This document shows positions 1 through 64,000 of a DNA stretch of 64,000 nucleotides, piece by piece; within the stretch, counting starts at the first letter, position 1; every line of letters begins with the position of its first letter. A program made the position numbers and the translations under genes. The notes beneath the pieces were generated by a model. It was not told the origin of the DNA. It saw only the letters and a list, made by a program, of their open reading frames with translations, and did no database searches. The stretch lies in the NCBI GenBank assembly GCA_027023805.1, contig JALVUF010000059.1:1-64000 (forward strand), given 5' to 3'. This DNA comes from Helicobacteraceae bacterium (GTDB lineage Bacteria; Campylobacterota; Campylobacteria; Campylobacterales; Sulfurimonadaceae).

Positions 1-1237
1 CAATATCCGCATGTCTGTGTCTTCCACAGCCTTTAGCGCATCCTGAAAATCCTATCTTGATTCCATGTTTTTTTATCATCTTAATTGGAAGATATGATGT
101 TTCATCTTTAATGTTCCAAAATGAAAACGGACAATACTCACTCCCGGCACAAGCGATTATGCCGTGATGCGAGTTTGGTGAACTTATGCACTCTTGAATA
201 TTTTGTATGCCAAAAAGATATATGTTTTGATCAATGCCCAGTTTAATCTGTAAGTTTTGCTCTGCGGCATAGTTGCATATATTTTGAATCTCTTGAATGC
301 TTATACGACCATAATCACTCTGGTAACAATAGGCGTAACTTCCATCTTTTAATTTCTCAAACTCGGAAAATTTTCTTTTTTGCACATGTAGTTGTCCGGC
401 AGATATAAACTTTTTGTTAAATCCTATTTGAATGTATTGTTTAAATTTTTCAATGCCTATCATTTGAAGCAGATAAAATAATCTTGTTTTAGAGCGTGTG
501 CCCCTGTAGCCATATATTATAAATGCTTGTAAAAATGCTTTATAAAACAAAAAAACTTCATCCGGCTTTAAAAAGATATCTGCATCTTGCGCAATTTCAG
601 AATTTTTCCCACCCATAAAAACGTTAAAGCCATAAATATCATTTTTCTTAGCTAGCGCAAAATAAAGATCGTTTGAGAAAAGCGATACGGTATTTTCTTT
701 GTTTGCAGATATGCCCACAGATATCCGCCTTGGCAGCATCCCCATAAAGTTTGGCTTTTTTTGAACATATTGATGCATTTGCTCAATAATTGGCGTTACA
801 TATATAATGTTATCTTTTGTAACGCCATCATAGACATCTGTTGTGATACTTCTGACGTTATCGCTTATGCTCTGCCAGGTTGTAACTTCAAGATTGTTGA
901 TTGCTTCAAATACACATAAAACATTATCTGCCGTTAATCCATGAATTTGCAAACCAGCTCTAGCTGTCAGTATAATGCTTGCATCATTTTCTTGGGCAAT
1001 TTTAACTATATCGTTTAACTGTTGTATGGAAATTTGCCCGGCTATTAATTTGATGCGAACGGTAAATTCATCTTCTGCAAAACCAAGGTTGATGATACCA
1101 AAATTTTCAATATAATATCTATCAATACTTGATAAATTGTTAAAATCTAAAGTATCTATCTGCGTATAAAAATCATATGGCTTCATTCTTTGTTTGTAGC
1201 GTTCGTATTTATTTAGCTTTAATGGTTCTTGCATCAT
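1..1237 (-). CDS. Nitrite/sulfite reductase-like protein (siroheme/4Fe-4S type), truncated at the window edge
   Basis: Not in ORF track. Manual minus-strand translation from ATG at 1237 (MMQEPLKLNKYERYKQRMKPYDFY...) is open to position 1 and ends ...IGFSGCAKGCGRHRHADI, a siroheme/FeS reductase-like Cys motif (CxxxCGRH). AAGGGACTT RBS-like sequence upstream. Confidence 0.75.
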   Translation of the reverse strand, partial: MMQEPLKLNKYERYKQRMKPYDFYTQIDTLDFNNLSSIDRYYIENFGIINLGFAEDEFTVRIKLIAGQISIQQLNDIVKIAQENDASIILTARAGLQIHGLTADNVLCVFEAINNLEVTTWQSISDNVRSITTDVYDGVTKDNIIYVTPIIEQMHQYVQKKPNFMGMLPRRISVGISANKENTVSLFSNDLYFALAKKNDIYGFNVFMGGKNSEIAQDADIFLKPDEVFLFYKAFLQAFIIYGYRGTRSKTRLFYLLQMIGIEKFKQYIQIGFNKKFISAGQLHVQKRKFSEFEKLKDGSYAYCYQSDYGRISIQEIQNICNYAAEQNLQIKLGIDQNIYLFGIQNIQECISSPNSHHGIIACAGSEYCPFSFWNIKDETSYLPIKMIKKHGIKIGFSGCAKGCGRHRHADI

Positions 1238-1281
1238 AAGTCCCTTTTATGTATATTAGCAAAATTTAGATATATTTTATA

Positions 1282-1295
1282 TTGATACAAATCAA
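1282..1295. promoter_or_regulatory. FNR/CRP-family-like operator TTGATACAAATCAA inside the longer palindrome ATATTGAT-acaa-ATCAATAT
   Basis: Perfect TTGAT-N4-ATCAA in the intergenic region between divergent genes (starts at 1237 minus and 1345 plus). Confidence 0.6.
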
Positions 1296-1312
1296 TATAA
1301 AAAGTAAAATAT

Positions 1313-1330
1313 ACTGTATAATTATACAGT
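1313..1330. promoter_or_regulatory. Perfect 18-bp palindrome ACTGTATAATTATACAGT upstream of the globin-PsiE gene
   Basis: Self-complementary sequence directly before the GGGGGTAA RBS-like sequence and ATG at 1345. Confidence 0.45.
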
Positions 1331-1344
1331 GTGGGGGTAATATC

Positions 1345-2253
1345 ATGACACAACATTATGAAACAATATTAAATCATTATCAGTTTACTCAAGAAGACAG
1401 TGATATTTTGATGAGTTTAGAGCAACGGATGCAGCCACTTCGTGAAGAGTTTATCAACGGTTTTTATGATTATATTTGGAAATTTGGCGAGACAGCTACA
1501 TTTTTAAAAAACAAAGAAGTTATAAGCTATCACAGAGAGAAGATACAGGAGTGGTTTGTTAACCTTTTTTGCGGAAAATATGATATGAATTATTTTATAT
1601 ATTTGTATAAGATTGGGGAGATACATGTAAAAATCGGGTTGCCTACGCATTATGTCAATGCCGCTTTTACATATGTTAGGACATTTATTTCCAAACAGCT
1701 TCAAAATGATTGTAATAATAGAGAAAAATTATTAAAAGAGTTAAGAGCCGTTGAGAAGATTATAGATGTTAATCTTGATGTGCTGACAAGTTCTTACAGA
1801 GAAGAAGAGCTTAGTAAATTTCTCTCAATGTCAAAAGGTGAAAGAAAAATATTGATAGGGTTAAAACATTTTACATCATATGCAAACCTATTGTTAGCAG
1901 GAGCCTTAGCTCTTGTGGCTATCTTTGCTGTCAGTTTATTTTCTTATGATGTGTATAATATGTTTTTTTCCGACGAAGAGATACAAAAAGGTATTTTAAC
2001 CGTTTTTGGAAGTTTACTTATTTTATGGGCAGCTATTGAACTAATTCATGAAGAGATTAAGCATCTTCAAGGTGATGGTTTTGCTATAGGAACATTTATC
2101 ATGCTGGCAATGGCAGCACTTATACGTAAAATACTTATATACTCTTTGTCGCCGTCTAAAATGCATGAATTATTAATTATAGGGCTAGTGACGGTTGGGC
2201 TCGCCGTAGCTTATTGGCTAGTAGGTATCAACAAAAGAACTTTGATAGACTAG
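1345..2253 (+). CDS. Protoglobin-domain protein fused to C-terminal PsiE-like transmembrane domain
   Basis: ORF 1282..2253; MTQHYE start at 1345 preferred (GGGGG RBS). N-terminal globin-sensor-like region (FYDYI...IGEIHVKIGLPTHYVNAAFTYVR), then about four TM segments with PsiE-like IELIHEEIK / MLAMAALIRKILIY. Confidence 0.7.
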   Translation: MTQHYETILNHYQFTQEDSDILMSLEQRMQPLREEFINGFYDYIWKFGETATFLKNKEVISYHREKIQEWFVNLFCGKYDMNYFIYLYKIGEIHVKIGLPTHYVNAAFTYVRTFISKQLQNDCNNREKLLKELRAVEKIIDVNLDVLTSSYREEELSKFLSMSKGERKILIGLKHFTSYANLLLAGALALVAIFAVSLFSYDVYNMFFSDEEIQKGILTVFGSLLILWAAIELIHEEIKHLQGDGFAIGTFIMLAMAALIRKILIYSLSPSKMHELLIIGLVTVGLAVAYWLVGINKRTLID

Positions 2254-2543
2254 AAGTTGCCGCCATTTCTAAACTCAGCTATTTCAGACTCGACCATATC
2301 ATCAATGATAATTTCATAGAGTTTTGTGATAAGGTTTGGCGAGAGGTTTAAAGCCAGAGCTTTATGTCTTACGTTTTGCAGTACTTCATCCACTCTCTCC
2401 TTTGCTTTTATCTCCTCAATACTGTTTTTAAATTTGACTGCCTGACGAATATACCGGGCACGCTTGGAAATGAGTTTTACGATTTCATCATCTAGTTTAT
2501 CAATCTCTTCTCTGACCTCTTTTAGCGAATGACATTCTCTCAT
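2250..2543 (-). CDS. Chorismate mutase family protein
   Basis: LKEVREEIDKLDDEIVKLISKRARYIRQAVKFK is a typical AroQ-type chorismate mutase / isochorismate pyruvate lyase-like helix pattern. Confidence 0.75.
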   Translation of the reverse strand: MRECHSLKEVREEIDKLDDEIVKLISKRARYIRQAVKFKNSIEEIKAKERVDEVLQNVRHKALALNLSPNLITKLYEIIIDDMVESEIAEFRNGGNF

Positions 2544-2587
2544 AAATATCTCCTTGTGTTGTTGTTGATTTGATATTGTATCAATTT

Positions 2588-3214
2588 TTACATAAACTCT
2601 ACAATCTCTCGCAAAGGTTTTCTTAATTGCTTTGGCTGTGGGTTGACTCTGTATCCAAAAGGCAAAACAAGAGAAACTTGAAACTCTTTGGGATCTATTT
2701 TTAAAATCTCCTCAACATCTTCTTTATCAAATCCTTCAAGCGGACAGGAGTCTATGCCTATATATGCAGCAGCCGTCATCATATTTGCAACCGCTATAAA
2801 AGTTTGGTTGGAAGTCCAGTGAAATATATTTTCATCTTTATTTAGAATGTGTTTTAAATGCTGGGCATAAAGACCCAGATAAAAGTCAAGCTTGTTTGGC
2901 GGAATCCCTTTTTTTAAGAATCTCTGCTTGATGTCATTGGAGGTCAGTTTCACACTCTCAATGGCTGCTAGAACTACTACAAGGTGTGAGCATGACGATA
3001 CTTGAATTTGATTCTTGCAAGCAGGTCTTAGTTTATTTTTTAAATCATTGTCAGTAATAACCAGGAACTTCCATGGTTCCATACCAAAGGCCGATGGAGA
3101 TTCTCTGCCGGCTTCAAGTATATAGAGTATCTGTTCGTCTGAAATTTTTTTAGAATCATCAAACAATTTACATGCATGTCTAAAATGCATTGCATCTAAA
3201 AATTTATTTGTCAT
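2588..3214 (-). CDS. Nitroreductase family NAD(P)H-dependent oxidoreductase
   Basis: FRHACKLFDDSKKISDEQILYILEAGRESPSAFGMEPWKFLVI and LPFGYR C-terminus fit the nitroreductase family. Confidence 0.85.
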   Translation of the reverse strand: MTNKFLDAMHFRHACKLFDDSKKISDEQILYILEAGRESPSAFGMEPWKFLVITDNDLKNKLRPACKNQIQVSSCSHLVVVLAAIESVKLTSNDIKQRFLKKGIPPNKLDFYLGLYAQHLKHILNKDENIFHWTSNQTFIAVANMMTAAAYIGIDSCPLEGFDKEDVEEILKIDPKEFQVSLVLPFGYRVNPQPKQLRKPLREIVEFM

Positions 3215-3362
3215 TTTATTCTCCTTATAGTCAAGTTTTTGTTAATACTCCTTTATTGTATCTATTTTCAAATAAAAATTCTCTTGTTGATGTTAAGTGG
3301 CAGCCATCGCATAAAAATATTTCTCTTTTTTTCTGTCAAGTTTTAGGCTGTATGTGATTTTA

Positions 3363-3450
3363 TGGTGGACAGTGAGGGATTCGAACCCTCGGTAGTTTTG
3401 CTACGGCCGCGTTCCAGGCGACTGGATTAAACCAGCTCTCCCAACTGTCC
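3363..3450 (-). tRNA. tRNA-Ser (GGA)
   Basis: Minus-strand GGACAGTTGGGAGAGC...TCGCCTGGAACGCGG...GGGTTCGAATCCC...ACTGTCCACCA; 7-nt anticodon loop CTGGAAC, long variable arm, encoded CCA. Confidence 0.9.
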
Positions 3451-3487
3451 GAATGAGGATTGGTATTATATCAAAAAAATATGAACT

Positions 3488-4468
3488 TCAGATCGTTTTG
3501 TCTTTGGCAAACTGCATAGCGCCCAGTAGTGCAGTATTTTCATTAAGAGATATTTTGATATCTATATTTTTTAGCAGTTTTGCAAATCTGCCTTTGTTTA
3601 AAAAAGCGTTTAAAAAAGTTCCGTCTGTTAAAAAAGGCATGATTTTAGGTGCTATACCTCCACCGATATACAATCCCCCTGTTGATAAAGCATTAAGCGC
3701 AAGATTTCCTGCTTCTTGTCCGTAAATCTGGGCAAACAAATTCATAGTCTTTACGCACAGCAGATCATTATGTTTTATGGCATATTCACTGATAATTGCA
3801 CTTTTGTCAATATCTTGGTCAAATAAAGCGAAATCCAACGCGGTTTCAATATGATATGTTTGTTTTAAAAACTGATAAAGCATATAAATACCGGGGCCGC
3901 TTAATACTCTTTCATAGCTTACATGCAGGCCATAGTGCTGCCGCAAATAGACTAAAAGATCATCTTGCACCTTAGAAGCCGGAGCAAAATCAGTATGTCC
4001 TCCTTCTGAGGCACTGGGATGGAAGCTATCTTGATTTTTAAAAAGTATCGCTTCTCCCAATCCTGTTCCCGCCGCAATAACTGCTTTATTGCCTAAATAG
4101 TTTTGTGATTGGTGTTGCAGGGTATAAAAATCATCATCAGATAAAACCAGCATTCCATGCGCTGTTGCTTCTAAATCATTTAAGAGATATATGTTGTCTG
4201 TGTCTAGTTGCTTTGACAGGTTAAGGGTGCTGATTTGCCATGGAAGATTTGTGGCTTGACATCTTCCATCAATCACTGCGCCTGCTATGCCAAAACATGC
4301 AGAGCTGATATTTACAGGTTTTGTTGTTGCTAGAAACTTGTCTATAAGTATAGAAAAATCAGAAAAATCTTTACTTTTAAATTGATATATTTGCCGCGGT
4401 TTGGAATCATTTGCCCTAAAGAGCGCTAAAATCGTTTTTGTCCCACCGATATCACCTGCTAATATCAT
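3488..4468 (-). CDS. glk: Glucokinase
   Basis: MILAGDIGGTKTILALF; GTGLGEAIL; SEGGHTDFAP; GGIAPKIMP motifs of bacterial glucokinase. Confidence 0.85.
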   Translation of the reverse strand: MILAGDIGGTKTILALFRANDSKPRQIYQFKSKDFSDFSILIDKFLATTKPVNISSACFGIAGAVIDGRCQATNLPWQISTLNLSKQLDTDNIYLLNDLEATAHGMLVLSDDDFYTLQHQSQNYLGNKAVIAAGTGLGEAILFKNQDSFHPSASEGGHTDFAPASKVQDDLLVYLRQHYGLHVSYERVLSGPGIYMLYQFLKQTYHIETALDFALFDQDIDKSAIISEYAIKHNDLLCVKTMNLFAQIYGQEAGNLALNALSTGGLYIGGGIAPKIMPFLTDGTFLNAFLNKGRFAKLLKNIDIKISLNENTALLGAMQFAKDKTI

Positions 4469-7400
4469 ACATTTTCCTCATTTTTAATTTTAGCCAAATA
4501 TTTAAATGCTTCAATAAAACAGCCGGAGCATTCATCAGGGGAGAGCTTGTAAAACTCTTCCCAGGCTTTGGCTTTTTGCTCTTCGTAGTTTGTGTTTTGA
4601 TTATGCTTCATCCACGCAAATCTAACGGCATGACCTATAAGAGCATCTAAAATAATATTATCATTAACTATCAAATTGGGGTTTTGTTCAAACAGCTCTA
4701 TTAGAGTTTGTATCGCCTCAATGTTTAGTTGTCTGTAGCTAGGCGCATCTATACTTTGAAGCAACCCCTCTATTTTTAGGGCAAAAGCACGCTCACCGGC
4801 AGTTGATTCGAGTGTAAGTTCTGAGCCCATTTTATTTTGTATTGAGAATTTATCGCCTATGATTAAACCGTTGCATTGCTGAAGAAGATGCCATATTTTG
4901 GCATAAAATTCTTTTGATAAAGCACCAATCATACCAAGATGTTCTCTGTGGCTTGCCCAGTCAATAATATCGTTTAGTTCTTTTTGGTCTTGTTTTAGTA
5001 CCTTATCTTTTATACTTATGGCGGATGTGCGCATGTTTTCCATACTGTATAAACTATCTGTATCTTTGGAGTATGATTGCAGTATCTCTTTAAGCAGAGC
5101 ATAAATCTCATGCGGTGCTAGAGTTAGTAGCGCCATATAAGAGTTTGCAAGATCAAAGCCTTGCTCTTTACCGATTTTTGCAACTAAAAGCTGTACAAAA
5201 TGCCATGTTCTGAGTGTAATTATATTTTTAAATAGCTTAGGCTCTATTCTGATGAGATGACCTAGATGCAAAATCATCTCCTGGGTTAAAACAGCTTCAG
5301 CTTCGCTGTTGCCACAAAACTTCCTAATAGTTTCAACAATATCTTTATTGTCACGGGGTTGCGAAAATATTGCTTTTGTACTGTATGAGCGCCCGACTGC
5401 CAATCTTTTTTGTGCTATAAGTATATCCAGTAAAGAATCCTCCAGTCTTTCATCAAGCTTATTGATGATATCAGATATCTGCCGTACAGAGCTCCAGCTT
5501 TTTGCAATGGCAGCATCTTCATAAAGCAGATTTGCGATTTTTTGTAAAGAGATATCTCTGTCTTGTACTTTTATCATATACTCTGAGGAGTGGCGATTGT
5601 TAAGTATTTTTAGTGCATATGCCTGTCTGCATATGTTGATATCATTAATTAATATGTCGGTTAATTCTTCAGTAGTGTAGCTTAAAAGCTTCTTGATTTG
5701 TGGTAAATCAAGATTAACTGCAACTCTTTGCGTTTGAAAAATATTATCTATATGTTTGTCATAAGGGCGTAATGTTTTAAAATCATAATCCGGTAGATTG
5801 ACTATAGTCTCCGTATCGGCAGTTGTTACGGCTTGTTTTAAAAAAGTGGTCTTTACATGTACGCCGTTGCAAAAACCGTTTTGAAGCTGATGTAAAAGAC
5901 GAAGTATAGCGCCCTCTTCATCTAGCATGCCTTCTCTTACTAAAAAAAGAAGTACTGGCTGTCCGGGTTGATTCCAGTGGGCGGACAAAAAGGATAGGCT
6001 GTCTTTAAAATGCGTCACAAGAAGCGTATTGTCGTAGCTAAAATAAAAATCTTGCGGATTTAAATAATATGGTAAAAATACACACTGTTCATTTTTGATG
6101 ATATGGAGTCTGGCGGTTGTTATGGTTCTAGCTATAAGATAGGGGCGACCCGTTAGCCCTAGTTTTTGGTTTTGACCTATTTTTGTGTGGATTTTAGACA
6201 GCTCTGATGCTTCTAAAATTTTAATAGGGGCGACCTCACTTATTATTTGTGTGGTAATGCCTTTTTTTAGAAGAGTTTTTTGTATTTGTGAGTTTTCGGC
6301 AAGGATAGATATTGTCGGATACGCTACGCGTCTGTACCCAAGTCTTTTATGCCTTTTTAGAGGGTCTATATCATCAACGTCAAGTATGCCGTCTATAATC
6401 ATATCACTAAGCATATAAAGGCTTTGCGCCCATACTAACGGTAGATTTTCATTGGCGATACGCTCTTTGGAGTTTGGATTCTTTTTTTCCGCTTCAATAT
6501 CTTTTGAATGCACAAAATAAAGCTCAGGAAGAAGTTTTTGACCATCTTTTTCAATACAAAGAGAGTCTAACTTTTTTTTATATTCCTTAATTTTTTGCGT
6601 ATCATGACGCATAAGAGCATCAAGCAAAAGATATGTGTAAAACAGTGGCCATTGCGGTTCAATATATTCAAATTTTCTTAGTTCAGACGGCTCATAATGG
6701 AGTTTTGAAGGATCTTCTATTCCGCTTTGATGTCCATCTAGCAAAAAGCGTTTTAAGCCGTATGGACCGACCAGTTTATCAAGAATGGCGGCTTTAGTTA
6801 AATCTAGTAGTTTTTCATCCTCTACAGCATATGCGGGATAACCTATGATGCTAAGCAAGGCGGCATCTGTTTCTTTGGAGTTTGATTCCCGCGGCAAAAG
6901 TCCATGAAGCGTCATTCGTGAGTGGGCTATATCGCTTGGCACTACATGTATAACTGATTCATTTGTATAAACATTTCCAAAAAGATTAAAACCGCCGATA
7001 GCCTCAAGCGCTGCTTTTGCCATACCTACCGAACTGCAATTGATCTCAGGCATTCCGTGATTTATCTTATTACCGCGCTCCCATATCCCATAATCAGGAG
7101 TGCAGTATGTGCGGGATATGTAATGTACAAGGTTTTGCACAAAATTAACTTCATCTAGGGTGTAGATTATTTGTAAACCCGAAGCCGTCATTTGCGCAAG
7201 CATCAATACAAACAAAGAGGTGGCATCAAGTTGCAAATGCCCCCATTCATCATCTGCAACGATGTTTAATCCTGTTATGGTGGAATATTTTGCATGAAGA
7301 GCATCGGCGGGATTGAGTGTTTTTTTAAATGTTTCTACTTTTTGTGATTGTTTCATCATAGAGATTAAAAGTCCGCGCATCAGCTTAACAACACTTTGTG

Positions 7401-7638
7401 ATAATAAACTGCTTCTAAAATGCATCGGATAATATTTTTTGTATGCTAAAGCCAAACCCCATGTGCTTAGTATGCTATAAACATTGTCTCTCACCCATGC
7501 GTCGGTATAGTCCCCATGGGCGTTTACCGCCGTACTTGCAGGCAGGAGTCCGGTGATTGGATTTTGACGCGATAAGATGATATTTTGTATAAAGCCAAAG
7601 TGTTTATTTAGTAGTTGATCGAGTTCTTTGAAGTCCAT
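4465..7638 (-). CDS. Large GH15-related / phosphorylase b kinase alpha/beta-like protein
   Basis: 1057 aa; TGLLPASTAVNAHGDYTDAWVRDNVYSILSTWGLALAYKK and YGIWERGNKINHGMPEINCSSVGMAKAALEAI are glucoamylase/PHKA-B-like (alpha/alpha)6 motifs. 4-bp overlap with glk. Confidence 0.7.
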   Translation of the reverse strand: MDFKELDQLLNKHFGFIQNIILSRQNPITGLLPASTAVNAHGDYTDAWVRDNVYSILSTWGLALAYKKYYPMHFRSSLLSQSVVKLMRGLLISMMKQSQKVETFKKTLNPADALHAKYSTITGLNIVADDEWGHLQLDATSLFVLMLAQMTASGLQIIYTLDEVNFVQNLVHYISRTYCTPDYGIWERGNKINHGMPEINCSSVGMAKAALEAIGGFNLFGNVYTNESVIHVVPSDIAHSRMTLHGLLPRESNSKETDAALLSIIGYPAYAVEDEKLLDLTKAAILDKLVGPYGLKRFLLDGHQSGIEDPSKLHYEPSELRKFEYIEPQWPLFYTYLLLDALMRHDTQKIKEYKKKLDSLCIEKDGQKLLPELYFVHSKDIEAEKKNPNSKERIANENLPLVWAQSLYMLSDMIIDGILDVDDIDPLKRHKRLGYRRVAYPTISILAENSQIQKTLLKKGITTQIISEVAPIKILEASELSKIHTKIGQNQKLGLTGRPYLIARTITTARLHIIKNEQCVFLPYYLNPQDFYFSYDNTLLVTHFKDSLSFLSAHWNQPGQPVLLFLVREGMLDEEGAILRLLHQLQNGFCNGVHVKTTFLKQAVTTADTETIVNLPDYDFKTLRPYDKHIDNIFQTQRVAVNLDLPQIKKLLSYTTEELTDILINDINICRQAYALKILNNRHSSEYMIKVQDRDISLQKIANLLYEDAAIAKSWSSVRQISDIINKLDERLEDSLLDILIAQKRLAVGRSYSTKAIFSQPRDNKDIVETIRKFCGNSEAEAVLTQEMILHLGHLIRIEPKLFKNIITLRTWHFVQLLVAKIGKEQGFDLANSYMALLTLAPHEIYALLKEILQSYSKDTDSLYSMENMRTSAISIKDKVLKQDQKELNDIIDWASHREHLGMIGALSKEFYAKIWHLLQQCNGLIIGDKFSIQNKMGSELTLESTAGERAFALKIEGLLQSIDAPSYRQLNIEAIQTLIELFEQNPNLIVNDNIILDALIGHAVRFAWMKHNQNTNYEEQKAKAWEEFYKLSPDECSGCFIEAFKYLAKIKNEENV

Positions 7639-7712
7639 TGTATGCCTTTGTTTGCAATTGTACCAAATAGATTATATATAATGTTGTATAATTTGTAAAC
7701 AAAAAAGGAAAA

Positions 7713-8261
7713 ATGATGTGGAAATATCCTATAGAAGATGATTTGATTGAAAAATTTACAAAATATTCTAAAACAACCGGAGTTATTTTTATTGTTTTAG
7801 GACTCATCGGTGTTATTTATCCAGTTTTTATGACTTATGTAACCGTTACTTTTGTGGGATGGGTTATGTTGTTCGCAGGGCTCATGTCGGGATATATGAC
7901 AATATCTAGTAAGCAGCATGATGCTATGGGATGGCTAAAGGGCTTGGCTCTCATCGGCGCGTCTTTATTTATTTTGTTTTATCCAAAAGGCGGAATCGGT
8001 ACTGTCGGACTTTTACTTAGCATATATTTTTTTATTGACGGATTTTCAAGTTTTAATATCGCCTTGTCCATGAGACCGTACAAAAATTCAATTATCTGGT
8101 TTATCAACGCATTTTTTTCAGTCCTCATAGCCATGCTGTTTTTAATTGATTGGCCGTTTAGCTCTATGTATCTTGTCGGATTGTTAGTTGGATTTAGTCT
8201 TTTATTTGACGGTATCGCACTTTTAGCAGGCGGTACCATCTTTAAGAAGCTATTGAAATAG
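7713..8261 (+). CDS. HdeD/DUF308 family membrane protein
   Basis: About six hydrophobic segments with the paired-TM pattern of the HdeD family; ATG after AAAAAGGAAAA. Confidence 0.7.
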   Translation: MMWKYPIEDDLIEKFTKYSKTTGVIFIVLGLIGVIYPVFMTYVTVTFVGWVMLFAGLMSGYMTISSKQHDAMGWLKGLALIGASLFILFYPKGGIGTVGLLLSIYFFIDGFSSFNIALSMRPYKNSIIWFINAFFSVLIAMLFLIDWPFSSMYLVGLLVGFSLLFDGIALLAGGTIFKKLLK

Positions 8262-8266
8262 TCTCT

Positions 8267-9523
8267 TTATTTTATGATATTGTAAAACATATCTACAGAT
8301 AAAACGGTTGTGATAACAAACGCAAGAGCGGCAAATATGTTATTAAACTTTCCGTTTTTCAATTCACCCATAATGGATCTGTTATTTGCTAAAATCAAAA
8401 TAATGACAATTAAAAACGGCAGTAAAATACCGTCTAGCACCTGCGAATAATATAGTGCGTCAACAACTGAAACAGGTGACATATCAATAATATCACCTAA
8501 AATCATAGCACCTAAAAATACTAGATAAAATCCTTTGGCATCACTTACTTTGTCATCCATTCCCGCACGCCATCCAAAGGCATCTGCAACAGCGTAGGCT
8601 GTAGAGCCTGCAAGAACCGGAATTGCAAGGAGTCCAGATACAATAACACCTATAGAAAATAGCGCAAATGCATATTGACTACTTACGGGTTTTAGTGCAT
8701 TTGCAAGCGCGCCCATAGTTTGTATATCTCCTGTATGGCCAAAAAAAACAGCAGCGCCGCTTATTATCATGCAGTATGCCAAAATATTTGAGTAGCTCAT
8801 CCCCAAAACGGTATCAAGATGTGCACTTTTGGCTTGAACAACGGTCTTTTTCTCCTCTTTTTCCTCAGATGCCTGCCAAAAAAGCAGATATGGGGAGATA
8901 GTTGTCCCAAGCATGCCCAGTGCGGCAATTATCCAAGCGGTATGCATAGTGATATGCGGTACGAAAGTGTTTTTTAGTATCGGCATAATGTCCGGTTTGG
9001 CCAAAAAGACATTGATTATATATACAACCAGTACGGCACTAAAGACCAGTAGTGTGCGTTTTATAAACCTGTAAGAACGATACATAACCAAATATGCGAT
9101 AATGGACGTGATCGGGATGAGAAAATAAACTGCATCTTTATGCGTGATAACAGAAAAGATAGATGCCAAAGCCTCTAAATCAGCACCTATAGTCAAGATA
9201 TTGGCAGCTGCTAGAATTAAAATCATAAAAATAGTCAATTTTTTTGTATAAAATGCGGTTGTAAGTTCAGGAAGACTCTTGCCTGTAACAAGCCCTATGT
9301 GTGAGATGGTGCTTTGAACAGATATTAACATCGGAGTAGCTAAAAGCAAAAGCCATAGCTGGCTAAGCCCGGTAGTAGCACCTACAAGTGTGTATGTTAC
9401 TATGCCCGCGGGGTCATCGCCTGCACCGCCCGTTATGATGCCGGGACCCAGCCCTTTTATCGTTTTACGATGCCTTGATATATCTTGTTTGATTTTTTCT
9501 TTAAAAGAAATATATCGCGCCAT
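8267..9523 (-). CDS. Nramp family divalent metal transporter
   Basis: GPGIITGGAGDDPAGIVTYTLVGATTGLSQLWLLLLATPMLI resembles the Nramp TM1 DPG-type motif; about 11 hydrophobic segments. Confidence 0.85.
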   Translation of the reverse strand: MARYISFKEKIKQDISRHRKTIKGLGPGIITGGAGDDPAGIVTYTLVGATTGLSQLWLLLLATPMLISVQSTISHIGLVTGKSLPELTTAFYTKKLTIFMILILAAANILTIGADLEALASIFSVITHKDAVYFLIPITSIIAYLVMYRSYRFIKRTLLVFSAVLVVYIINVFLAKPDIMPILKNTFVPHITMHTAWIIAALGMLGTTISPYLLFWQASEEKEEKKTVVQAKSAHLDTVLGMSYSNILAYCMIISGAAVFFGHTGDIQTMGALANALKPVSSQYAFALFSIGVIVSGLLAIPVLAGSTAYAVADAFGWRAGMDDKVSDAKGFYLVFLGAMILGDIIDMSPVSVVDALYYSQVLDGILLPFLIVIILILANNRSIMGELKNGKFNNIFAALAFVITTVLSVDMFYNIIK

Positions 9524-9628
9524 TTATCATCCTTTATTTGCAAGCGTGCATATCGTCAAATCATAGCATAATTTTTTACTTTAATGTGGTATGATTGTAA
9601 TATCAAACTCGACAATAAAGGATTTAAG

Positions 9629-9892
9629 ATGTTAAAAGATTTAATATATACAGGTTTAGGCGCTGCTACAATCTTAAAAGAAAGAGTAGAAGAGGAGGTG
9701 CAAAAACTTGAAGATGAGGGAAAAATCAAACAAGATGATGCAAAAAACCTGCTTGAGAGACTTCAAAATATCGGCAAGCAAAGAGACAGCAAGGTTAAGA
9801 CTAAACTAAAAGAGATAATCAAAGAATCTATAGATGAGTTAGGATTAGCTACAAAAGAGGATATTGCAAAACTGAAAGAGGGGCTTAAGTAG
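9629..9892 (+). CDS. Phasin-like coiled-coil protein
   Basis: MLKDLIYTGLGAATILKERVEEEVQKLEDEGKIKQDDAKNLLERL; start at internal ATG 9629. Confidence 0.55.
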   Translation: MLKDLIYTGLGAATILKERVEEEVQKLEDEGKIKQDDAKNLLERLQNIGKQRDSKVKTKLKEIIKESIDELGLATKEDIAKLKEGLK

Positions 9893-9897
9893 GCTTT

Positions 9898-11442
9898 TTG
9901 AAAAATTTACGTTTTTATTCTTTGCGGCGAATATACAGTGTTTTTATATTTTTAGTTACCGTATATCTTGTCATTAAAAAGAAAGAGAGTTTTTTAGGTT
10001 TTAAGCCGTTATCTCCGAAGAAGTTAAAAAATACCATCATAGCACTTGGTGCGAGTTTTATAAAATTGGCTCAGGTTTTAGCAACGAGAGCCGATTTTTT
10101 TACACAGGAATATATAGATGAGCTAAAAGAGTTGCACGATACTCTTCCGGCAATGGCGCAAGATGAGTTTGAGATTGTCTTTAGTAGAGCTTTTAGTGCA
10201 AATGAGTTTAAAAGTTTTGATAAAACACCGATCGCTTCAGCTTCAATTGGGCAGGTACACGTTGCCTGCACAAAAGATAATGAGAAAGTGGCAGTAAAAT
10301 TAAGGCGCCTTATCATTAAGCGACAAGTTGTAGCCGATATCAAAATAATCAATTTTTTTAATAAGCTTTTTCGCCCGCTTTTTTCATATTATACAAAAAA
10401 TTCTATCGAATCGGTTATCAGTGAATTTTCAAAAATGATTATGCAAGAAGTCAGTTTAACTCATGAGTTAAATAACCTTTTAAAATTCTCATCAGTTTAT
10501 AAAAACAGTGGGATAAAATTTCCTACTCCATATATCAAAATGTGTAGTGATGATGCTATTGTTATGAGTTTTGAAGAGGGGTACAGGTTTGATGATAAGC
10601 AAAATATTCTCAAACAAAATATAAATTTTAGGGATATCATTACAAAACTTGTTGATTTTTATACACAACAGATGCTTATAAACGGTTATTTTCATGCCGA
10701 TCCACATCCGGGAAATTTGCTTGTAAATACTAAAGGAGAGCTTATTTTGCTTGATTTTGGTATGGTAAAATCTATACCAAACAGTTCAAGAATTGCTATG
10801 ATTGAGCTAATAAAAGCAGCTCATGAGCAGGATTATGAGCGATATATCTATGCTTCTAAAAAATTAGGAACCATCGCGTATGAAGCACCCACGGCAGAGT
10901 TGGCAGAATTTGTTGAGCGAATGTTTGAGATATTTTCGAATGATAATTTAAGCAGTGAAAACATGCAGGATTTGGTTCGCGGGGTTCTTGAATCTACCAG
11001 AGATTTACCTTTTAAGCTGCCAAGTGAAATCGTGTATGTGATGCGTGTTAGTGCGATTATAGAAGGATTGGGCACGACTTATATAGATAATTTTAACGGC
11101 GTTAAAGATATACTGCCTACTTTACAGAAAAATATTCCAAAAGCATTAGGTGCAAAAGATGGTATCGCTCAGGCATTAATTGATGAGATAAAAGATATAC
11201 CCACGGTAATCAAAGAGTTTAAAACATCTGTTAAAAAGATAAGCGCGGATGAGTTGAAAGTTGAGATTTTACAAGATCAAGTGGAGTGGATAAAAAAAGA
11301 TCTAAAAAAAGAGGTCAAATCTTACGCTGTGTCATTTTTGTTTGTCGCAGGCGGTATTTTTTTGTTGTTGTATGATAAAAATTTTAAAAATGAAGCATTA
11401 GTGCTTTTTATTTTCGGCACAGCAAGAGTTTTTTATAAATAA
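9898..11442 (+). CDS. ABC1/AarF/UbiB family atypical kinase
   Basis: GASFIKLAQVLATRADF (KxGQ-like), ASIGQVHVA, GYFHADPHPGNLLVNTKGELILLDFGMV; TTG start. Confidence 0.9.
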   Translation: MKNLRFYSLRRIYSVFIFLVTVYLVIKKKESFLGFKPLSPKKLKNTIIALGASFIKLAQVLATRADFFTQEYIDELKELHDTLPAMAQDEFEIVFSRAFSANEFKSFDKTPIASASIGQVHVACTKDNEKVAVKLRRLIIKRQVVADIKIINFFNKLFRPLFSYYTKNSIESVISEFSKMIMQEVSLTHELNNLLKFSSVYKNSGIKFPTPYIKMCSDDAIVMSFEEGYRFDDKQNILKQNINFRDIITKLVDFYTQQMLINGYFHADPHPGNLLVNTKGELILLDFGMVKSIPNSSRIAMIELIKAAHEQDYERYIYASKKLGTIAYEAPTAELAEFVERMFEIFSNDNLSSENMQDLVRGVLESTRDLPFKLPSEIVYVMRVSAIIEGLGTTYIDNFNGVKDILPTLQKNIPKALGAKDGIAQALIDEIKDIPTVIKEFKTSVKKISADELKVEILQDQVEWIKKDLKKEVKSYAVSFLFVAGGIFLLLYDKNFKNEALVLFIFGTARVFYK

Positions 11443-11478
11443 TTATTCTTCTAATTGGCAATTGGATATAATTAGGAT

Positions 11479-12441
11479 ATGAATTATATAAAAATCGCAC
11501 AACAAACATTACAAATAGAAGCAGATACGCTCATTGGTGCAATTGATAGTGTTGACGATACTTTTAATCAAGCAGTTGAGATGATACTTACATGCAAGGG
11601 AAAGCTGATTGTCACAGGGGTGGGCAAGTCAGGGCTAATTGGAGCAAAAATAGCCGCAACTCTTGCATCTACCGGTACGCCTAGCTTTTTTTTGCATCCT
11701 ACAGAGGCTCTTCACGGCGATCTTGGAATGATTGACAACAAAGATATGGTGTTAGCTATCAGCTATAGCGGAGAGAGTGAAGAGTTGGGTGCGATATTGC
11801 CCCATGTCAAGCGCTTTAACGTACCGCTTATCGGAATGAGTAAAAACAAAAACTCCACTCTTGGAAAATACAGTGATTTGCATATTGCCATTGTTGTTGA
11901 AAAAGAAGCCTGCCCGCTAGAGATAGCACCTACCAGCTCCACTACTTTAACATTGGCTTTAGGTGATGCTCTGGCTGTTTGTCTGATGAAGGCACGCAAT
12001 TTTCAAAAAGATGATTTTGCATCATTTCATCCAGGGGGCTCTTTAGGTAAACAGTTGTTTATAAAAGTAAGAGATTTGATGCAAACTGATAATCTTCCGT
12101 TAGCTTTTAGAGATACATCTGTAAAAGATGCTATTGTCAAGATGACCCAAGCAAGGCTGGGTACCGTGTTATTAGTCGATGATACCAATAAACTAGTAGG
12201 TTTGGTAAGTGACGGAGATATAAGGCGCGCACTTATGGATAAAGATTTTTCATTGGATGTCCCCATAGAAAAATATGCGACACTCCATCCGTTTGTAATA
12301 GACGATGAGCAGATGCTGGCAAGTGACGCACTTGGTTTGATAGAGAAAAAAAAGATACAGTTGGTAGTTATCACGGATAAAAGTAAACATGTAAAAGGCG
12401 TACTCCACATTCATGTATTGGTACAAAAGGGAATATCTTGA
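11479..12441 (+). CDS. kdsD: KpsF/GutQ (KdsD) arabinose-5-phosphate isomerase
   Basis: SIS domain (VTGVGKSGLIGAKIAATLASTGTPSFFLHPTEALHGDLGMI) plus C-terminal CBS pair. Confidence 0.9.
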   Translation: MNYIKIAQQTLQIEADTLIGAIDSVDDTFNQAVEMILTCKGKLIVTGVGKSGLIGAKIAATLASTGTPSFFLHPTEALHGDLGMIDNKDMVLAISYSGESEELGAILPHVKRFNVPLIGMSKNKNSTLGKYSDLHIAIVVEKEACPLEIAPTSSTTLTLALGDALAVCLMKARNFQKDDFASFHPGGSLGKQLFIKVRDLMQTDNLPLAFRDTSVKDAIVKMTQARLGTVLLVDDTNKLVGLVSDGDIRRALMDKDFSLDVPIEKYATLHPFVIDDEQMLASDALGLIEKKKIQLVVITDKSKHVKGVLHIHVLVQKGIS

Positions 12442-13232
12442 TGAGATTAAATAAGTTTATAGCGCATTACAGCAGTTATTCAAGGCGTGAAGCTGATAAA
12501 GCCGTGCAAGACGGGTATGTTAAAATTAATGCAGATGTGCAAACAAACCCAGCAACACAGATAAATGAAAGAGATGACAGGGTAACTCTAAAGGGTAAAA
12601 AAATCTCCGCCAATGAGCAATACACTGTTATAGCCTATAATAAGCAAAAGGGTGAGTTGGTAACTAAAAGCGACCCACGCCAAAGAAAGACTATTTATGA
12701 TACATTGCCGCAAAAATACAAACATTTTATCCCTGTCGGTCGTCTTGATTATGCCACGGAGGGGCTTTTGCTTTTAACCGATGCTTCACGTGTGGCCACA
12801 GCTTTAATGACTTCAAACATGGAAAGAGTTTATCGTGTCAAAATTAAAGGGGATATAAATGATGATATTGAGCAGGCGATGCAAAAAGGCATGGAACTTG
12901 AAGATGCCTCATTAGGAGGACATGAGTTAAGCAATATTAAATCTATGAATTTTGCACCTTTTTTTGCATACAATATCGTGAAAAATTCACCTACATATTC
13001 TATAATTAAAATTGCAATCAGTGAAGGGAAAAACCGTGAAGTCAGACGTTTTTTTGCACATTTTAATAGAGATGTGGTGGATTTAAAACGCCTTAGTTTC
13101 GGGGGTATTGAGTTAAATAATTTACCAAGTGGAAAAGTTAGATTTCTTAGTAAAAATGAATACACCCATTTACATAAGTTTTTATCAGAATATAAAAAGG
13201 AACAAAAACAGGTTAAAAAGGGAAAAAGATGA
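12438..13232 (+). CDS. RsuA/RluB-family pseudouridine synthase
   Basis: S4-like N-terminus RLNKFIAHYSSYSRREADKAV; VGRLDYATEGLLLLTDA; GKNREVRRFF. Confidence 0.9.
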   Translation: MMRLNKFIAHYSSYSRREADKAVQDGYVKINADVQTNPATQINERDDRVTLKGKKISANEQYTVIAYNKQKGELVTKSDPRQRKTIYDTLPQKYKHFIPVGRLDYATEGLLLLTDASRVATALMTSNMERVYRVKIKGDINDDIEQAMQKGMELEDASLGGHELSNIKSMNFAPFFAYNIVKNSPTYSIIKIAISEGKNREVRRFFAHFNRDVVDLKRLSFGGIELNNLPSGKVRFLSKNEYTHLHKFLSEYKKEQKQVKKGKR

Positions 13233-13627
13233 AGACAGTGAGCTTTCCGACAAGTCATAAAACACATCTTATGGATATAAGCAAAGAGGTGCAAGAAGAG
13301 GTTGTAAAATCAGGCATAAAAGATGGTGTATGTATAATTTTTACGCCACATACGACAACAAGTGTTTTTCTATTTGAAAATCAAGATCCGGCACTAAGAC
13401 GCGATTTATTAAATTCACTTAGCCGCATCGCACCTAGTGATACGCTATATCAGCATAACGGTACAAATGCCGCCGCACATCTTAAAAGTTCACGTATGGG
13501 AAATTCTGTGAGTGTGCCTGTTGCTAATGCTCATCTGTTGCTAGGAGAGTGGCAGGGAATATTTTTTGGAGAGTTTGACGGTCCAAGACAAAAGCGTGAT
13601 GTTTATATAAAAGTAATAGCAGGATAA
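13229..13627 (+). CDS. YjbQ / secondary thiamine-phosphate synthase family protein
   Basis: CIIFTPHTTTSVFLFENQDPALRRDLL; GNSVSVPVANAHLLLGEWQGIFFGEFDGPRQKRDVYI. Confidence 0.85.
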   Translation: MKTVSFPTSHKTHLMDISKEVQEEVVKSGIKDGVCIIFTPHTTTSVFLFENQDPALRRDLLNSLSRIAPSDTLYQHNGTNAAAHLKSSRMGNSVSVPVANAHLLLGEWQGIFFGEFDGPRQKRDVYIKVIAG

Positions 13628-14809
13628 ATGGACTTAACTCATCTTTTAAAGCCTAAAAATTTTGATGAGGTAGTAGGGCAGGAGCATCTAACAAGCAAGA
13701 ATGCATCTTTTAGACGTCTTTGCGAAAAAAAATCATTGGGGCATATGTTTCTTTACGGACCTGCAGGTTGTGGTAAAACCTCACTTGCGCATATAGTTTC
13801 ACAGACTATGGATTGTCCATTTTATCAATTTAACGCAACGTCAATCAAAACAGAAGAGTTACGAAAAGTTTTTAAAGAGTATCAAAACACTCTTGTGCGT
13901 CCTTTGATATTTATAGATGAAATTCACCGTTTGTCTAAAAATCAGCAAGAGGTTTTGCTGCCATTTATGGAGAAAAATAGTATCTTGCTCATTGGCGCAT
14001 CTACGGAGAATCCATTTTTCTCGCTTACTTCGGCTATGCGTTCACGCTCTCTTTTATTTGAATTAAAAAAGATACCCGCCAAGAGTTTGAAGACTCTTTT
14101 AGATAAAGCATTATCGCATTTAAAGCTTACATGTGAAGATGATGCGCTGCAATATCTTATCGCCAGTTCAAACGGTGACGCAAGAGCTATGCTAAAACTG
14201 CTTGAGGCCGCATCATCGCTTGAAGATAATATAACTCTCAATCTTCTAAAATCGATAAGACCGTTTGCTCAAAATGACGGAAGCAGTGATGCGACTATGC
14301 ATTATGATCTGATAAGCGCGCTTATCAAATCCATCAGAGGGAGTGATTGCGACGGGGGTATTTATTATCTTGCGCGACTTATAAAAGCAGGTGAATCAGC
14401 AGAGTTTATCGCAAGAAGGCTTGTGATATTAGCTAGTGAAGATATATCAAATGCAAATCCACAGGCACTAACTCTTACAACGTCAGCTATGACATCGGTA
14501 TCAAAAATAGGCTATCCTGAAGCTAAAATTATTTTAGCTCAAGTTGTTGTATATTTATGCGCATCTCCAAAATCAAATAGTTCATATATAGCGTTAAACA
14601 AGGCTTTGCAGGCTATAGAAGAAGGCGTTATTTTAGATATTCCCGATAATATAAAAGATCAAAATACAAACTATCTTTATCCTCATGATTTTGGTGGATA
14701 TGTAAAACAAAAATATATGTCAAAGAGATTAAAATTCTTAACATTTAAAGAGATTGGTTATGAAAAAAAGATGAAGGAATGGATGCAAGTGATTAAAAAA
14801 AATCAGTAA
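13628..14809 (+). CDS. rarA: Replication-associated recombination protein A (RarA/MgsA AAA ATPase)
   Basis: FDEVVGQEHL; YGPAGCGKTSLAHI Walker A; FIDEIHRLSKNQQEVLLPFME; ASTENPFFSLTSAMRSRS. Confidence 0.9.
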   Translation: MDLTHLLKPKNFDEVVGQEHLTSKNASFRRLCEKKSLGHMFLYGPAGCGKTSLAHIVSQTMDCPFYQFNATSIKTEELRKVFKEYQNTLVRPLIFIDEIHRLSKNQQEVLLPFMEKNSILLIGASTENPFFSLTSAMRSRSLLFELKKIPAKSLKTLLDKALSHLKLTCEDDALQYLIASSNGDARAMLKLLEAASSLEDNITLNLLKSIRPFAQNDGSSDATMHYDLISALIKSIRGSDCDGGIYYLARLIKAGESAEFIARRLVILASEDISNANPQALTLTTSAMTSVSKIGYPEAKIILAQVVVYLCASPKSNSSYIALNKALQAIEEGVILDIPDNIKDQNTNYLYPHDFGGYVKQKYMSKRLKFLTFKEIGYEKKMKEWMQVIKKNQ

Positions 14810-14847
14810 AGCCTTGCAGAGATTTTACTCTTAGCAAGACTTAATAC

Positions 14848-15201
14848 CTATAGTGCCGCTTTAGCAGATGTAACGAGAGAACTAAAAGCCTCTGCGTCAT
14901 TCATCGCCATATCAGCTAGAATTTTACGGTCAAGCTCGATGCCGGCTTTTTTCAAACCATGAATAAAGTTTGAGTAGTTGATGCCGTTTAGTCTGCATGC
15001 GGCATTTATACGGATAATCCATAAACTTCTAAAATCTCTTTTTTTCTGTTTACGATCACGAAATGCATAAACCAATGAACGCTCAACTTGCTCTTTTGCT
15101 TTACGAAAATGTTTGCGACGACCACTGTAAAAACCTTTTGCCATCTTTAAGATTTTTTTGTGACGCGCTCTTCTAACTGTACCTGTTTTAACTCTTGGCA
15201 T
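14848..15201 (-). CDS. rplT: 50S ribosomal protein L20
   Basis: [70 protein letters not shown]. Confidence 0.97.
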
Positions 15202-15297
15202 AATAAATTTCCTTTCTTTACCTCGTCTGCTTTTGGCGACGGGTGCCATCTATTTTAGTATGGACTTGCCCACTAATTTGTGGAGATTAAAATAGCT

Positions 15298-15489
15298 TTA
15301 AGCTATCATTGCCTTAATATTTTTTTCATCAACTTTTGCTATAACTTTTGGTTTATTTTGTTTACGGCGTGTTGCTGAATCCTGTTTTGTCAAAATATGG
15401 CTGCGAAATGCTGTCCCGCGTTTTACGGAACCATTTTTTTTCACTTTAAAACGCTTTACGGCGCCTTTTACCGATTTCATTTTTGGCAT
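15298..15489 (-). CDS. rpmI: 50S ribosomal protein L35
   Basis: [37 protein letters not shown]. Confidence 0.95.
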
Positions 15490-15586
15490 CTTTACTCCTT
15501 TGTAAAATTCCAAAGTCGCTAAAAAGAGACTTTTGAGTCGCGATTATATCTTTATTTATATAAAATACAGATGAATCAATACTTAA

Positions 15587-15781
15587 TTAAGCTAGCTTTT
15601 CTTTTTTGCATCCGGTATTTATTTTAAAAATCATATAAAGAGGACAGATGCCAATAGCGGCGGTTGCAAGAGGGATTAATCCAAGCATCCCCCAAAAATT
15701 TTGATGATATATGCCAACCCCCATAATAGCATAAGATAGAACTACCCTTATAAACTTGTCTAGTTTACCGATATTGCACAT
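15587..15781 (-). CDS. DUF2892/YgaP-like small inner-membrane protein
   Basis: CNIGKLDKFIRVVLSYAIMGVGIYHQNFWGMLGLIPLATAAIGICPLYMIFKINT. Confidence 0.8.
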   Translation of the reverse strand: MCNIGKLDKFIRVVLSYAIMGVGIYHQNFWGMLGLIPLATAAIGICPLYMIFKINTGCKKEKLA

Positions 15782-15904
15782 TTTTATTCCTTGAGTTTTT
15801 TTTAAGTTATCGCATTATAACAAAAAATATTTGATATTTCTGTGATTTTTAGATATATCTTTAAGCGTTTTTTGATTACTATTGCCTTTAAAAAGGATGA
15901 AGAT

Positions 15905-16345
15905 ATGGAATTTAAGATTACGAACGGGATGATGGGTGTCAGACCGCCGGTTACAAAACCACATCCCGGGTTTTTGCATGAGATGGGCGAAGAGGGCATC
16001 AGAGAGCTTGTTGATGAGCATTACGAACTGATACGAAACAGTGATATAGCTTTTTTGTTTCCTGTGAACGATGAAGAGGATTTTGAACAGGCTAAAAAAA
16101 ATGCGGCAGATTTTTTTATACAAATTTGTGGCGGTCATCCCTATTTTAACGATAACAGAGGTGAGCCGAGAATGGTTGGACGCCATGCACCGTTTCGCAT
16201 AGATCAGCATGCAAGAAAAAGATGGCTTGAGCTTTATGCGCAGCTTTTACCTCAACTAGAAGATAAAGGAGTAAAAAAAGAGTATATAGAATCTTTTTGG
16301 AACTATCTGGATATCTTTTCTATTTGGATGGTAAATACAAAATAA
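15905..16345 (+). CDS. Truncated hemoglobin-like protein
   Basis: MEFKITNGMMGVRPPVTKPHPGFLHEMGEEGIRELVDEHYELI...FFIQICGGHPYFNDNRGEPRMVGRHAPFRID matches a truncated-globin F-helix/His region; start after AAAAGGATGAAG. Confidence 0.8.
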   Translation: MEFKITNGMMGVRPPVTKPHPGFLHEMGEEGIRELVDEHYELIRNSDIAFLFPVNDEEDFEQAKKNAADFFIQICGGHPYFNDNRGEPRMVGRHAPFRIDQHARKRWLELYAQLLPQLEDKGVKKEYIESFWNYLDIFSIWMVNTK

Positions 16346-16368
16346 AGTCGGGTATATGTCATGCTTTT

Positions 16369-17157
16369 TTAAATATCCAAAAACTCTCTGTTTCTGTTTT
16401 TAAAAACAGCTGCTTTAGTGTAGCCCGTGTCTTTTGCCAACTTGACAATTTCGGCATCAAACATGCCTACTTGAGAGGGTTTATGAGCATCTGAAGCAAA
16501 AGTTATGGGGATATCAAGCTCATAAGCCTGCTCTAAAAGCTCTTTTGAGGGGTATGGCTGAGCGATAGGCTTTCTTAGTCCCGACATATTTATCTCTAAA
16601 ACCATATCTGCTTTTTTTATCGCTTTAAGAGCATCTGCAGCAATTAAGCGGATATCTTTTTTAGGTAGAAATTTAAACACTTTGATTAGGTCTAGATGTC
16701 CTACTATATCAAACCGCCCAAGCTCAGCCATCTGTTTTATGGTGTCAAAATATTGCTGCCAGATCAGATCAATATCTTGATCCTCGTACTGTCCTATAAA
16801 TTCTGGATTGTCAAACCCCCATTTGTTTAAAAAGTGAACAGACCCTATGAGATAATCAACATCGGCTTTTAATACTCTTTCATCCATATGATCTTGAAGA
16901 TAATCAACCTCATAGCCCAATAAAATCTCAATTTGATCTTTGTATTTCTCTTTGGCGCTTTTAACTTTTGCTTCATATAGGCTCATTTGATCAAAATTCA
17001 TGCGGTATTTTGGATCAAAGTCCATAGGCGCGTGGTCGCTAAAGCCAAAATACTTTATCCCCTTAGCTATAGCTGCTTGTATATACTCATCCATGCTGCC
17101 TTGGGCATGATGGCAAAGTGGCGTATGGTTATGTAAATCTGCTAACATTTTTTTCAT
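16369..17157 (-). CDS. hisK: Histidinol-phosphatase (PHP family)
   Basis: LADLHNHTPLCHHAQGSMDEYIQAAIAKGIKYFGFSDHAPM; GSVHFLNKWGFDNPE; DIVGHLDLIK; TFASDAHKPSQVG. Confidence 0.85.
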   Translation of the reverse strand: MKKMLADLHNHTPLCHHAQGSMDEYIQAAIAKGIKYFGFSDHAPMDFDPKYRMNFDQMSLYEAKVKSAKEKYKDQIEILLGYEVDYLQDHMDERVLKADVDYLIGSVHFLNKWGFDNPEFIGQYEDQDIDLIWQQYFDTIKQMAELGRFDIVGHLDLIKVFKFLPKKDIRLIAADALKAIKKADMVLEINMSGLRKPIAQPYPSKELLEQAYELDIPITFASDAHKPSQVGMFDAEIVKLAKDTGYTKAAVFKNRNREFLDI

Positions 17158-17228
17158 TCTCTTTATTTTTAAAGTTTATCTCGCTATTATTATACAATAG
17201 TCTTAATAAATATATTTTGGAGTGGTTT

Positions 17229-17921
17229 ATGACACAAGAAGAATTAGATGCCTTAATGAATGAAGGTATAGAAGATATTTCTGACGAGAGTAAAGAGGAG
17301 GATGCCAAAAGCGTCCCTCAAGAAGATAGCAAAAAAGAGAAATCAGCTGAGAACTTTAAGATAGATTCTTCATCTAGCTGGCCTCCGCCGCCGCCTGATG
17401 ATGACCATAAAGTTGTACATCAACTAGATGACGTAACGAAAGAGAGTGAAGAGAAAGCTACAGAGATATTTGATATTATAGAAAATATAAGCAATGCTTT
17501 AATGGAGCAGGAGAATTCATTAGATCTCTGCGATAAGACGTTAAAGCAAAATATAAGTATCTTTGGTGCAATGGCTGAGAAATTTCCGGATATTAAAACA
17601 TTTATACATGCAAAAGAGGATAATGAAACAGCACTTGTCAAAAACCAAGAACTGCTAAGTGTCATTCAAGAAAGCGGCGATAATCTTATGAATGTTATGG
17701 ATATTATGCAGTATCAAGATATACATCGTCAAAAAATCGAGCGTGTTATAAATGTCATGAGAGCACTGTCAAACTATATGAACGCACTTTTTGCAGGCAA
17801 GATAGATGATGATAAGCGCGTGAGCTCAGCTGTTCATATCACAGGAGATACACAGACTGAAGATGTGGTAAATGCAGACGATATTGAAGCATTACTTGCA
17901 CAATTTGGTTCAAACGGCTAA
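17229..17921 (+). CDS. CheZ-like chemotaxis phosphatase (divergent epsilon type)
   Basis: Central helical segment ...LMNVMDIMQYQDIHRQKIERVINVMRAL resembles the CheZ QDxxxQ motif; C-terminal ADDIEALLAQFG resembles a CheY-binding peptide. ATG 17229. Confidence 0.65.
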   Translation: MTQEELDALMNEGIEDISDESKEEDAKSVPQEDSKKEKSAENFKIDSSSSWPPPPPDDDHKVVHQLDDVTKESEEKATEIFDIIENISNALMEQENSLDLCDKTLKQNISIFGAMAEKFPDIKTFIHAKEDNETALVKNQELLSVIQESGDNLMNVMDIMQYQDIHRQKIERVINVMRALSNYMNALFAGKIDDDKRVSSAVHITGDTQTEDVVNADDIEALLAQFGSNG

Positions 17922-17935
17922 AATTTTAAAAAAAA

Positions 17936-17955
17936 TATGCTTACATGTAAGCATA
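17936..17955. repeat. Perfect 20-bp palindrome TATGCTTACATGTAAGCATA
   Basis: Self-complementary, between the cheZ-like stop (17921) and the U32 peptidase likely start (17976). Confidence 0.7.
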
Positions 17956-17975
17956 AAAAAATGAGATTAAAATAT

Positions 17976-19262
17976 ATGCAAAAAGTAGAATTACTTTCAC
18001 CGGCCGGAAATTTACAAAAGCTTCGCATTGCTATAGATTACGGAGCTGATGCCGTTTATGGCGGTGTAAGCCATTTTTCACTTCGTATTCGCTCAGGCAA
18101 AGAGTTTACATTTGAGGACTTTAAAGAAGGCATTGAGTATGCCCATGTAAGAGGCAAAAAAGTGTATGCTACGATTAATGGGTTCCCGTTTAATTCCCAA
18201 CTCTCCCTTTTAAAAAAACATATTCTTAAAATGGCGGAACTCTCTCCTGATGCTATTATCGTAGCTACTCCGGGAGTGTTGAAGTTATGCCATGAGCTGG
18301 CACCGCAGATACCGCTTCATCTCTCTACTCAGGCTAATGTTTTGAATGTTCTTGATGCAAAAGTGTATTATGATATGGGAGCTAGACGCATTATTGCCGC
18401 GCGTGAGATATCTTTAAAAGATTTGTGCGAGATTAAAAAAGAGCTTCCTGATTTAGAGTTGGAGGTATTTGTTCACGGCTCTATGTGTTTTGCATACAGC
18501 GGCAGATGCCTTATATCCACGCTTCAAAGCGGACGGGTTCCAAATCGTGGAAGCTGTGCAAATGATTGCAGGTTTGCTTATGAGCTTTACGCGGCCAACC
18601 CCGAGACGGGAACACTTTTTAGGCTTGAAGAGGATCCGGGAATAGGCACATATATCATGAATTCAAAAGACTTGAATCTCTCTTTACATGTAAAAGAGAT
18701 TATCGAAGCGGGATGTGTTAATTCTTTGAAGATAGAAGGACGCACAAAGACCGATTATTATGCGGCAGTGACGGCAAAAGCGTACAAAATGGCTATTGAT
18801 GATTATTATGACAATCTTTACAGACCCGATGCTTATGAATATGAGTTGCAATCTTTACAAAATAGGGGATATACCGATGCGTATCTTGTGAGCCGTCCGT
18901 TTGAAAAGCATGATACTCAGAGCCTGGACTTTACCATGCAGATGGGGACGCATCAAGTAAGTGGCATGGTGATGCAAAACGGCGAATATTTTATGTGTAA
19001 ATATAAAATCTTGCCAAATGACGAGCTTGAGTTATTGTTGCCTGATAGTGCTGATGTGCGGGAGATTGAAAATGATATAGGAGTTGTTTACGAAAAAGAG
19101 GGCAGGTGGTTTGTACGGCTTAAAAAACTAATCGCAGAAAATAAAAAAGAGTGGGCTGAGGTTCACAGCGGAAATCTAAACCCCATTAAGCTGCCTATAC
19201 CAATGCCCGCATATACATTTTTAAGAGTACCAGTTAAAGCCGGAGTCTTTGTAAAACAATAA
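17976..19262 (+). CDS. Peptidase U32 family protein (RlhA/TrhP-like)
   Basis: MQKVELLSPAGNLQKLRIAIDYGADAVYGG; VFVHGSMCFAYSGRCLIS; NRGSCANDCRFAYEL; SLKIEGRTKTDYYAA. Confidence 0.9.
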   Translation: MQKVELLSPAGNLQKLRIAIDYGADAVYGGVSHFSLRIRSGKEFTFEDFKEGIEYAHVRGKKVYATINGFPFNSQLSLLKKHILKMAELSPDAIIVATPGVLKLCHELAPQIPLHLSTQANVLNVLDAKVYYDMGARRIIAAREISLKDLCEIKKELPDLELEVFVHGSMCFAYSGRCLISTLQSGRVPNRGSCANDCRFAYELYAANPETGTLFRLEEDPGIGTYIMNSKDLNLSLHVKEIIEAGCVNSLKIEGRTKTDYYAAVTAKAYKMAIDDYYDNLYRPDAYEYELQSLQNRGYTDAYLVSRPFEKHDTQSLDFTMQMGTHQVSGMVMQNGEYFMCKYKILPNDELELLLPDSADVREIENDIGVVYEKEGRWFVRLKKLIAENKKEWAEVHSGNLNPIKLPIPMPAYTFLRVPVKAGVFVKQ

Positions 19263-19280
19263 CCAAACAAAAGGAAAAAA

Positions 19281-19784
19281 ATGAAATTTGTCTCTATAAT
19301 TATAGGCAGTAAGAGTGATTATGAGGTTATGAAATCGTGCGCTGAGACCTTTGAAGCGTTTGGCGTTAGCTATGAGCTTATTATTAGTTCCGCTCACCGC
19401 TCTCCTGAGAGAACCAAAGATTATGTACTAAGTGCTGAGAAAAAAGGTGCTCAGGTTTTTATAGCCGCAGCGGGTATGGCGGCTCATTTAGCCGGCGTGC
19501 TTGCTTCTAAAACCGTAAAACCTATTATCGGGGTGCCTATGAGTGCATCAGCATTAAGTGGGATAGATGCTCTGCTCTCAACTGTTCAAATGCCCGCAGG
19601 CATGCCTGTTGCCACGGTTGCCATAGGAAAAGCGGGGGCTATCAATTCTGCTTATTTGGCTATGCAGATTTTAGCGCTTGATAATACAGAGCTTGCCATA
19701 AAGCTTCGTGAAGACCGTATAGCAAAAGCTAAAAAGGTTGAGATGGATTCGTTAGAGATTGAAACGATTTTAAAGGATAATTAA
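19281..19784 (+). CDS. purE: N5-carboxyaminoimidazole ribonucleotide mutase
   Basis: IIGSKSDYEVMKSCAETFEAFGVSYELIISSAHRSPERT; AAAGMAAHLAGVLASKT. Confidence 0.95.
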   Translation: MKFVSIIIGSKSDYEVMKSCAETFEAFGVSYELIISSAHRSPERTKDYVLSAEKKGAQVFIAAAGMAAHLAGVLASKTVKPIIGVPMSASALSGIDALLSTVQMPAGMPVATVAIGKAGAINSAYLAMQILALDNTELAIKLREDRIAKAKKVEMDSLEIETILKDN

Positions 19785-19785
19785 T

Positions 19786-20262
19786 ATGCAGTGGATGAGT
19801 ATTGATGAGTATGCCAATTTGACGGGTCTGGATACGATATCTGTTGATGAGTTGATAAACAGGGGTAAATTGACCATAAAAAAAGAAGACGGGAAAATCT
19901 ATATAGACCCTTCAAAAGGTGCCAGCGAGCTTGTTCCTATGCAATTAAAAGAGATGAGTATGCAAACAACGGGCGAGGCTATCGTATCTACACAGTTTGT
20001 AGAAAAGACTATCGGCACGATTATGAATCTGCATGAAAAAGTCTTAGACGCAAAAGATGAAACCATTCAGTCCGTTAAAAATGAAAATCTGTTTTTAAAA
20101 GAGGCTCTTGCTTCACTGCAAGAGCTATATGAAGAGGATCGAAAAACGATAGAGACATTAACCACTCAGCTAAAGATATCTCAAGAAGAAGTTGAATTTT
20201 TACGCAGAAAATATAAACTTATGTGGGGCAAGGTTGTTGAAAATTATGCAACTGACAAGTAG
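19786..20262 (+). CDS. DUF3972-like coiled-coil protein
   Basis: MQWMSIDEYANLTGLDTISVDELINRGKL DNA-binding/MerR-like N-terminus, C-terminal coiled coil; family recalled from Campylobacterota. Confidence 0.6.
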   Translation: MQWMSIDEYANLTGLDTISVDELINRGKLTIKKEDGKIYIDPSKGASELVPMQLKEMSMQTTGEAIVSTQFVEKTIGTIMNLHEKVLDAKDETIQSVKNENLFLKEALASLQELYEEDRKTIETLTTQLKISQEEVEFLRRKYKLMWGKVVENYATDK

Positions 20263-20350
20263 GCATAATCTGTAAAATGGTATAATAACCACCGCAGATA
20301 ACTGTTTTGTACCATCTGTCAAACAGATACTTTAAATTTAGAGGTCATTT

Positions 20351-21232
20351 ATGATTACGTTTAGCGAGATATTATTAAAATTACAACAATACTGGATGAG
20401 TGAGGGTTGCAATATCGTACAGCCTTATGATATTGCTGCTGGAGCAGGGACTTTTCATCCTGCTACTTTTTTACGTTCACTTGATTGTACACCTTGGTCT
20501 GTTGCGTATGTCGCACCTTCACGCCGCCCGACTGACGGCCGTTACGGCGAAAATCCAAACCGATTGGGAAGCTATTATCAGTTTCAAACGCTCATTAAAC
20601 CCAGTCCGGACAATATTCAGGAGTTATATCTAAAGAGCCTTGAGTATTTAGGATTAAATCTTGCAGACCATGATATACGTTTTGTAGAGGATAACTGGGA
20701 ATCTCCGACGCTTGGCTCATGGGGTTTGGGCTGGGAGGTCTGGCTAAACGGCATGGAAGTAACGCAGTTTACATATTTTCAGCAAGTAGGCGGTATCGCA
20801 TGCGAGCCGGTAGCAGTTGAGATAACTTATGGAACAGAACGGCTTGCTATGTATCTTCAGGGTGTTGAGAGTGTTTTTGATATAGTGTGGGGACAAAACA
20901 GCCACGGAAGAACTCTTTATAGAGATATCCACAAAGAAAGTGAGATAGAGTTTAGCAAATACAACTTTGAAACAGTAGATACTAAAATGCTTTTTGCAGA
21001 TTTTGAAGCAAAATCAAAAGAGTGCAAAAAAACGCTAAAGGCGGGTCTGCCTTTACCTGCTTATGATTTATGTATGCTGGCTTCACACACTTTTAATACT
21101 CTCGATGCGGCAAAAGCAATCAGCCAGACAGAACGACAAAACTATATATTAAAGATAAGAGAACTCTCACGAGGATGTGCCGAGCTTTATAAAGAGCAGG
21201 AGAGCCAAAGAGCACAAAGAGTTAAAGCGTAG
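20351..21232 (+). CDS. glyQ: Glycyl-tRNA synthetase alpha subunit
   Basis: [70 protein letters not shown]. Confidence 0.97.
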
Positions 21233-21248
21233 ATATGCAGGATAAATA

Positions 21249-23486
21249 TTGACTCAGACGCTAATAGGTCAGATAGAGGGCATTCTTTTTGAAGAGGATG
21301 GATTTTTTATCGCCCGTTTAAAAAGTTCTGAGAAAATTAGCGGAACCTATTATGAGAGCGATGTAAGGCATCTAAAAGGAGCTGCCGTCACTTTAAAAGG
21401 CGAATGGCAGGAGCATAAAAAATATGGCAGCACTTTTAAATTTACCTCTTTACATGTAAACCAAGATGAGCTTTTTTTCTTTTTAAACCGTATAGTAAAG
21501 GGTTTTACAAAAAAATTATCAGCAGAGCTTATAGAGACTTTCGGGCATGAAGGTCTTATTGATATACTAGACAATGATATAAAAAGACTCTTAGAGTTTA
21601 AAGGCATTAAAGATAAACGTCTTAAAAAAATTCAAACTTCATGGAAGAAATTTCGCTCAATGCGCAAGCTTGGGGAATTTTTAAGCCCATATAGCGTAAG
21701 CGGTGAGTTTTTAACAACAATTGCCACGGCGATGAGGGATGTTGAGCAACCCTCTTTAAAGATCAAAGATAATCCCTATATCTTAACTAAAATAAACGGT
21801 ATAGGCTTTAAAAGAGCAGATGAATTGGCACTTAAAATGGGCATGAAAAAAGATGCCGACATACGAATAAAAAGCGCTATGGATTATCTGCTTTTAAATC
21901 ACTGCCAACAGCAGGGGAACAGTTGCGTTGACAAACAAACACTTTTTTTACTGCTTGATGAGCTTTTAGAAACTGATAACCAAGAGGTGCTGTATGAGAC
22001 AGCTTTGGTTGAAAGAGTCAGTGAGTGTAGTATCGTGCCTATGAAAAACAACCGCCTTTCACCGTCAAAACTCTATGATGCCGAAAAGTTTTTACATGAT
22101 GATTTTCTTCGCCGTTCGAAGTTAAAATTTGATCCCTTAGTGCCGGATATCGAAGAGTTTTTTAAAAGTGGTGATTTGGTGCTGGGGCAACAGCAAAAAG
22201 AAGCGGTTTCTATCATCAACAACGGTGCCGGGATACTGCTTCTTGTGGGTTACGCAGGAACAGGAAAAAGCACAACCTCAAAAACAATTTTAAATCTTTT
22301 AAATACGCGGTATGAGAAAAATAAGATAATGACCTGCGCGCTAAGCGGCATAGCGTCACAGCGTATAGCAGATACAACCGGATACACAAGTTCAACTATA
22401 CAATCTTTACTTGTCAGATACGAGCAAGAAGATGAATTTCCTTTTTTTGTTTTGCTCATAGACGAAGCCTCCATGATAAACTCTTTACTGTTTGCCAGAT
22501 TGATAAAAAAGCTTAAAAAAGATTGTATTTTAATCATCGTAGGAGATGACGCCCAGCTTCCGCCCATCGGAGCGGGAAATGTGCTTAGTGATGTTTTGTG
22601 CTTAAATCTTGTGCCGATTGTAAAATTGACAAAGATATACAGACAAAGTGAGGAGCAGGCCATAGCGCTCATAGCAAATGATATCCGTCAGGCAAATGTT
22701 CCTGATTTTAGGCGGGAATATGATGATTTTATCTTTATAGATATCTCCATACAAAATTATTATGCACAAAAAAATCTACTCTCAAAAGAGGAGTTCTCAC
22801 AACTAAGGGAACAAAATTCAAGCGATATCTTAGCCGTTATGATGCAAGAAGCTGTTAAAGTCATACCAAAAGCAAGATTACGGTTAAAAAATAAAGAGAT
22901 AAGCTCATATCTTAATTATTTTCAAGTTATCACTCCTATGAAAGGCGGGATTTTGGGTGCTTCCAATCTTAATAAAGTGCTGCAGGAGTATTTTAATCCA
23001 AATCCGAAAAAGAGTATCAAAAAAGGCGGAAGCGAGTTTCGGTTAATGGATAAAGTGGTACACATTAAAAATGAAAATATGCCGACATGGAGTTCTGAGG
23101 ATTTTAAAGAGCAGGAAGATTCAAGTCAAAAGCGTGTATTTAACGGCATGATAGGATTACTTTTTCGCATAGATGAAGGGGATGAGCATGCTTTTGTATT
23201 TTATCCAAATGAAAATATGATTGTTTTGTACGAATATGAACAGTTAAAATCGCATCTATCGCTCTCGTACGCTTTAACCATTCATAAAGTACAGGGTCAG
23301 GAGTATGATATAGTCGTTATCCCTATCACTTTTTCACATTTTGTTATGCACAACACGAAGCTGATATACACGGCTATTACAAGAGCTAAACACAGATGTA
23401 TCTTGGTGGGTGAGAGCGCGGCTTTTGAGTCGGCATGCAAAAGAATAGGCACGACAAAACGCGACACTGTACTTTTAGAACTTTAA
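21249..23486 (+). CDS. RecD2-like ATP-dependent helicase
   Basis: VGYAGTGKSTTSKTIL Walker A; LLIDEASMI; GDDAQLPPIGAGNVL; LSYALTIHKVQGQEYD; N-terminal OB and helix-hairpin region. TTG start. Confidence 0.85.
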   Translation: MTQTLIGQIEGILFEEDGFFIARLKSSEKISGTYYESDVRHLKGAAVTLKGEWQEHKKYGSTFKFTSLHVNQDELFFFLNRIVKGFTKKLSAELIETFGHEGLIDILDNDIKRLLEFKGIKDKRLKKIQTSWKKFRSMRKLGEFLSPYSVSGEFLTTIATAMRDVEQPSLKIKDNPYILTKINGIGFKRADELALKMGMKKDADIRIKSAMDYLLLNHCQQQGNSCVDKQTLFLLLDELLETDNQEVLYETALVERVSECSIVPMKNNRLSPSKLYDAEKFLHDDFLRRSKLKFDPLVPDIEEFFKSGDLVLGQQQKEAVSIINNGAGILLLVGYAGTGKSTTSKTILNLLNTRYEKNKIMTCALSGIASQRIADTTGYTSSTIQSLLVRYEQEDEFPFFVLLIDEASMINSLLFARLIKKLKKDCILIIVGDDAQLPPIGAGNVLSDVLCLNLVPIVKLTKIYRQSEEQAIALIANDIRQANVPDFRREYDDFIFIDISIQNYYAQKNLLSKEEFSQLREQNSSDILAVMMQEAVKVIPKARLRLKNKEISSYLNYFQVITPMKGGILGASNLNKVLQEYFNPNPKKSIKKGGSEFRLMDKVVHIKNENMPTWSSEDFKEQEDSSQKRVFNGMIGLLFRIDEGDEHAFVFYPNENMIVLYEYEQLKSHLSLSYALTIHKVQGQEYDIVVIPITFSHFVMHNTKLIYTAITRAKHRCILVGESAAFESACKRIGTTKRDTVLLEL

Positions 23487-23510
23487 ATGGTAAAATTTCA
23501 TTTTCGCTTA

Positions 23511-23586
23511 CTCCTTATCGCTTAACTGGATAAAGCAGTCCCCTCCTAAGGGATAGCTCGTGGTTCGAGTCCACGTAGGGAGACCA
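23511..23586 (+). tRNA. tRNA-Arg (CCT)
   Basis: CTCCTTA acceptor pairs with TAGGGAG; anticodon loop CTCCTAA; GGTTCGAGTCC T-arm; encoded CCA. Confidence 0.9.
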
Positions 23587-23847
23587 CTGCTTGATTTAAT
23601 ACAATAAATGTATTTTAACCTCTAAAATACGAACTTTAAAGCACTTCTTTAGTCTAGCGCAATATAATCTATAATTTAGTAATTGCTACAAATAAAATGA
23701 CTTGTATAAAGCTATTGTATATCACACGTAAAAATATTTTGAAAAATTTTAAATCTTGTTTTATTTCCTAAAGCTTTAAAAATTTGTATTTTTTTATCTA
23801 TATTCAGCATGATATAAACTTCCTTAATTTTTCTATTGAAAGTGTAT

Positions 23848-24039
23848 TTAGTAATATATCAGATATTTATCAACTACACTATTAAGCTTACTTTTCATCT
23901 CTTTTGCAAATTTCTGACTCTCTTTATCATCAAGAGCGGTTAAAATGGAGTCTAAACAGTTTGGCATCATCTTTGATACACATTCACGTTTTTCTTCTAT
24001 AGACATGCTTTTACACATCTTTTTACATTGTTCCATCAT
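23848..24039 (-). CDS. Small Cys/Met-containing protein, 63 aa
   Basis: MMEQCKKMCKSMSIEEKRECVSKMMPNC...; Shine-Dalgarno-like GAGGAGAAAACC before ATG. Confidence 0.6.
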   Translation of the reverse strand: MMEQCKKMCKSMSIEEKRECVSKMMPNCLDSILTALDDKESQKFAKEMKSKLNSVVDKYLIYY

Positions 24040-24056
24040 GGTTTTCTCCTCATGAT

Positions 24057-24080
24057 AAAAAGAGCTGTAAAGCTCTTTTT
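24057..24080 (-). terminator. Rho-independent-like hairpin AAAAAGAGCT-gtaa-AGCTCTTTTT
   Basis: 10-bp perfect stem, 4-nt loop, A/T tracts on both arms; directly after the 24083..24331 stop codon. Confidence 0.75.
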
Positions 24081-24082
24081 AT

Positions 24083-24331
24083 TTATAGTTCGCAAGAACC
24101 GTCACTGCAACACTCATCATCTTTTTTTGGTGCTGCATCTTTAGAGCAAGAGCCGGCATCACTGCTACTAGAACATGAAGAACCATTGTCATTAGATGAG
24201 GAGTTATTATTAGTGCTCATCATATCATCACACATTGATTTTCCTTTTGCCATCATAGCATCCATTCCACCCATGCCGCTCATCATAGAGTCACACATGC
24301 CTTTACCTTTTTTCATCATACTATCCATCAT
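24083..24331 (-). CDS. Met/Cys/Ser-rich small protein, 82 aa, candidate metal-binding
   Basis: MMDSMMKKGKGMCDSMMSGMGGMDAMMAKGKSMCDDMMS...SSCSSSSDAGSCSKDAAPKKDDECCSDGSCEL; AAAGGATTTGTT before ATG; followed by terminator. Confidence 0.65.
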   Translation of the reverse strand: MMDSMMKKGKGMCDSMMSGMGGMDAMMAKGKSMCDDMMSTNNNSSSNDNGSSCSSSSDAGSCSKDAAPKKDDECCSDGSCEL

Positions 24332-24580
24332 AACAAATCCTTTACACTGAGATACATTCTTGATGCATCATGAAAAGTCTTCCTAAAGACAACTATGTAT
24401 TTAGCTTAATTACTAAATAACTAATTAAAATTCTACATCATTAATTTTATTTTGTCAAGTTTATTTAAATACCTACTCTTTAGCTGGGTTTAGTATAAGC
24501 TAGCAAGTAAAAAAATTCACAAACACCTCACATATCTTTAGTTATACTACTTTTTCATAAAGATAAAAAAGGTCAAAGAT

Positions 24581-26290
24581 ATGGAAAATTTAAAAACATT
24601 TTCTCGAAGAACTTTTCTTAAAGGAATCGCAGCTTCTGCCGTTTTGCTCCCCGGTATGCAGCTAAGTGCCGATACAAAAATTATTGGGCGCCAAAAGATA
24701 CGAAAACTAAGTGGTACAGAATTTTATCTTACTATTGATAAAACACTTGTCAATGTAACAAAAGAGCCATATTATGCAAAAACAGTTAACGGCATGCTCC
24801 CAGGTCCTACACTTATCTGGCATGAAGGAGATGAGATTACCATACATGTAACAAATAATCTTAGCGTATCTTCATCTATTCACTGGCATGGCATTATACT
24901 GCCTTATCAAATGGACGGTGTTCCCGGTATAAGTTTTAACGGCATTGCTCCCGGGGAGACTTTTACCTATAAATTTACGGTCAATCAAAATGGTACATAT
25001 TGGTATCATTCCCACTCCGGCTTTCAAGAACAGACAGGACTTTACGGATCCATAATTATTTATCCAAAAGAAAAGGACCCTGTTGAGTATGACAGAGAAT
25101 ATATAATGCTTTTATCTGATTTTTCAAATGAAAAACCGTCTGCTATCTATAGAAATCTTAAATTATCGGCAGATTATTATAATTTTAATCAAAGAACGGT
25201 CGGTGATTTCTTTTCCGAGATAAAAAAGGAGGGCTTTGTCGAAGCTTTTAAGAGGAGAGAAATATGGAATAAAAAACGTATGTCAGATAGAGATCTTGCC
25301 GATGTAACAGCTTACACCTATACATATTTGATGAATGGACAAGCTCCTTGGGTAAGATTTCAGGCACTTTTTAAAAAAGGCGAGAAAATTAGACTTCGTT
25401 TTATTAATGCGTCTTCCATGACGTTTTTTGATATCCGAATTCCGGGAATAAAGATGATTGTTGTTGCCACAGACGGCGGTAATGTCCAACCTGTGGAAGT
25501 TGATGAATTTCGTATCGGTGTTGCTGAGACATATGATGTCATAGTTGAGCCAAAAGATGAATCTGCTTATGCAATTTTTGCACAAAGTATCGGTAGAAGC
25601 GGGTACGCACTGGGCAATTTAACACCTGATGTCACGCAGTTAGCAAAAATACCTAAGATGGATAAACGACAAGCGCTAACATTGGTAGATATGGGTATGA
25701 CTGAAGATGTATCAAAGATGAGATCCATGAATACATCGGGTCAAAAGAGTGCAAATGTTATGAAAAAGTCTATCCCTTTGACAAAACTGCCGATACGATG
25801 GGGAGTCGGGACAACCATGCGGGCTATGAATCCACAATACAGGCTCAATGATCCCGGAGTAGGGCTTCGCAACAATGGTAGAAAGGTATTAACCTATGCC
25901 GATTTACGCTCGCTTCGCTCTACACAAGATGATAAATATCCCGACAGACAGATAATATTGCATTTAACAGGAAATATGGATCGTTACATGTGGTCTATTA
26001 ACGGTATCCCGTATTCACAATCACAGCCGTTAAAGTTTTATTATGGAGAACGGCTACGCATTACTTATATTAATGATACTATGATGAATCATCCTATGCA
26101 TTTACATGGTATGTGGAGTGATTTGGAGAGTGGTGATGACAATCATCTAGTACGTAAACATACTATCGTCTCACAACCGGGTTCTAAAATCAGTTTTCGT
26201 GTAACAGTAAATGCTAGAGGCGCATGGGCGTATCATTGTCATCTTTTGTATCATTTGACTGATATGTTTAGAAAAGTCGTAGTGGTCTAA
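24581..26290 (+). CDS. copA: Multicopper oxidase, CopA-like, Tat-exported
   Basis: Tat motif SRRTFLKG; copper motifs HWHGIILPYQMDGVPG, WYHSHSG, HPMHLHGMW, HCHLLYH. Confidence 0.9.
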   Translation: MENLKTFSRRTFLKGIAASAVLLPGMQLSADTKIIGRQKIRKLSGTEFYLTIDKTLVNVTKEPYYAKTVNGMLPGPTLIWHEGDEITIHVTNNLSVSSSIHWHGIILPYQMDGVPGISFNGIAPGETFTYKFTVNQNGTYWYHSHSGFQEQTGLYGSIIIYPKEKDPVEYDREYIMLLSDFSNEKPSAIYRNLKLSADYYNFNQRTVGDFFSEIKKEGFVEAFKRREIWNKKRMSDRDLADVTAYTYTYLMNGQAPWVRFQALFKKGEKIRLRFINASSMTFFDIRIPGIKMIVVATDGGNVQPVEVDEFRIGVAETYDVIVEPKDESAYAIFAQSIGRSGYALGNLTPDVTQLAKIPKMDKRQALTLVDMGMTEDVSKMRSMNTSGQKSANVMKKSIPLTKLPIRWGVGTTMRAMNPQYRLNDPGVGLRNNGRKVLTYADLRSLRSTQDDKYPDRQIILHLTGNMDRYMWSINGIPYSQSQPLKFYYGERLRITYINDTMMNHPMHLHGMWSDLESGDDNHLVRKHTIVSQPGSKISFRVTVNARGAWAYHCHLLYHLTDMFRKVVVV

Positions 26291-26300
26291 AGGAGAAAAA

Positions 26301-26993
26301 ATGAGATACACAATAATAAAACTGATACTATTATTTTCATTAGTAACATCCTCCTTTGCCGGCGGCGGCGGAGATATTTTACGTGCAAAATTTACGGCCG
26401 ATAACCTTGAATATCAAGCAAATAGTGCAAAAACGCTCTATTGGGATACTTTTGGTTATATTGGTTATGATTTGAATAAAATTTATCTTTATAGCGAAGG
26501 GGAAAAAACAAGCAGTGAATCTAGCAGCCAAAATCAGCTTCTTTATTCTCGCGCAATTGCTCCTTTTTGGGATATTCAAGCCGGAGTTGATTATGACACG
26601 GCAAACGATGGTAACGGTAATCATAATAAAACATGGGGAGATATCCAGCTTTTTGGTCTGGCTCCTTACTTTTTTGAGACACAAGTAGGATTGCTCATAG
26701 GAGATAAGGGTGATCTTGGATTAAGAGTTGATATAGATTATAGAGCATTATTAACTCAAAGGCTCATGCTTATACCTCGTTTTACTCTTGATGCTTATTC
26801 ACAAGACTCTCCACAAATGACGTACGGAGCAGGTATTTCAGACATCGCGCTTAGTTTACGCCTTAGTTATCAAATAAGAAGAGAATTTGCACCTTATGTT
26901 GGAGTAAAATGGGAAAAAAACTTTGGTCGTACTAATGAATATGCTCCTCTTGATAATCTTTATACAACTGTTGGTCTTAGATTTTGGTTTTAA
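26301..26993 (+). CDS. copB: CopB-like outer membrane copper resistance protein
   Basis: Signal peptide; YSRAIAPFWDIQAGVDYDTAND...PYFFETQVGLLIGDKGDLGLRVDIDYRALLTQRLMLIPR; APYVGVKWEKNFG. Confidence 0.85.
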   Translation: MRYTIIKLILLFSLVTSSFAGGGGDILRAKFTADNLEYQANSAKTLYWDTFGYIGYDLNKIYLYSEGEKTSSESSSQNQLLYSRAIAPFWDIQAGVDYDTANDGNGNHNKTWGDIQLFGLAPYFFETQVGLLIGDKGDLGLRVDIDYRALLTQRLMLIPRFTLDAYSQDSPQMTYGAGISDIALSLRLSYQIRREFAPYVGVKWEKNFGRTNEYAPLDNLYTTVGLRFWF

Positions 26994-27006
26994 GCCAAAA
27001 TCTAAG
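26976..27006. terminator. Bidirectional hairpin CTTAGATTTTGG-ttttaag-CCAAAATCTAAG spanning both convergent stop codons
   Basis: 12-bp perfect inverted repeat covering the copB stop (26991-26993) and the minus-strand stop (27002-27004). Confidence 0.6.
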
Positions 27007-27919
27007 ATAAGTGCCTGAGCATAAAAGTAATTGGTACAAAAATAGTTGTTATAAAAAGAGATATAATAAGAAGACTAAAAGTACCAATTAATATAATTGT
27101 AGATTGTAATTTTGAGAGTTTTTCGATTTTATGATTATGTTGCTTATCGCGAGACATAGTCATAGATATTGCCAAAGAATGATTGGCATGCTCCATAGAC
27201 ATATCGTTCATGTCATTTTTTGATGATTCAGGTATATTATTATTATGCATTTTTGGAGCGGGAATTGCAGACATCATTCCATGTTTTAAACCTTTAGCTA
27301 CCATCCATGAATTGATCGGATAAGCCGTAATCATACCAGCTATCGTAGCGACAGACATTACACCCCAAAACAAGAGACGATAAGGATTATTAGCATCTGG
27401 TAAGACATGCATCAAGACAACCATGGTCGGTATCATACCCACCATTACCATATTCATGGAAATAGTTTCAGCAAAGAATGTTTTACCAACAGCTTGCCAG
27501 TAATTACCTCCAAACATTGAGCGCATAAAAAGTGCCTGAAAAATTAACCACCCAACTATAAACGCGGAAATGTATTCAATACTTAAATCAATACCAGTCG
27601 GTAACCTAAAGTGGTAAACAATAATAGCTGATAGTATGATACCTGTTGCATCACCTGCAACACAGTGTAACAAAGAGCCTATCGCTTGTTTCCAGTGTGT
27701 TGCAATAAAAGTATCATGCATATTAGGTAACGGTTGTCTGCAAGATAAGAGGTAAATAAATAAGCCAATAGGACCAGTGTATAGTATAACTAAAACCCAT
27801 GCCAGTTTCATTACCCGACTAGCTGGTGTATTTGTATAAAAATCCCAAAGGAGAAAGATCATTGAACCTGCTGTTAGCAGATACCAGACTGTTAATATTC
27901 CTTCAATATAATTAGACAA
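27002..27919 (-). CDS. DUF4396-like membrane protein with Met/His-rich loop
   Basis: Multiple TM segments; KMHNNNIPESSKNDMNDMSMEHANHSLAISMTMSRDKQHNH loop; TTG start with GGAGG RBS. Confidence 0.65.
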   Translation of the reverse strand: MSNYIEGILTVWYLLTAGSMIFLLWDFYTNTPASRVMKLAWVLVILYTGPIGLFIYLLSCRQPLPNMHDTFIATHWKQAIGSLLHCVAGDATGIILSAIIVYHFRLPTGIDLSIEYISAFIVGWLIFQALFMRSMFGGNYWQAVGKTFFAETISMNMVMVGMIPTMVVLMHVLPDANNPYRLLFWGVMSVATIAGMITAYPINSWMVAKGLKHGMMSAIPAPKMHNNNIPESSKNDMNDMSMEHANHSLAISMTMSRDKQHNHKIEKLSKLQSTIILIGTFSLLIISLFITTIFVPITFMLRHLS

Positions 27920-27947
27920 TTATGACCTCCAAAGATTTTTGTTTTAC

Positions 27948-28176
27948 TTGGATATGGATGATTTAAGTTTTCTAGGTCACTTAACTTTTACACCTAAATC
28001 CAAGCAAATTTACCATTGTGCTATTATAACATCCAAATCCTCATATCTCCTGACAATTTTGTCTATTTTTGCAATTTTTTCCATAATTTCCAAATCCAAA
28101 GTATTGTCTAATACCAATCCCATCCGCGTTTATATATCTCTATAATCTCTTCATCATTTATATCCAAATCTTGTTA
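27948..28176 (-). pseudogene. Possible IS4-type transposase remnant
   Basis: Minus strand around 28170 reads *QDLDINDEEIIEIYKRGWDWY*, resembling the IS4-type DEEIIxIYKRRWDIE motif; no intact ORF; CTTGGAT/ATCCAAG inverted pair nearby. Confidence 0.35.
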
Positions 28177-28323
28177 AGTTTGTAGATACTTTTTAAATCA
28201 TATATGCTTGTTTGAAGCTAAAAAATGAGCACTTAAAAAATCATTGAAAGTACGACGTATTGGGAGCAAACAAAGATTTATCTGCAAATGGTGGCAAATT
28301 ACGGCTTATGATATACTTTCAAA

Positions 28324-29484
28324 ATGAAAAAAGTAATTTTAGTGGCTACAATAGCTACATTATTGGCAGTTATGTTTGCCGGATGCCAGACAGCTACTGA
28401 AGAATCATTAGCACGAGCTATCATGAGTCGTAATCCCAAAGAAGCACTTGATTCGTTTGCTAGAAATCGTGCTAAGTATTATGTTTATCATCCAAGGCAA
28501 CTGCAATATGATATTGTCAGTTTGTCTCATCTTGCAAAATCTGTAATAAGGTACTGGGGCAGAGGGCATATAGCTGTTCCCAAAACTAAAGAGTATGTAA
28601 AATATTATCAAAACTATAAAAGCAGAACTTTAATCAACTTTAAAACCGGTGTTATTACCGTTGAGACGTTATCTGGTAATAGCGCACTTAAAAAAAGCAT
28701 AGTTGATACACTTTTGCTGCCAAGTAATCCCGCAGATATCCATCTGTTTAATACCAAAAACCCAAAACTGGGTGCAACACCTTATCTTTACGGTGAAGTT
28801 CAAGATAACTATCATCACAATATCCGGTGGCCGTATAGTGCAAACAGATATGCGAATTATCTTATGGTGCATAATTTAAAAGTAAAAAAAATCTATATTA
28901 ACAGAAGATATAAAACTATGCGATATGTTACATTTAACATGGTTGCACAGCACAACACTATAAGGGCTGGAAAATTTAAAGATATAGTTAACCTTTACGC
29001 AAGGAAATACAATGTTAAAGCTAGTTTGGTTTACGCCATCATACGCGCAGAGAGTGATTTTAATCAATTTGCAGTAAGCTCCGCAGGTGCTTACGGTCTT
29101 ATGCAGCTTATTCCTAAAACTGCCGGAGCGGATGCATTTATGTTTATCTATCACAACAGACACATACCTTCAAAACAGTATCTTTTTAATGCAAACAATA
29201 ATATTAAGCTAGGAACGGCGTACTTGCATATTCTAAAAGACAGATATTTAAGTGGTATCGGTAATGCGACTTCCAAAGAGTACTGCGTTATCAGTGCATA
29301 TAATACAGGCAGCGCAAATGTGCTTGGCATCTTTAGCAGTAACAGATATGAAGCAACGCGTAAAATAAACCGCTTATATCCTCATACTTTGTATGGTGTA
29401 TTGGTTAAAAAACTGCCATATAAGCAAACAAGAGAGTATTTGCAAAAAGTAGTTAGATATCAAAGTTATTATGCAAGATGGTAG
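28324..29484 (+). CDS. Membrane-bound lytic murein transglycosylase (MltC-like)
   Basis: Lipobox MFAGC; SLT motif ASLVYAIIRAESDFNQFAVSSAGAYGLMQLIPKTAG; SAYNTGSANV. Confidence 0.85.
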   Translation: MKKVILVATIATLLAVMFAGCQTATEESLARAIMSRNPKEALDSFARNRAKYYVYHPRQLQYDIVSLSHLAKSVIRYWGRGHIAVPKTKEYVKYYQNYKSRTLINFKTGVITVETLSGNSALKKSIVDTLLLPSNPADIHLFNTKNPKLGATPYLYGEVQDNYHHNIRWPYSANRYANYLMVHNLKVKKIYINRRYKTMRYVTFNMVAQHNTIRAGKFKDIVNLYARKYNVKASLVYAIIRAESDFNQFAVSSAGAYGLMQLIPKTAGADAFMFIYHNRHIPSKQYLFNANNNIKLGTAYLHILKDRYLSGIGNATSKEYCVISAYNTGSANVLGIFSSNRYEATRKINRLYPHTLYGVLVKKLPYKQTREYLQKVVRYQSYYARW

Positions 29485-29744
29485 CTGTTAGTAAAAGTGG
29501 ATATATGTTGCAAAGTTGCTTGTAACACGTTATTGCAGAGATATTTTGCGGCATTTAATTGTTTTTTTTGAGCGTAAATTTGATAAAAATGTGTTAAAAA
29601 AATTATATACTTCTAAAGTGATTTGTAAGCTGTACTTATTAAATAGATTATTTATTGTTATATTATAATAATAATCATTTGATAGGTGCTTGGTTTGATG
29701 CGATCGTTTTTTAAATTTAATATGAAATATTGTAGGAGGAATAA

Positions 29745-29951
29745 ATGTTAAACAAGATCTTTTTGTTTTATAAAGACGGTTTTTTAAGTATGAGATTAGG
29801 TAAAAAACTATGGCTGATAGTTTTTATCAAAGTTTTTATAATACTTGTTGTCCTGCGCATTTTTTTCTTTCCAAATATTTTAGATACTAAATTTACTACC
29901 ACACAGCAAAAAAGCGCTTATGTGCTAAACAACTTAACAAATACAAAATAA
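29745..29951 (+). CDS. DUF4492-like small membrane protein upstream of cydAB
   Basis: MLNKIFLFYKDGFLSMRLGKKLWLIVFIKVFIILVVLRIFFFPNIL; GGAGGAATAA RBS; followed by cydA. Confidence 0.7.
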   Translation: MLNKIFLFYKDGFLSMRLGKKLWLIVFIKVFIILVVLRIFFFPNILDTKFTTTQQKSAYVLNNLTNTK

Positions 29952-29964
29952 ACTAGGAGGCAGT

Positions 29965-31500
29965 ATGGAACATTTACACTTGGTTGATTGGTCTAGAGCT
30001 CAGTTTGCTCTTACGGTCATGTATCATTGGATTTTTGTACCTTTGACATTGGGATTATCTTTTATCATGGCGATAATGGAGACTATTTATGTCAAAACGG
30101 GCAATGAATGGTGGAAAAAAACTACACAGTTTTGGATGACGCTTTTTGCTATTAACTTTGCTATTGGTCTGGCAACGGGTATCATTATGGAGTTTGAATT
30201 TGGTACGAACTGGTCAAATTATTCGTGGATTGTAGGCGATATTTTCGGCGCTCCTTTGGCTATTGAAGGTCTTATGGCGTTTTTTATGGAATCTACATTT
30301 TTCGCGGTTATGTTTTTTGGATGGAACAAGGTGAGCAAAAAAGCACACCTGTTTTCTACATGGCTAGTTGCTATTGGTTCAAACCTCTCAGCACTTTGGA
30401 TATTGGTGGCAAACGGTTGGATGCAACACCCAGTAGGCATGACTTTTAATCCAAACACAAGTAGATTTGCAATGACGGATTTTTGGCAACTTGTATTTAA
30501 TCCAAATGCATATTCAAAATTTCTACATACTATTACTAGCGGCTATGTTTATGCGGCATTATTTGTTATAGCGGTTTCTTCGTGGTATCTTTTACGTGGA
30601 CGCGAGATACAGTTTGCAAAAAGAAGTATCGCAGTTGCGGCATCTTTTGGACTTGTTGCTTCTATGTATCTTATATTTTTAGGAGATGCGTCAGCTCACG
30701 CGGATGCAATTGACCAACCAATGAAGCTAGCAGCTATGGAAGGTATCTATAACGGTCAAGCAAAAGAGGGTATCGTTGCTTTTGGCATATTAAATAACAA
30801 TAAAAAGATAGGGAACACTACAACACCTACATTTGATTTTAAGATTAAAGTGCCATATCTATTGTCAATGCTTGCATATCATAAAGAGGACTCATTTGTA
30901 GCCGGTATAAACAATCTTGTTTATGGCGATAAAGCTCACAATATTATGAGTGTAAAAGATAAAATGGCTAAAGGAAATTTAGCAATAGCGGCACTTAAAG
31001 AATATACAGCGGCAAAAGATGCTCATGACCAAACGGCTATGAAAACTTCTTTAATGCAGTTTAGAAAATATAGTAAATATATGGGCTACGGGTATTTTAC
31101 AAATCCTAAACAGGCAGTACCAAATGTACCTTTAGTTTTTTACAGTTTTCATATCATGGTTGGTCTTGGTATTTTCTTCTTTTTCTTATTCCTTGGTATG
31201 TTATATATTTCAATGACTTCTATCACAAAGTTAGAGACAAAGAGATGGTTATTGCAACTTGGAATTATAGGGTTTCCTCTTGGCTTGATTGCACAGTGGA
31301 CAGGTTGGATTACTGCTGAGTCAGGAAGACAACCTTGGGCGATACAGGGTTTGTTGCCGGTATTTAAGGCAACATCAAATATGCCTATATCAAATGTCGA
31401 GATAACGTTTTGGCTGTTTGTGGCGATTTTTACAGGATTGATTATCGCCGAGATTAAAATTATGTTGAAACAAATTCAAATAGGACCGGAGGTACACTAA
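29965..31500 (+). CDS. cydA: Cytochrome bd oxidase subunit I
   Basis: VDWSRAQFALTVMYHWIFVPLTLGLSFIMAIMETIY; GWITAESGRQPWAIQGLLP. Confidence 0.95.
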   Translation: MEHLHLVDWSRAQFALTVMYHWIFVPLTLGLSFIMAIMETIYVKTGNEWWKKTTQFWMTLFAINFAIGLATGIIMEFEFGTNWSNYSWIVGDIFGAPLAIEGLMAFFMESTFFAVMFFGWNKVSKKAHLFSTWLVAIGSNLSALWILVANGWMQHPVGMTFNPNTSRFAMTDFWQLVFNPNAYSKFLHTITSGYVYAALFVIAVSSWYLLRGREIQFAKRSIAVAASFGLVASMYLIFLGDASAHADAIDQPMKLAAMEGIYNGQAKEGIVAFGILNNNKKIGNTTTPTFDFKIKVPYLLSMLAYHKEDSFVAGINNLVYGDKAHNIMSVKDKMAKGNLAIAALKEYTAAKDAHDQTAMKTSLMQFRKYSKYMGYGYFTNPKQAVPNVPLVFYSFHIMVGLGIFFFFLFLGMLYISMTSITKLETKRWLLQLGIIGFPLGLIAQWTGWITAESGRQPWAIQGLLPVFKATSNMPISNVEITFWLFVAIFTGLIIAEIKIMLKQIQIGPEVH

Positions 31501-31501
31501 G

Positions 31502-32632
31502 ATGTTTGGAGCTTTATCTTTATCGCAGTTACAGGAATACTGGTGGTTGATTTTTGCCATCTTGGGTGCATTATTTGTATTTATGACATTTGTGCAAGGC
31601 GGTCAAACGCTACTACACACTCTAGGTAAAACAGAACAAGAGAGAGATTTGTTAGTTAACTCTTTAGGTAGAAAATGGGAGTTGACATTTACTAGCATCG
31701 TTATGTTTGGGGGCGCTTTATTTGCTGCTTTTCCAAAGTTTTATGCAGTTAGTTTTGGTGGTGCATATTTTGTATGGATGGGAATTTTATTTACTTTTAT
31801 CGTTCAAGCCGTATCTTATGAATACCGTAAAAAAGCGAGTAATTTTTTTGGTACGAGAGTGTATGAGATATTTATGTATATCAATGGAAGCGTCGGTATT
31901 TTCTTGATAGGAGTTTTTGTCGGTACATTATTTACCGGCGGTCATTTTTATGTAAATAGCGCAAATCTGTCACACTGGACAAACTCCACTTATGGTCTTG
32001 GTGCTGTTTTAAATCCATTTAATGATATATTTGGTTTGATGCTGGTATTTTTAGCAAGAGTTCAAGCTAATATGTATTTTATCAATAATGTCGCAGAGGA
32101 AGATATCTTAAGGCGAGCAAAGACTTCACTTGCATATTCAACTGTGCTGTTTGTGATAGCGTTTTTGTATGTAGTTGTCTCAATCATAGCTATGAGCGGT
32201 TTTGCGGTTGATCCACAAACTCATGTTGTTTTTATACAGTCTCATAAATATTTGCACAATCTGCTTGACATGCCTGTGCTTTTTGCTATGTTATTAGTGG
32301 GCGCTTTGATGGTTTTAGGCGCTATTTATGCAACTTTGCTTAAAGGTGCAAGACGCGGTATTTGGTTTACCGGGATTGGGACTATATTGGTTGTTATGAG
32401 CCTTTTTTTAACTTTAGGATATGGTAATACGGCATATTATCCGTCGTTATCTAATTTACAAAGTTCATTAACAATATATAATAGTTCAAGCAGTCACTAT
32501 ACGCTTACGGTTATGAGTTATGTTTCACTGATGGTGCCGTTTGTATTGGCTTATATATTTTGGGCCTGGAAGGCTATGGATATGGATAAGATTACTATCA
32601 AAGAGATAGAATCAGATTCGCATCACTATTAA
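31502..32632 (+). CDS. cydB: Cytochrome bd oxidase subunit II
   Basis: LQEYWWLIFAILGALFVFMTFVQGGQTLLHTLGKTEQERDLLVNSLGRKWELTFTSIV; directly after cydA. Confidence 0.92.
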   Translation: MFGALSLSQLQEYWWLIFAILGALFVFMTFVQGGQTLLHTLGKTEQERDLLVNSLGRKWELTFTSIVMFGGALFAAFPKFYAVSFGGAYFVWMGILFTFIVQAVSYEYRKKASNFFGTRVYEIFMYINGSVGIFLIGVFVGTLFTGGHFYVNSANLSHWTNSTYGLGAVLNPFNDIFGLMLVFLARVQANMYFINNVAEEDILRRAKTSLAYSTVLFVIAFLYVVVSIIAMSGFAVDPQTHVVFIQSHKYLHNLLDMPVLFAMLLVGALMVLGAIYATLLKGARRGIWFTGIGTILVVMSLFLTLGYGNTAYYPSLSNLQSSLTIYNSSSSHYTLTVMSYVSLMVPFVLAYIFWAWKAMDMDKITIKEIESDSHHY

Positions 32633-32645
32633 AAAGGAGAGTTAG

Positions 32646-32822
32646 ATGGAAGAAGCTATAATATATTATTTATCATGGCCTGTTTTGCTTTATATACTTT
32701 ATAAGTTTACAGATATAAATTTAAGACACTTTAATGATTTGGAGCGCTTGGATGCTTACGATAAGCAGGCTATAGCGCAAGAGACCGCCGAACAACCGGC
32801 GGCACAAGATTTAAAAGAGTAG
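32646..32822 (+). CDS. 58-aa single-TM protein downstream of cydB (CydX/accessory candidate)
   Basis: Absent from ORF track (short). MEEAIIYYLSWPVLLYILYKFTDINLRHFNDLERLDAYDKQAIAQETAEQPAAQDLKE; AAAAAGGAGAGTTAG RBS before ATG, 13 nt after cydB stop. Confidence 0.65.
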   Translation: MEEAIIYYLSWPVLLYILYKFTDINLRHFNDLERLDAYDKQAIAQETAEQPAAQDLKE

Positions 32823-33386
32823 TTAAAGCATATGTCCCATTTCATCACGCTTTACATGTAGATAATTTTTATTATATTTGTTTGGCTTGGTGATTATCGG
32901 GATACGCTCTACTATCTCAATACCCTCTATAGACTTAATCTTTGACGGATTATTTGTTAAAAGTTTTATTTTTTTAATACCAAAGTGATTTAATATAAAT
33001 GTAACCATTTCATAAGTTCGCTCATCTGCGCCAAAACCTAATTGATGATTTGCTTCAACGGTGTTTAAGCCTTTATCTTGCAAAGCATAAGCGTTAATCT
33101 TGTTTAAAAGCCCGATATCACGACCTTCTTGACGAAGATAAATCACCATACCGTTATGTTCTTGGGCCATTTTTAAACCTATTTCAAGTTGCTCACGGCA
33201 ATCACATTTCAAACTACCTATCGCATCACCCGTTAGACACTCCGAATGAACCCGTACTATTGGTATTTGATTTAGATTTTCCCTATATATGACTAGATGC
33301 TCTTTACAACCTTCTTTAAAGGCTTTTACTTTAAAATCTCCAAAACAAGATGGTAGATTTGCTGCTTGGGATATGTTTATATTCAT
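32823..33386 (-). CDS. ribA: GTP cyclohydrolase II
   Basis: RVHSECLTGDAIGSLKCDCREQLEIGLKMAQEHNGMVIYLRQEGRDIGLLNKINAYALQDKGLNTVEAN. Confidence 0.95.
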   Translation of the reverse strand: MNINISQAANLPSCFGDFKVKAFKEGCKEHLVIYRENLNQIPIVRVHSECLTGDAIGSLKCDCREQLEIGLKMAQEHNGMVIYLRQEGRDIGLLNKINAYALQDKGLNTVEANHQLGFGADERTYEMVTFILNHFGIKKIKLLTNNPSKIKSIEGIEIVERIPIITKPNKYNKNYLHVKRDEMGHML

Positions 33387-33556
33387 TTATTTAAACTTTT
33401 ACTAGATAAAATTATAATATTATACCACTTAACTTTATATACTTTTGTAAAAAGATGCCAAAATTTATCAATATTACATGTAGATTTACTGTTTTATATT
33501 TATCGTAGGCTTTGCTCAATATAGTGTATAATTCAATAAAAATAAAAGGTACTATC

Positions 33557-34537
33557 ATGTTTCAACGATTTCGCAGAACAAGAACGAATCCACATCTTCG
33601 CCGTTTGGTGCGTCAAACCGGTGTAAGCGTAGATGATTTTATATATCCTTTGTTTGCACGACCCGGTAAAGGCATAAAAGACGAGGTGCCGTCAATGCCC
33701 GGTGTTTTTCAGATGAGCATAGACGAGATTGTTAAGGAGTGTTTTGTTTTAAAACAGCTTGGCATTTTTTGTATTATTTTATTTGGCATACCCGATGTGA
33801 AAGATTCCGTAGGCTCTGATGCTCTTAGTCAAAACGGTATCATCGCTCAAACGATAAAAGCAATTAAAGATACTCATCCGGATATGTTTGTTATAACTGA
33901 TCTATGTTTTTGCGAATATACAGACCATGGGCATTGCGGCATCATAGATCATGTTCACGAGACGGTAGATAATGATGCAACGCTTGAGATATCATCAGCT
34001 CAGGCTTTAGTTCATGCTAAAGCCGGAGCTGATATGATAGCACCATCTGGCATGATGGACGGCATTATCGCCTCGTTACGTAAAACGCTCGATGATAACG
34101 GGTATGAAAATTTACCTATTATGAGTTATTCTACAAAATTTGCAAGTGGATACTATGGACCTTTTCGTGATGTTGCTGAGTCAACTCCATCATTTGGAGA
34201 TCGTTCAAGTTATCAGATGGATCCGGCAAACAGGCGTGAAGCCATTGCTGAGAGTGTTGCCGATGAGACACAGGGCGCAGATATACTCATGGTAAAACCG
34301 GCTCTTGCTTATCTTGACATTATAAGAGATGTTAAGCAAAATATCTCTTTACCTCTGGCTGTATATAATGTCAGCGGTGAGTATGCTATGTTAAAATTAG
34401 CAGGTAAGCATAATCTTATAGATTATGAGAGAGTTGTGATGGAGACTATGACAGGATTTAAAAGGGCAGGTGCCGATATCATAATCTCATACCACGCAAA
34501 AGAGGTGGCAGAGATATTACAAAGGAATAAAGACTAA
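33557..34537 (+). CDS. hemB: Delta-aminolevulinic acid dehydratase
   Basis: [75 protein letters not shown]. Confidence 0.95.
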
Positions 34538-35454
34538 TGAGACATTTTTTAACATTAAAAGATTTTAGTAAAGATGAGATTTTAGAGATTGTTGAGCTAG
34601 GATTAAAAATAAAAAAAGAGCTAAAAAGCGGCGAATATAAAGAGTATATGCCTAAAAAAACTTTAGCTATGATATTTGAGAAAAGCTCGACAAGGACGCG
34701 TGTCAGTTTTGAGACGGGCATATATCAGCTCGGCGGGCATGGACTTTTTCTATCAAGCAGAGATATCCATCTAGGAAGAGGCGAACCGGTAAAAGATACG
34801 GCTCGTGTGATATCTAGCATGTGTGATATGATCATGATTAGAACATTTGAGCACTCTAAACTTGAAGAGTTCGCTTCTTACTCAAGTGTACCCGTTATAA
34901 ACGGACTTACCGATTCATATCATCCGATACAGCTTTTAGCAGATTATATGACCATGATTGAGTACGGCGTGGCAGATGATGCGGTTGTAGCTTATATAGG
35001 TGATGGAAATAATATGGCGCACTCTTGGCTTATGTTGGCGGCAAAACTTGGATTTACGTTAAATATCGCAACTCCTAAAGGTTATGAGGTTGATAACGGG
35101 GTGTTACAAGATGCTTACATGTATGCAAAAAGCAGCGGTGCAAAGATCAATATCTTAAATGACCCACAAGAGGCGGTAAAAGGTGCAACGGTTGTTACTA
35201 CCGACACATGGGCGTCTATGGGACAAGAAGATGAAAAAGAAAAACGAATACAAGATTTTAAGGGATATATGGTTGATGATACGCTGATGCAAAAAGCCTC
35301 CAAAGATGCTCAGTTTTTACACTGTCTGCCTGCATACAGAGGGCAGGAGGTCAGCGAGTCCGTTATGGAGCAATATAGCAATATAGTCTTTGATGAGGCA
35401 CAAAACCGTCTGCATGCTCAAAAAGGATTGATGGTCTGGCTAAATCAGGCGTAA
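34537..35454 (+). CDS. argF: Ornithine carbamoyltransferase
   Basis: [53 protein letters not shown]. Confidence 0.95.
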
Positions 35455-36848
35455 TCATTTTGCGCAGCATAAGATACTGCTGATGATATCCTGTTTATAG
35501 TTTCATCAACCCCGATAACCGCCATAACGCTATCAAGTCCGGGACCGGATAATTTTCCAAGAAGAGCCATTCTAAGGGGTTGTCCCAGCTTGCCAAAACC
35601 AATACCCTGTTCATCTACTATACTTTGCATAACAATATGAAAATCTACGGGAAGATGAGGTTTTGGTGCTGATTTTAGTGTATTGGAAAATGCAGTCAAT
35701 ATATCTACAGCATCGCCTTTAAATGCTTTTTTAAATGCTTTTTCATTTTCATAAGTAGGCTGTGTGAGGATATCTTTTATCTGCCAAGCGAGCTCCTGGA
35801 GTGTTTTAGCTCTTTCTTTTAGGGTGTCAAGTAAAATTTCAGTCTTATCGTTTGAAGTAAGGATAATGCCGTAATCTTCCAGTAAATGTTTTAAATGCTC
35901 ATTGGGCATATTTTTTATGTAATGTGCGTTTAACCAGTCAAGTTTTTCAGTATTGTATATTGAAGCAGATTTGTTGATATCTTTTGGATTGAACATCTCT
36001 ATCATCTCTTGTATAGTGAAAATTTCCTGATCGCCATGACTCCAGCCAAGCCGAACTAGAAAATTAAGAAGAGCCTGCGGTAGATAGCCCTCTTTTTTGT
36101 ACTCCATAACATCAGTAGCCCCATCTCGTTTTGAGAGTTTTTTGCCATTTTGGTTGTGTATCATAGGCACATGATAAAAATTAGGTATTTTTAAGCCAAG
36201 AGCATCATATATAATTATCTGCTTTGGCGTGTTTGAGAGATGGTCATCTCCTCTTATCACTTCATTGATGCCCATTAGTGCATCATCAATAGCTACTACA
36301 AAATTATAAGTAGGAGTTCCGTCAGATCTTGCTATGATAAAATCATCCAGTATGTCATCTACATTAAAGACTACATCGCCTTTTATACCGTCATGAACGG
36401 TAATAGTTCCGTTTGTAGGCGCTTTTATACGAACAACAGGTTCTACACCCGGCGGCGGCATGCCATTAAAATCGCGGTATCTCCCATCATATCTAGGACG
36501 CTCTTTACGGCTTATCTGCTCATCTTTTAAACTGACCAGCTCATCTTTGCTCATGTAACAATAATATGCTTTGCCCTCATTTAAGAGTTTTTGTATATAT
36601 CGTTTATATATATCTGTTCTTTTAGACTGGTACTCTATCTCACCGTCATGTGAGAGACCGAGCCATCTAAATGCCTCTATGATGGCTTTTGCGGCATCTT
36701 CGTTATTTCTGCTTTGGTCTGTATCCTCAATGCGCAGTATAAACTTACCGCCATTGTGTTTAGCCCAAAGATATGAAAAAAGCGCGGTCCTTAAACCTCC
36801 TATATGTAAAAATCCTGTAGGACTCGGGGCAAAGCGGGTAATAACCAT
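35445..36848 (-). CDS. gltX: Glutamyl-tRNA synthetase
   Basis: [64 protein letters not shown]. Confidence 0.95.
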
Positions 36849-36952
36849 AGTGTTCCTTTTTGGTGGGTAAGTTAGTGTAAGTGTCTAATTTTAGATTAAC
36901 ATTGGTTAAAAATGGGTAAAATATCACTCTTAACTTAAAATTAGGCTTTAAT

Positions 36953-37801
36953 ATGTATAAAATATTGTTTTTAATACTAACTGTCGTCTCTTTAAATGCA
37001 AAGATGATTGACGCAGTGGCTATTGTTGTGCAAAATCAACCAATTACTACTTATGAGATTACTGCTCTTATGCAAAAGCGAGGTCTTAGTCAAAAGCAGG
37101 CCGTAGATTTTCTCATACGAAAAACGCTTGAAGATATCCAGATAAAGCAGAGAAATATAACAGTTACACAAGATGATATTGTAAATGAGATCAAAAGGAT
37201 AGCCGCTATTAACCATATGAGCGTTGAGCAGTTTTATACAGCTTTGCAAAATAGCAATGACATGACAGTGCAGCAGATTCAAAAAAAGACAAAAGAGCGT
37301 CTTTTAAATCAAAAGCTTTTTCAGGCTATCGCATTTGCTCACATGTATGCGCCAAGCAGTGATGAGATACATAACTACTTTAAATTACATAAACATGAGT
37401 TTGAGCCGCCGAGTAGCTACAATGTAATCATATACAGCGCGAAAGATAAAACGTATCTAGAACAAAAAAGAGCAAATCCTCTGTTTTATTCGCCCAGAAT
37501 CGCATCTGAGATAAAAGTTTTCAAGCCAGATGCGATATCCCCACAGCTAGGCAAAATCCTATCATTAATCAAGCCTGGACATTTTTCTAAGGTACTGCCT
37601 AACGGAAGCGGCGGATTCATCTGTTTTTATCTTCAATCAGTCGGTAAGCCGATTAAAACAACGCTATCGCATGTAAAAGCACAGATTATAAATCAGTTGA
37701 TGATGCAAAAAAGAAAAGAGGTTTTAAGCAGATATTTCAAGCAGCTAAAATTAAATTCAAACATCCGAATTATAAGGCTGCCAAAAACAGCCGGTCAATA
37801 G
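36953..37801 (+). CDS. SurA/PEB4-like periplasmic peptidyl-prolyl isomerase
   Basis: Signal peptide; IDAVAIVVQNQPITTYEITALMQKRGLSQKQAVDFLIRKTLEDI; rotamase-like C-terminus. Confidence 0.75.
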   Translation: MYKILFLILTVVSLNAKMIDAVAIVVQNQPITTYEITALMQKRGLSQKQAVDFLIRKTLEDIQIKQRNITVTQDDIVNEIKRIAAINHMSVEQFYTALQNSNDMTVQQIQKKTKERLLNQKLFQAIAFAHMYAPSSDEIHNYFKLHKHEFEPPSSYNVIIYSAKDKTYLEQKRANPLFYSPRIASEIKVFKPDAISPQLGKILSLIKPGHFSKVLPNGSGGFICFYLQSVGKPIKTTLSHVKAQIINQLMMQKRKEVLSRYFKQLKLNSNIRIIRLPKTAGQ

Positions 37802-37817
37802 TAAGAGATAGATAAAA

Positions 37818-39158
37818 CTATCCGTTGTACCCGTCAAGATATTTTGTCGTAAAATTATTTGATATAAAATCTTGATTTTGCATCATTTTTCTATGAAAAG
37901 GTATCGTTGTTTTGATACCGGTTACTTCAAATTCACTAAGCGCTATGCGCATTTTTGCTATAGCCTCTGATCTTGATTTAGCATGTACTATAAGTTTGGC
38001 TATCATAGAGTCATATGTTGGAGGAACTATACAGCCTGCATAAACATGGGTATCTAATCGTACATCTTTTCCGCCGGGAGAGATCCATTTGTTGATTTTT
38101 CCGGGCGATGGCAGGAATTTTATAGGGTCCTCCGCAGTTATACGGCATTCTATCGAGTGTCCCTGGAGTTTTATGCTGCTTTGTTTTGGTAATTTTTTAC
38201 CCTCCGCAACCTCTATCATAAGTTTTACTAAATCTATATCGCCTACCATTTCAGATACCGTATGTTCTACCTGAAGCCTTGTGTTCATCTCCATAAAATA
38301 AAAATTCATCTGATCGTCTAGCAAGAATTCAAATGTCCCGGCACCCTCGTAACCTATATATTTGGCTGCTTTAATGGCTGTTTGATGTAGCTTTTCTCTA
38401 GTTTTATCGTCTAGTATTGCAGCAGGTGATTCTTCTATGAGTTTTTGATGGCGACGCTGCATTGAACAGTCCCGTTCTCCTACATGTATAACATTTCCAT
38501 GTGAATCCGCTACTATCTGTACCTCAATATGTCTAGGATTTGATATGAATTTTTCCATATAAATAGTACCGTCACCAAAAGAGGTAATTGCTTCACTTTC
38601 AGCCGCTAAAAATGCATTTTCAAGATAACTCTCATCTTCAACAACTCTCATACCGCGTCCGCCCCCGCCTTGTGCGGCTTTGAGTATGATTGGATATCCT
38701 ATCTCCTTTGCCCGCTTTTTTGCAACCTCAATGTCATCTATTGCTCCGTCACTACCGACGATAACAGGAACACCGGCAGCTGTCATCATCTCTTTTGCTT
38801 TTGCTTTATCACTCATTAAGCTCATGACTTCAGGAGTCGGACCTATAAATTTAATGTTATGATGGTCGCATATTTCGATAAAACTTTGATTTTCACTTAA
38901 AAAACCATAGCCCGGAAAAATTGCGTCGCTGTTGCTAATCTCTGCTGCTGAGATTATGGCGGGAATGTTGAGATAGCTCTCATTGCTTGCTCCTTTGCCT
39001 ATGCAAATAGCGCTGTCTGCAAGTTTTAAGTACTGGCAATCTTTATCGACAGTTGAATAAACGGCAACAGCTTCTTTACCCATCTCTTTAACGGTTCGTA
39101 TCGCGCGCAGAGCTATTTCACCTCTGTTTGCTATGAGTATTCTCTTGATTTCTGCCAT
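37818..39158 (-). CDS. accC: Acetyl-CoA carboxylase biotin carboxylase subunit
   Basis: IKRILIANRGEIALRAIRTVKEMGKEAVAVYSTVDKDCQYLKLAD; AAQGGGGRGMRVV; FYFMEMNTRLQVEHTVSEM. Confidence 0.95.
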   Translation of the reverse strand: MAEIKRILIANRGEIALRAIRTVKEMGKEAVAVYSTVDKDCQYLKLADSAICIGKGASNESYLNIPAIISAAEISNSDAIFPGYGFLSENQSFIEICDHHNIKFIGPTPEVMSLMSDKAKAKEMMTAAGVPVIVGSDGAIDDIEVAKKRAKEIGYPIILKAAQGGGGRGMRVVEDESYLENAFLAAESEAITSFGDGTIYMEKFISNPRHIEVQIVADSHGNVIHVGERDCSMQRRHQKLIEESPAAILDDKTREKLHQTAIKAAKYIGYEGAGTFEFLLDDQMNFYFMEMNTRLQVEHTVSEMVGDIDLVKLMIEVAEGKKLPKQSSIKLQGHSIECRITAEDPIKFLPSPGKINKWISPGGKDVRLDTHVYAGCIVPPTYDSMIAKLIVHAKSRSEAIAKMRIALSEFEVTGIKTTIPFHRKMMQNQDFISNNFTTKYLDGYNG

Positions 39159-39161
39159 CGT

Positions 39162-39602
39162 TTAAATCTTTTGTATCGCAAACAGCGGCATATCGTATTC
39201 AACGGGCTGACCGTCACTGACTAAAACATCAAGAATCTTACAATCAAATTCTGCTTCAAGTTCATTCATAATCTTCATAGCTTCAAGAATCCCTATAACC
39301 TGACCTTTTTTAACGGTGTCACCTTTTTTTACAAATGCAGGTGAATCAGGTGATGGGGCGGCATAAAAAGTTCCAACCATTGGAGAGAGTATGGCATCTG
39401 CGCTAACATCTTGGGAGGGCTGATTGTTTTGTGTCGGTAGAGTTGTAAGCGAAGCGGCTGGCAATGTTTGCGGTTGAGTTATGGCAGTAGTAGTAATTGT
39501 CTTTGAAAATTCTAATTCTATGTCATCTTTTTTTATTTTAAATCCTGACAAACCACTGTTGTCAAAATCATCCATAAGTTCTTTTATCTGCTTTATATCC
39601 AT
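39162..39602 (-). CDS. accB: Biotin carboxyl carrier protein of acetyl-CoA carboxylase
   Basis: C-terminal ILEAMKIMNELEAEFDCKILDVLVSDGQPVEYDMPLFAI; start MDIKQIKELM at 39602. Confidence 0.93.
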   Translation of the reverse strand: MDIKQIKELMDDFDNSGLSGFKIKKDDIELEFSKTITTTAITQPQTLPAASLTTLPTQNNQPSQDVSADAILSPMVGTFYAAPSPDSPAFVKKGDTVKKGQVIGILEAMKIMNELEAEFDCKILDVLVSDGQPVEYDMPLFAIQKI

Positions 39603-39682
39603 TTTTTGATGCTCCAAAATTATCTCATATAACGAGGTTAATATTTTTTGATATAATACCATAATTAAACTTTAGGGATGAA

Positions 39683-40123
39683 ATGTTAAATGACAATAAT
39701 TTTATAAATATCGCAAAAGAGATAGCAAGTGCTTCAAAATGCGTCTCTAAACAAGTCGGTGCCGTTATCGTAAAGGATGGCAGAATTTTAAGCACAGGAT
39801 ATAACGGCACTCCCTCAAGATACACAAACTGCAATGAGCAATGGCATGGACTATATACAAAAGAGCATCACGAATGGTCTAAAACATACGAGATTCACGC
39901 TGAGATGAATGCAATTATATGGGCGGCTAGAAAGGGAATAAGCATAGAAGGCGCCACTATATATGTTACATTAGAGCCTTGCAGCGAGTGTAGTAAAAAT
40001 CTTATAGCCAGCGGAATTAAGCGCATAGTATATGCTACACCTTATGAGTATAACGAGTCAGAAATTATCTCACGCTTTTTACAAGATAACGGCGTTATTA
40101 TAGAACAATTAAGTACGGATTAG
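39683..40123 (+). CDS. dCMP deaminase-like (ComEB family)
   Basis: IHAEMNAIIWAARKG and TLEPCSECSKNLIASGIKRIVYA zinc motifs. Confidence 0.85.
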   Translation: MLNDNNFINIAKEIASASKCVSKQVGAVIVKDGRILSTGYNGTPSRYTNCNEQWHGLYTKEHHEWSKTYEIHAEMNAIIWAARKGISIEGATIYVTLEPCSECSKNLIASGIKRIVYATPYEYNESEIISRFLQDNGVIIEQLSTD

Positions 40124-40128
40124 GTACT

Positions 40129-41928
40129 TTACAACAGCCACTTTTTAAGCCACCAAGATAGCACATACAAGCCCCATGTGTGCTGTTTAAATCTGCCCTT
40201 TTTTGCCAGTGTGATATATTGATTTAAAATTTTGTCGTTAAATATGCCGGTTTTTTCATTTACTTCATTTATCAAAGATATTTTACCAGATGCTATAAGC
40301 CATTCCATATATGGAGTTGAAAATCCTTTTTTCTTTCTTGTGAGCGTTTTTTGGTCAAGATACTCTGATGCGATATCTTTTAAAAGTGATTTAGTTATTT
40401 TGTCTTGATATCTGATTGAGGGTTTTATGCTAAAGAGATCTTGAGCCAGTTTATGATCTAAAAACGGAGTTCTTGCCTCAATAGATGAAGCCATGCTTAC
40501 ATGGTCGAGTTTTTTTAAAAAGTGCTCTGCTTGAAAGATATTTAAATCAATATAACTATACCAGATACTCTCATCATTATGAGCACTTTTTTCAAAGTTT
40601 TCTCTATATGCTTTAAGATACTCATAGGAGTGATTATCTTTAATATTTTGACGCAAAAGAAGATTTTGCTGTAAGTCGGTAAATTTTTCGCCCGATGTTC
40701 TAAATAACAGCGTGCCGTCCCAGATACGTTTGTACCATTCCCACTCTCTGTTCATTGAGAAATTTGCACGAAAATATTTTTTTAGCCAGTTTTTATGGGC
40801 AAGCGAAGCGGCTTTTTCAATATCAAGATATTCAAAATACTGTCTGTACCCCAAAAACAGTTCATCACTTCCCTCCCCGCTAAAAACTACCTTGTATCCG
40901 TCATCTTTGATATGTTTTAGCAGTATATTTAAAAACGGTGCGGCAGGATCGTTTAACGGCTCATCAAGTATTTGAAGCGTTTCATCCAATGAATCCATAA
41001 AGCTTGTTTTGTCAGCGTTTATAACGCGGTTTTTAATCCCTAAAGATTTTGCAAAGCGCTGCGCATTATCACTTTCGTCATAATTTTTGTATTCATTATA
41101 CCCGAGCGTGTAAGTATCTATTTTATAGCCCATACTCTTTGAAACAGAGGTGATAAATGCGCTGTCTATGCCGCCTGAGAGTAAAATAGCCTTAGGCGAC
41201 GGTGTTTGGAGTCTTAGATGTAAAGACTCCATTAAATCTTCTTTTATCTGTTTTTTTGCCGATTGTTTTGATGTGATATTTGAGGGTTTTGCATGTAAAA
41301 TATCAAAATAGCGTTTTATTGTTATCTTGCCATTTTCAAACAGTAAAAACTCTCCTGCTGCTAGTTTATGTACGCCTTGAAAAAAAGTATGCGGCGGGGT
41401 GGGAGCGAGATAAGAAAGATAACTCAAAAGCGCATCATTATTTAGTGTTATATGCTCTAAAAACGGGATAATTGCTTTTATCTCTGAAGCAAAAATAAAG
41501 CTTTTGCCGTTATGAAAAAACACCGGCTTTTTACCAAGTCTGTCGCGAAACAGATGCAGTTTGTCTTTATCTTTTATCGCGATGGCAAACATTCCCCTTA
41601 AGTGATTAACAAAATCTTCTCTCCATTTTAAGTATGCCAGTGCTATGAGCCGGCTTTCACTGATATCTGTTTGCCCATGTGCTAGTATCTTTTGAAGCTC
41701 TTGTTTGTTATAAATCTCTCCATTAAAACTGACTAGAAGATGCTTATGTAAATATGGCTGATGTGCATTTTTTGAGCTATCCATAATACGTAGAAGATTA
41801 TGCGCAAAAAACAGTTTTTCTTCTTGTATTATGCCGCAAAAATCAGGACCGCGATGGCTCATTAAAGCAAGTGCTGATTTAGCCGTATTGTAGTTATAGT
41901 TTCCGATGATGCCAAAAATCGCACACAT
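40129..41928 (-). CDS. asnB: Asparagine synthase (glutamine-hydrolysing)
   Basis: MCAIFGIIGNYN; SHRGPDFCG; SFNGEIYN; AILLSGGIDSAFITSVSK; VVFSGEGSDELFLGY. Confidence 0.92.
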   Translation of the reverse strand: MCAIFGIIGNYNYNTAKSALALMSHRGPDFCGIIQEEKLFFAHNLLRIMDSSKNAHQPYLHKHLLVSFNGEIYNKQELQKILAHGQTDISESRLIALAYLKWREDFVNHLRGMFAIAIKDKDKLHLFRDRLGKKPVFFHNGKSFIFASEIKAIIPFLEHITLNNDALLSYLSYLAPTPPHTFFQGVHKLAAGEFLLFENGKITIKRYFDILHAKPSNITSKQSAKKQIKEDLMESLHLRLQTPSPKAILLSGGIDSAFITSVSKSMGYKIDTYTLGYNEYKNYDESDNAQRFAKSLGIKNRVINADKTSFMDSLDETLQILDEPLNDPAAPFLNILLKHIKDDGYKVVFSGEGSDELFLGYRQYFEYLDIEKAASLAHKNWLKKYFRANFSMNREWEWYKRIWDGTLLFRTSGEKFTDLQQNLLLRQNIKDNHSYEYLKAYRENFEKSAHNDESIWYSYIDLNIFQAEHFLKKLDHVSMASSIEARTPFLDHKLAQDLFSIKPSIRYQDKITKSLLKDIASEYLDQKTLTRKKKGFSTPYMEWLIASGKISLINEVNEKTGIFNDKILNQYITLAKKGRFKQHTWGLYVLSWWLKKWLL

Positions 41929-42077
41929 TTGATGCCTTTAAAATTTAAAAAATAACTCTATCTTAGTGTAATGAGTATTTTATACTAAAATTATTAACTC
42001 ATATCTGACTAAAGTGACAAATATTTAATCCGTAATACAATATAATACCATTGTACACAAGTCCATGAGGATAAACG

Positions 42078-43115
42078 ATGAGATTATACACGCGTTATTT
42101 GTTGCATATAGCAATACTAAGTATGTTGTTTGCCGGCTGCTCCCAAAGAGTTGATATAAGCACATTGGCACCGGCAAAAGTACCTTCTATTGCTAAGGCA
42201 AGACGTATAGCCGTTGTACCTTTTAAAAATGACAGAGTCGGCCTTTCAGGTGAGATAACGGCGCTATTGGCTAGTCAAAGTGTTGACTTAAAGCCTTATT
42301 TTACAGTTTTAAGCAGGCAAAATCTTAATAAAGTAATAGCTGAGCAAAAACTACAGTCTTCTCAACTAGTAGATACGCGCACAGCTACAAAAATAGGTGA
42401 ACTAATAGGTGCGCAGGCGCTAGTTACCGGTGATATTGGTATGCAAAATGCTACTTCAAGACGCTATTATCAAAACAAACAAGAGTGTTTAAACTTTTCA
42501 AAAGATGGTTCAAGATGCCTTTTATGGCGTTTTTACACCGTCACATGTCATGTTACAAAAGCAACTCTTTTAGCAAATATCAATATCGTAAACGTGCAAA
42601 CCGGCTCTATTATTTACAGCGATGCTCTTTTGAAAAATTACAGCGGAGATAGTTGCCATAGAAGATATCCCTTTGATACAAGCAGACGCGTCTTATCAAA
42701 AGCGCAGGCTTTAAATATGCTCTCACTTCAGATTGCAAGAGAGTTTGTAAGCGATTTGACTCCGCATTATGTCCATTTTAAGGTCAAGTTGTTAGATGAT
42801 ATTGAAATAGATACAACAGATAAGCAAAGTGATGCTTTAAAAAATGCACTCTTGTTTATAAAAGTAAACCGCCTGCATAAAGCTCGTATGATATTACAAC
42901 GTCTTATGTTTGAGCTGCATGGTAAAAGCTATGTTGTAGCTTATGATTTGGGTGTGGTAAATGAGGCGTTAGGGAGATTAAAAGATGCGCAGGAGCTTTA
43001 CCATCAAGCTGATCATCTGGTAAATAAGCCCATTCCTGCTTTAGACGTGGCTATAGTTCGTATCTCTGAGTTGATACGGCAAAAAAAAATAGCGCAAAGT
43101 CAGCTTGATGAATAG
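42078..43115 (+). CDS. CsgG/HfaB-like lipoprotein
   Basis: Lipobox LFAGC; RRIAVVPFKNDRVGLSGEITALLASQSVDLKPYFTVLSRQNLNKVIAEQKLQSSQLVDTRTATKIGELIGAQALVTGDI. Confidence 0.7.
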   Translation: MRLYTRYLLHIAILSMLFAGCSQRVDISTLAPAKVPSIAKARRIAVVPFKNDRVGLSGEITALLASQSVDLKPYFTVLSRQNLNKVIAEQKLQSSQLVDTRTATKIGELIGAQALVTGDIGMQNATSRRYYQNKQECLNFSKDGSRCLLWRFYTVTCHVTKATLLANINIVNVQTGSIIYSDALLKNYSGDSCHRRYPFDTSRRVLSKAQALNMLSLQIAREFVSDLTPHYVHFKVKLLDDIEIDTTDKQSDALKNALLFIKVNRLHKARMILQRLMFELHGKSYVVAYDLGVVNEALGRLKDAQELYHQADHLVNKPIPALDVAIVRISELIRQKKIAQSQLDE

Positions 43116-44121
43116 TAAAATATCTCTATTTATATCGATATTGCTTAGTTTGGCGGTTTTATTTGCAGGTTGCTCGCATAAACCAAAACCGCTAAATCAA
43201 AAACCTGTATCTTTGCCGTCATGGTTTTTAGATCCGCCCTCAAGCAGTGGACGTTACATGTACGCCGCAGCTATAGGAGTGGATAAAAAAGATGCGATAA
43301 ACAATGCACTAAGCAGTATCATCTCAACGCTTGGCATTAAAATCAAATCATCATACAGCAGTAAAATAAAAGAGCATAATTATTACACAGATACAAAAAT
43401 TATTAATAGCGTAGAAGCTAAAACTTCTCCTGTTAACATAAACAACTATATTTTGGTACAAGTCGCACAGATAGGTTATGAGCGTATTGTTGTTTTAGTG
43501 CGTGTTGATAAAACAAAATTTGTGAATGGGCTTATATCGCATCTAAATCGTCAAAAGAAAAATATAGATATGAGATATGATGCGCTAAGCAAAGAGGGCG
43601 CGCTAAAACGCTATAGCACTCTTGCCGGACTTATGAACTCTGTAAAGCAGATGCAGCGCACGCTGGGTATTGTAAACGAACTAAGCCGTTATGCGACAGT
43701 AAAGTTTGATAGATTGCTGTATCTGACGGATATAATAAGGGTTAAGCAAAGATATATAAGTCAAAAATCATCACTAAACTTTTTTGTAACGTCCGGTAAA
43801 AAAGCATACGGTTACAAAGAGGTCTTGAAAAATTATATTTTACAGAAAGGTTTTAACGTTTTAGATTTTAAAACAAAAAATTCAATCTCCATCCAAATCT
43901 CTTTATCTTGCACCGTTTACAATAACGCATACATGAATATCGCAGTAGTGAGAGTTTTGATAAAAGCGTATGAGAACTCTTTGCATGTAGGAGGCAGAAG
44001 CTATACGTTTAAAGAAAGATATTTTGGCTCAACAACAAAAGCGTATCAAGCCGCTTTACATGACTTTACTAAAACACTGCAAACAAAAACAATCTCCAAG
44101 GCGTTAGATATTGTGATATGA
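43105..44121 (+). CDS. LPP20-family lipoprotein
   Basis: Lipobox [55 protein letters not shown]; overlaps preceding gene by 11 bp. Confidence 0.7.
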
Positions 44122-44215
44122 TACAAGATTCAATTTTTGTTTAGATATGCAAAAGATAGCTTTTTTGACAAATTTTTGGTATAATACTATCTTTAAAATA
44201 CAAAAAGGATTTAAT

Positions 44216-46192
44216 GTGAGCATTAAGTTTAAGTTAAATTTTATTACATTTATAGTGGTTGTTTTTTCTTTAATAATCATTGCTTTAGCACTTGACAAAG
44301 AGATAAATAATCATTTTGTATTTGCTAGAGCGCAAAAATTAAATACTCTCTCACAAAAGCTAAGCGCTTTAATTTATGAGACTCAAAAAGAACGTGGTGA
44401 GAGTGCAGGTTTTTTAGCATCAGGGGGTAAAAAATTTACACAAACTTTGCCGCATCAAAGATTGTTAACAGATCAAAAATATGCTAATTTTAAAAATTAT
44501 ATCTCAACTATAAATCTAAATAATTTTCCAGCTTATTTGCAAAACCAAATCGATGCTCTTGAAGCACAAATGAATAGTTTGTCAGTAATTAGAAAGCAGA
44601 TTAATGACTTGAAAATCGGCGTCAAGCAAGAAGTATCATATTATACAGATATAAATAGAGATATTTTAAATATTGTCTCTTATACCGCTAGACTTGCCAA
44701 TACGCCAGACTTGATAAAATCGCTAGATTCATACGCAAATTTTTTAAAATCTACTGAGCGCGCAGGGATAGAAAGGGCGGTCTTGAGCTCTACTTTTGCA
44801 CGAAATAAATTTATACATGGTATGTTTGCAAAATGGATAACTCTGGTAGCTGAGCAAAATGCTTTTATGAACTCTTCTATGGCGATGGCAAACAGTACCA
44901 TAAAAGAGTATTATCACCAAATATTAAAATCACCAATCATGAGCCAGGTTGATGCTATGAGAGAGATAGCAAAACAAAAAGCATCAACTGGAGGATTTGG
45001 CATTAGCAGCGTGAAGTGTTTTTCTCTACTAACTAAGCGTATGAATCTGTTAGGCAAGGTAGAGGCTAAAATGGCACAAAACAATACTCTTTTACTAAAT
45101 AAAGCACAAAGCGCTTCATCTACAAGAGCTATTATCACACTTGTTGGCTATACGCTCTTTACGATAGCTGTATTTTTTATCATAGTTTTAGTCGGCAGAG
45201 GGATCAACAAAAGCGTTGCAAGCAGTTTAAATAAAATTGAGTGCGTCTCAAGCGATCTTGATTTAACATGTAATGTCATAGTCCCGGGTAAAGATGAGAT
45301 ATCACAAATATCACGTGCTATTGGAGTCATGATTGTCGCATTTAAGCAAGCTGTGCATGAAGCAGTCGGCGTATCATCGCTTACATTAACAGAAAGCGCC
45401 GATTTACGCAATGTGATGGATAGCTTTTCATCAAACGGAGTCCAAACAGATAGCAAAATACAAAATGTAAATACTTTGGTATCTGAGATAGGAGAACGAC
45501 TAAGTAGCGTTGAAGAGGAGATTAATGCCGTTACAAATGACTTAGATAAGACATCAAATGTGCTTGATGATACGATAGATAAACTTGATGTAGTTATACA
45601 ATCTATCGAGCAAAGCCATGAATATCAGCAAGATCTTGCACAAAAGGTCTCATCTTTAACCGAGCAGGCAAAAAACATTAAAGATGTTTTAATGATTATC
45701 TCAGAAATAGCCGATCAGACAAATCTTCTTGCACTTAATGCCGCCATTGAAGCAGCACGTGCGGGTGAACATGGGCGCGGTTTTGCAGTTGTTGCCGATG
45801 AAGTTAGAAAGCTAGCGGAGAGAACTCAAAAAAGTCTTAGTGAGATTAGCGTAAATGTAAACCTAATTACACAAAATGTTGTTGAGATTTCAGAAGGTAC
45901 GTCCCAAACGACAAATAATATGACGGATATTGTGGCTTCAGCACAAGAGTTAATATCTTCATCAAAAGAGACAAAAAACAACCTCTCAACCACAACGGCA
46001 AAATCTGTTGAAGTAGTTGAGCACAACGGTTACATTGCTAAAAAAACCAAAGAGCTTATCGTTGTGATGGATGATATGGTAGATATTGCGGCAAAAAATA
46101 CACAACTGCGCCTTGAAGCTGAAAATACGACTATAACACTAGCGGATGAAGCTACTAAACTACAAGAGACGCTGAGTAAGTTTAAAGCATAA
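44216..46192 (+). CDS. Methyl-accepting chemotaxis protein with NIT-like sensor domain
   Basis: [30 protein letters not shown] (nitrate/nitrite-sensing-like); [41 protein letters not shown] start with AAGGATT RBS. Confidence 0.85.
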
Positions 46193-46258
46193 ATTTGTAA
46201 GTATGCTACAATATATTTTAAAAATATTTATAACATAAAGTATTGCGAGGAAAGTTAT

Positions 46259-47425
46259 ATGAAATTTACATCGCCGCTAAAAAGCAACTCAAAAAAAATT
46301 ATGCTACTGGGCTCTGGAGAATTAGGCAAGGAAATTGCCATAGAAGCGCAGCGCTTAGGGTTGGAGGTCATTGGTGTGGATAAATATCAAAATGCGCCTG
46401 CACAGATGGTAGCACACAGAAGTTATGTGGTAGATATGCAAAACAAAGATGCGGTATTAGAGATTATCAAACGTGAAAACCCTGACTTTATCCTACCTGA
46501 GATTGAAGCTATCAGCATTGACGCACTCTTTGAAGCGGAAGCTCTTGGATTTAACGTGATACCAAATGCACAAGCGGTAAATAAAACTATGAATCGTAAA
46601 AATATCCGACAATTTGCAGCGCAGGAGCTGGGGTTAAAAACAGGAGCATATCAATTTGTAACGACAAAAGAGCAACTAAGTGCAGCGGTAAAGCAGCTTG
46701 GTATCCCTTGTGTGGTTAAACCTGTTATGAGCAGTTCCGGACATGGACAAAGCACGCTAAAGTCAATCAATGATATTGATATGGCATGGGAGAGGGCAAA
46801 AGAAGCAAGAGGCGATGCAAGTGAGCTTATAGTTGAGGCATTTGTTGATTTTGATTATGAGATAACATTGCTGACCGCGCGAAACGGTAGAGAGACCATA
46901 TTTTGTGAGCCTATAGGTCATCAGCAAAAAGATGGAGATTATATATTTTCATGGCAGCCGGCTTGCATGAGTGAAGCCGTGAAGCAAAAAGCGCGTCAAA
47001 TGGCAAAAACATTAACAGACGGCTTGGGTGGCAGAGGAATTTTTGGCGTAGAGATGTTTGTAAAAGGAGATGAAGTTTATTTTAGTGAAGTCAGTCCTCG
47101 TCCGCATGATACGGGAATGGTTACGCTCATAACCCAAAGTCAAAGCGAATTTGCTTTACATGTAAGAGCGGTTTTGGGACTTCCTTTGGGATTTACTTTT
47201 TATGGAGAGGGCGTATCTGCGGCATTTAAATCCCAAAAAGATTCTTTTGCTCCTGCTGTTGATATCGATGAGAGTTCATTTGGCATAAACTCTTATGTCA
47301 GGATATTTAGTAAACCGGAGTCTCACAAAGGCAGGCGAATGGCGGTAGCTTTGGTGTTTGGAAAAGTGGGTGCTGCATTAAAGCAGGCAAAAGATATCAT
47401 AGCATGCATTAAGGATGCCGGGTGA
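46259..47425 (+). CDS. purT: Formate-dependent phosphoribosylglycinamide formyltransferase
   Basis: [51 protein letters not shown]-grasp [27 protein letters not shown]. Confidence 0.95.
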
Positions 47426-48351
47426 ATATAGTTTTACTAGATACATTAACATTTGGAGATGCAGATTTAAGCGGATTTGACAAACTAGGCGATGTAGTGC
47501 GTTATGAAAATACGACTCTACAGCAAATAAAAGAGCGTGTAAGTGATGCTGAGATTATCGTAACCAATAAAGTCGTCATAACAAAAGAGATTATGCGCTC
47601 GGCAAAAAATCTTAAACTTATATGTGTGGCAGCTACAGGGGTTAACAATATTGATATAAAAGCGGCAGATGAGCTTAATATAAAGATTAAAAACGTAAGC
47701 GGATATTCTACTGATTCCGTTGTTGAGCATACCTTTGCCATGCTTTTTTATCTGACAAGACATTTAAGATATTATGATGAAGCAGTTAAGGGCGGTTTTT
47801 GGTCTAAGAGTGAGATTTTTTGTGATCTTTCCTATCCTTATTTTGAGATAAGCGGTAAGAAGTGGGGGATTGTAGGGCTTGGTGCTATCGGAAAGAGGGT
47901 TGCATATGCAGCTAGGGCTTTTGGATGTGATGTTAGTTATTACTCAACAAGCGGCAAGCATCAAGATGACGAGTTTCAAAGCGTCACGCTAGAAGAGTTG
48001 TTAAGTAACAGCGATATTATCTCCGTGCATGCACCTCTTAATAAAACTACTAAAAATTTACTGGCTTATGAAGGCTTATCTACATGTAAAGATAATGCAG
48101 TCATCTTAAATCTTGGTAGAGGCGGCATTGTAAATGAAGAAGATGTTGCAAAACTCATTGATGAAAAAGATATCTTTTTTGGTTTGGACGTGCTAGAAAA
48201 TGAGCCTATGCATCCGCACCATCCGCTTTTAAATGTAAAAAACAGAAACAGGCTTTTTGTCACACCGCATATAGCATGGGCGTCAAGAGAGTCCAGAGAG
48301 AGACTAATTAACGGAGTTTTAACAAACATCAAAGAAAGTGTACAATCCTAA
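47422..48351 (+). CDS. D-2-hydroxyacid dehydrogenase
   Basis: [70 protein letters not shown] start overlapping purT stop. Confidence 0.9.
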
Positions 48352-49237
48352 TCGTTGCAAAGATAGTGCCTAAAAATAAAAGTGAGGTAACAAATACCAG
48401 CACAGTTACCACTTTTGGCGAGCATTCATAAAGTGATGAAAGATTTACATTGGCAACGGCGAGAGGCATCATAAGCTCTATAAAGATTACACCTTTTACT
48501 ATGCTTGGCAGATGCAGCAGAGAAAGAATGATAAACGCGACAAAGGGCAAAACTATAAACTTAACAGCACTTACATAAGAGAGCAGCACTTTGTTTATCT
48601 CTTTTATCTTTGTTCCGTAAAGATAGATGCCAAATAAAAAAAGCTGCATCGTCATGGATGCGTATGCTCCCATCATAAGTGTGCCTTCAACTACTTTAGA
48701 CGGTCTGTATCCGCCCACACTTAGCATTACAGCGGCAATAACAGCCCATAAAATAGGCAGTTTTAAGATATTGATTAAAGAATTTTTGATTGTAAAACTA
48801 CCCCTTGAGTAGTAATATACGCCAAAAGTATAAACTATAATTACATTTACAAGATTTACGACTGTGGTGTAGGGTATAGAAGCTGTGCCAAAAATCGCTA
48901 TATTTATCGGTATGCCAAGATTTCCCGTATTGCCTATAATGGCGGCTATTGTTGCGATAGAACGCTCTTTTTTATCTTTAAAAAATATTTTTGCCGTTGT
49001 TATCGTAAAAAACAAGACAACAGATATGATAACAAAATACGCAAGCGGTGCAAAAAGAAAATCTATATTAACCGGCTGGAGCAACAATCCCCAAAATGTT
49101 AAAAAAACCTGTAAAAAATAAATATTTATCAGGGTGATTGTTTTATCATCTATCTGTTGTTTTAAACTCATTTTAGCGATAAAACCCATAAAGATAAATA
49201 TGTATATGCCCGCAATTGCCGTGATAATCGAATCCAT
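48329..49237 (-). CDS. AEC family (auxin-efflux-carrier-like) transporter
   Basis: About ten TM segments; GNTGNLGIPINIAIFGTASIPYTTVVN. Confidence 0.8.
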   Translation of the reverse strand: MDSIITAIAGIYIFIFMGFIAKMSLKQQIDDKTITLINIYFLQVFLTFWGLLLQPVNIDFLFAPLAYFVIISVVLFFTITTAKIFFKDKKERSIATIAAIIGNTGNLGIPINIAIFGTASIPYTTVVNLVNVIIVYTFGVYYYSRGSFTIKNSLINILKLPILWAVIAAVMLSVGGYRPSKVVEGTLMMGAYASMTMQLFLFGIYLYGTKIKEINKVLLSYVSAVKFIVLPFVAFIILSLLHLPSIVKGVIFIELMMPLAVANVNLSSLYECSPKVVTVLVFVTSLLFLGTIFATIRIVHFL

Positions 49238-49297
49238 GATATTATTGTATTATATTAAGACTTTAAAAAGTCTATAGTTGCTATAATCAAATAAATT

Positions 49298-50014
49298 ATG
49301 CAAAAAGGAAGTTCTTTGGATTCTCTTATATCGACTCTTAAGTGCTCGCCGATTTTTAAAGATGTGCCAGAAGATATACTAAGTGACATGTCTGGGAAGT
49401 TTGAAGAGTTTGCGTACCGTAAAAATGATATTATTGATTATATGCAAACAGACAGATACTCTTTTGTGCTGGCAAGCGGTAATTTTAAAATGACGCGTAT
49501 GGATATACAAAGCGGTAAGAGTATTGCGTTATTTTTATATGAATGCGGCGATATGTTTGATCTGCTTCCGCTGCTTGACGGAAAAGAACATGATGTTGAG
49601 TTTTTAGCAACGGCCAATAGTGTTGCCTTAAGAACTCCTATTAAACAGATGCGGCAGTGGATTGCTGAGTATCCGGAGCTAAACAGGGCCTTTTTCCCAT
49701 ATTTTGCAGATAAAATGAGAGAGCTTGAAGAGTTTAGCGAAGAGATAGCTTTTTGTGATACAAAGACAAGATTGGCACAATTAATATTAAGACATGCGGA
49801 TAGTTCCTGCTCCTTGCAAGATAAGCCAATTCCCGTAAAACTAATAAATAATCTGACTCATGAGAGCTTAGCGGAGCTTATAGGCTCAGTACGCTCTGTA
49901 GTTACTACCGAGCTTAGCAGGCTTAAACAAGAGGGTGTTATTGTAGGACAAAGAGGTTCTTTAGCGATTAAAGACCTTCAAAAGCTCAAAAAAAAGTGCC
50001 GCTGCCTAAAATAG
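49298..50014 (+). CDS. Crp/Fnr family transcriptional regulator (paralog 1)
   Basis: cNMP-binding-like N-terminal fold; HTH LTHESLAELIGSVRSVVTTELSRLKQEGVIVGQRGSLAIKDLQKL. Confidence 0.9.
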   Translation: MQKGSSLDSLISTLKCSPIFKDVPEDILSDMSGKFEEFAYRKNDIIDYMQTDRYSFVLASGNFKMTRMDIQSGKSIALFLYECGDMFDLLPLLDGKEHDVEFLATANSVALRTPIKQMRQWIAEYPELNRAFFPYFADKMRELEEFSEEIAFCDTKTRLAQLILRHADSSCSLQDKPIPVKLINNLTHESLAELIGSVRSVVTTELSRLKQEGVIVGQRGSLAIKDLQKLKKKCRCLK

Positions 50015-50166
50015 TATAAGTTTTTATGTCAGTAAACAAACATTCAAATATTCTTCTTAGTGTTAAAATTATGTATTGTCTTTAAGGATCCTGTTATTTA
50101 AGCGGATATTAAAGCCAAGTTTTCTTGTTTGTAAAAAGTTGCTAAGTAAAGTATATTTATCAACAA

Positions 50167-50186
50167 TAAACAGTAATCACTGTTTA
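50167..50186. promoter_or_regulatory. Palindromic operator candidate TAAACAGT-aatc-ACTGTTTA
   Basis: Perfect 8-bp inverted repeat with 4-nt spacer, ends 24 nt before ATG 50210. Confidence 0.5.
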
Positions 50187-50209
50187 CAACCTTATTTAAG
50201 GAGAAGAAG

Positions 50210-50857
50210 ATGGATAAAAAAGAATTTGAAGTATTGGAAGTAGGAAATATGCCGGTTATTTTGGCCGGTACCGCTGCTGCTGCTCTTGCAGTTATCGGAT
50301 TAGCGGGGATTATTCCTTGGGGTGCTGTAGCAATTAGCGCTATAGCAATAGGTGCTGCATTGATACTTGTAGGATTGGCTCTTGGAGTTGAGAAAAAACA
50401 TATCTTAAGTGAAACTGTCGGAGGGCGACTTGAAGGTCCTAAATTAATTTCAGCCGGCATAGGCATGGAAGTTTTAACCGGAGTGGTTTCTGTGGTTTTG
50501 GGTATTTTAGCATTACTGCATATTCATCCAAACGTGTTGTTGGGTGCAGATGCGATAGTTTTGGGCATGACGGCTCTTTATTTGTGCGGTGTTGACGGAC
50601 GAATGAACAGATATAGAGGTGCCGGTACCGGGGATGAGTATATTAAAACACGTCTTCAAGAAACAGTGTCAGTTGTCATTGACGCACAATTTATGGTTGG
50701 TCTTGGTGCTATAGCTCTTGGTATTTTAGCACTCGTTCATATCGCTCCACAAGTATTGGAGTTGGTTGCGTTTTTATCAATAGGCGTAACTTTAGCATTA
50801 AAAGGCTCTACTCTAGCTGCAAGACTTACACAAGAATATCATCAAAGTGCCGCTTAA
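50210..50857 (+). CDS. Hypothetical multi-TM membrane protein with internal duplication
   Basis: GVVSVVLGILALLHIHPNVL repeats as GLGAIALGILALVHIAPQVL; strong RBS AAGGAGAAGAAG. Confidence 0.8.
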   Translation: MDKKEFEVLEVGNMPVILAGTAAAALAVIGLAGIIPWGAVAISAIAIGAALILVGLALGVEKKHILSETVGGRLEGPKLISAGIGMEVLTGVVSVVLGILALLHIHPNVLLGADAIVLGMTALYLCGVDGRMNRYRGAGTGDEYIKTRLQETVSVVIDAQFMVGLGAIALGILALVHIAPQVLELVAFLSIGVTLALKGSTLAARLTQEYHQSAA

Positions 50858-50965
50858 CAACTAACAACAAACAAGAAAACAGTTACCTCATCTTGTGAGG
50901 TAAACCTTCATTTAAACTACCACATTAAAAAATCTTTTGTATAATGCCGTATAAATTTTAAGGAT

Positions 50966-52534
50966 ATGAATATGGTTGATATTTTAATTATAGGCGGTGG
51001 CGGAGCCGGGTTAACCGCAGCAATCCATGCAAAAAAAAATGGTGCCAATGTTACATTGGTAAGCAAAACATATCCGACAAGATCACAGACATGCATGGCT
51101 CAAGGTGGCATAAATGCGGCTATTGGGGCTAATGATAGTATCCAAAGTCATATCAGCGATACATTAAAATCTGCTCAAGGTTTAGCTGATGAAGAGTTGG
51201 TTGGGATATTGTGTGAGCAGGGAATAGATGCCATTAAATGGTTAGACAGGATAGGAGTTCCCTTTAGTAGAGATAATGGTATAGCGCAACGAAAAATGGG
51301 CGGTGCATCATTTGTACGCGCTTGTTATGCTAAAGATTATACGGGACTTAAGATACTACACACTCTTTATGATCAATGTAACGCTTATGACATAAATATG
51401 TTGAGTGAGAGATTTTTAATTGATCTGGCAGTAATAGATGGCAAAGTTTACGGGGCATATTTACTAAACATAAAAACATCAACTGTTGAGTTGTTGCATG
51501 CAAAAAGCGTTGTACTGGCTACCGGCGGATATGCAAAAGTGTATGGCAAACACTCAACAAATCATGTAGGTTCGACTGCTGACGGCATCGCAGCGGCACT
51601 TAGAGCGGGTGCTAAAATCAGCAATATGGAGTTTATCCAATTTCATCCCACTGCACTAAAAAAATCATCTATTCTTATCTCTGAGAGCGCACGCGGGGCG
51701 GGCGGATACCTGGTAAACTCTAAAGCCAAGCGCTTTACCGATGAACTAGCCTCTCGCGATAAAGTTTCTTTGGCAATTACAAACGAGATGCAAAAGGGTG
51801 AAGAGATCTATCTTGATGTTAGACATCTGTCCGCTAAGTTTATAAACGAGCATCTCCCGCAAGAAAAAAAACTGGCGGATTTGTATGAAAACATTGACTT
51901 AACAAAACAGCTTATTCCCATACTCCCAGCAGCTCACTATACAATGGGCGGCATCTGTGTTGATAAAAACTGTGCTACCAATGTACAAGGCTTGTATGCC
52001 GTAGGAGAGTGCGCAAACCACATGGTTCATGGCGCAAACAGGCTTGGTGGAAACTCTCTTCTTGAGATAGTTGTTTTTGGAAAAATTGCAGGTGAGGCGG
52101 CATGTGCTTACACAAAAAAGGAGATGCCTGCATGTAAAGCGGATAAACATAAAGATATACCAAGTCAGATCAATACAAACCCTACTGTAGATTTTTATAA
52201 AAAGCGCACCGAATTAGCGGAGATATTTTACACAAATGTCGGCGTCAAGCGAAATGAGCAAGGATTGCTAGTGGCTTTGGAGTATATACAGGTATTGCAA
52301 GATGAGCTTAAAAACATGGGAGTTAAAAATACAAAACTCGCATACAATACTGAACTAGCAGAGTTTTTAGAATTTAAAAATATTGTTTTAGTGGCTAAAA
52401 CAGTTGTGTTATCCGCGTTAAGGCGAAAAGAAAGCAGAGGTGCACACTACAGAGAAGATATGCCAAACAAAGATGATAACTACAGTGCGGATACTATCTG
52501 TTATCAAGAAAATGATGAAATTAAATTTCTATAA
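50966..52534 (+). CDS. Succinate dehydrogenase / fumarate reductase flavoprotein subunit (Sdh/Mfr A-type)
   Basis: VDILIIGGGGAGLTAAIHAKKNGANVTLVSKTYPTRSQTCMAQGGINAA; AEFIQFHPTAL-like EFIQFHPTAL; GGNSLLEIVVFG. Confidence 0.88.
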   Translation: MNMVDILIIGGGGAGLTAAIHAKKNGANVTLVSKTYPTRSQTCMAQGGINAAIGANDSIQSHISDTLKSAQGLADEELVGILCEQGIDAIKWLDRIGVPFSRDNGIAQRKMGGASFVRACYAKDYTGLKILHTLYDQCNAYDINMLSERFLIDLAVIDGKVYGAYLLNIKTSTVELLHAKSVVLATGGYAKVYGKHSTNHVGSTADGIAAALRAGAKISNMEFIQFHPTALKKSSILISESARGAGGYLVNSKAKRFTDELASRDKVSLAITNEMQKGEEIYLDVRHLSAKFINEHLPQEKKLADLYENIDLTKQLIPILPAAHYTMGGICVDKNCATNVQGLYAVGECANHMVHGANRLGGNSLLEIVVFGKIAGEAACAYTKKEMPACKADKHKDIPSQINTNPTVDFYKKRTELAEIFYTNVGVKRNEQGLLVALEYIQVLQDELKNMGVKNTKLAYNTELAEFLEFKNIVLVAKTVVLSALRRKESRGAHYREDMPNKDDNYSADTICYQENDEIKFL

Positions 52535-52544
52535 AGGCACAGCT

Positions 52545-53234
52545 ATGAAAATGAAACTACAAAGAAGTGACAAGATATTTGAATATGAAGTACCGTTAAG
52601 CGGTGTAACGCTTTTGGAGGCTCTTGGATACATAAAAGAAAATATAGACTCCACTTTGGCATTTTCTTCAGGTTGCAGAAGTAGTGTTTGCGGAAGTTGC
52701 ACAGTGAGAGTTAATGGCAAAGAGGTGCTGGCTTGCGCATACAAACCAAAAAATGATGATCTGATTCAGCCGCTTCGCAATATGCCCGTATTGCGCGATT
52801 TGGCAGTAGATATGGATAGGGCATTAGCGTTTAATAAAATAGCTAAAGCATGGGGATTACCAAAAGAAGAAGCCTTGCATGTAAGCGGGGAAGATGCAAA
52901 AAGAAATGAACTTCAAAGCGACTGCATTTTATGTTCTGCCTGTTTTAGCGCGTGTCCCGTTTACGCCGTAAATGAAGATTTTATAGGTCCTTTTGCGCTT
53001 ACAAGGGCACTCAGATATGTAAATGACATCAGACAAAAAGATATAAAACCAACTATAGAGGCGATTCAAACTAACGGTATTTATGATTGTACGCTATGTA
53101 ATGAATGTGTACCCGTATGTCCGCAAGGCGTAGCTCCAAAACAAGATATAGAGATCCTACGAAACAAAAGTGGTATAATGGGATATTTTAATCCAAATAT
53201 TTTAGCAGGATTTGATGACGGATTGAATTTTTAA
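52545..53234 (+). CDS. Succinate dehydrogenase / fumarate reductase iron-sulfur subunit
   Basis: SGCRSSVCGSCTVRVNGKEVLAC 2Fe-2S; CILCSACFSACPVY and CTLCNECVPVCPQGV FeS motifs. Start MKMKLQRSDK. Confidence 0.88.
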   Translation: MKMKLQRSDKIFEYEVPLSGVTLLEALGYIKENIDSTLAFSSGCRSSVCGSCTVRVNGKEVLACAYKPKNDDLIQPLRNMPVLRDLAVDMDRALAFNKIAKAWGLPKEEALHVSGEDAKRNELQSDCILCSACFSACPVYAVNEDFIGPFALTRALRYVNDIRQKDIKPTIEAIQTNGIYDCTLCNECVPVCPQGVAPKQDIEILRNKSGIMGYFNPNILAGFDDGLNF

Positions 53235-53296
53235 AGTTCTTTATCTGGTTTAAAGATAAGTTGTTATAGTATGTTCAAAAACTATAAGGATATCTT

Positions 53297-53746
53297 ATGT
53301 TAAAAGTAGAGCCGACGGGCAAAGAGGCTAAGTTGCAGGCAGGCAACTTTATCTATGAGCTAGACAACGAAGGATATATTACATATGCAAACAGAGTGTT
53401 TGTTAATTTTACCGGTTTTGATAAAAAAGAGTTGATAGGCGCATTTTATGCTGAGATATTGGATCCAAAAATGCCTCGTACTTTATTTACATGCATGAGA
53501 ACATCAACCGCAAACGGTGAGACATGGAAAGGATATTCAAAAAATCTTAAAAGCAACGGTGATTTTTATTGGTCTATAGCTTATGTCAGCGTAAAGCCTG
53601 AAAAAGATGGCTATATTGCAATGTATAAGCCGGTAAAGAAAAGCTCTATTGACGAGATAGCAAAAGCATATGAAGAGATATATAATCTTGAACAAGAGGG
53701 TAAAGATACTACGGGTCTGATAAAAAATATTATAATCGGTGAATGA
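53297..53746 (+). CDS. Stand-alone PAS domain protein (CetB/Aer-PAS-like)
   Basis: FIYELDNEGYITYANRVFVNFTGFDKKELIGAFYAEILDPKMPRTLFTCMRTSTANGETWKGYSKNLKSNGDFYWSIAYVSV. Confidence 0.8.
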   Translation: MLKVEPTGKEAKLQAGNFIYELDNEGYITYANRVFVNFTGFDKKELIGAFYAEILDPKMPRTLFTCMRTSTANGETWKGYSKNLKSNGDFYWSIAYVSVKPEKDGYIAMYKPVKKSSIDEIAKAYEEIYNLEQEGKDTTGLIKNIIIGE

Positions 53747-53802
53747 GCTTTGTTGGCAAATTACTTGGTATAATTAGCTAAAAGTTTATAGCAAGGGCGA
53801 CA

Positions 53803-54300
53803 ATGGCTAAAGAATACTCTTTTGATATATCGGCAAAAATAGATTTACAGGCTTTTAAAGATGCGATTAATCTGACTGATCGTGAAGTAGCAAACAGATA
53901 TGATTTTAAAGGTACACCGTATGAAATCAATTATAAAGAGAAAGATAAACTGCTTATATTGACGGCATCAAGCGATAATAAACTAGACGCACTAAAAGAT
54001 ATAGTGATTTCTAAACTTTTAAAACGCGGGCTATCCTCAAAAGTTCTTGAAGAATTAAAAATCCAAAACGCAGCCAACAATACAAGAAAAGCAACTTTTA
54101 AGGTTGTTGATTATATACAAGCAAAAGAGGCAAAAAAAATAGTTGCTGAGATTAAAAAATTAAAATTAAAAGTAACAACTGCTATAGAGGGTGATTGTAT
54201 TAGAGTAAAATCAAAACAGATTGATAATTTGCAGCAGGTTATTAAAGCTGTTAGATCTATGGAGTGGGAAGCACCGCTTGTTTATGAAAATATGCGCTAA
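53803..54300 (+). CDS. YajQ family nucleotide-binding protein
   Basis: MAKEYSFDISAKIDLQAFKDAINLTDREVANRYDFKGTPYEI. Confidence 0.92.
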   Translation: MAKEYSFDISAKIDLQAFKDAINLTDREVANRYDFKGTPYEINYKEKDKLLILTASSDNKLDALKDIVISKLLKRGLSSKVLEELKIQNAANNTRKATFKVVDYIQAKEAKKIVAEIKKLKLKVTTAIEGDCIRVKSKQIDNLQQVIKAVRSMEWEAPLVYENMR

Positions 54301-54305
54301 TAAAG

Positions 54306-55946
54306 ATGATATCAAACGAGTCGATAGAGCAGTTAAAGAGTAGATTGGACATTATTGATGTCATAGGTTCATACATAGAGCTTAGAAAAAGTGGAGCTAA
54401 TTTTAAAGCACCATGCCCTTTTCATGATGAAAAATCACCGAGTTTTGTTGTAAGTCCGTCAAAACAGATATATCACTGTTTTGGCTGTGGGGCAAGCGGT
54501 GACAGTATCAGTTTTGTTATGGATTATGAGAAGTTAAACTATCCTGAGGCTATTGAAAAACTAGCTAGTCAATACAATTTTTCACTTCAATATACACAAG
54601 CGGGTAAGCAAAAAAAGCACTCTAAACTTCTAGAGAAGCTAAGTGAGTATTATCAAATACTACTAACTCACAACAATCAAGCACTCGCATACCTTCAAGA
54701 ACGCGGTATTTTTGAATCAAGCATAGAAAAATTTGAGTTAGGCTATGCTCCCTCATCCAATCAAACCATAGAATTTATACAAAAAAATATGTTTAGCACC
54801 GCCGAAGCAGTAGAGCTTGGAGCCATAGGACAGCAAGACACACGCCTTTATGCAAGATTTATAGAACGTATAACCTTTCCTATATATTCAGCAAGTGCAC
54901 ATTTGGTTGGTTTTGGAGGTCGCACTATTAGCGGTCATCAGGCTAAATATGTAAACTCTCCTCAGACAAAAATTTTTAACAAATCTCGTCTGCTCTACGC
55001 CTACCATCTAGCAAAACAGAGTATCTACGCTAAAAAAGAGATAATAATCGTTGAGGGATATATGGATGTCATCATGCTTCATCAAGCAGGATTTACTCAA
55101 GCAGTCGCAACGCTTGGAACAGCGCTGACTGGTGAACATCTGCCATCTATTCGTAAATCTGACGCAAAAGTCATCCTTGCATATGATGGCGATAATGCCG
55201 GCATAAATGCAGCTCTTAAAGCATCGAAAATGCTAAGTGCTTCAGGGATTGACGGAGGGGTTGTTATCTTTAAAGATGGTTTAGATCCGGCAGATATGGT
55301 GCATCATGGCAAATCTCAAGAGTTAGCTGTTCTCTTTAGGCATGCGCACCCTCTTATAGAGTTTGTGATAGATACGATAATTTTACGGTATGATTTAAAA
55401 AATCCCAAAGATAAAGAAAGAGCCCTACAAGAGGTTCTTGGCTATCTTAAAACGCTCTCACCTCTTTTGCAGGAGGAATATCAGATATATACAGCTTCAA
55501 AGTTTGGATTAAATCCTGCTTTTGTTAAGATTGCCAAAACAGGAAATATAAATAAGACGGATTTTAAGTCATCTTATAAAGATATCTGGGAGCTTTCAAT
55601 CATAAAAACTATACTTGTGCATCCTGAATTTTTAAACCAGATTATAGAAGTTATTGATCCAGGTCAATTTAGATTTCATGCACAAGAATTGGCTTTAGCG
55701 ATAAAAGGAGAGGTCAAGTCATCTATTTTGATGGCTGTTTTAGTAGATGATGAGATTATCCCTTTTGAAAATTATGAAGAATTAAAAAAAGAACTTGCCA
55801 CTTTCCTTATTAATTATTATAATAAAGAGTTTAATAAAGTACAACTACAACAAGATATATCATTTGAGCAAAAAGCTTTCAAAATACGTAAAATTCGTGA
55901 TAAAATTGCGATATTAAAAAAAGGCGAATCAAATAAGGAAAATTAA
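54306..55946 (+). CDS. dnaG: DNA primase
   Basis: Zn finger CPFHDEKSPSFVVSPSKQIYHCFGCGASG; VEGYMDVIMLHQAGF; AYDGDNAG. Confidence 0.96.
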   Translation: MISNESIEQLKSRLDIIDVIGSYIELRKSGANFKAPCPFHDEKSPSFVVSPSKQIYHCFGCGASGDSISFVMDYEKLNYPEAIEKLASQYNFSLQYTQAGKQKKHSKLLEKLSEYYQILLTHNNQALAYLQERGIFESSIEKFELGYAPSSNQTIEFIQKNMFSTAEAVELGAIGQQDTRLYARFIERITFPIYSASAHLVGFGGRTISGHQAKYVNSPQTKIFNKSRLLYAYHLAKQSIYAKKEIIIVEGYMDVIMLHQAGFTQAVATLGTALTGEHLPSIRKSDAKVILAYDGDNAGINAALKASKMLSASGIDGGVVIFKDGLDPADMVHHGKSQELAVLFRHAHPLIEFVIDTIILRYDLKNPKDKERALQEVLGYLKTLSPLLQEEYQIYTASKFGLNPAFVKIAKTGNINKTDFKSSYKDIWELSIIKTILVHPEFLNQIIEVIDPGQFRFHAQELALAIKGEVKSSILMAVLVDDEIIPFENYEELKKELATFLINYYNKEFNKVQLQQDISFEQKAFKIRKIRDKIAILKKGESNKEN

Positions 55947-56932
55947 TGTCAAATATAAAAGCGATAGCACTCTTTAGCGGTGGTTTGGATTCTACCCTTG
56001 CTATGAAATTAGTAATTGATCAAGGAATTGATGTGATTGCATGTAATATAAATACCGGCTTTGGAGCAACAAAAGATAGACAAGAGCATATGCAAAGCAT
56101 GTGTAAACAAGTCGGTGCAAAACTGCGTATTGTAGATATTCAAGATGAATACCTGCAAGATGTGTTGTTTTCTCCAAAATATGGATACGGGAAACATTTT
56201 AATCCATGCATCGACTGTCATGCCAAGATGTTTGAGGTAGCCAAGCGCATAATGAAAGATGAGGGGGCTAGTTTTCTAATCAGTGGAGAGGTACTGGGAC
56301 AACGCCCGATGAGCCAAAATAAAGATGCCCTGCAAACTGTTTTAAATGAGAGTAACTGCGACGGATTGTTGCTTAGACCAATGTCTGCCAAGCTTTTAGA
56401 ACCTACTATTGCCGAAAGAGAGGGACTAATTGACAGAGAAAAACTCGAAGGTATCATGGGCAGAAGCCGCAAAAGGCAGATGGAGTTGGCAAAAGAGATA
56501 GGATTGAGTGATTTTGAAAGCCCGGGAGGAGGATGTTTGCTCACCGATGAAAATTTTTCTAAAAAAATAAGAGATTTTATAGCATATGATACATTTGAAA
56601 AAAAGGATATCATTGTATTAAAATATGGTCGTCATTTACGTTTACCGGAGGGTGCAAAATTAGTTGTCGGCCGCAATAGGGAGGAGAATGACAAGATTCA
56701 GGCTATATCAAATGATAAATTTTTGCATATAAAAATTGAAGATATCGCAGGTCCTCATGCGCTGCTTAGCAAAAATGCAACACAAAATGATAGAAACTTA
56801 GCGGCGCGCATTGTGCTTACCTACTGTAAAACAGACAAAGATGCCGTTTACGACATATCGATGGATGATATACATGTCAAAGCATCTGCTCTAATATCGC
56901 GAAGCGAAATCGAACCTTTTACCATTTTGTAA
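55946..56932 (+). CDS. PP-loop ATP pyrophosphatase, MnmA/ThiI-like
   Basis: AIALFSGGLDSTLAMKLV; FNPCIDCHAKMF; SPGGGCLLTDENF. Confidence 0.8.
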   Translation: MSNIKAIALFSGGLDSTLAMKLVIDQGIDVIACNINTGFGATKDRQEHMQSMCKQVGAKLRIVDIQDEYLQDVLFSPKYGYGKHFNPCIDCHAKMFEVAKRIMKDEGASFLISGEVLGQRPMSQNKDALQTVLNESNCDGLLLRPMSAKLLEPTIAEREGLIDREKLEGIMGRSRKRQMELAKEIGLSDFESPGGGCLLTDENFSKKIRDFIAYDTFEKKDIIVLKYGRHLRLPEGAKLVVGRNREENDKIQAISNDKFLHIKIEDIAGPHALLSKNATQNDRNLAARIVLTYCKTDKDAVYDISMDDIHVKASALISRSEIEPFTIL

Positions 56933-56968
56933 GCAAGTAGTATATATACTAGCGGCAAAGGAGATAAA

Positions 56969-57391
56969 ATGGCAGGCGTGAGATTTAGCTTTAATGACAT
57001 TATCCCGCTTATAACGCTTAATATCGGATTTGCAAAGAGAATTGATGATAATAGAGCTGAGAGCATGAGTATTTTATACTGCAATTTTGCAGATTTTTCA
57101 CAAGAGTTGATAAGTAGCAGTCTGGAGCAGTTTTTAAGACTCTCTGACGCAGTTGTAAATTACGAAAATCATTATTTTTTTCTTTTGCCATATACTGATA
57201 AATATGGCGCTATGATTGTAAAAGATATGTTTGAAGAATTTTTTGCCATTTACATAGAATCGTATATTACAAGCTACCCGATAGATGGAGAAAACGCCTT
57301 TGAGCTTCTTGAAGATATACAAACAATGGTAAGTAAAAATTTCTCCGCTGATTTGTTATTTTTAGATAAAGAAAGACTTATCGGGAATTAA
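56969..57391 (+). CDS. Hypothetical protein, 140 aa
   Basis: ORF with RBS AAAGGAGAT; no family confidently recognised. Confidence 0.65.
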   Translation: MAGVRFSFNDIIPLITLNIGFAKRIDDNRAESMSILYCNFADFSQELISSSLEQFLRLSDAVVNYENHYFFLLPYTDKYGAMIVKDMFEEFFAIYIESYITSYPIDGENAFELLEDIQTMVSKNFSADLLFLDKERLIGN

Positions 57392-57944
57392 ATTTATAAT
57401 ATTTTGAATGTCTATAAAATTTTATGGCAGATGCTATTTCAGACTCTCTTAATTGCTGTTTTGTACATACTGGTGCGTGCTTTTTAACAGCTGGATTTTG
57501 TATATTTTGCGCTTTTGTTTGTGTAAGGGATTTTGTATTTATCCGCAGAGAAACTGTATTGGCTGTTATTTGCATAATTTGTGAAAAGGGTATTTTTTTA
57601 ATCTTTTTTGGTTTTAATAGGGCACTTTTCCTAGCTTCTGCCAAATTGTATTTTTTGTATTTTTTTGGAATATATCCTGAGGTTACAAAAGCATTTTTTG
57701 ATAAACAGGTTTGAAAAAAATGCTTTGCATTAACGGCAGTCGTAGCATTTTTAAATTTACCCAGCCATACTTTTTCATACCCGTTTTGGTTTATTATGTG
57801 ATAATTTTTATAACATTTTTTTGTTTTACTTAAAAACTGTTTTGTTAAAGATGATGGATGTTTTACAGCAATAACCTGCACCCAAAAGGGTGCTTTAGCA
57901 TGTGCTAGAACAATTGTAAGTAAAATAAGTAAAATTGTTTTCAT
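57378..57944 (-). CDS. Hypothetical exported protein with SPOR-like N-terminal region
   Basis: Signal peptide MKTILLILLTIVLAHA; FWVQVIAVKHPSSLTKQFLSK...KVWLGKFKNATTAVNAKHFFQ resembles a SPOR repeat. Overlaps preceding gene tail-to-tail by 14 bp. Confidence 0.55.
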   Translation of the reverse strand: MKTILLILLTIVLAHAKAPFWVQVIAVKHPSSLTKQFLSKTKKCYKNYHIINQNGYEKVWLGKFKNATTAVNAKHFFQTCLSKNAFVTSGYIPKKYKKYNLAEARKSALLKPKKIKKIPFSQIMQITANTVSLRINTKSLTQTKAQNIQNPAVKKHAPVCTKQQLRESEIASAIKFYRHSKYYKFNSR

Positions 57945-57973
57945 ATAAACTAAATCGGCTAAACTATTTTTTT

Positions 57974-59659
57974 TTAAAGTTCAGTTTTTAAAGCCGCTCC
58001 GTTTGATGCATTTGATACAAGCAAACTGTATCTCTTTAGCCATTTGGATCTGATCTCTTTTTTATGCGGAACAAATTTTTCACGCCTTTTTTCGAGTATT
58101 TCATCACTGACGTTTAGATTAAGAATATGAGCATCAATATCAAACTCTATTTCATCTCCATCTTCTACCAGTCCAATTACTCCACCCTCAGCCGCTTCAG
58201 GCGAAACATGTCCTATGCTGGCACCGTGCGTAGCACCTGAAAAACGCCCATCTGTGATGAGGGCGACTTTCTCTCCTAACCCCATACCCTGAATTAAAGC
58301 CGTCGGTGCTAACATCTCCTGCATTCCGGGACCTCCTTTTGGTCCTTCATAGCGTATTACCACGACGTTGCCGGCTTTTACTTTATGAGCCATGATGCCG
58401 TCTATGGCTTCTTGTTGAGAGTTAAAGCATATTGCAGTGCCTTTAAAACTCCGCATTTGCGTAATTACTCCGGCAGCTTTGATAACCGCTCCCTCTTGTG
58501 CCAAGTTACCAAACAGTATCGCAAGACCTCCAACTTGAGAAAAAGCATTTTCATTGGTATGGATAATCGATAAATCTTTAATAACAGCATCTTTAATACG
58601 TTCACCGATAGTTTCACCCGTTACCGTTAAGGCGTCTGTTTGTAAAGCAGTTCCTCGTCTGCTTATCTCTTTCATGACCGCATTTACTCCGCCGGCTTTG
58701 TCTATATCCTCCATGTGTATCGTTGCAAGGGATGGAGAGATTTTAGCGATATTTGCTACATGTTCTGCTATATCGTTAATCTGGCTAATATTAAAATCCA
58801 CTTCAGCATCTTTGGCAATTGAGAGCATATGCAAAACCGTATTTGTGCTGCCTCCCATGGCCATATCTACTACAAAAGCATTGTGAATCGCTTTTTCATT
58901 TAAAATATTTCGTATATTCCATTTTTTATCTTCTGATTTTGCCATCTCTACTATACGCTTAGCGGCTGTTTTTACCATCTCTATACGTTGGGGGGTCATA
59001 GCCGGTACGGTTCCGTTTCCAGGCAGTGCAACACCCATAGCCTCACACAGTGTATTCATAGAATTTGCGGTAAACATTCCAGAACAGCTTCCCCCGCTAG
59101 GACAAGCTTCGCATTCTATCTCATATAGCTCACTATCGCTCATATTACCCTCGGCATGTTGCCCGACAGCCTCAAAGGCAGTTGAGAGATCAATAGGCGT
59201 TCCATCTTTTTTGTGTCCGGCTCTCATCGGTCCGCCTGAGACAAAGATGGTTGGAACATTAACTCTAAGCGCACCCATAAGCATACCCGGAACAATTTTG
59301 TCGCAGTTTGGGATACAAATCATAGCATCTAGCTTATGCGCATTCATGACAGTTTCTATACTGTCAGCTATTAGCTCTCTTGAAGGTAAAGAGTACAACA
59401 TTCCATCATGCCCCATGGCTATGCCGTCATCAACTCCTATGGTATTAAACTCAAAAGGAATGCCGCCTGCTTCTTTGATGGCATCTTTTACGATACGACC
59501 GTATTCCTGTAGAAAAAAATGTCCAGGTATAATATCTATATAAGAGTTTGCAACGCCAATGAACGGCTTATCAAAATCTTCATCTTTTAACCCTGTCGCA
59601 CGTAGTAGTGAGCGGTGAGGGGTTCTGTCAAATCCTTTTTTTATCATATCGCTTCGCAT
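57974..59659 (-). CDS. ilvD: Dihydroxy-acid dehydratase
   Basis: [82 protein letters not shown]. Start MRSDMIKKG. Confidence 0.95.
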
Positions 59660-59833
59660 ATAAATCCTTTTTTTCTGGTGCCTTGCCAATCATATTGAAG
59701 AAAGTTCATTATGATTGGCAATAATCAGTTGATATTTTGCCGTGATTATATCATTTTTAAAAAATATTACAAAAACTCTTTACATAAATCCTTTTTTTCG
59801 ATATACTTCCGACCCTATATCATAGATATATAT

Positions 59834-59908
<75 letters not shown>

Positions 59909-59931
59909 TAATAATTTAAGACACAAAATCT

Positions 59932-60018
59932 GCCCGGATGGCGAAATCGGTAGACGCAAGGGACTTAAAATCCCTCGGTGGCAACACTGTGCCGGTTCAA
60001 GTCCGGCTCCGGGCACCA
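59932..60018 (+). tRNA. tRNA-Leu (TAA)
   Basis: GCCCGGATGGCGAAATCGGTAGACGC...ACTTAAAAT...GGTTCAAGTCC...TCCGGGCACCA. Confidence 0.97.
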
Positions 60019-60040
60019 TGAATAATAATAAAAGCGAACT

Positions 60041-60114
60041 GGTGCCATCGCCAAGTGGTAAGGCCGAAGCCTGCAAAGCTTCTATCCCCAGTTCAAATCT
60101 GGGTGGCACCTCCA
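60041..60114 (+). tRNA. tRNA-Cys (GCA)
   Basis: GGTGCCATCGCCAAGTGGTAAGGCCGAAGCCTGCAAAGCTTC...GGTGGCACCTCCA. Confidence 0.96.
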
Positions 60115-60137
60115 TCGTTTTATCTCATCATATTAGT

Positions 60138-60227
60138 GGACAGGTGGCAGAGCTTGGTTGAATGCACTGGTCTTGAAAACCAGCGAGGGTCATACCTCCG
60201 TGGGTTCGAATCCCACCCTGTCCACCA
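60138..60227 (+). tRNA. tRNA-Ser (TGA)
   Basis: GGACAGGTGGCAGAGC...CTGGTCTTGAAAACCAG...GGGTTCGAATCCC...CCTGTCCACCA. Confidence 0.96.
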
Positions 60228-60248
60228 TAAATATTAAAAATCAATTGC

Positions 60249-60339
60249 GGACAGATGGGTGAGTTGGCTGAAACCACATCCCTGCTAAGGATGCGTACTG
60301 GTAACGGTACCGAGGGTTCGAATCCCTCTCTGTCCACCA
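60249..60339 (+). tRNA. tRNA-Ser (GCT)
   Basis: GGACAGATGGGTGAGTTGG...CATCCCTGCTAAGGATG...GGGTTCGAATCCC...CTGTCCACCA. Confidence 0.96.
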
Positions 60340-60350
60340 TAAAAACAGAT

Positions 60351-60425
60351 TCCGGATTAGCTCAGCGGTAGAGTAGGTGACTGTTAATCACTTGGTCACT
60401 GGTTCGAATCCAGTATCCGGAGCCA
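60351..60425 (+). tRNA. tRNA-Asn (GTT)
   Basis: TCCGGATTAGCTCAGCGGTAGAGTAGGTGACTGTTAATCACTTGGTCACTGGTTCGAATCCAGTATCCGGAGCCA. Confidence 0.97.
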
Positions 60426-60548
60426 CTTTAAAACCTTCAAAATCCCCTAAAATACGGTATCTTTAAAAATTAAGAAATAAATTTTCTAACTTTTTTCTAA
60501 CCACACAATGTTAAACTTTATAATATTTCTTACGAAAAACTGCTGAAT

Positions 60549-60761
60549 TTAACTCCACCGTTGATACTTCGTCACTGGACGAATCACAAGAGTCGTCTTG
60601 ACAGGGATAAATTCTTTTAAAATCTTGTCAAAATCAAATTCTACTTCTTCGTTCATTATCAATCCTTGATAGTATTTTTCAAGCCGGCGCGGCATTTCTA
60701 ACGCTCCTCTGAGTTTTCTTTTTGTGGATCGGGTCTTTTTTGACCTTATTCCATTTGTCAT
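60549..60761 (-). CDS. Hypothetical 70-aa basic protein
   Basis: ORF only; MTNGIRSKKTRSTKRKLRGALEMPRRLEKYYQG. No family recognised, weak translation signals. Confidence 0.3.
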   Translation of the reverse strand: MTNGIRSKKTRSTKRKLRGALEMPRRLEKYYQGLIMNEEVEFDFDKILKEFIPVKTTLVIRPVTKYQRWS

Positions 60762-60965
60762 ATTTTTTCATATTGTCCATTTAAAATCTTTTTTATGGGT
60801 GAAGTTTTGATATTGTAGGCTTTAATGTGTTTTAGCTTTTTTAATTTTGCGGACATGATAGACCATGCCTGTGACATGGTTTATATTCTTGCATTTTGTT
60901 TTTACCAGAATTTGATATAATGATGCTTTAATAATATTCTTAATTTATTAACCAAAAGGTGGCAG

Positions 60966-62114
60966 ATGAGACGTTTTGCTTTTTTGATAACAGGTTTGCT
61001 TGTGATGGCTACCTTGCTTGATGCGAAGTATTTTACCGAGATACGGGTTGGAGCATTCGTAACAAAATTACAGGCTAAAACCGCTTTAAATAAATTGCGA
61101 GATATCATTAGCGGTGATAAGACGTTACATGTATTGGCGCACAAGTGGCATTTTAAGAGTACATATCGTATGTCTGGTAAATATTATGTAACCGTTGTAA
61201 AGCCATTTAATACCTCACCGATTTTGACAAGTGTATTGCATGCACTGCAGCGATATTATAAAAGTAGTTACCCTGAACGAATTTACAATAAAACATTGAT
61301 ACAACCGGTGCTAAAAGCAACTAAGAAGCCAAAAGTACATAAGCGTTTGCCGGCTGTACTTCAGCCGACACCTACCATTGAGCCGATAATTCACAAAAAT
61401 GCACCAAAAAAGCAGGAAACAATAAAATTTTTAAAAATGCCCACAATAATCTCTAAAAAAAATAGCATTATCAAACAAGCTAAAAATGCACGAGAGGTAA
61501 AACACTTTAAAGCTCAACCAACGACTCACATCACATTAAGCAAAAAAAAGCAATTATTTAAAGCTATAGCAGATAACAATATTACAAAACTCACAAAGCT
61601 TTTATCTGAGGGTGTGGACGTAAATGCCAAAAATAGATACAGGCAGACTCCTCTTATAGCAGCGGCACCACACGGCAGCCTGGAAGTGATTAAACTTTTA
61701 ATCTTACATGGTGCAAATATACATAGCAGGGATTTTTTTCATAATACACCGTTATATAATGCCTCCGCTACCAATAGTGTTAAAGTGATAAAGTTTCTTA
61801 TCTCACATGGTGCAAATATACATGCAAAAAATTATAACGGCTCTACTGCCGTCTTTAATGCGGCTTTTGGGGGAAATTTAAAAGTTTTAAAATTTTTAAT
61901 GTTACAAGGCGTTAATATTCATGCAAAGGATGACAATGGAGATACACCTTTGTTTTGGGCAGCATCAAACGGGCAGTTGTCTGTTGTAAAATTCCTAATC
62001 TCACAAGGCGCTAAGATAAAACTGCTAAACAAGTATGGAGCAACACCGCCTGATCTTGCACAGGCAAATAACCATCAAAAGGTTTTAAGCTATCTGATAA
62101 ATCATGCTAACTAA
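60966..62114 (+). CDS. Exported protein with SPOR-like N-terminus and C-terminal ankyrin repeats
   Basis: Signal peptide; YFTEIRVGAFVTKLQAKTALNKL; ankyrin units NRYRQTPLIAAAPHGSLEVIKLLILHGANIHSRD, NGDTPLFWAASNGQLSVVKFLISQGAKI. Confidence 0.8.
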   Translation: MRRFAFLITGLLVMATLLDAKYFTEIRVGAFVTKLQAKTALNKLRDIISGDKTLHVLAHKWHFKSTYRMSGKYYVTVVKPFNTSPILTSVLHALQRYYKSSYPERIYNKTLIQPVLKATKKPKVHKRLPAVLQPTPTIEPIIHKNAPKKQETIKFLKMPTIISKKNSIIKQAKNAREVKHFKAQPTTHITLSKKKQLFKAIADNNITKLTKLLSEGVDVNAKNRYRQTPLIAAAPHGSLEVIKLLILHGANIHSRDFFHNTPLYNASATNSVKVIKFLISHGANIHAKNYNGSTAVFNAAFGGNLKVLKFLMLQGVNIHAKDDNGDTPLFWAASNGQLSVVKFLISQGAKIKLLNKYGATPPDLAQANNHQKVLSYLINHAN

Positions 62115-62184
62115 TAAAGCTATTTATTTAACATAAGGTTTTGCCATCCGTATGATATAATGCAAGCAAAAAGGAACAAACCGT

Positions 62185-62895
62185 ATGGGGCATGATGCGA
62201 TTTTCTATGCACTAAAATCTTCACTAATTTTTAAAAATATGCAACATAAAGATTTGATGACAGTATCTAACTCTTTTGAAAAATTTAATTACCAAAAACG
62301 AGAAGTAATTGACTATGCCCAAACAGACAAATATTTTTTTGTAGTTACAGCAGGTAAAATTAAGATGACGAAGATGGATATAAAAAGCGGCAAAACATTA
62401 GCTCTTTTTTTAAATTGCAAGGGTGACGTGTTTGATATATTGCCGCTGCTTGACGGCAGGGAGCATGATGTTGAGTTTGTGGTTGTTGAGTCTGCCGATG
62501 TTTTAAAAATAGATATTAAACTGATGCGACAATATATCAGACAGTACAATGAATTAAACAGAGCTTTTTTCTCATATTTGGCATCTAAAATCAAAGAGCT
62601 GGAAGAGTTTAGTGAAAATATTGTGTTTTATGACACTAAGACAAGGCTGGCAAAGCTTATCTTGCGGGGAATTAACAATGGATATTTAAAAGAAGAGGAG
62701 CCGATACCGGTTGAGCTTGTCGGCGATTTAACGCATGAGAGCATGGCTGAACTTATAGGTTCAGTACGATCTATTGTCACTACTGAAATCTCAAACCTGA
62801 AAAAAGAGGGAATACTCATAGCCAAAAAAGGAAAATTGGCAATAAAAGATCTAGAAAAGCTTTTAAAAGCATGCACCATTTTTAAAAAAGATTAA
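62185..62895 (+). CDS. Crp/Fnr family transcriptional regulator (paralog 2)
   Basis: HTH LTHESMAELIGSVRSIVTTEISNLKKEGILIAKKGKLAIKDLEKL; similar to 49298..50014 over its length. Confidence 0.9.
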   Translation: MGHDAIFYALKSSLIFKNMQHKDLMTVSNSFEKFNYQKREVIDYAQTDKYFFVVTAGKIKMTKMDIKSGKTLALFLNCKGDVFDILPLLDGREHDVEFVVVESADVLKIDIKLMRQYIRQYNELNRAFFSYLASKIKELEEFSENIVFYDTKTRLAKLILRGINNGYLKEEEPIPVELVGDLTHESMAELIGSVRSIVTTEISNLKKEGILIAKKGKLAIKDLEKLLKACTIFKKD

Positions 62896-62915
62896 TAAAT
62901 CGGTATTATATTTAT

Positions 62916-62941
62916 ATAGCAAGTTCAAAAAAGTTTGCTAT
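62916..62941 (+). terminator. Rho-independent-like hairpin ATAGCAA...TTGCTAT followed by T-rich sequence
   Basis: 7-bp stem, 12-nt loop, then TTATTATTTTT, 20 nt after the Crp/Fnr stop. Confidence 0.5.
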
Positions 62942-62990
62942 TTATTATTTTTGTATATAATAGGAGATAAACAATAATAAGGGAGAATAG

Positions 62991-64000
62991 ATGAGTAATT
63001 TTAAGCAAGAATCGCTAGACTATCACAAGGCACAAAGTGAATTTGACACAAACGGAAAGACCGGCACACTTTTAACTAAAAGTTGCAATACGGAAAAAGA
63101 GTTGGCCATGGCATATAGCCCCGGTGTTGCTTACCCATGTCTTGAAATTGAAAAAGATATCGATAAGGCGTATGATTACACAAATAAGGGAAATTTAGTT
63201 GCCGTGGTAACTGACGGTACAGCTGTTTTGGGTCTTGGAGATATCGGTCACTTAGCAGGTAAACCCGTTATGGAGGGGAAAGGTGTTTTATTTAAAGCTT
63301 TTGCAAATGTTGATGCCGTTGATATTGAGTTAAATACAAAAGATACGGAAGAGATTATACAAATTGTTGCTGCGATGGCAGATAGTTTCGGCGGTGTTAA
63401 TCTTGAAGATATTTCAGCTCCTAGATGTTTTGAGATTGAAGACAGATTAAAAGAGATATGCAATGTACCTGTGTTTCATGATGACCAGCATGGAACCGCC
63501 GTCATTACAACCGCAGGGCTTATTAATGTCTTACAGATGAGCGGTAAAGAGGCCAAAGATTTAAAAGTTGTTGTAATTGGTGCGGGAGCATCAGGGATAG
63601 CATGTTCTAGGATGTATAAACTTTTAGGAGTTAAAAACATTACTATGCTTGATTCAAAAGGGGTTATTCATAGCGGCAGAGATGATCTTAACAAATACAA
63701 GCAGGAGTTTGCATTTGATACACCCGATAGAACATTAGATGATGCGATTAAAGGAGCAGATATGATTCTTGGTTTATCAAAACCGGGTTTAATCTCGCCT
63801 GAACAGGTAAAAACCATGAGTGATACTACGCCTATTATCTTTGCATGTGCAAATCCTACGCCTGAGATTATGCCGTCTATCGCAAAAGAAGCTAGGCCGG
63901 ATCTTATTATCGGCACAGGCAGAAGCGATTTTGCAAATCAGGTAAATAATGTACTTGGTTTCCCTCAAATTTTTCGCGGCGCACTAGATGTTAGAGCTAC
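62991..64000 (+). CDS. NAD(P)-dependent malic enzyme, truncated at the window end
   Basis: Absent from ORF track (no stop). MSNFKQESLDYHKAQSEFDTNGKTGTLLTKSCNTEKELAMAYSPGVAYPC; VFHDDQHGTAVITTAGL; GGGAGAAT RBS. Confidence 0.92.
   Translation, partial: MSNFKQESLDYHKAQSEFDTNGKTGTLLTKSCNTEKELAMAYSPGVAYPCLEIEKDIDKAYDYTNKGNLVAVVTDGTAVLGLGDIGHLAGKPVMEGKGVLFKAFANVDAVDIELNTKDTEEIIQIVAAMADSFGGVNLEDISAPRCFEIEDRLKEICNVPVFHDDQHGTAVITTAGLINVLQMSGKEAKDLKVVVIGAGASGIACSRMYKLLGVKNITMLDSKGVIHSGRDDLNKYKQEFAFDTPDRTLDDAIKGADMILGLSKPGLISPEQVKTMSDTTPIIFACANPTPEIMPSIAKEARPDLIIGTGRSDFANQVNNVLGFPQIFRGALDVRA

Follow-up and report, generated by a model that had tools for sequence, protein, structure and literature searches.

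The globin-coupled sensor of Geobacter sulfurreducens, GsGCS, whose globin domain has been crystallized (PDB 2w31), is bis-histidyl, with His66 at position E11 as the distal haem ligand (PMC4476040). Our literature search found no paper that identifies the output of GsGCS since this domain was solved, and none that names an architecture joining a protoglobin to a PsiE domain or gives its function. GSU0935 was rejected as a candidate for GsGCS because it is a c-haem PAS chemoreceptor domain. PsiE (PF06146) is a widespread family of membrane proteins to which, as far as we are aware, no molecular function has been assigned; in E. coli, psiE is induced by phosphate starvation.

The window, by which we mean the whole 64,000-nucleotide stretch of DNA analyzed, contains a gene in which a protoglobin domain and a PsiE domain are fused (Table 1). 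In the initial annotation this gene started at TTG 1282; we place the start at ATG 1345 because homologues begin at that residue, while the TTG opens a regulatory palindrome, TTGATACAAATCAA. A GGGGG stretch (1333-1337) precedes the ATG. The same annotation described an N-terminal haem globin followed by a PsiE-like C-terminus with four membrane helices, and Pfam bears out both parts, with PF11563 at E 2.5e-26 (93.0 bits; cut-off 25) and PF06146 at E 1.1e-21 (77.7 bits; cut-off 23.9). A phmmer search of the PDB returned 2w31 as the top match (6.7e-37, fusion residues 7-160). Structure prediction, suggested earlier as a check, gave an AlphaFold2 model (mean pLDDT 79.9, pTM 0.51) with a globin fold, a long helix, and a membrane part of four long helices, and Foldseek again found 2w31 as its best PDB match (TMt 0.92, rmsd 1.5), making GsGCS the closest solved protein by both sequence and fold. 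The fusion has the N-terminal protoglobin domain and proximal F8 histidine of a globin-coupled sensor together with a conserved second domain, PsiE, that has a putative role in signal transmission. As in the GsGCS-type family, both domains lie in one chain of about 300 residues that aligns co-linearly.

Table 1 Features of the Protoglobin-PsiE locus in window coordinates
Feature	Position	Strand	Basis or remark
NirA/sulfite-reductase-type sirohaem protein	2..1237	-	PF01077 E 1.6e-26; cut by contig edge
Exact FNR/DNR-type box TTGATACAAATCAA, between the divergent genes	1282..1295	.	Exact-match search
TATAAT, possible -10 of fusion gene	1317..1322	+	Read from sequence
Protoglobin-PsiE fusion gene	1345..2253	+	302 aa + stop; ATG; homologues start at matching residue
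Protoglobin domain, residues 8-155	1366..1809	+	PF11563; PDB 2w31 by phmmer and Foldseek
His63 codon, E7 position (GsGCS Leu62)	1531..1533	+	Alignments; invariant in Campylobacterota group
Ile67 codon, E11 position	1543..1545	+	GsGCS haem-ligand His66 aligned there
His94 codon, predicted proximal (F8) haem ligand	1624..1626	+	Aligned with GsGCS His93; invariant
Linker helix, residues 126-161	1720..1827	+	Strongly conserved; runs towards first membrane helix
PsiE domain, residues 181-294	1885..2226	+	PF06146; four predicted membrane helices

The C-terminal domain belongs to the PsiE family proper, with a score over the Pfam cut-off, four membrane helices, and Glu232 in TM2 (2038-2040) and Arg261 in TM3 (2125-2127), two residues common to the fusions and the stand-alone PsiE proteins of the same phylum. 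The membrane helices are near-invariant among aligned homologues, and the linker stretch from E137 to E155 hardly varies. Predicted on its own, the PsiE domain again forms four helices (mean pLDDT 83). A profile search of the PDB with this domain gave zero sequence matches among solved structures, and Foldseek comparison of its predicted fold with the PDB gave nothing significant, the best hit being Orai at E 0.33. At its 3' end, the fusion gene overlaps by 4 bp with a convergent gene for a stand-alone type II chorismate mutase (2250-2543, minus strand); also on the minus strand of the window are a tRNA-Ser (GGA; 3363-3450) and a gene for a 1057-aa GH15/phosphorylase-b-kinase-like protein (PF00723, PF19292; 4465-7638) adjoining glucokinase.

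Protoglobin-PsiE fusions occur in well over 100 bacterial genomes from three lineages, the Campylobacterota, the Desulfuromonadia, and one deltaproteobacterial class (that of locus L090), and both Pfam domains were confirmed in members of each group. Taking one genome per species, we found 60 loci, mostly from Sulfurimonas, Sulfurovum, Sulfuricurvum, and Hydrogenimonas, and the full fusion is patchily spread, being found in 9 genomes of a 249-genome sample of the phylum. Matches were present in 57 of the 63 genomes of the L090 class, nearly all of them full length, and in 71 of 146 genomes of the Desulfuromonas class (L086), about 60 over the full length. In a tree of globin domains, 2w31 lies inside the clade of Geobacter-type fusions (support 100/99) and its close relatives, which are 55-67% identical and encoded in frames at least about 300 aa long, carry PsiE; the architecture is therefore already known by one solved domain. 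The earlier statement that this architecture has no characterized function stands with respect to function, while the architecture itself is that of GsGCS. G. sulfurreducens itself was outside the genome set searched and, judging from these relatives, GsGCS would have a PsiE domain of its own. Three Desulfuromonas sequences (L153, L154, and L086) fall among the Campylobacterota in the same tree, in which deep branches are weakly supported, a placement that would be expected from transfer.

Alignment with GsGCS places His94 opposite the proximal His93, so that the proximal histidine required by the initial annotation is present, and this residue is invariant in all aligned homologues. On the distal side the two proteins differ: the window protein has Ile at E11, where GsGCS has its ligand His66, and carries a histidine at E7 instead, so that the E11/F8 bis-histidyl pair of GsGCS is absent. 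In a Campylobacterota-centred set, His occupies E7 in 58 of the 58 sequences with a residue there and E11 is Ile, Leu, or Val; similarly, His at E7 and Leu or Ile at E11 are found in 29/29 sequences of the L090 class among the matches listed. Geobacter-type proteins have mostly Leu at E7, and His at E11 in 17/19 among the matches listed; the bis-histidyl trait is not universal even within the GsGCS clade. Because E7-His and E11-His divide by branch, the distal histidine has shifted by one helical turn between branches, and the window protein represents a new distal-pocket variant of the GsGCS architecture. His63 is a candidate for contact with the haem iron, the predicted model being haem-free.

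The genes surrounding the fusion point to nitrogen oxides in part of the family. At 19/60 Campylobacterota loci, a core NO/N-oxide marker (a gene of the nor, nap, haem-d1, flavodiiron, or globin kind) is found no more than about 6 kb from the fusion, versus 0/60 control windows placed systematically in six of these genomes (Fisher p 3.5e-7). This p value is only indicative, as the marker list was drawn up with the loci already in view and the genomes, being related, are not independent; about two thirds of the Campylobacterota loci have no core marker. The fusion closes operons of norCBDQ followed by COX3-like and COX4-like genes at L046 and L052, and also at L087 and at L050, which is partial; for NorB of L046, the solved cNOR 3o0r_B is a match at 2e-197. 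The COX3-like and COX4-like genes that precede the fusion in the nor operons of L046, L052, and L087 are small, membrane-protein-encoding, and norE/norF-like; the L087 fusion is split over two frames, perhaps because the copy is broken or because of a sequencing error. Elsewhere, the fusion has a globin gene on one side and Rrf2/norQDBC on the other (L066), immediately follows a Crp/Fnr gene and has norCB close by (L079), separates haem-d1/DUF2249 genes from napA (L044, L049, and L078), or comes after cydAB (L035) or a flavodiiron protein gene (L086 and L202-L204). Within the Campylobacterota, flavodiiron, hemerythrin, truncated-globin-like, or SOD genes adjoin it at still other loci; hemerythrin, CydA, and flavodiiron proteins were checked with Pfam, while SOD and truncated globins were read from sequence and have at best a weak Pfam match. 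A TM_HPP membrane protein is encoded about 3 kb or less from the fusion, in several orientations, at nine Campylobacterota loci (L038, L047, L053, L063, L066, L070, L074, L075, and L087). At L202-L204, from the Desulfuromonas class, the fusion is 67% identical to the window protein and is flanked by genes for a flavodiiron protein, a PAS protein, and cytochromes of the NapC/NrfH type and the multihaem hydroxylamine-oxidoreductase-like type; here, it looks like a gene transferred from Campylobacterota into an N-oxide cluster. A neighbor of the L203 fusion considered as an NO-repair protein was rejected, as it is DUF1858/SBP_bac_6.

NO is not a theme of the whole family because in the L090 class the fusion lies within an ndk-fusion-rlmN-mtnP-pfkB housekeeping operon and in Geobacter types it adjoins hemH or hypF/hypD, and on these contexts we rejected an NO link as a universal trait. 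At L182-L201 the operon of the L090 class extends to a TPR gene and is conserved in most members; ndk and hemH were identified by NCBIfam, and the remaining ndk-operon and hyp genes were read from sequence. No partner gene is conserved across the fusion loci examined. A NorB-like gene is present in 9/9 fusion genomes of the 249-genome sample and likewise in most relatives, a weak test of function given how common a 40% NorB-like paralogue is among lithotrophs of the phylum.

The gene divergent from the fusion, previously called nitrite/sulfite-reductase-like, is indeed of the NirA/sulfite-reductase type; its full form, of 574 aa, is found in a 95% identical contig (L032). The palindrome TTGATACAAATCAA, in the 107-bp intergenic region between the two genes, conforms to the TTGAT-N4-ATCAA FNR/DNR consensus. 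DNR binds this box, and the NO regulon has nnrS among its core genes (PMC1274295). It is the only exact box in the 64 kb, with 0.25 expected from a Markov-1 simulation, and the window genome has 11 exact boxes of this type versus 3 for the reversed control. The other ten include one box at 56 bp from nnrS (PF05940 E 2.8e-58), one at 64 bp from moaA, and one at 113 bp from radA, each on the upstream side, and most of the rest are intragenic. If TATAAT (1317-1322) is the -10 element and transcription starts at about 1330, the box center would be near -41.5, the position for direct activation. The box is retained in L032; upstream of the other fusion members, mismatch counts equal those of shuffles, and a family-wide FNR/DNR box was therefore rejected. 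The window genome encodes a Crp/Fnr regulator without N-terminal cysteines (L304), a candidate for binding the promoter box, as well as cNorCB (L293) and a cd1 nitrite reductase (PF02239 E 4.1e-51; L294), and by its gene content it is a denitrifier.

Because the fusion often lies next to genes for making or removing NO in relatives, it is probably a membrane-bound NO or O2 sensor. We suggest, with a probability of roughly 0.55, that it is a globin-coupled sensor that is tethered to the membrane and shares the GsGCS architecture, with NO or O2 as input and PsiE as putative output. In this model, a cytoplasmic, probably dimeric protoglobin domain would bind haem through His94 with His63 over the distal face, and the binding or loss of a gas, most likely NO in Campylobacterota with O2 also possible, would move the linker helix and, through the first membrane helix into which it leads, switch the four-helix bundle of PsiE to another state; the bundle would pass the signal to some partner or to an ion flux. 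In the Campylobacterota branch, the fusion would serve denitrifying or microaerophilic cells, and in the window genome both the fusion and the divergent reductase would probably be activated by a Crp/Fnr-family activator.

Some of the neighbors, cNOR, flavodiiron protein, and single-domain globin, remove NO, and it is possible, if somewhat unlikely, that the fusion is no sensor at all but a membrane-anchored globin that handles NO or O2, scavenging or converting NO on the inner membrane face beside NO reductase, with PsiE serving mainly to anchor it. A distal His at E7 combined with an aliphatic E11 residue, which resembles the classical O2-binding globins, would suit such a role. However, the protein lacks a reductase domain and no electron donor is conserved, conservation in the linker helix equals that in the haem pocket, and the TM2 Glu, the TM3 Arg, and near-invariant membrane helices would be unnecessary in a mere anchor. 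The ndk-fusion-rlmN operon of the L090 class, in which 57/63 genomes match, and the hemH or hyp neighbors in Geobacter types argue instead for a general housekeeping sensor of haem, redox state, or O2 at the envelope, for which a bis-histidyl GsGCS would be well placed as a redox sensor; the N-oxide context of Campylobacterota would then be a local co-option. We regard this as quite improbable, since it is NO/N-oxide genes that are enriched near the fusion in Campylobacterota and since an FNR/DNR box precedes the window gene.

The initial annotation tied a gas or redox sensor to N or S oxides by way of the reductase. The N-oxide link was recovered in the enrichment of marker genes, but the pairing with the reductase was not: it is absent in the other fusion members surveyed, where the sole nearby homologue, at L036, shares 31% identity and lies some 5 kb from the fusion, and in G221 a homologue stands at an unrelated locus, so that we rejected reductase and fusion as a conserved unit. 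The two genes diverge around one regulatory box and L032 keeps this arrangement; even so, we consider it very improbable that they form a functional pair for sensing or electron supply in nitrite or sulfite reduction.

Returning to the sensor of GsGCS architecture, we speculate, as an unlikely but broader extension, that Protoglobin-PsiE proteins are a distinct class of globin-coupled sensor in which haem with gas bound gates PsiE directly, for example as a bundle that conducts ions or protons or controls a partner and has a conserved intramembrane Glu and Arg, and in which the shift of the distal His by one helical turn would retune the sensor from redox state and bis-histidyl ligation in Geobacter to NO in denitrifying Campylobacterota. 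Across three lineages, the orphan PsiE domain is combined in a single architecture with a haem input that can be measured, and a natural swap of the distal His, together with neighborhoods that name the likely ligand, makes the output of GsGCS and the function of PsiE testable in culturable species.

Among known systems, HemAT, AfGcHK, DosC, and BpeGReg have the same N-terminal protoglobin fold and proximal His as the fusion, but for output they have an MCP, histidine kinase, or diguanylate cyclase domain rather than a PsiE membrane domain. The Protoglobin-EAL proteins of Campylobacterota (L011, L012, and L018), with globins 35-45% identical to that of the window protein and also with His at E7, have EAL in place of PsiE (domain confirmed in L018). 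Conversely, stand-alone PsiE proteins share the family-level score, the four helices, and the Glu and Arg residues with the fusion but, unlike it, are without a globin.
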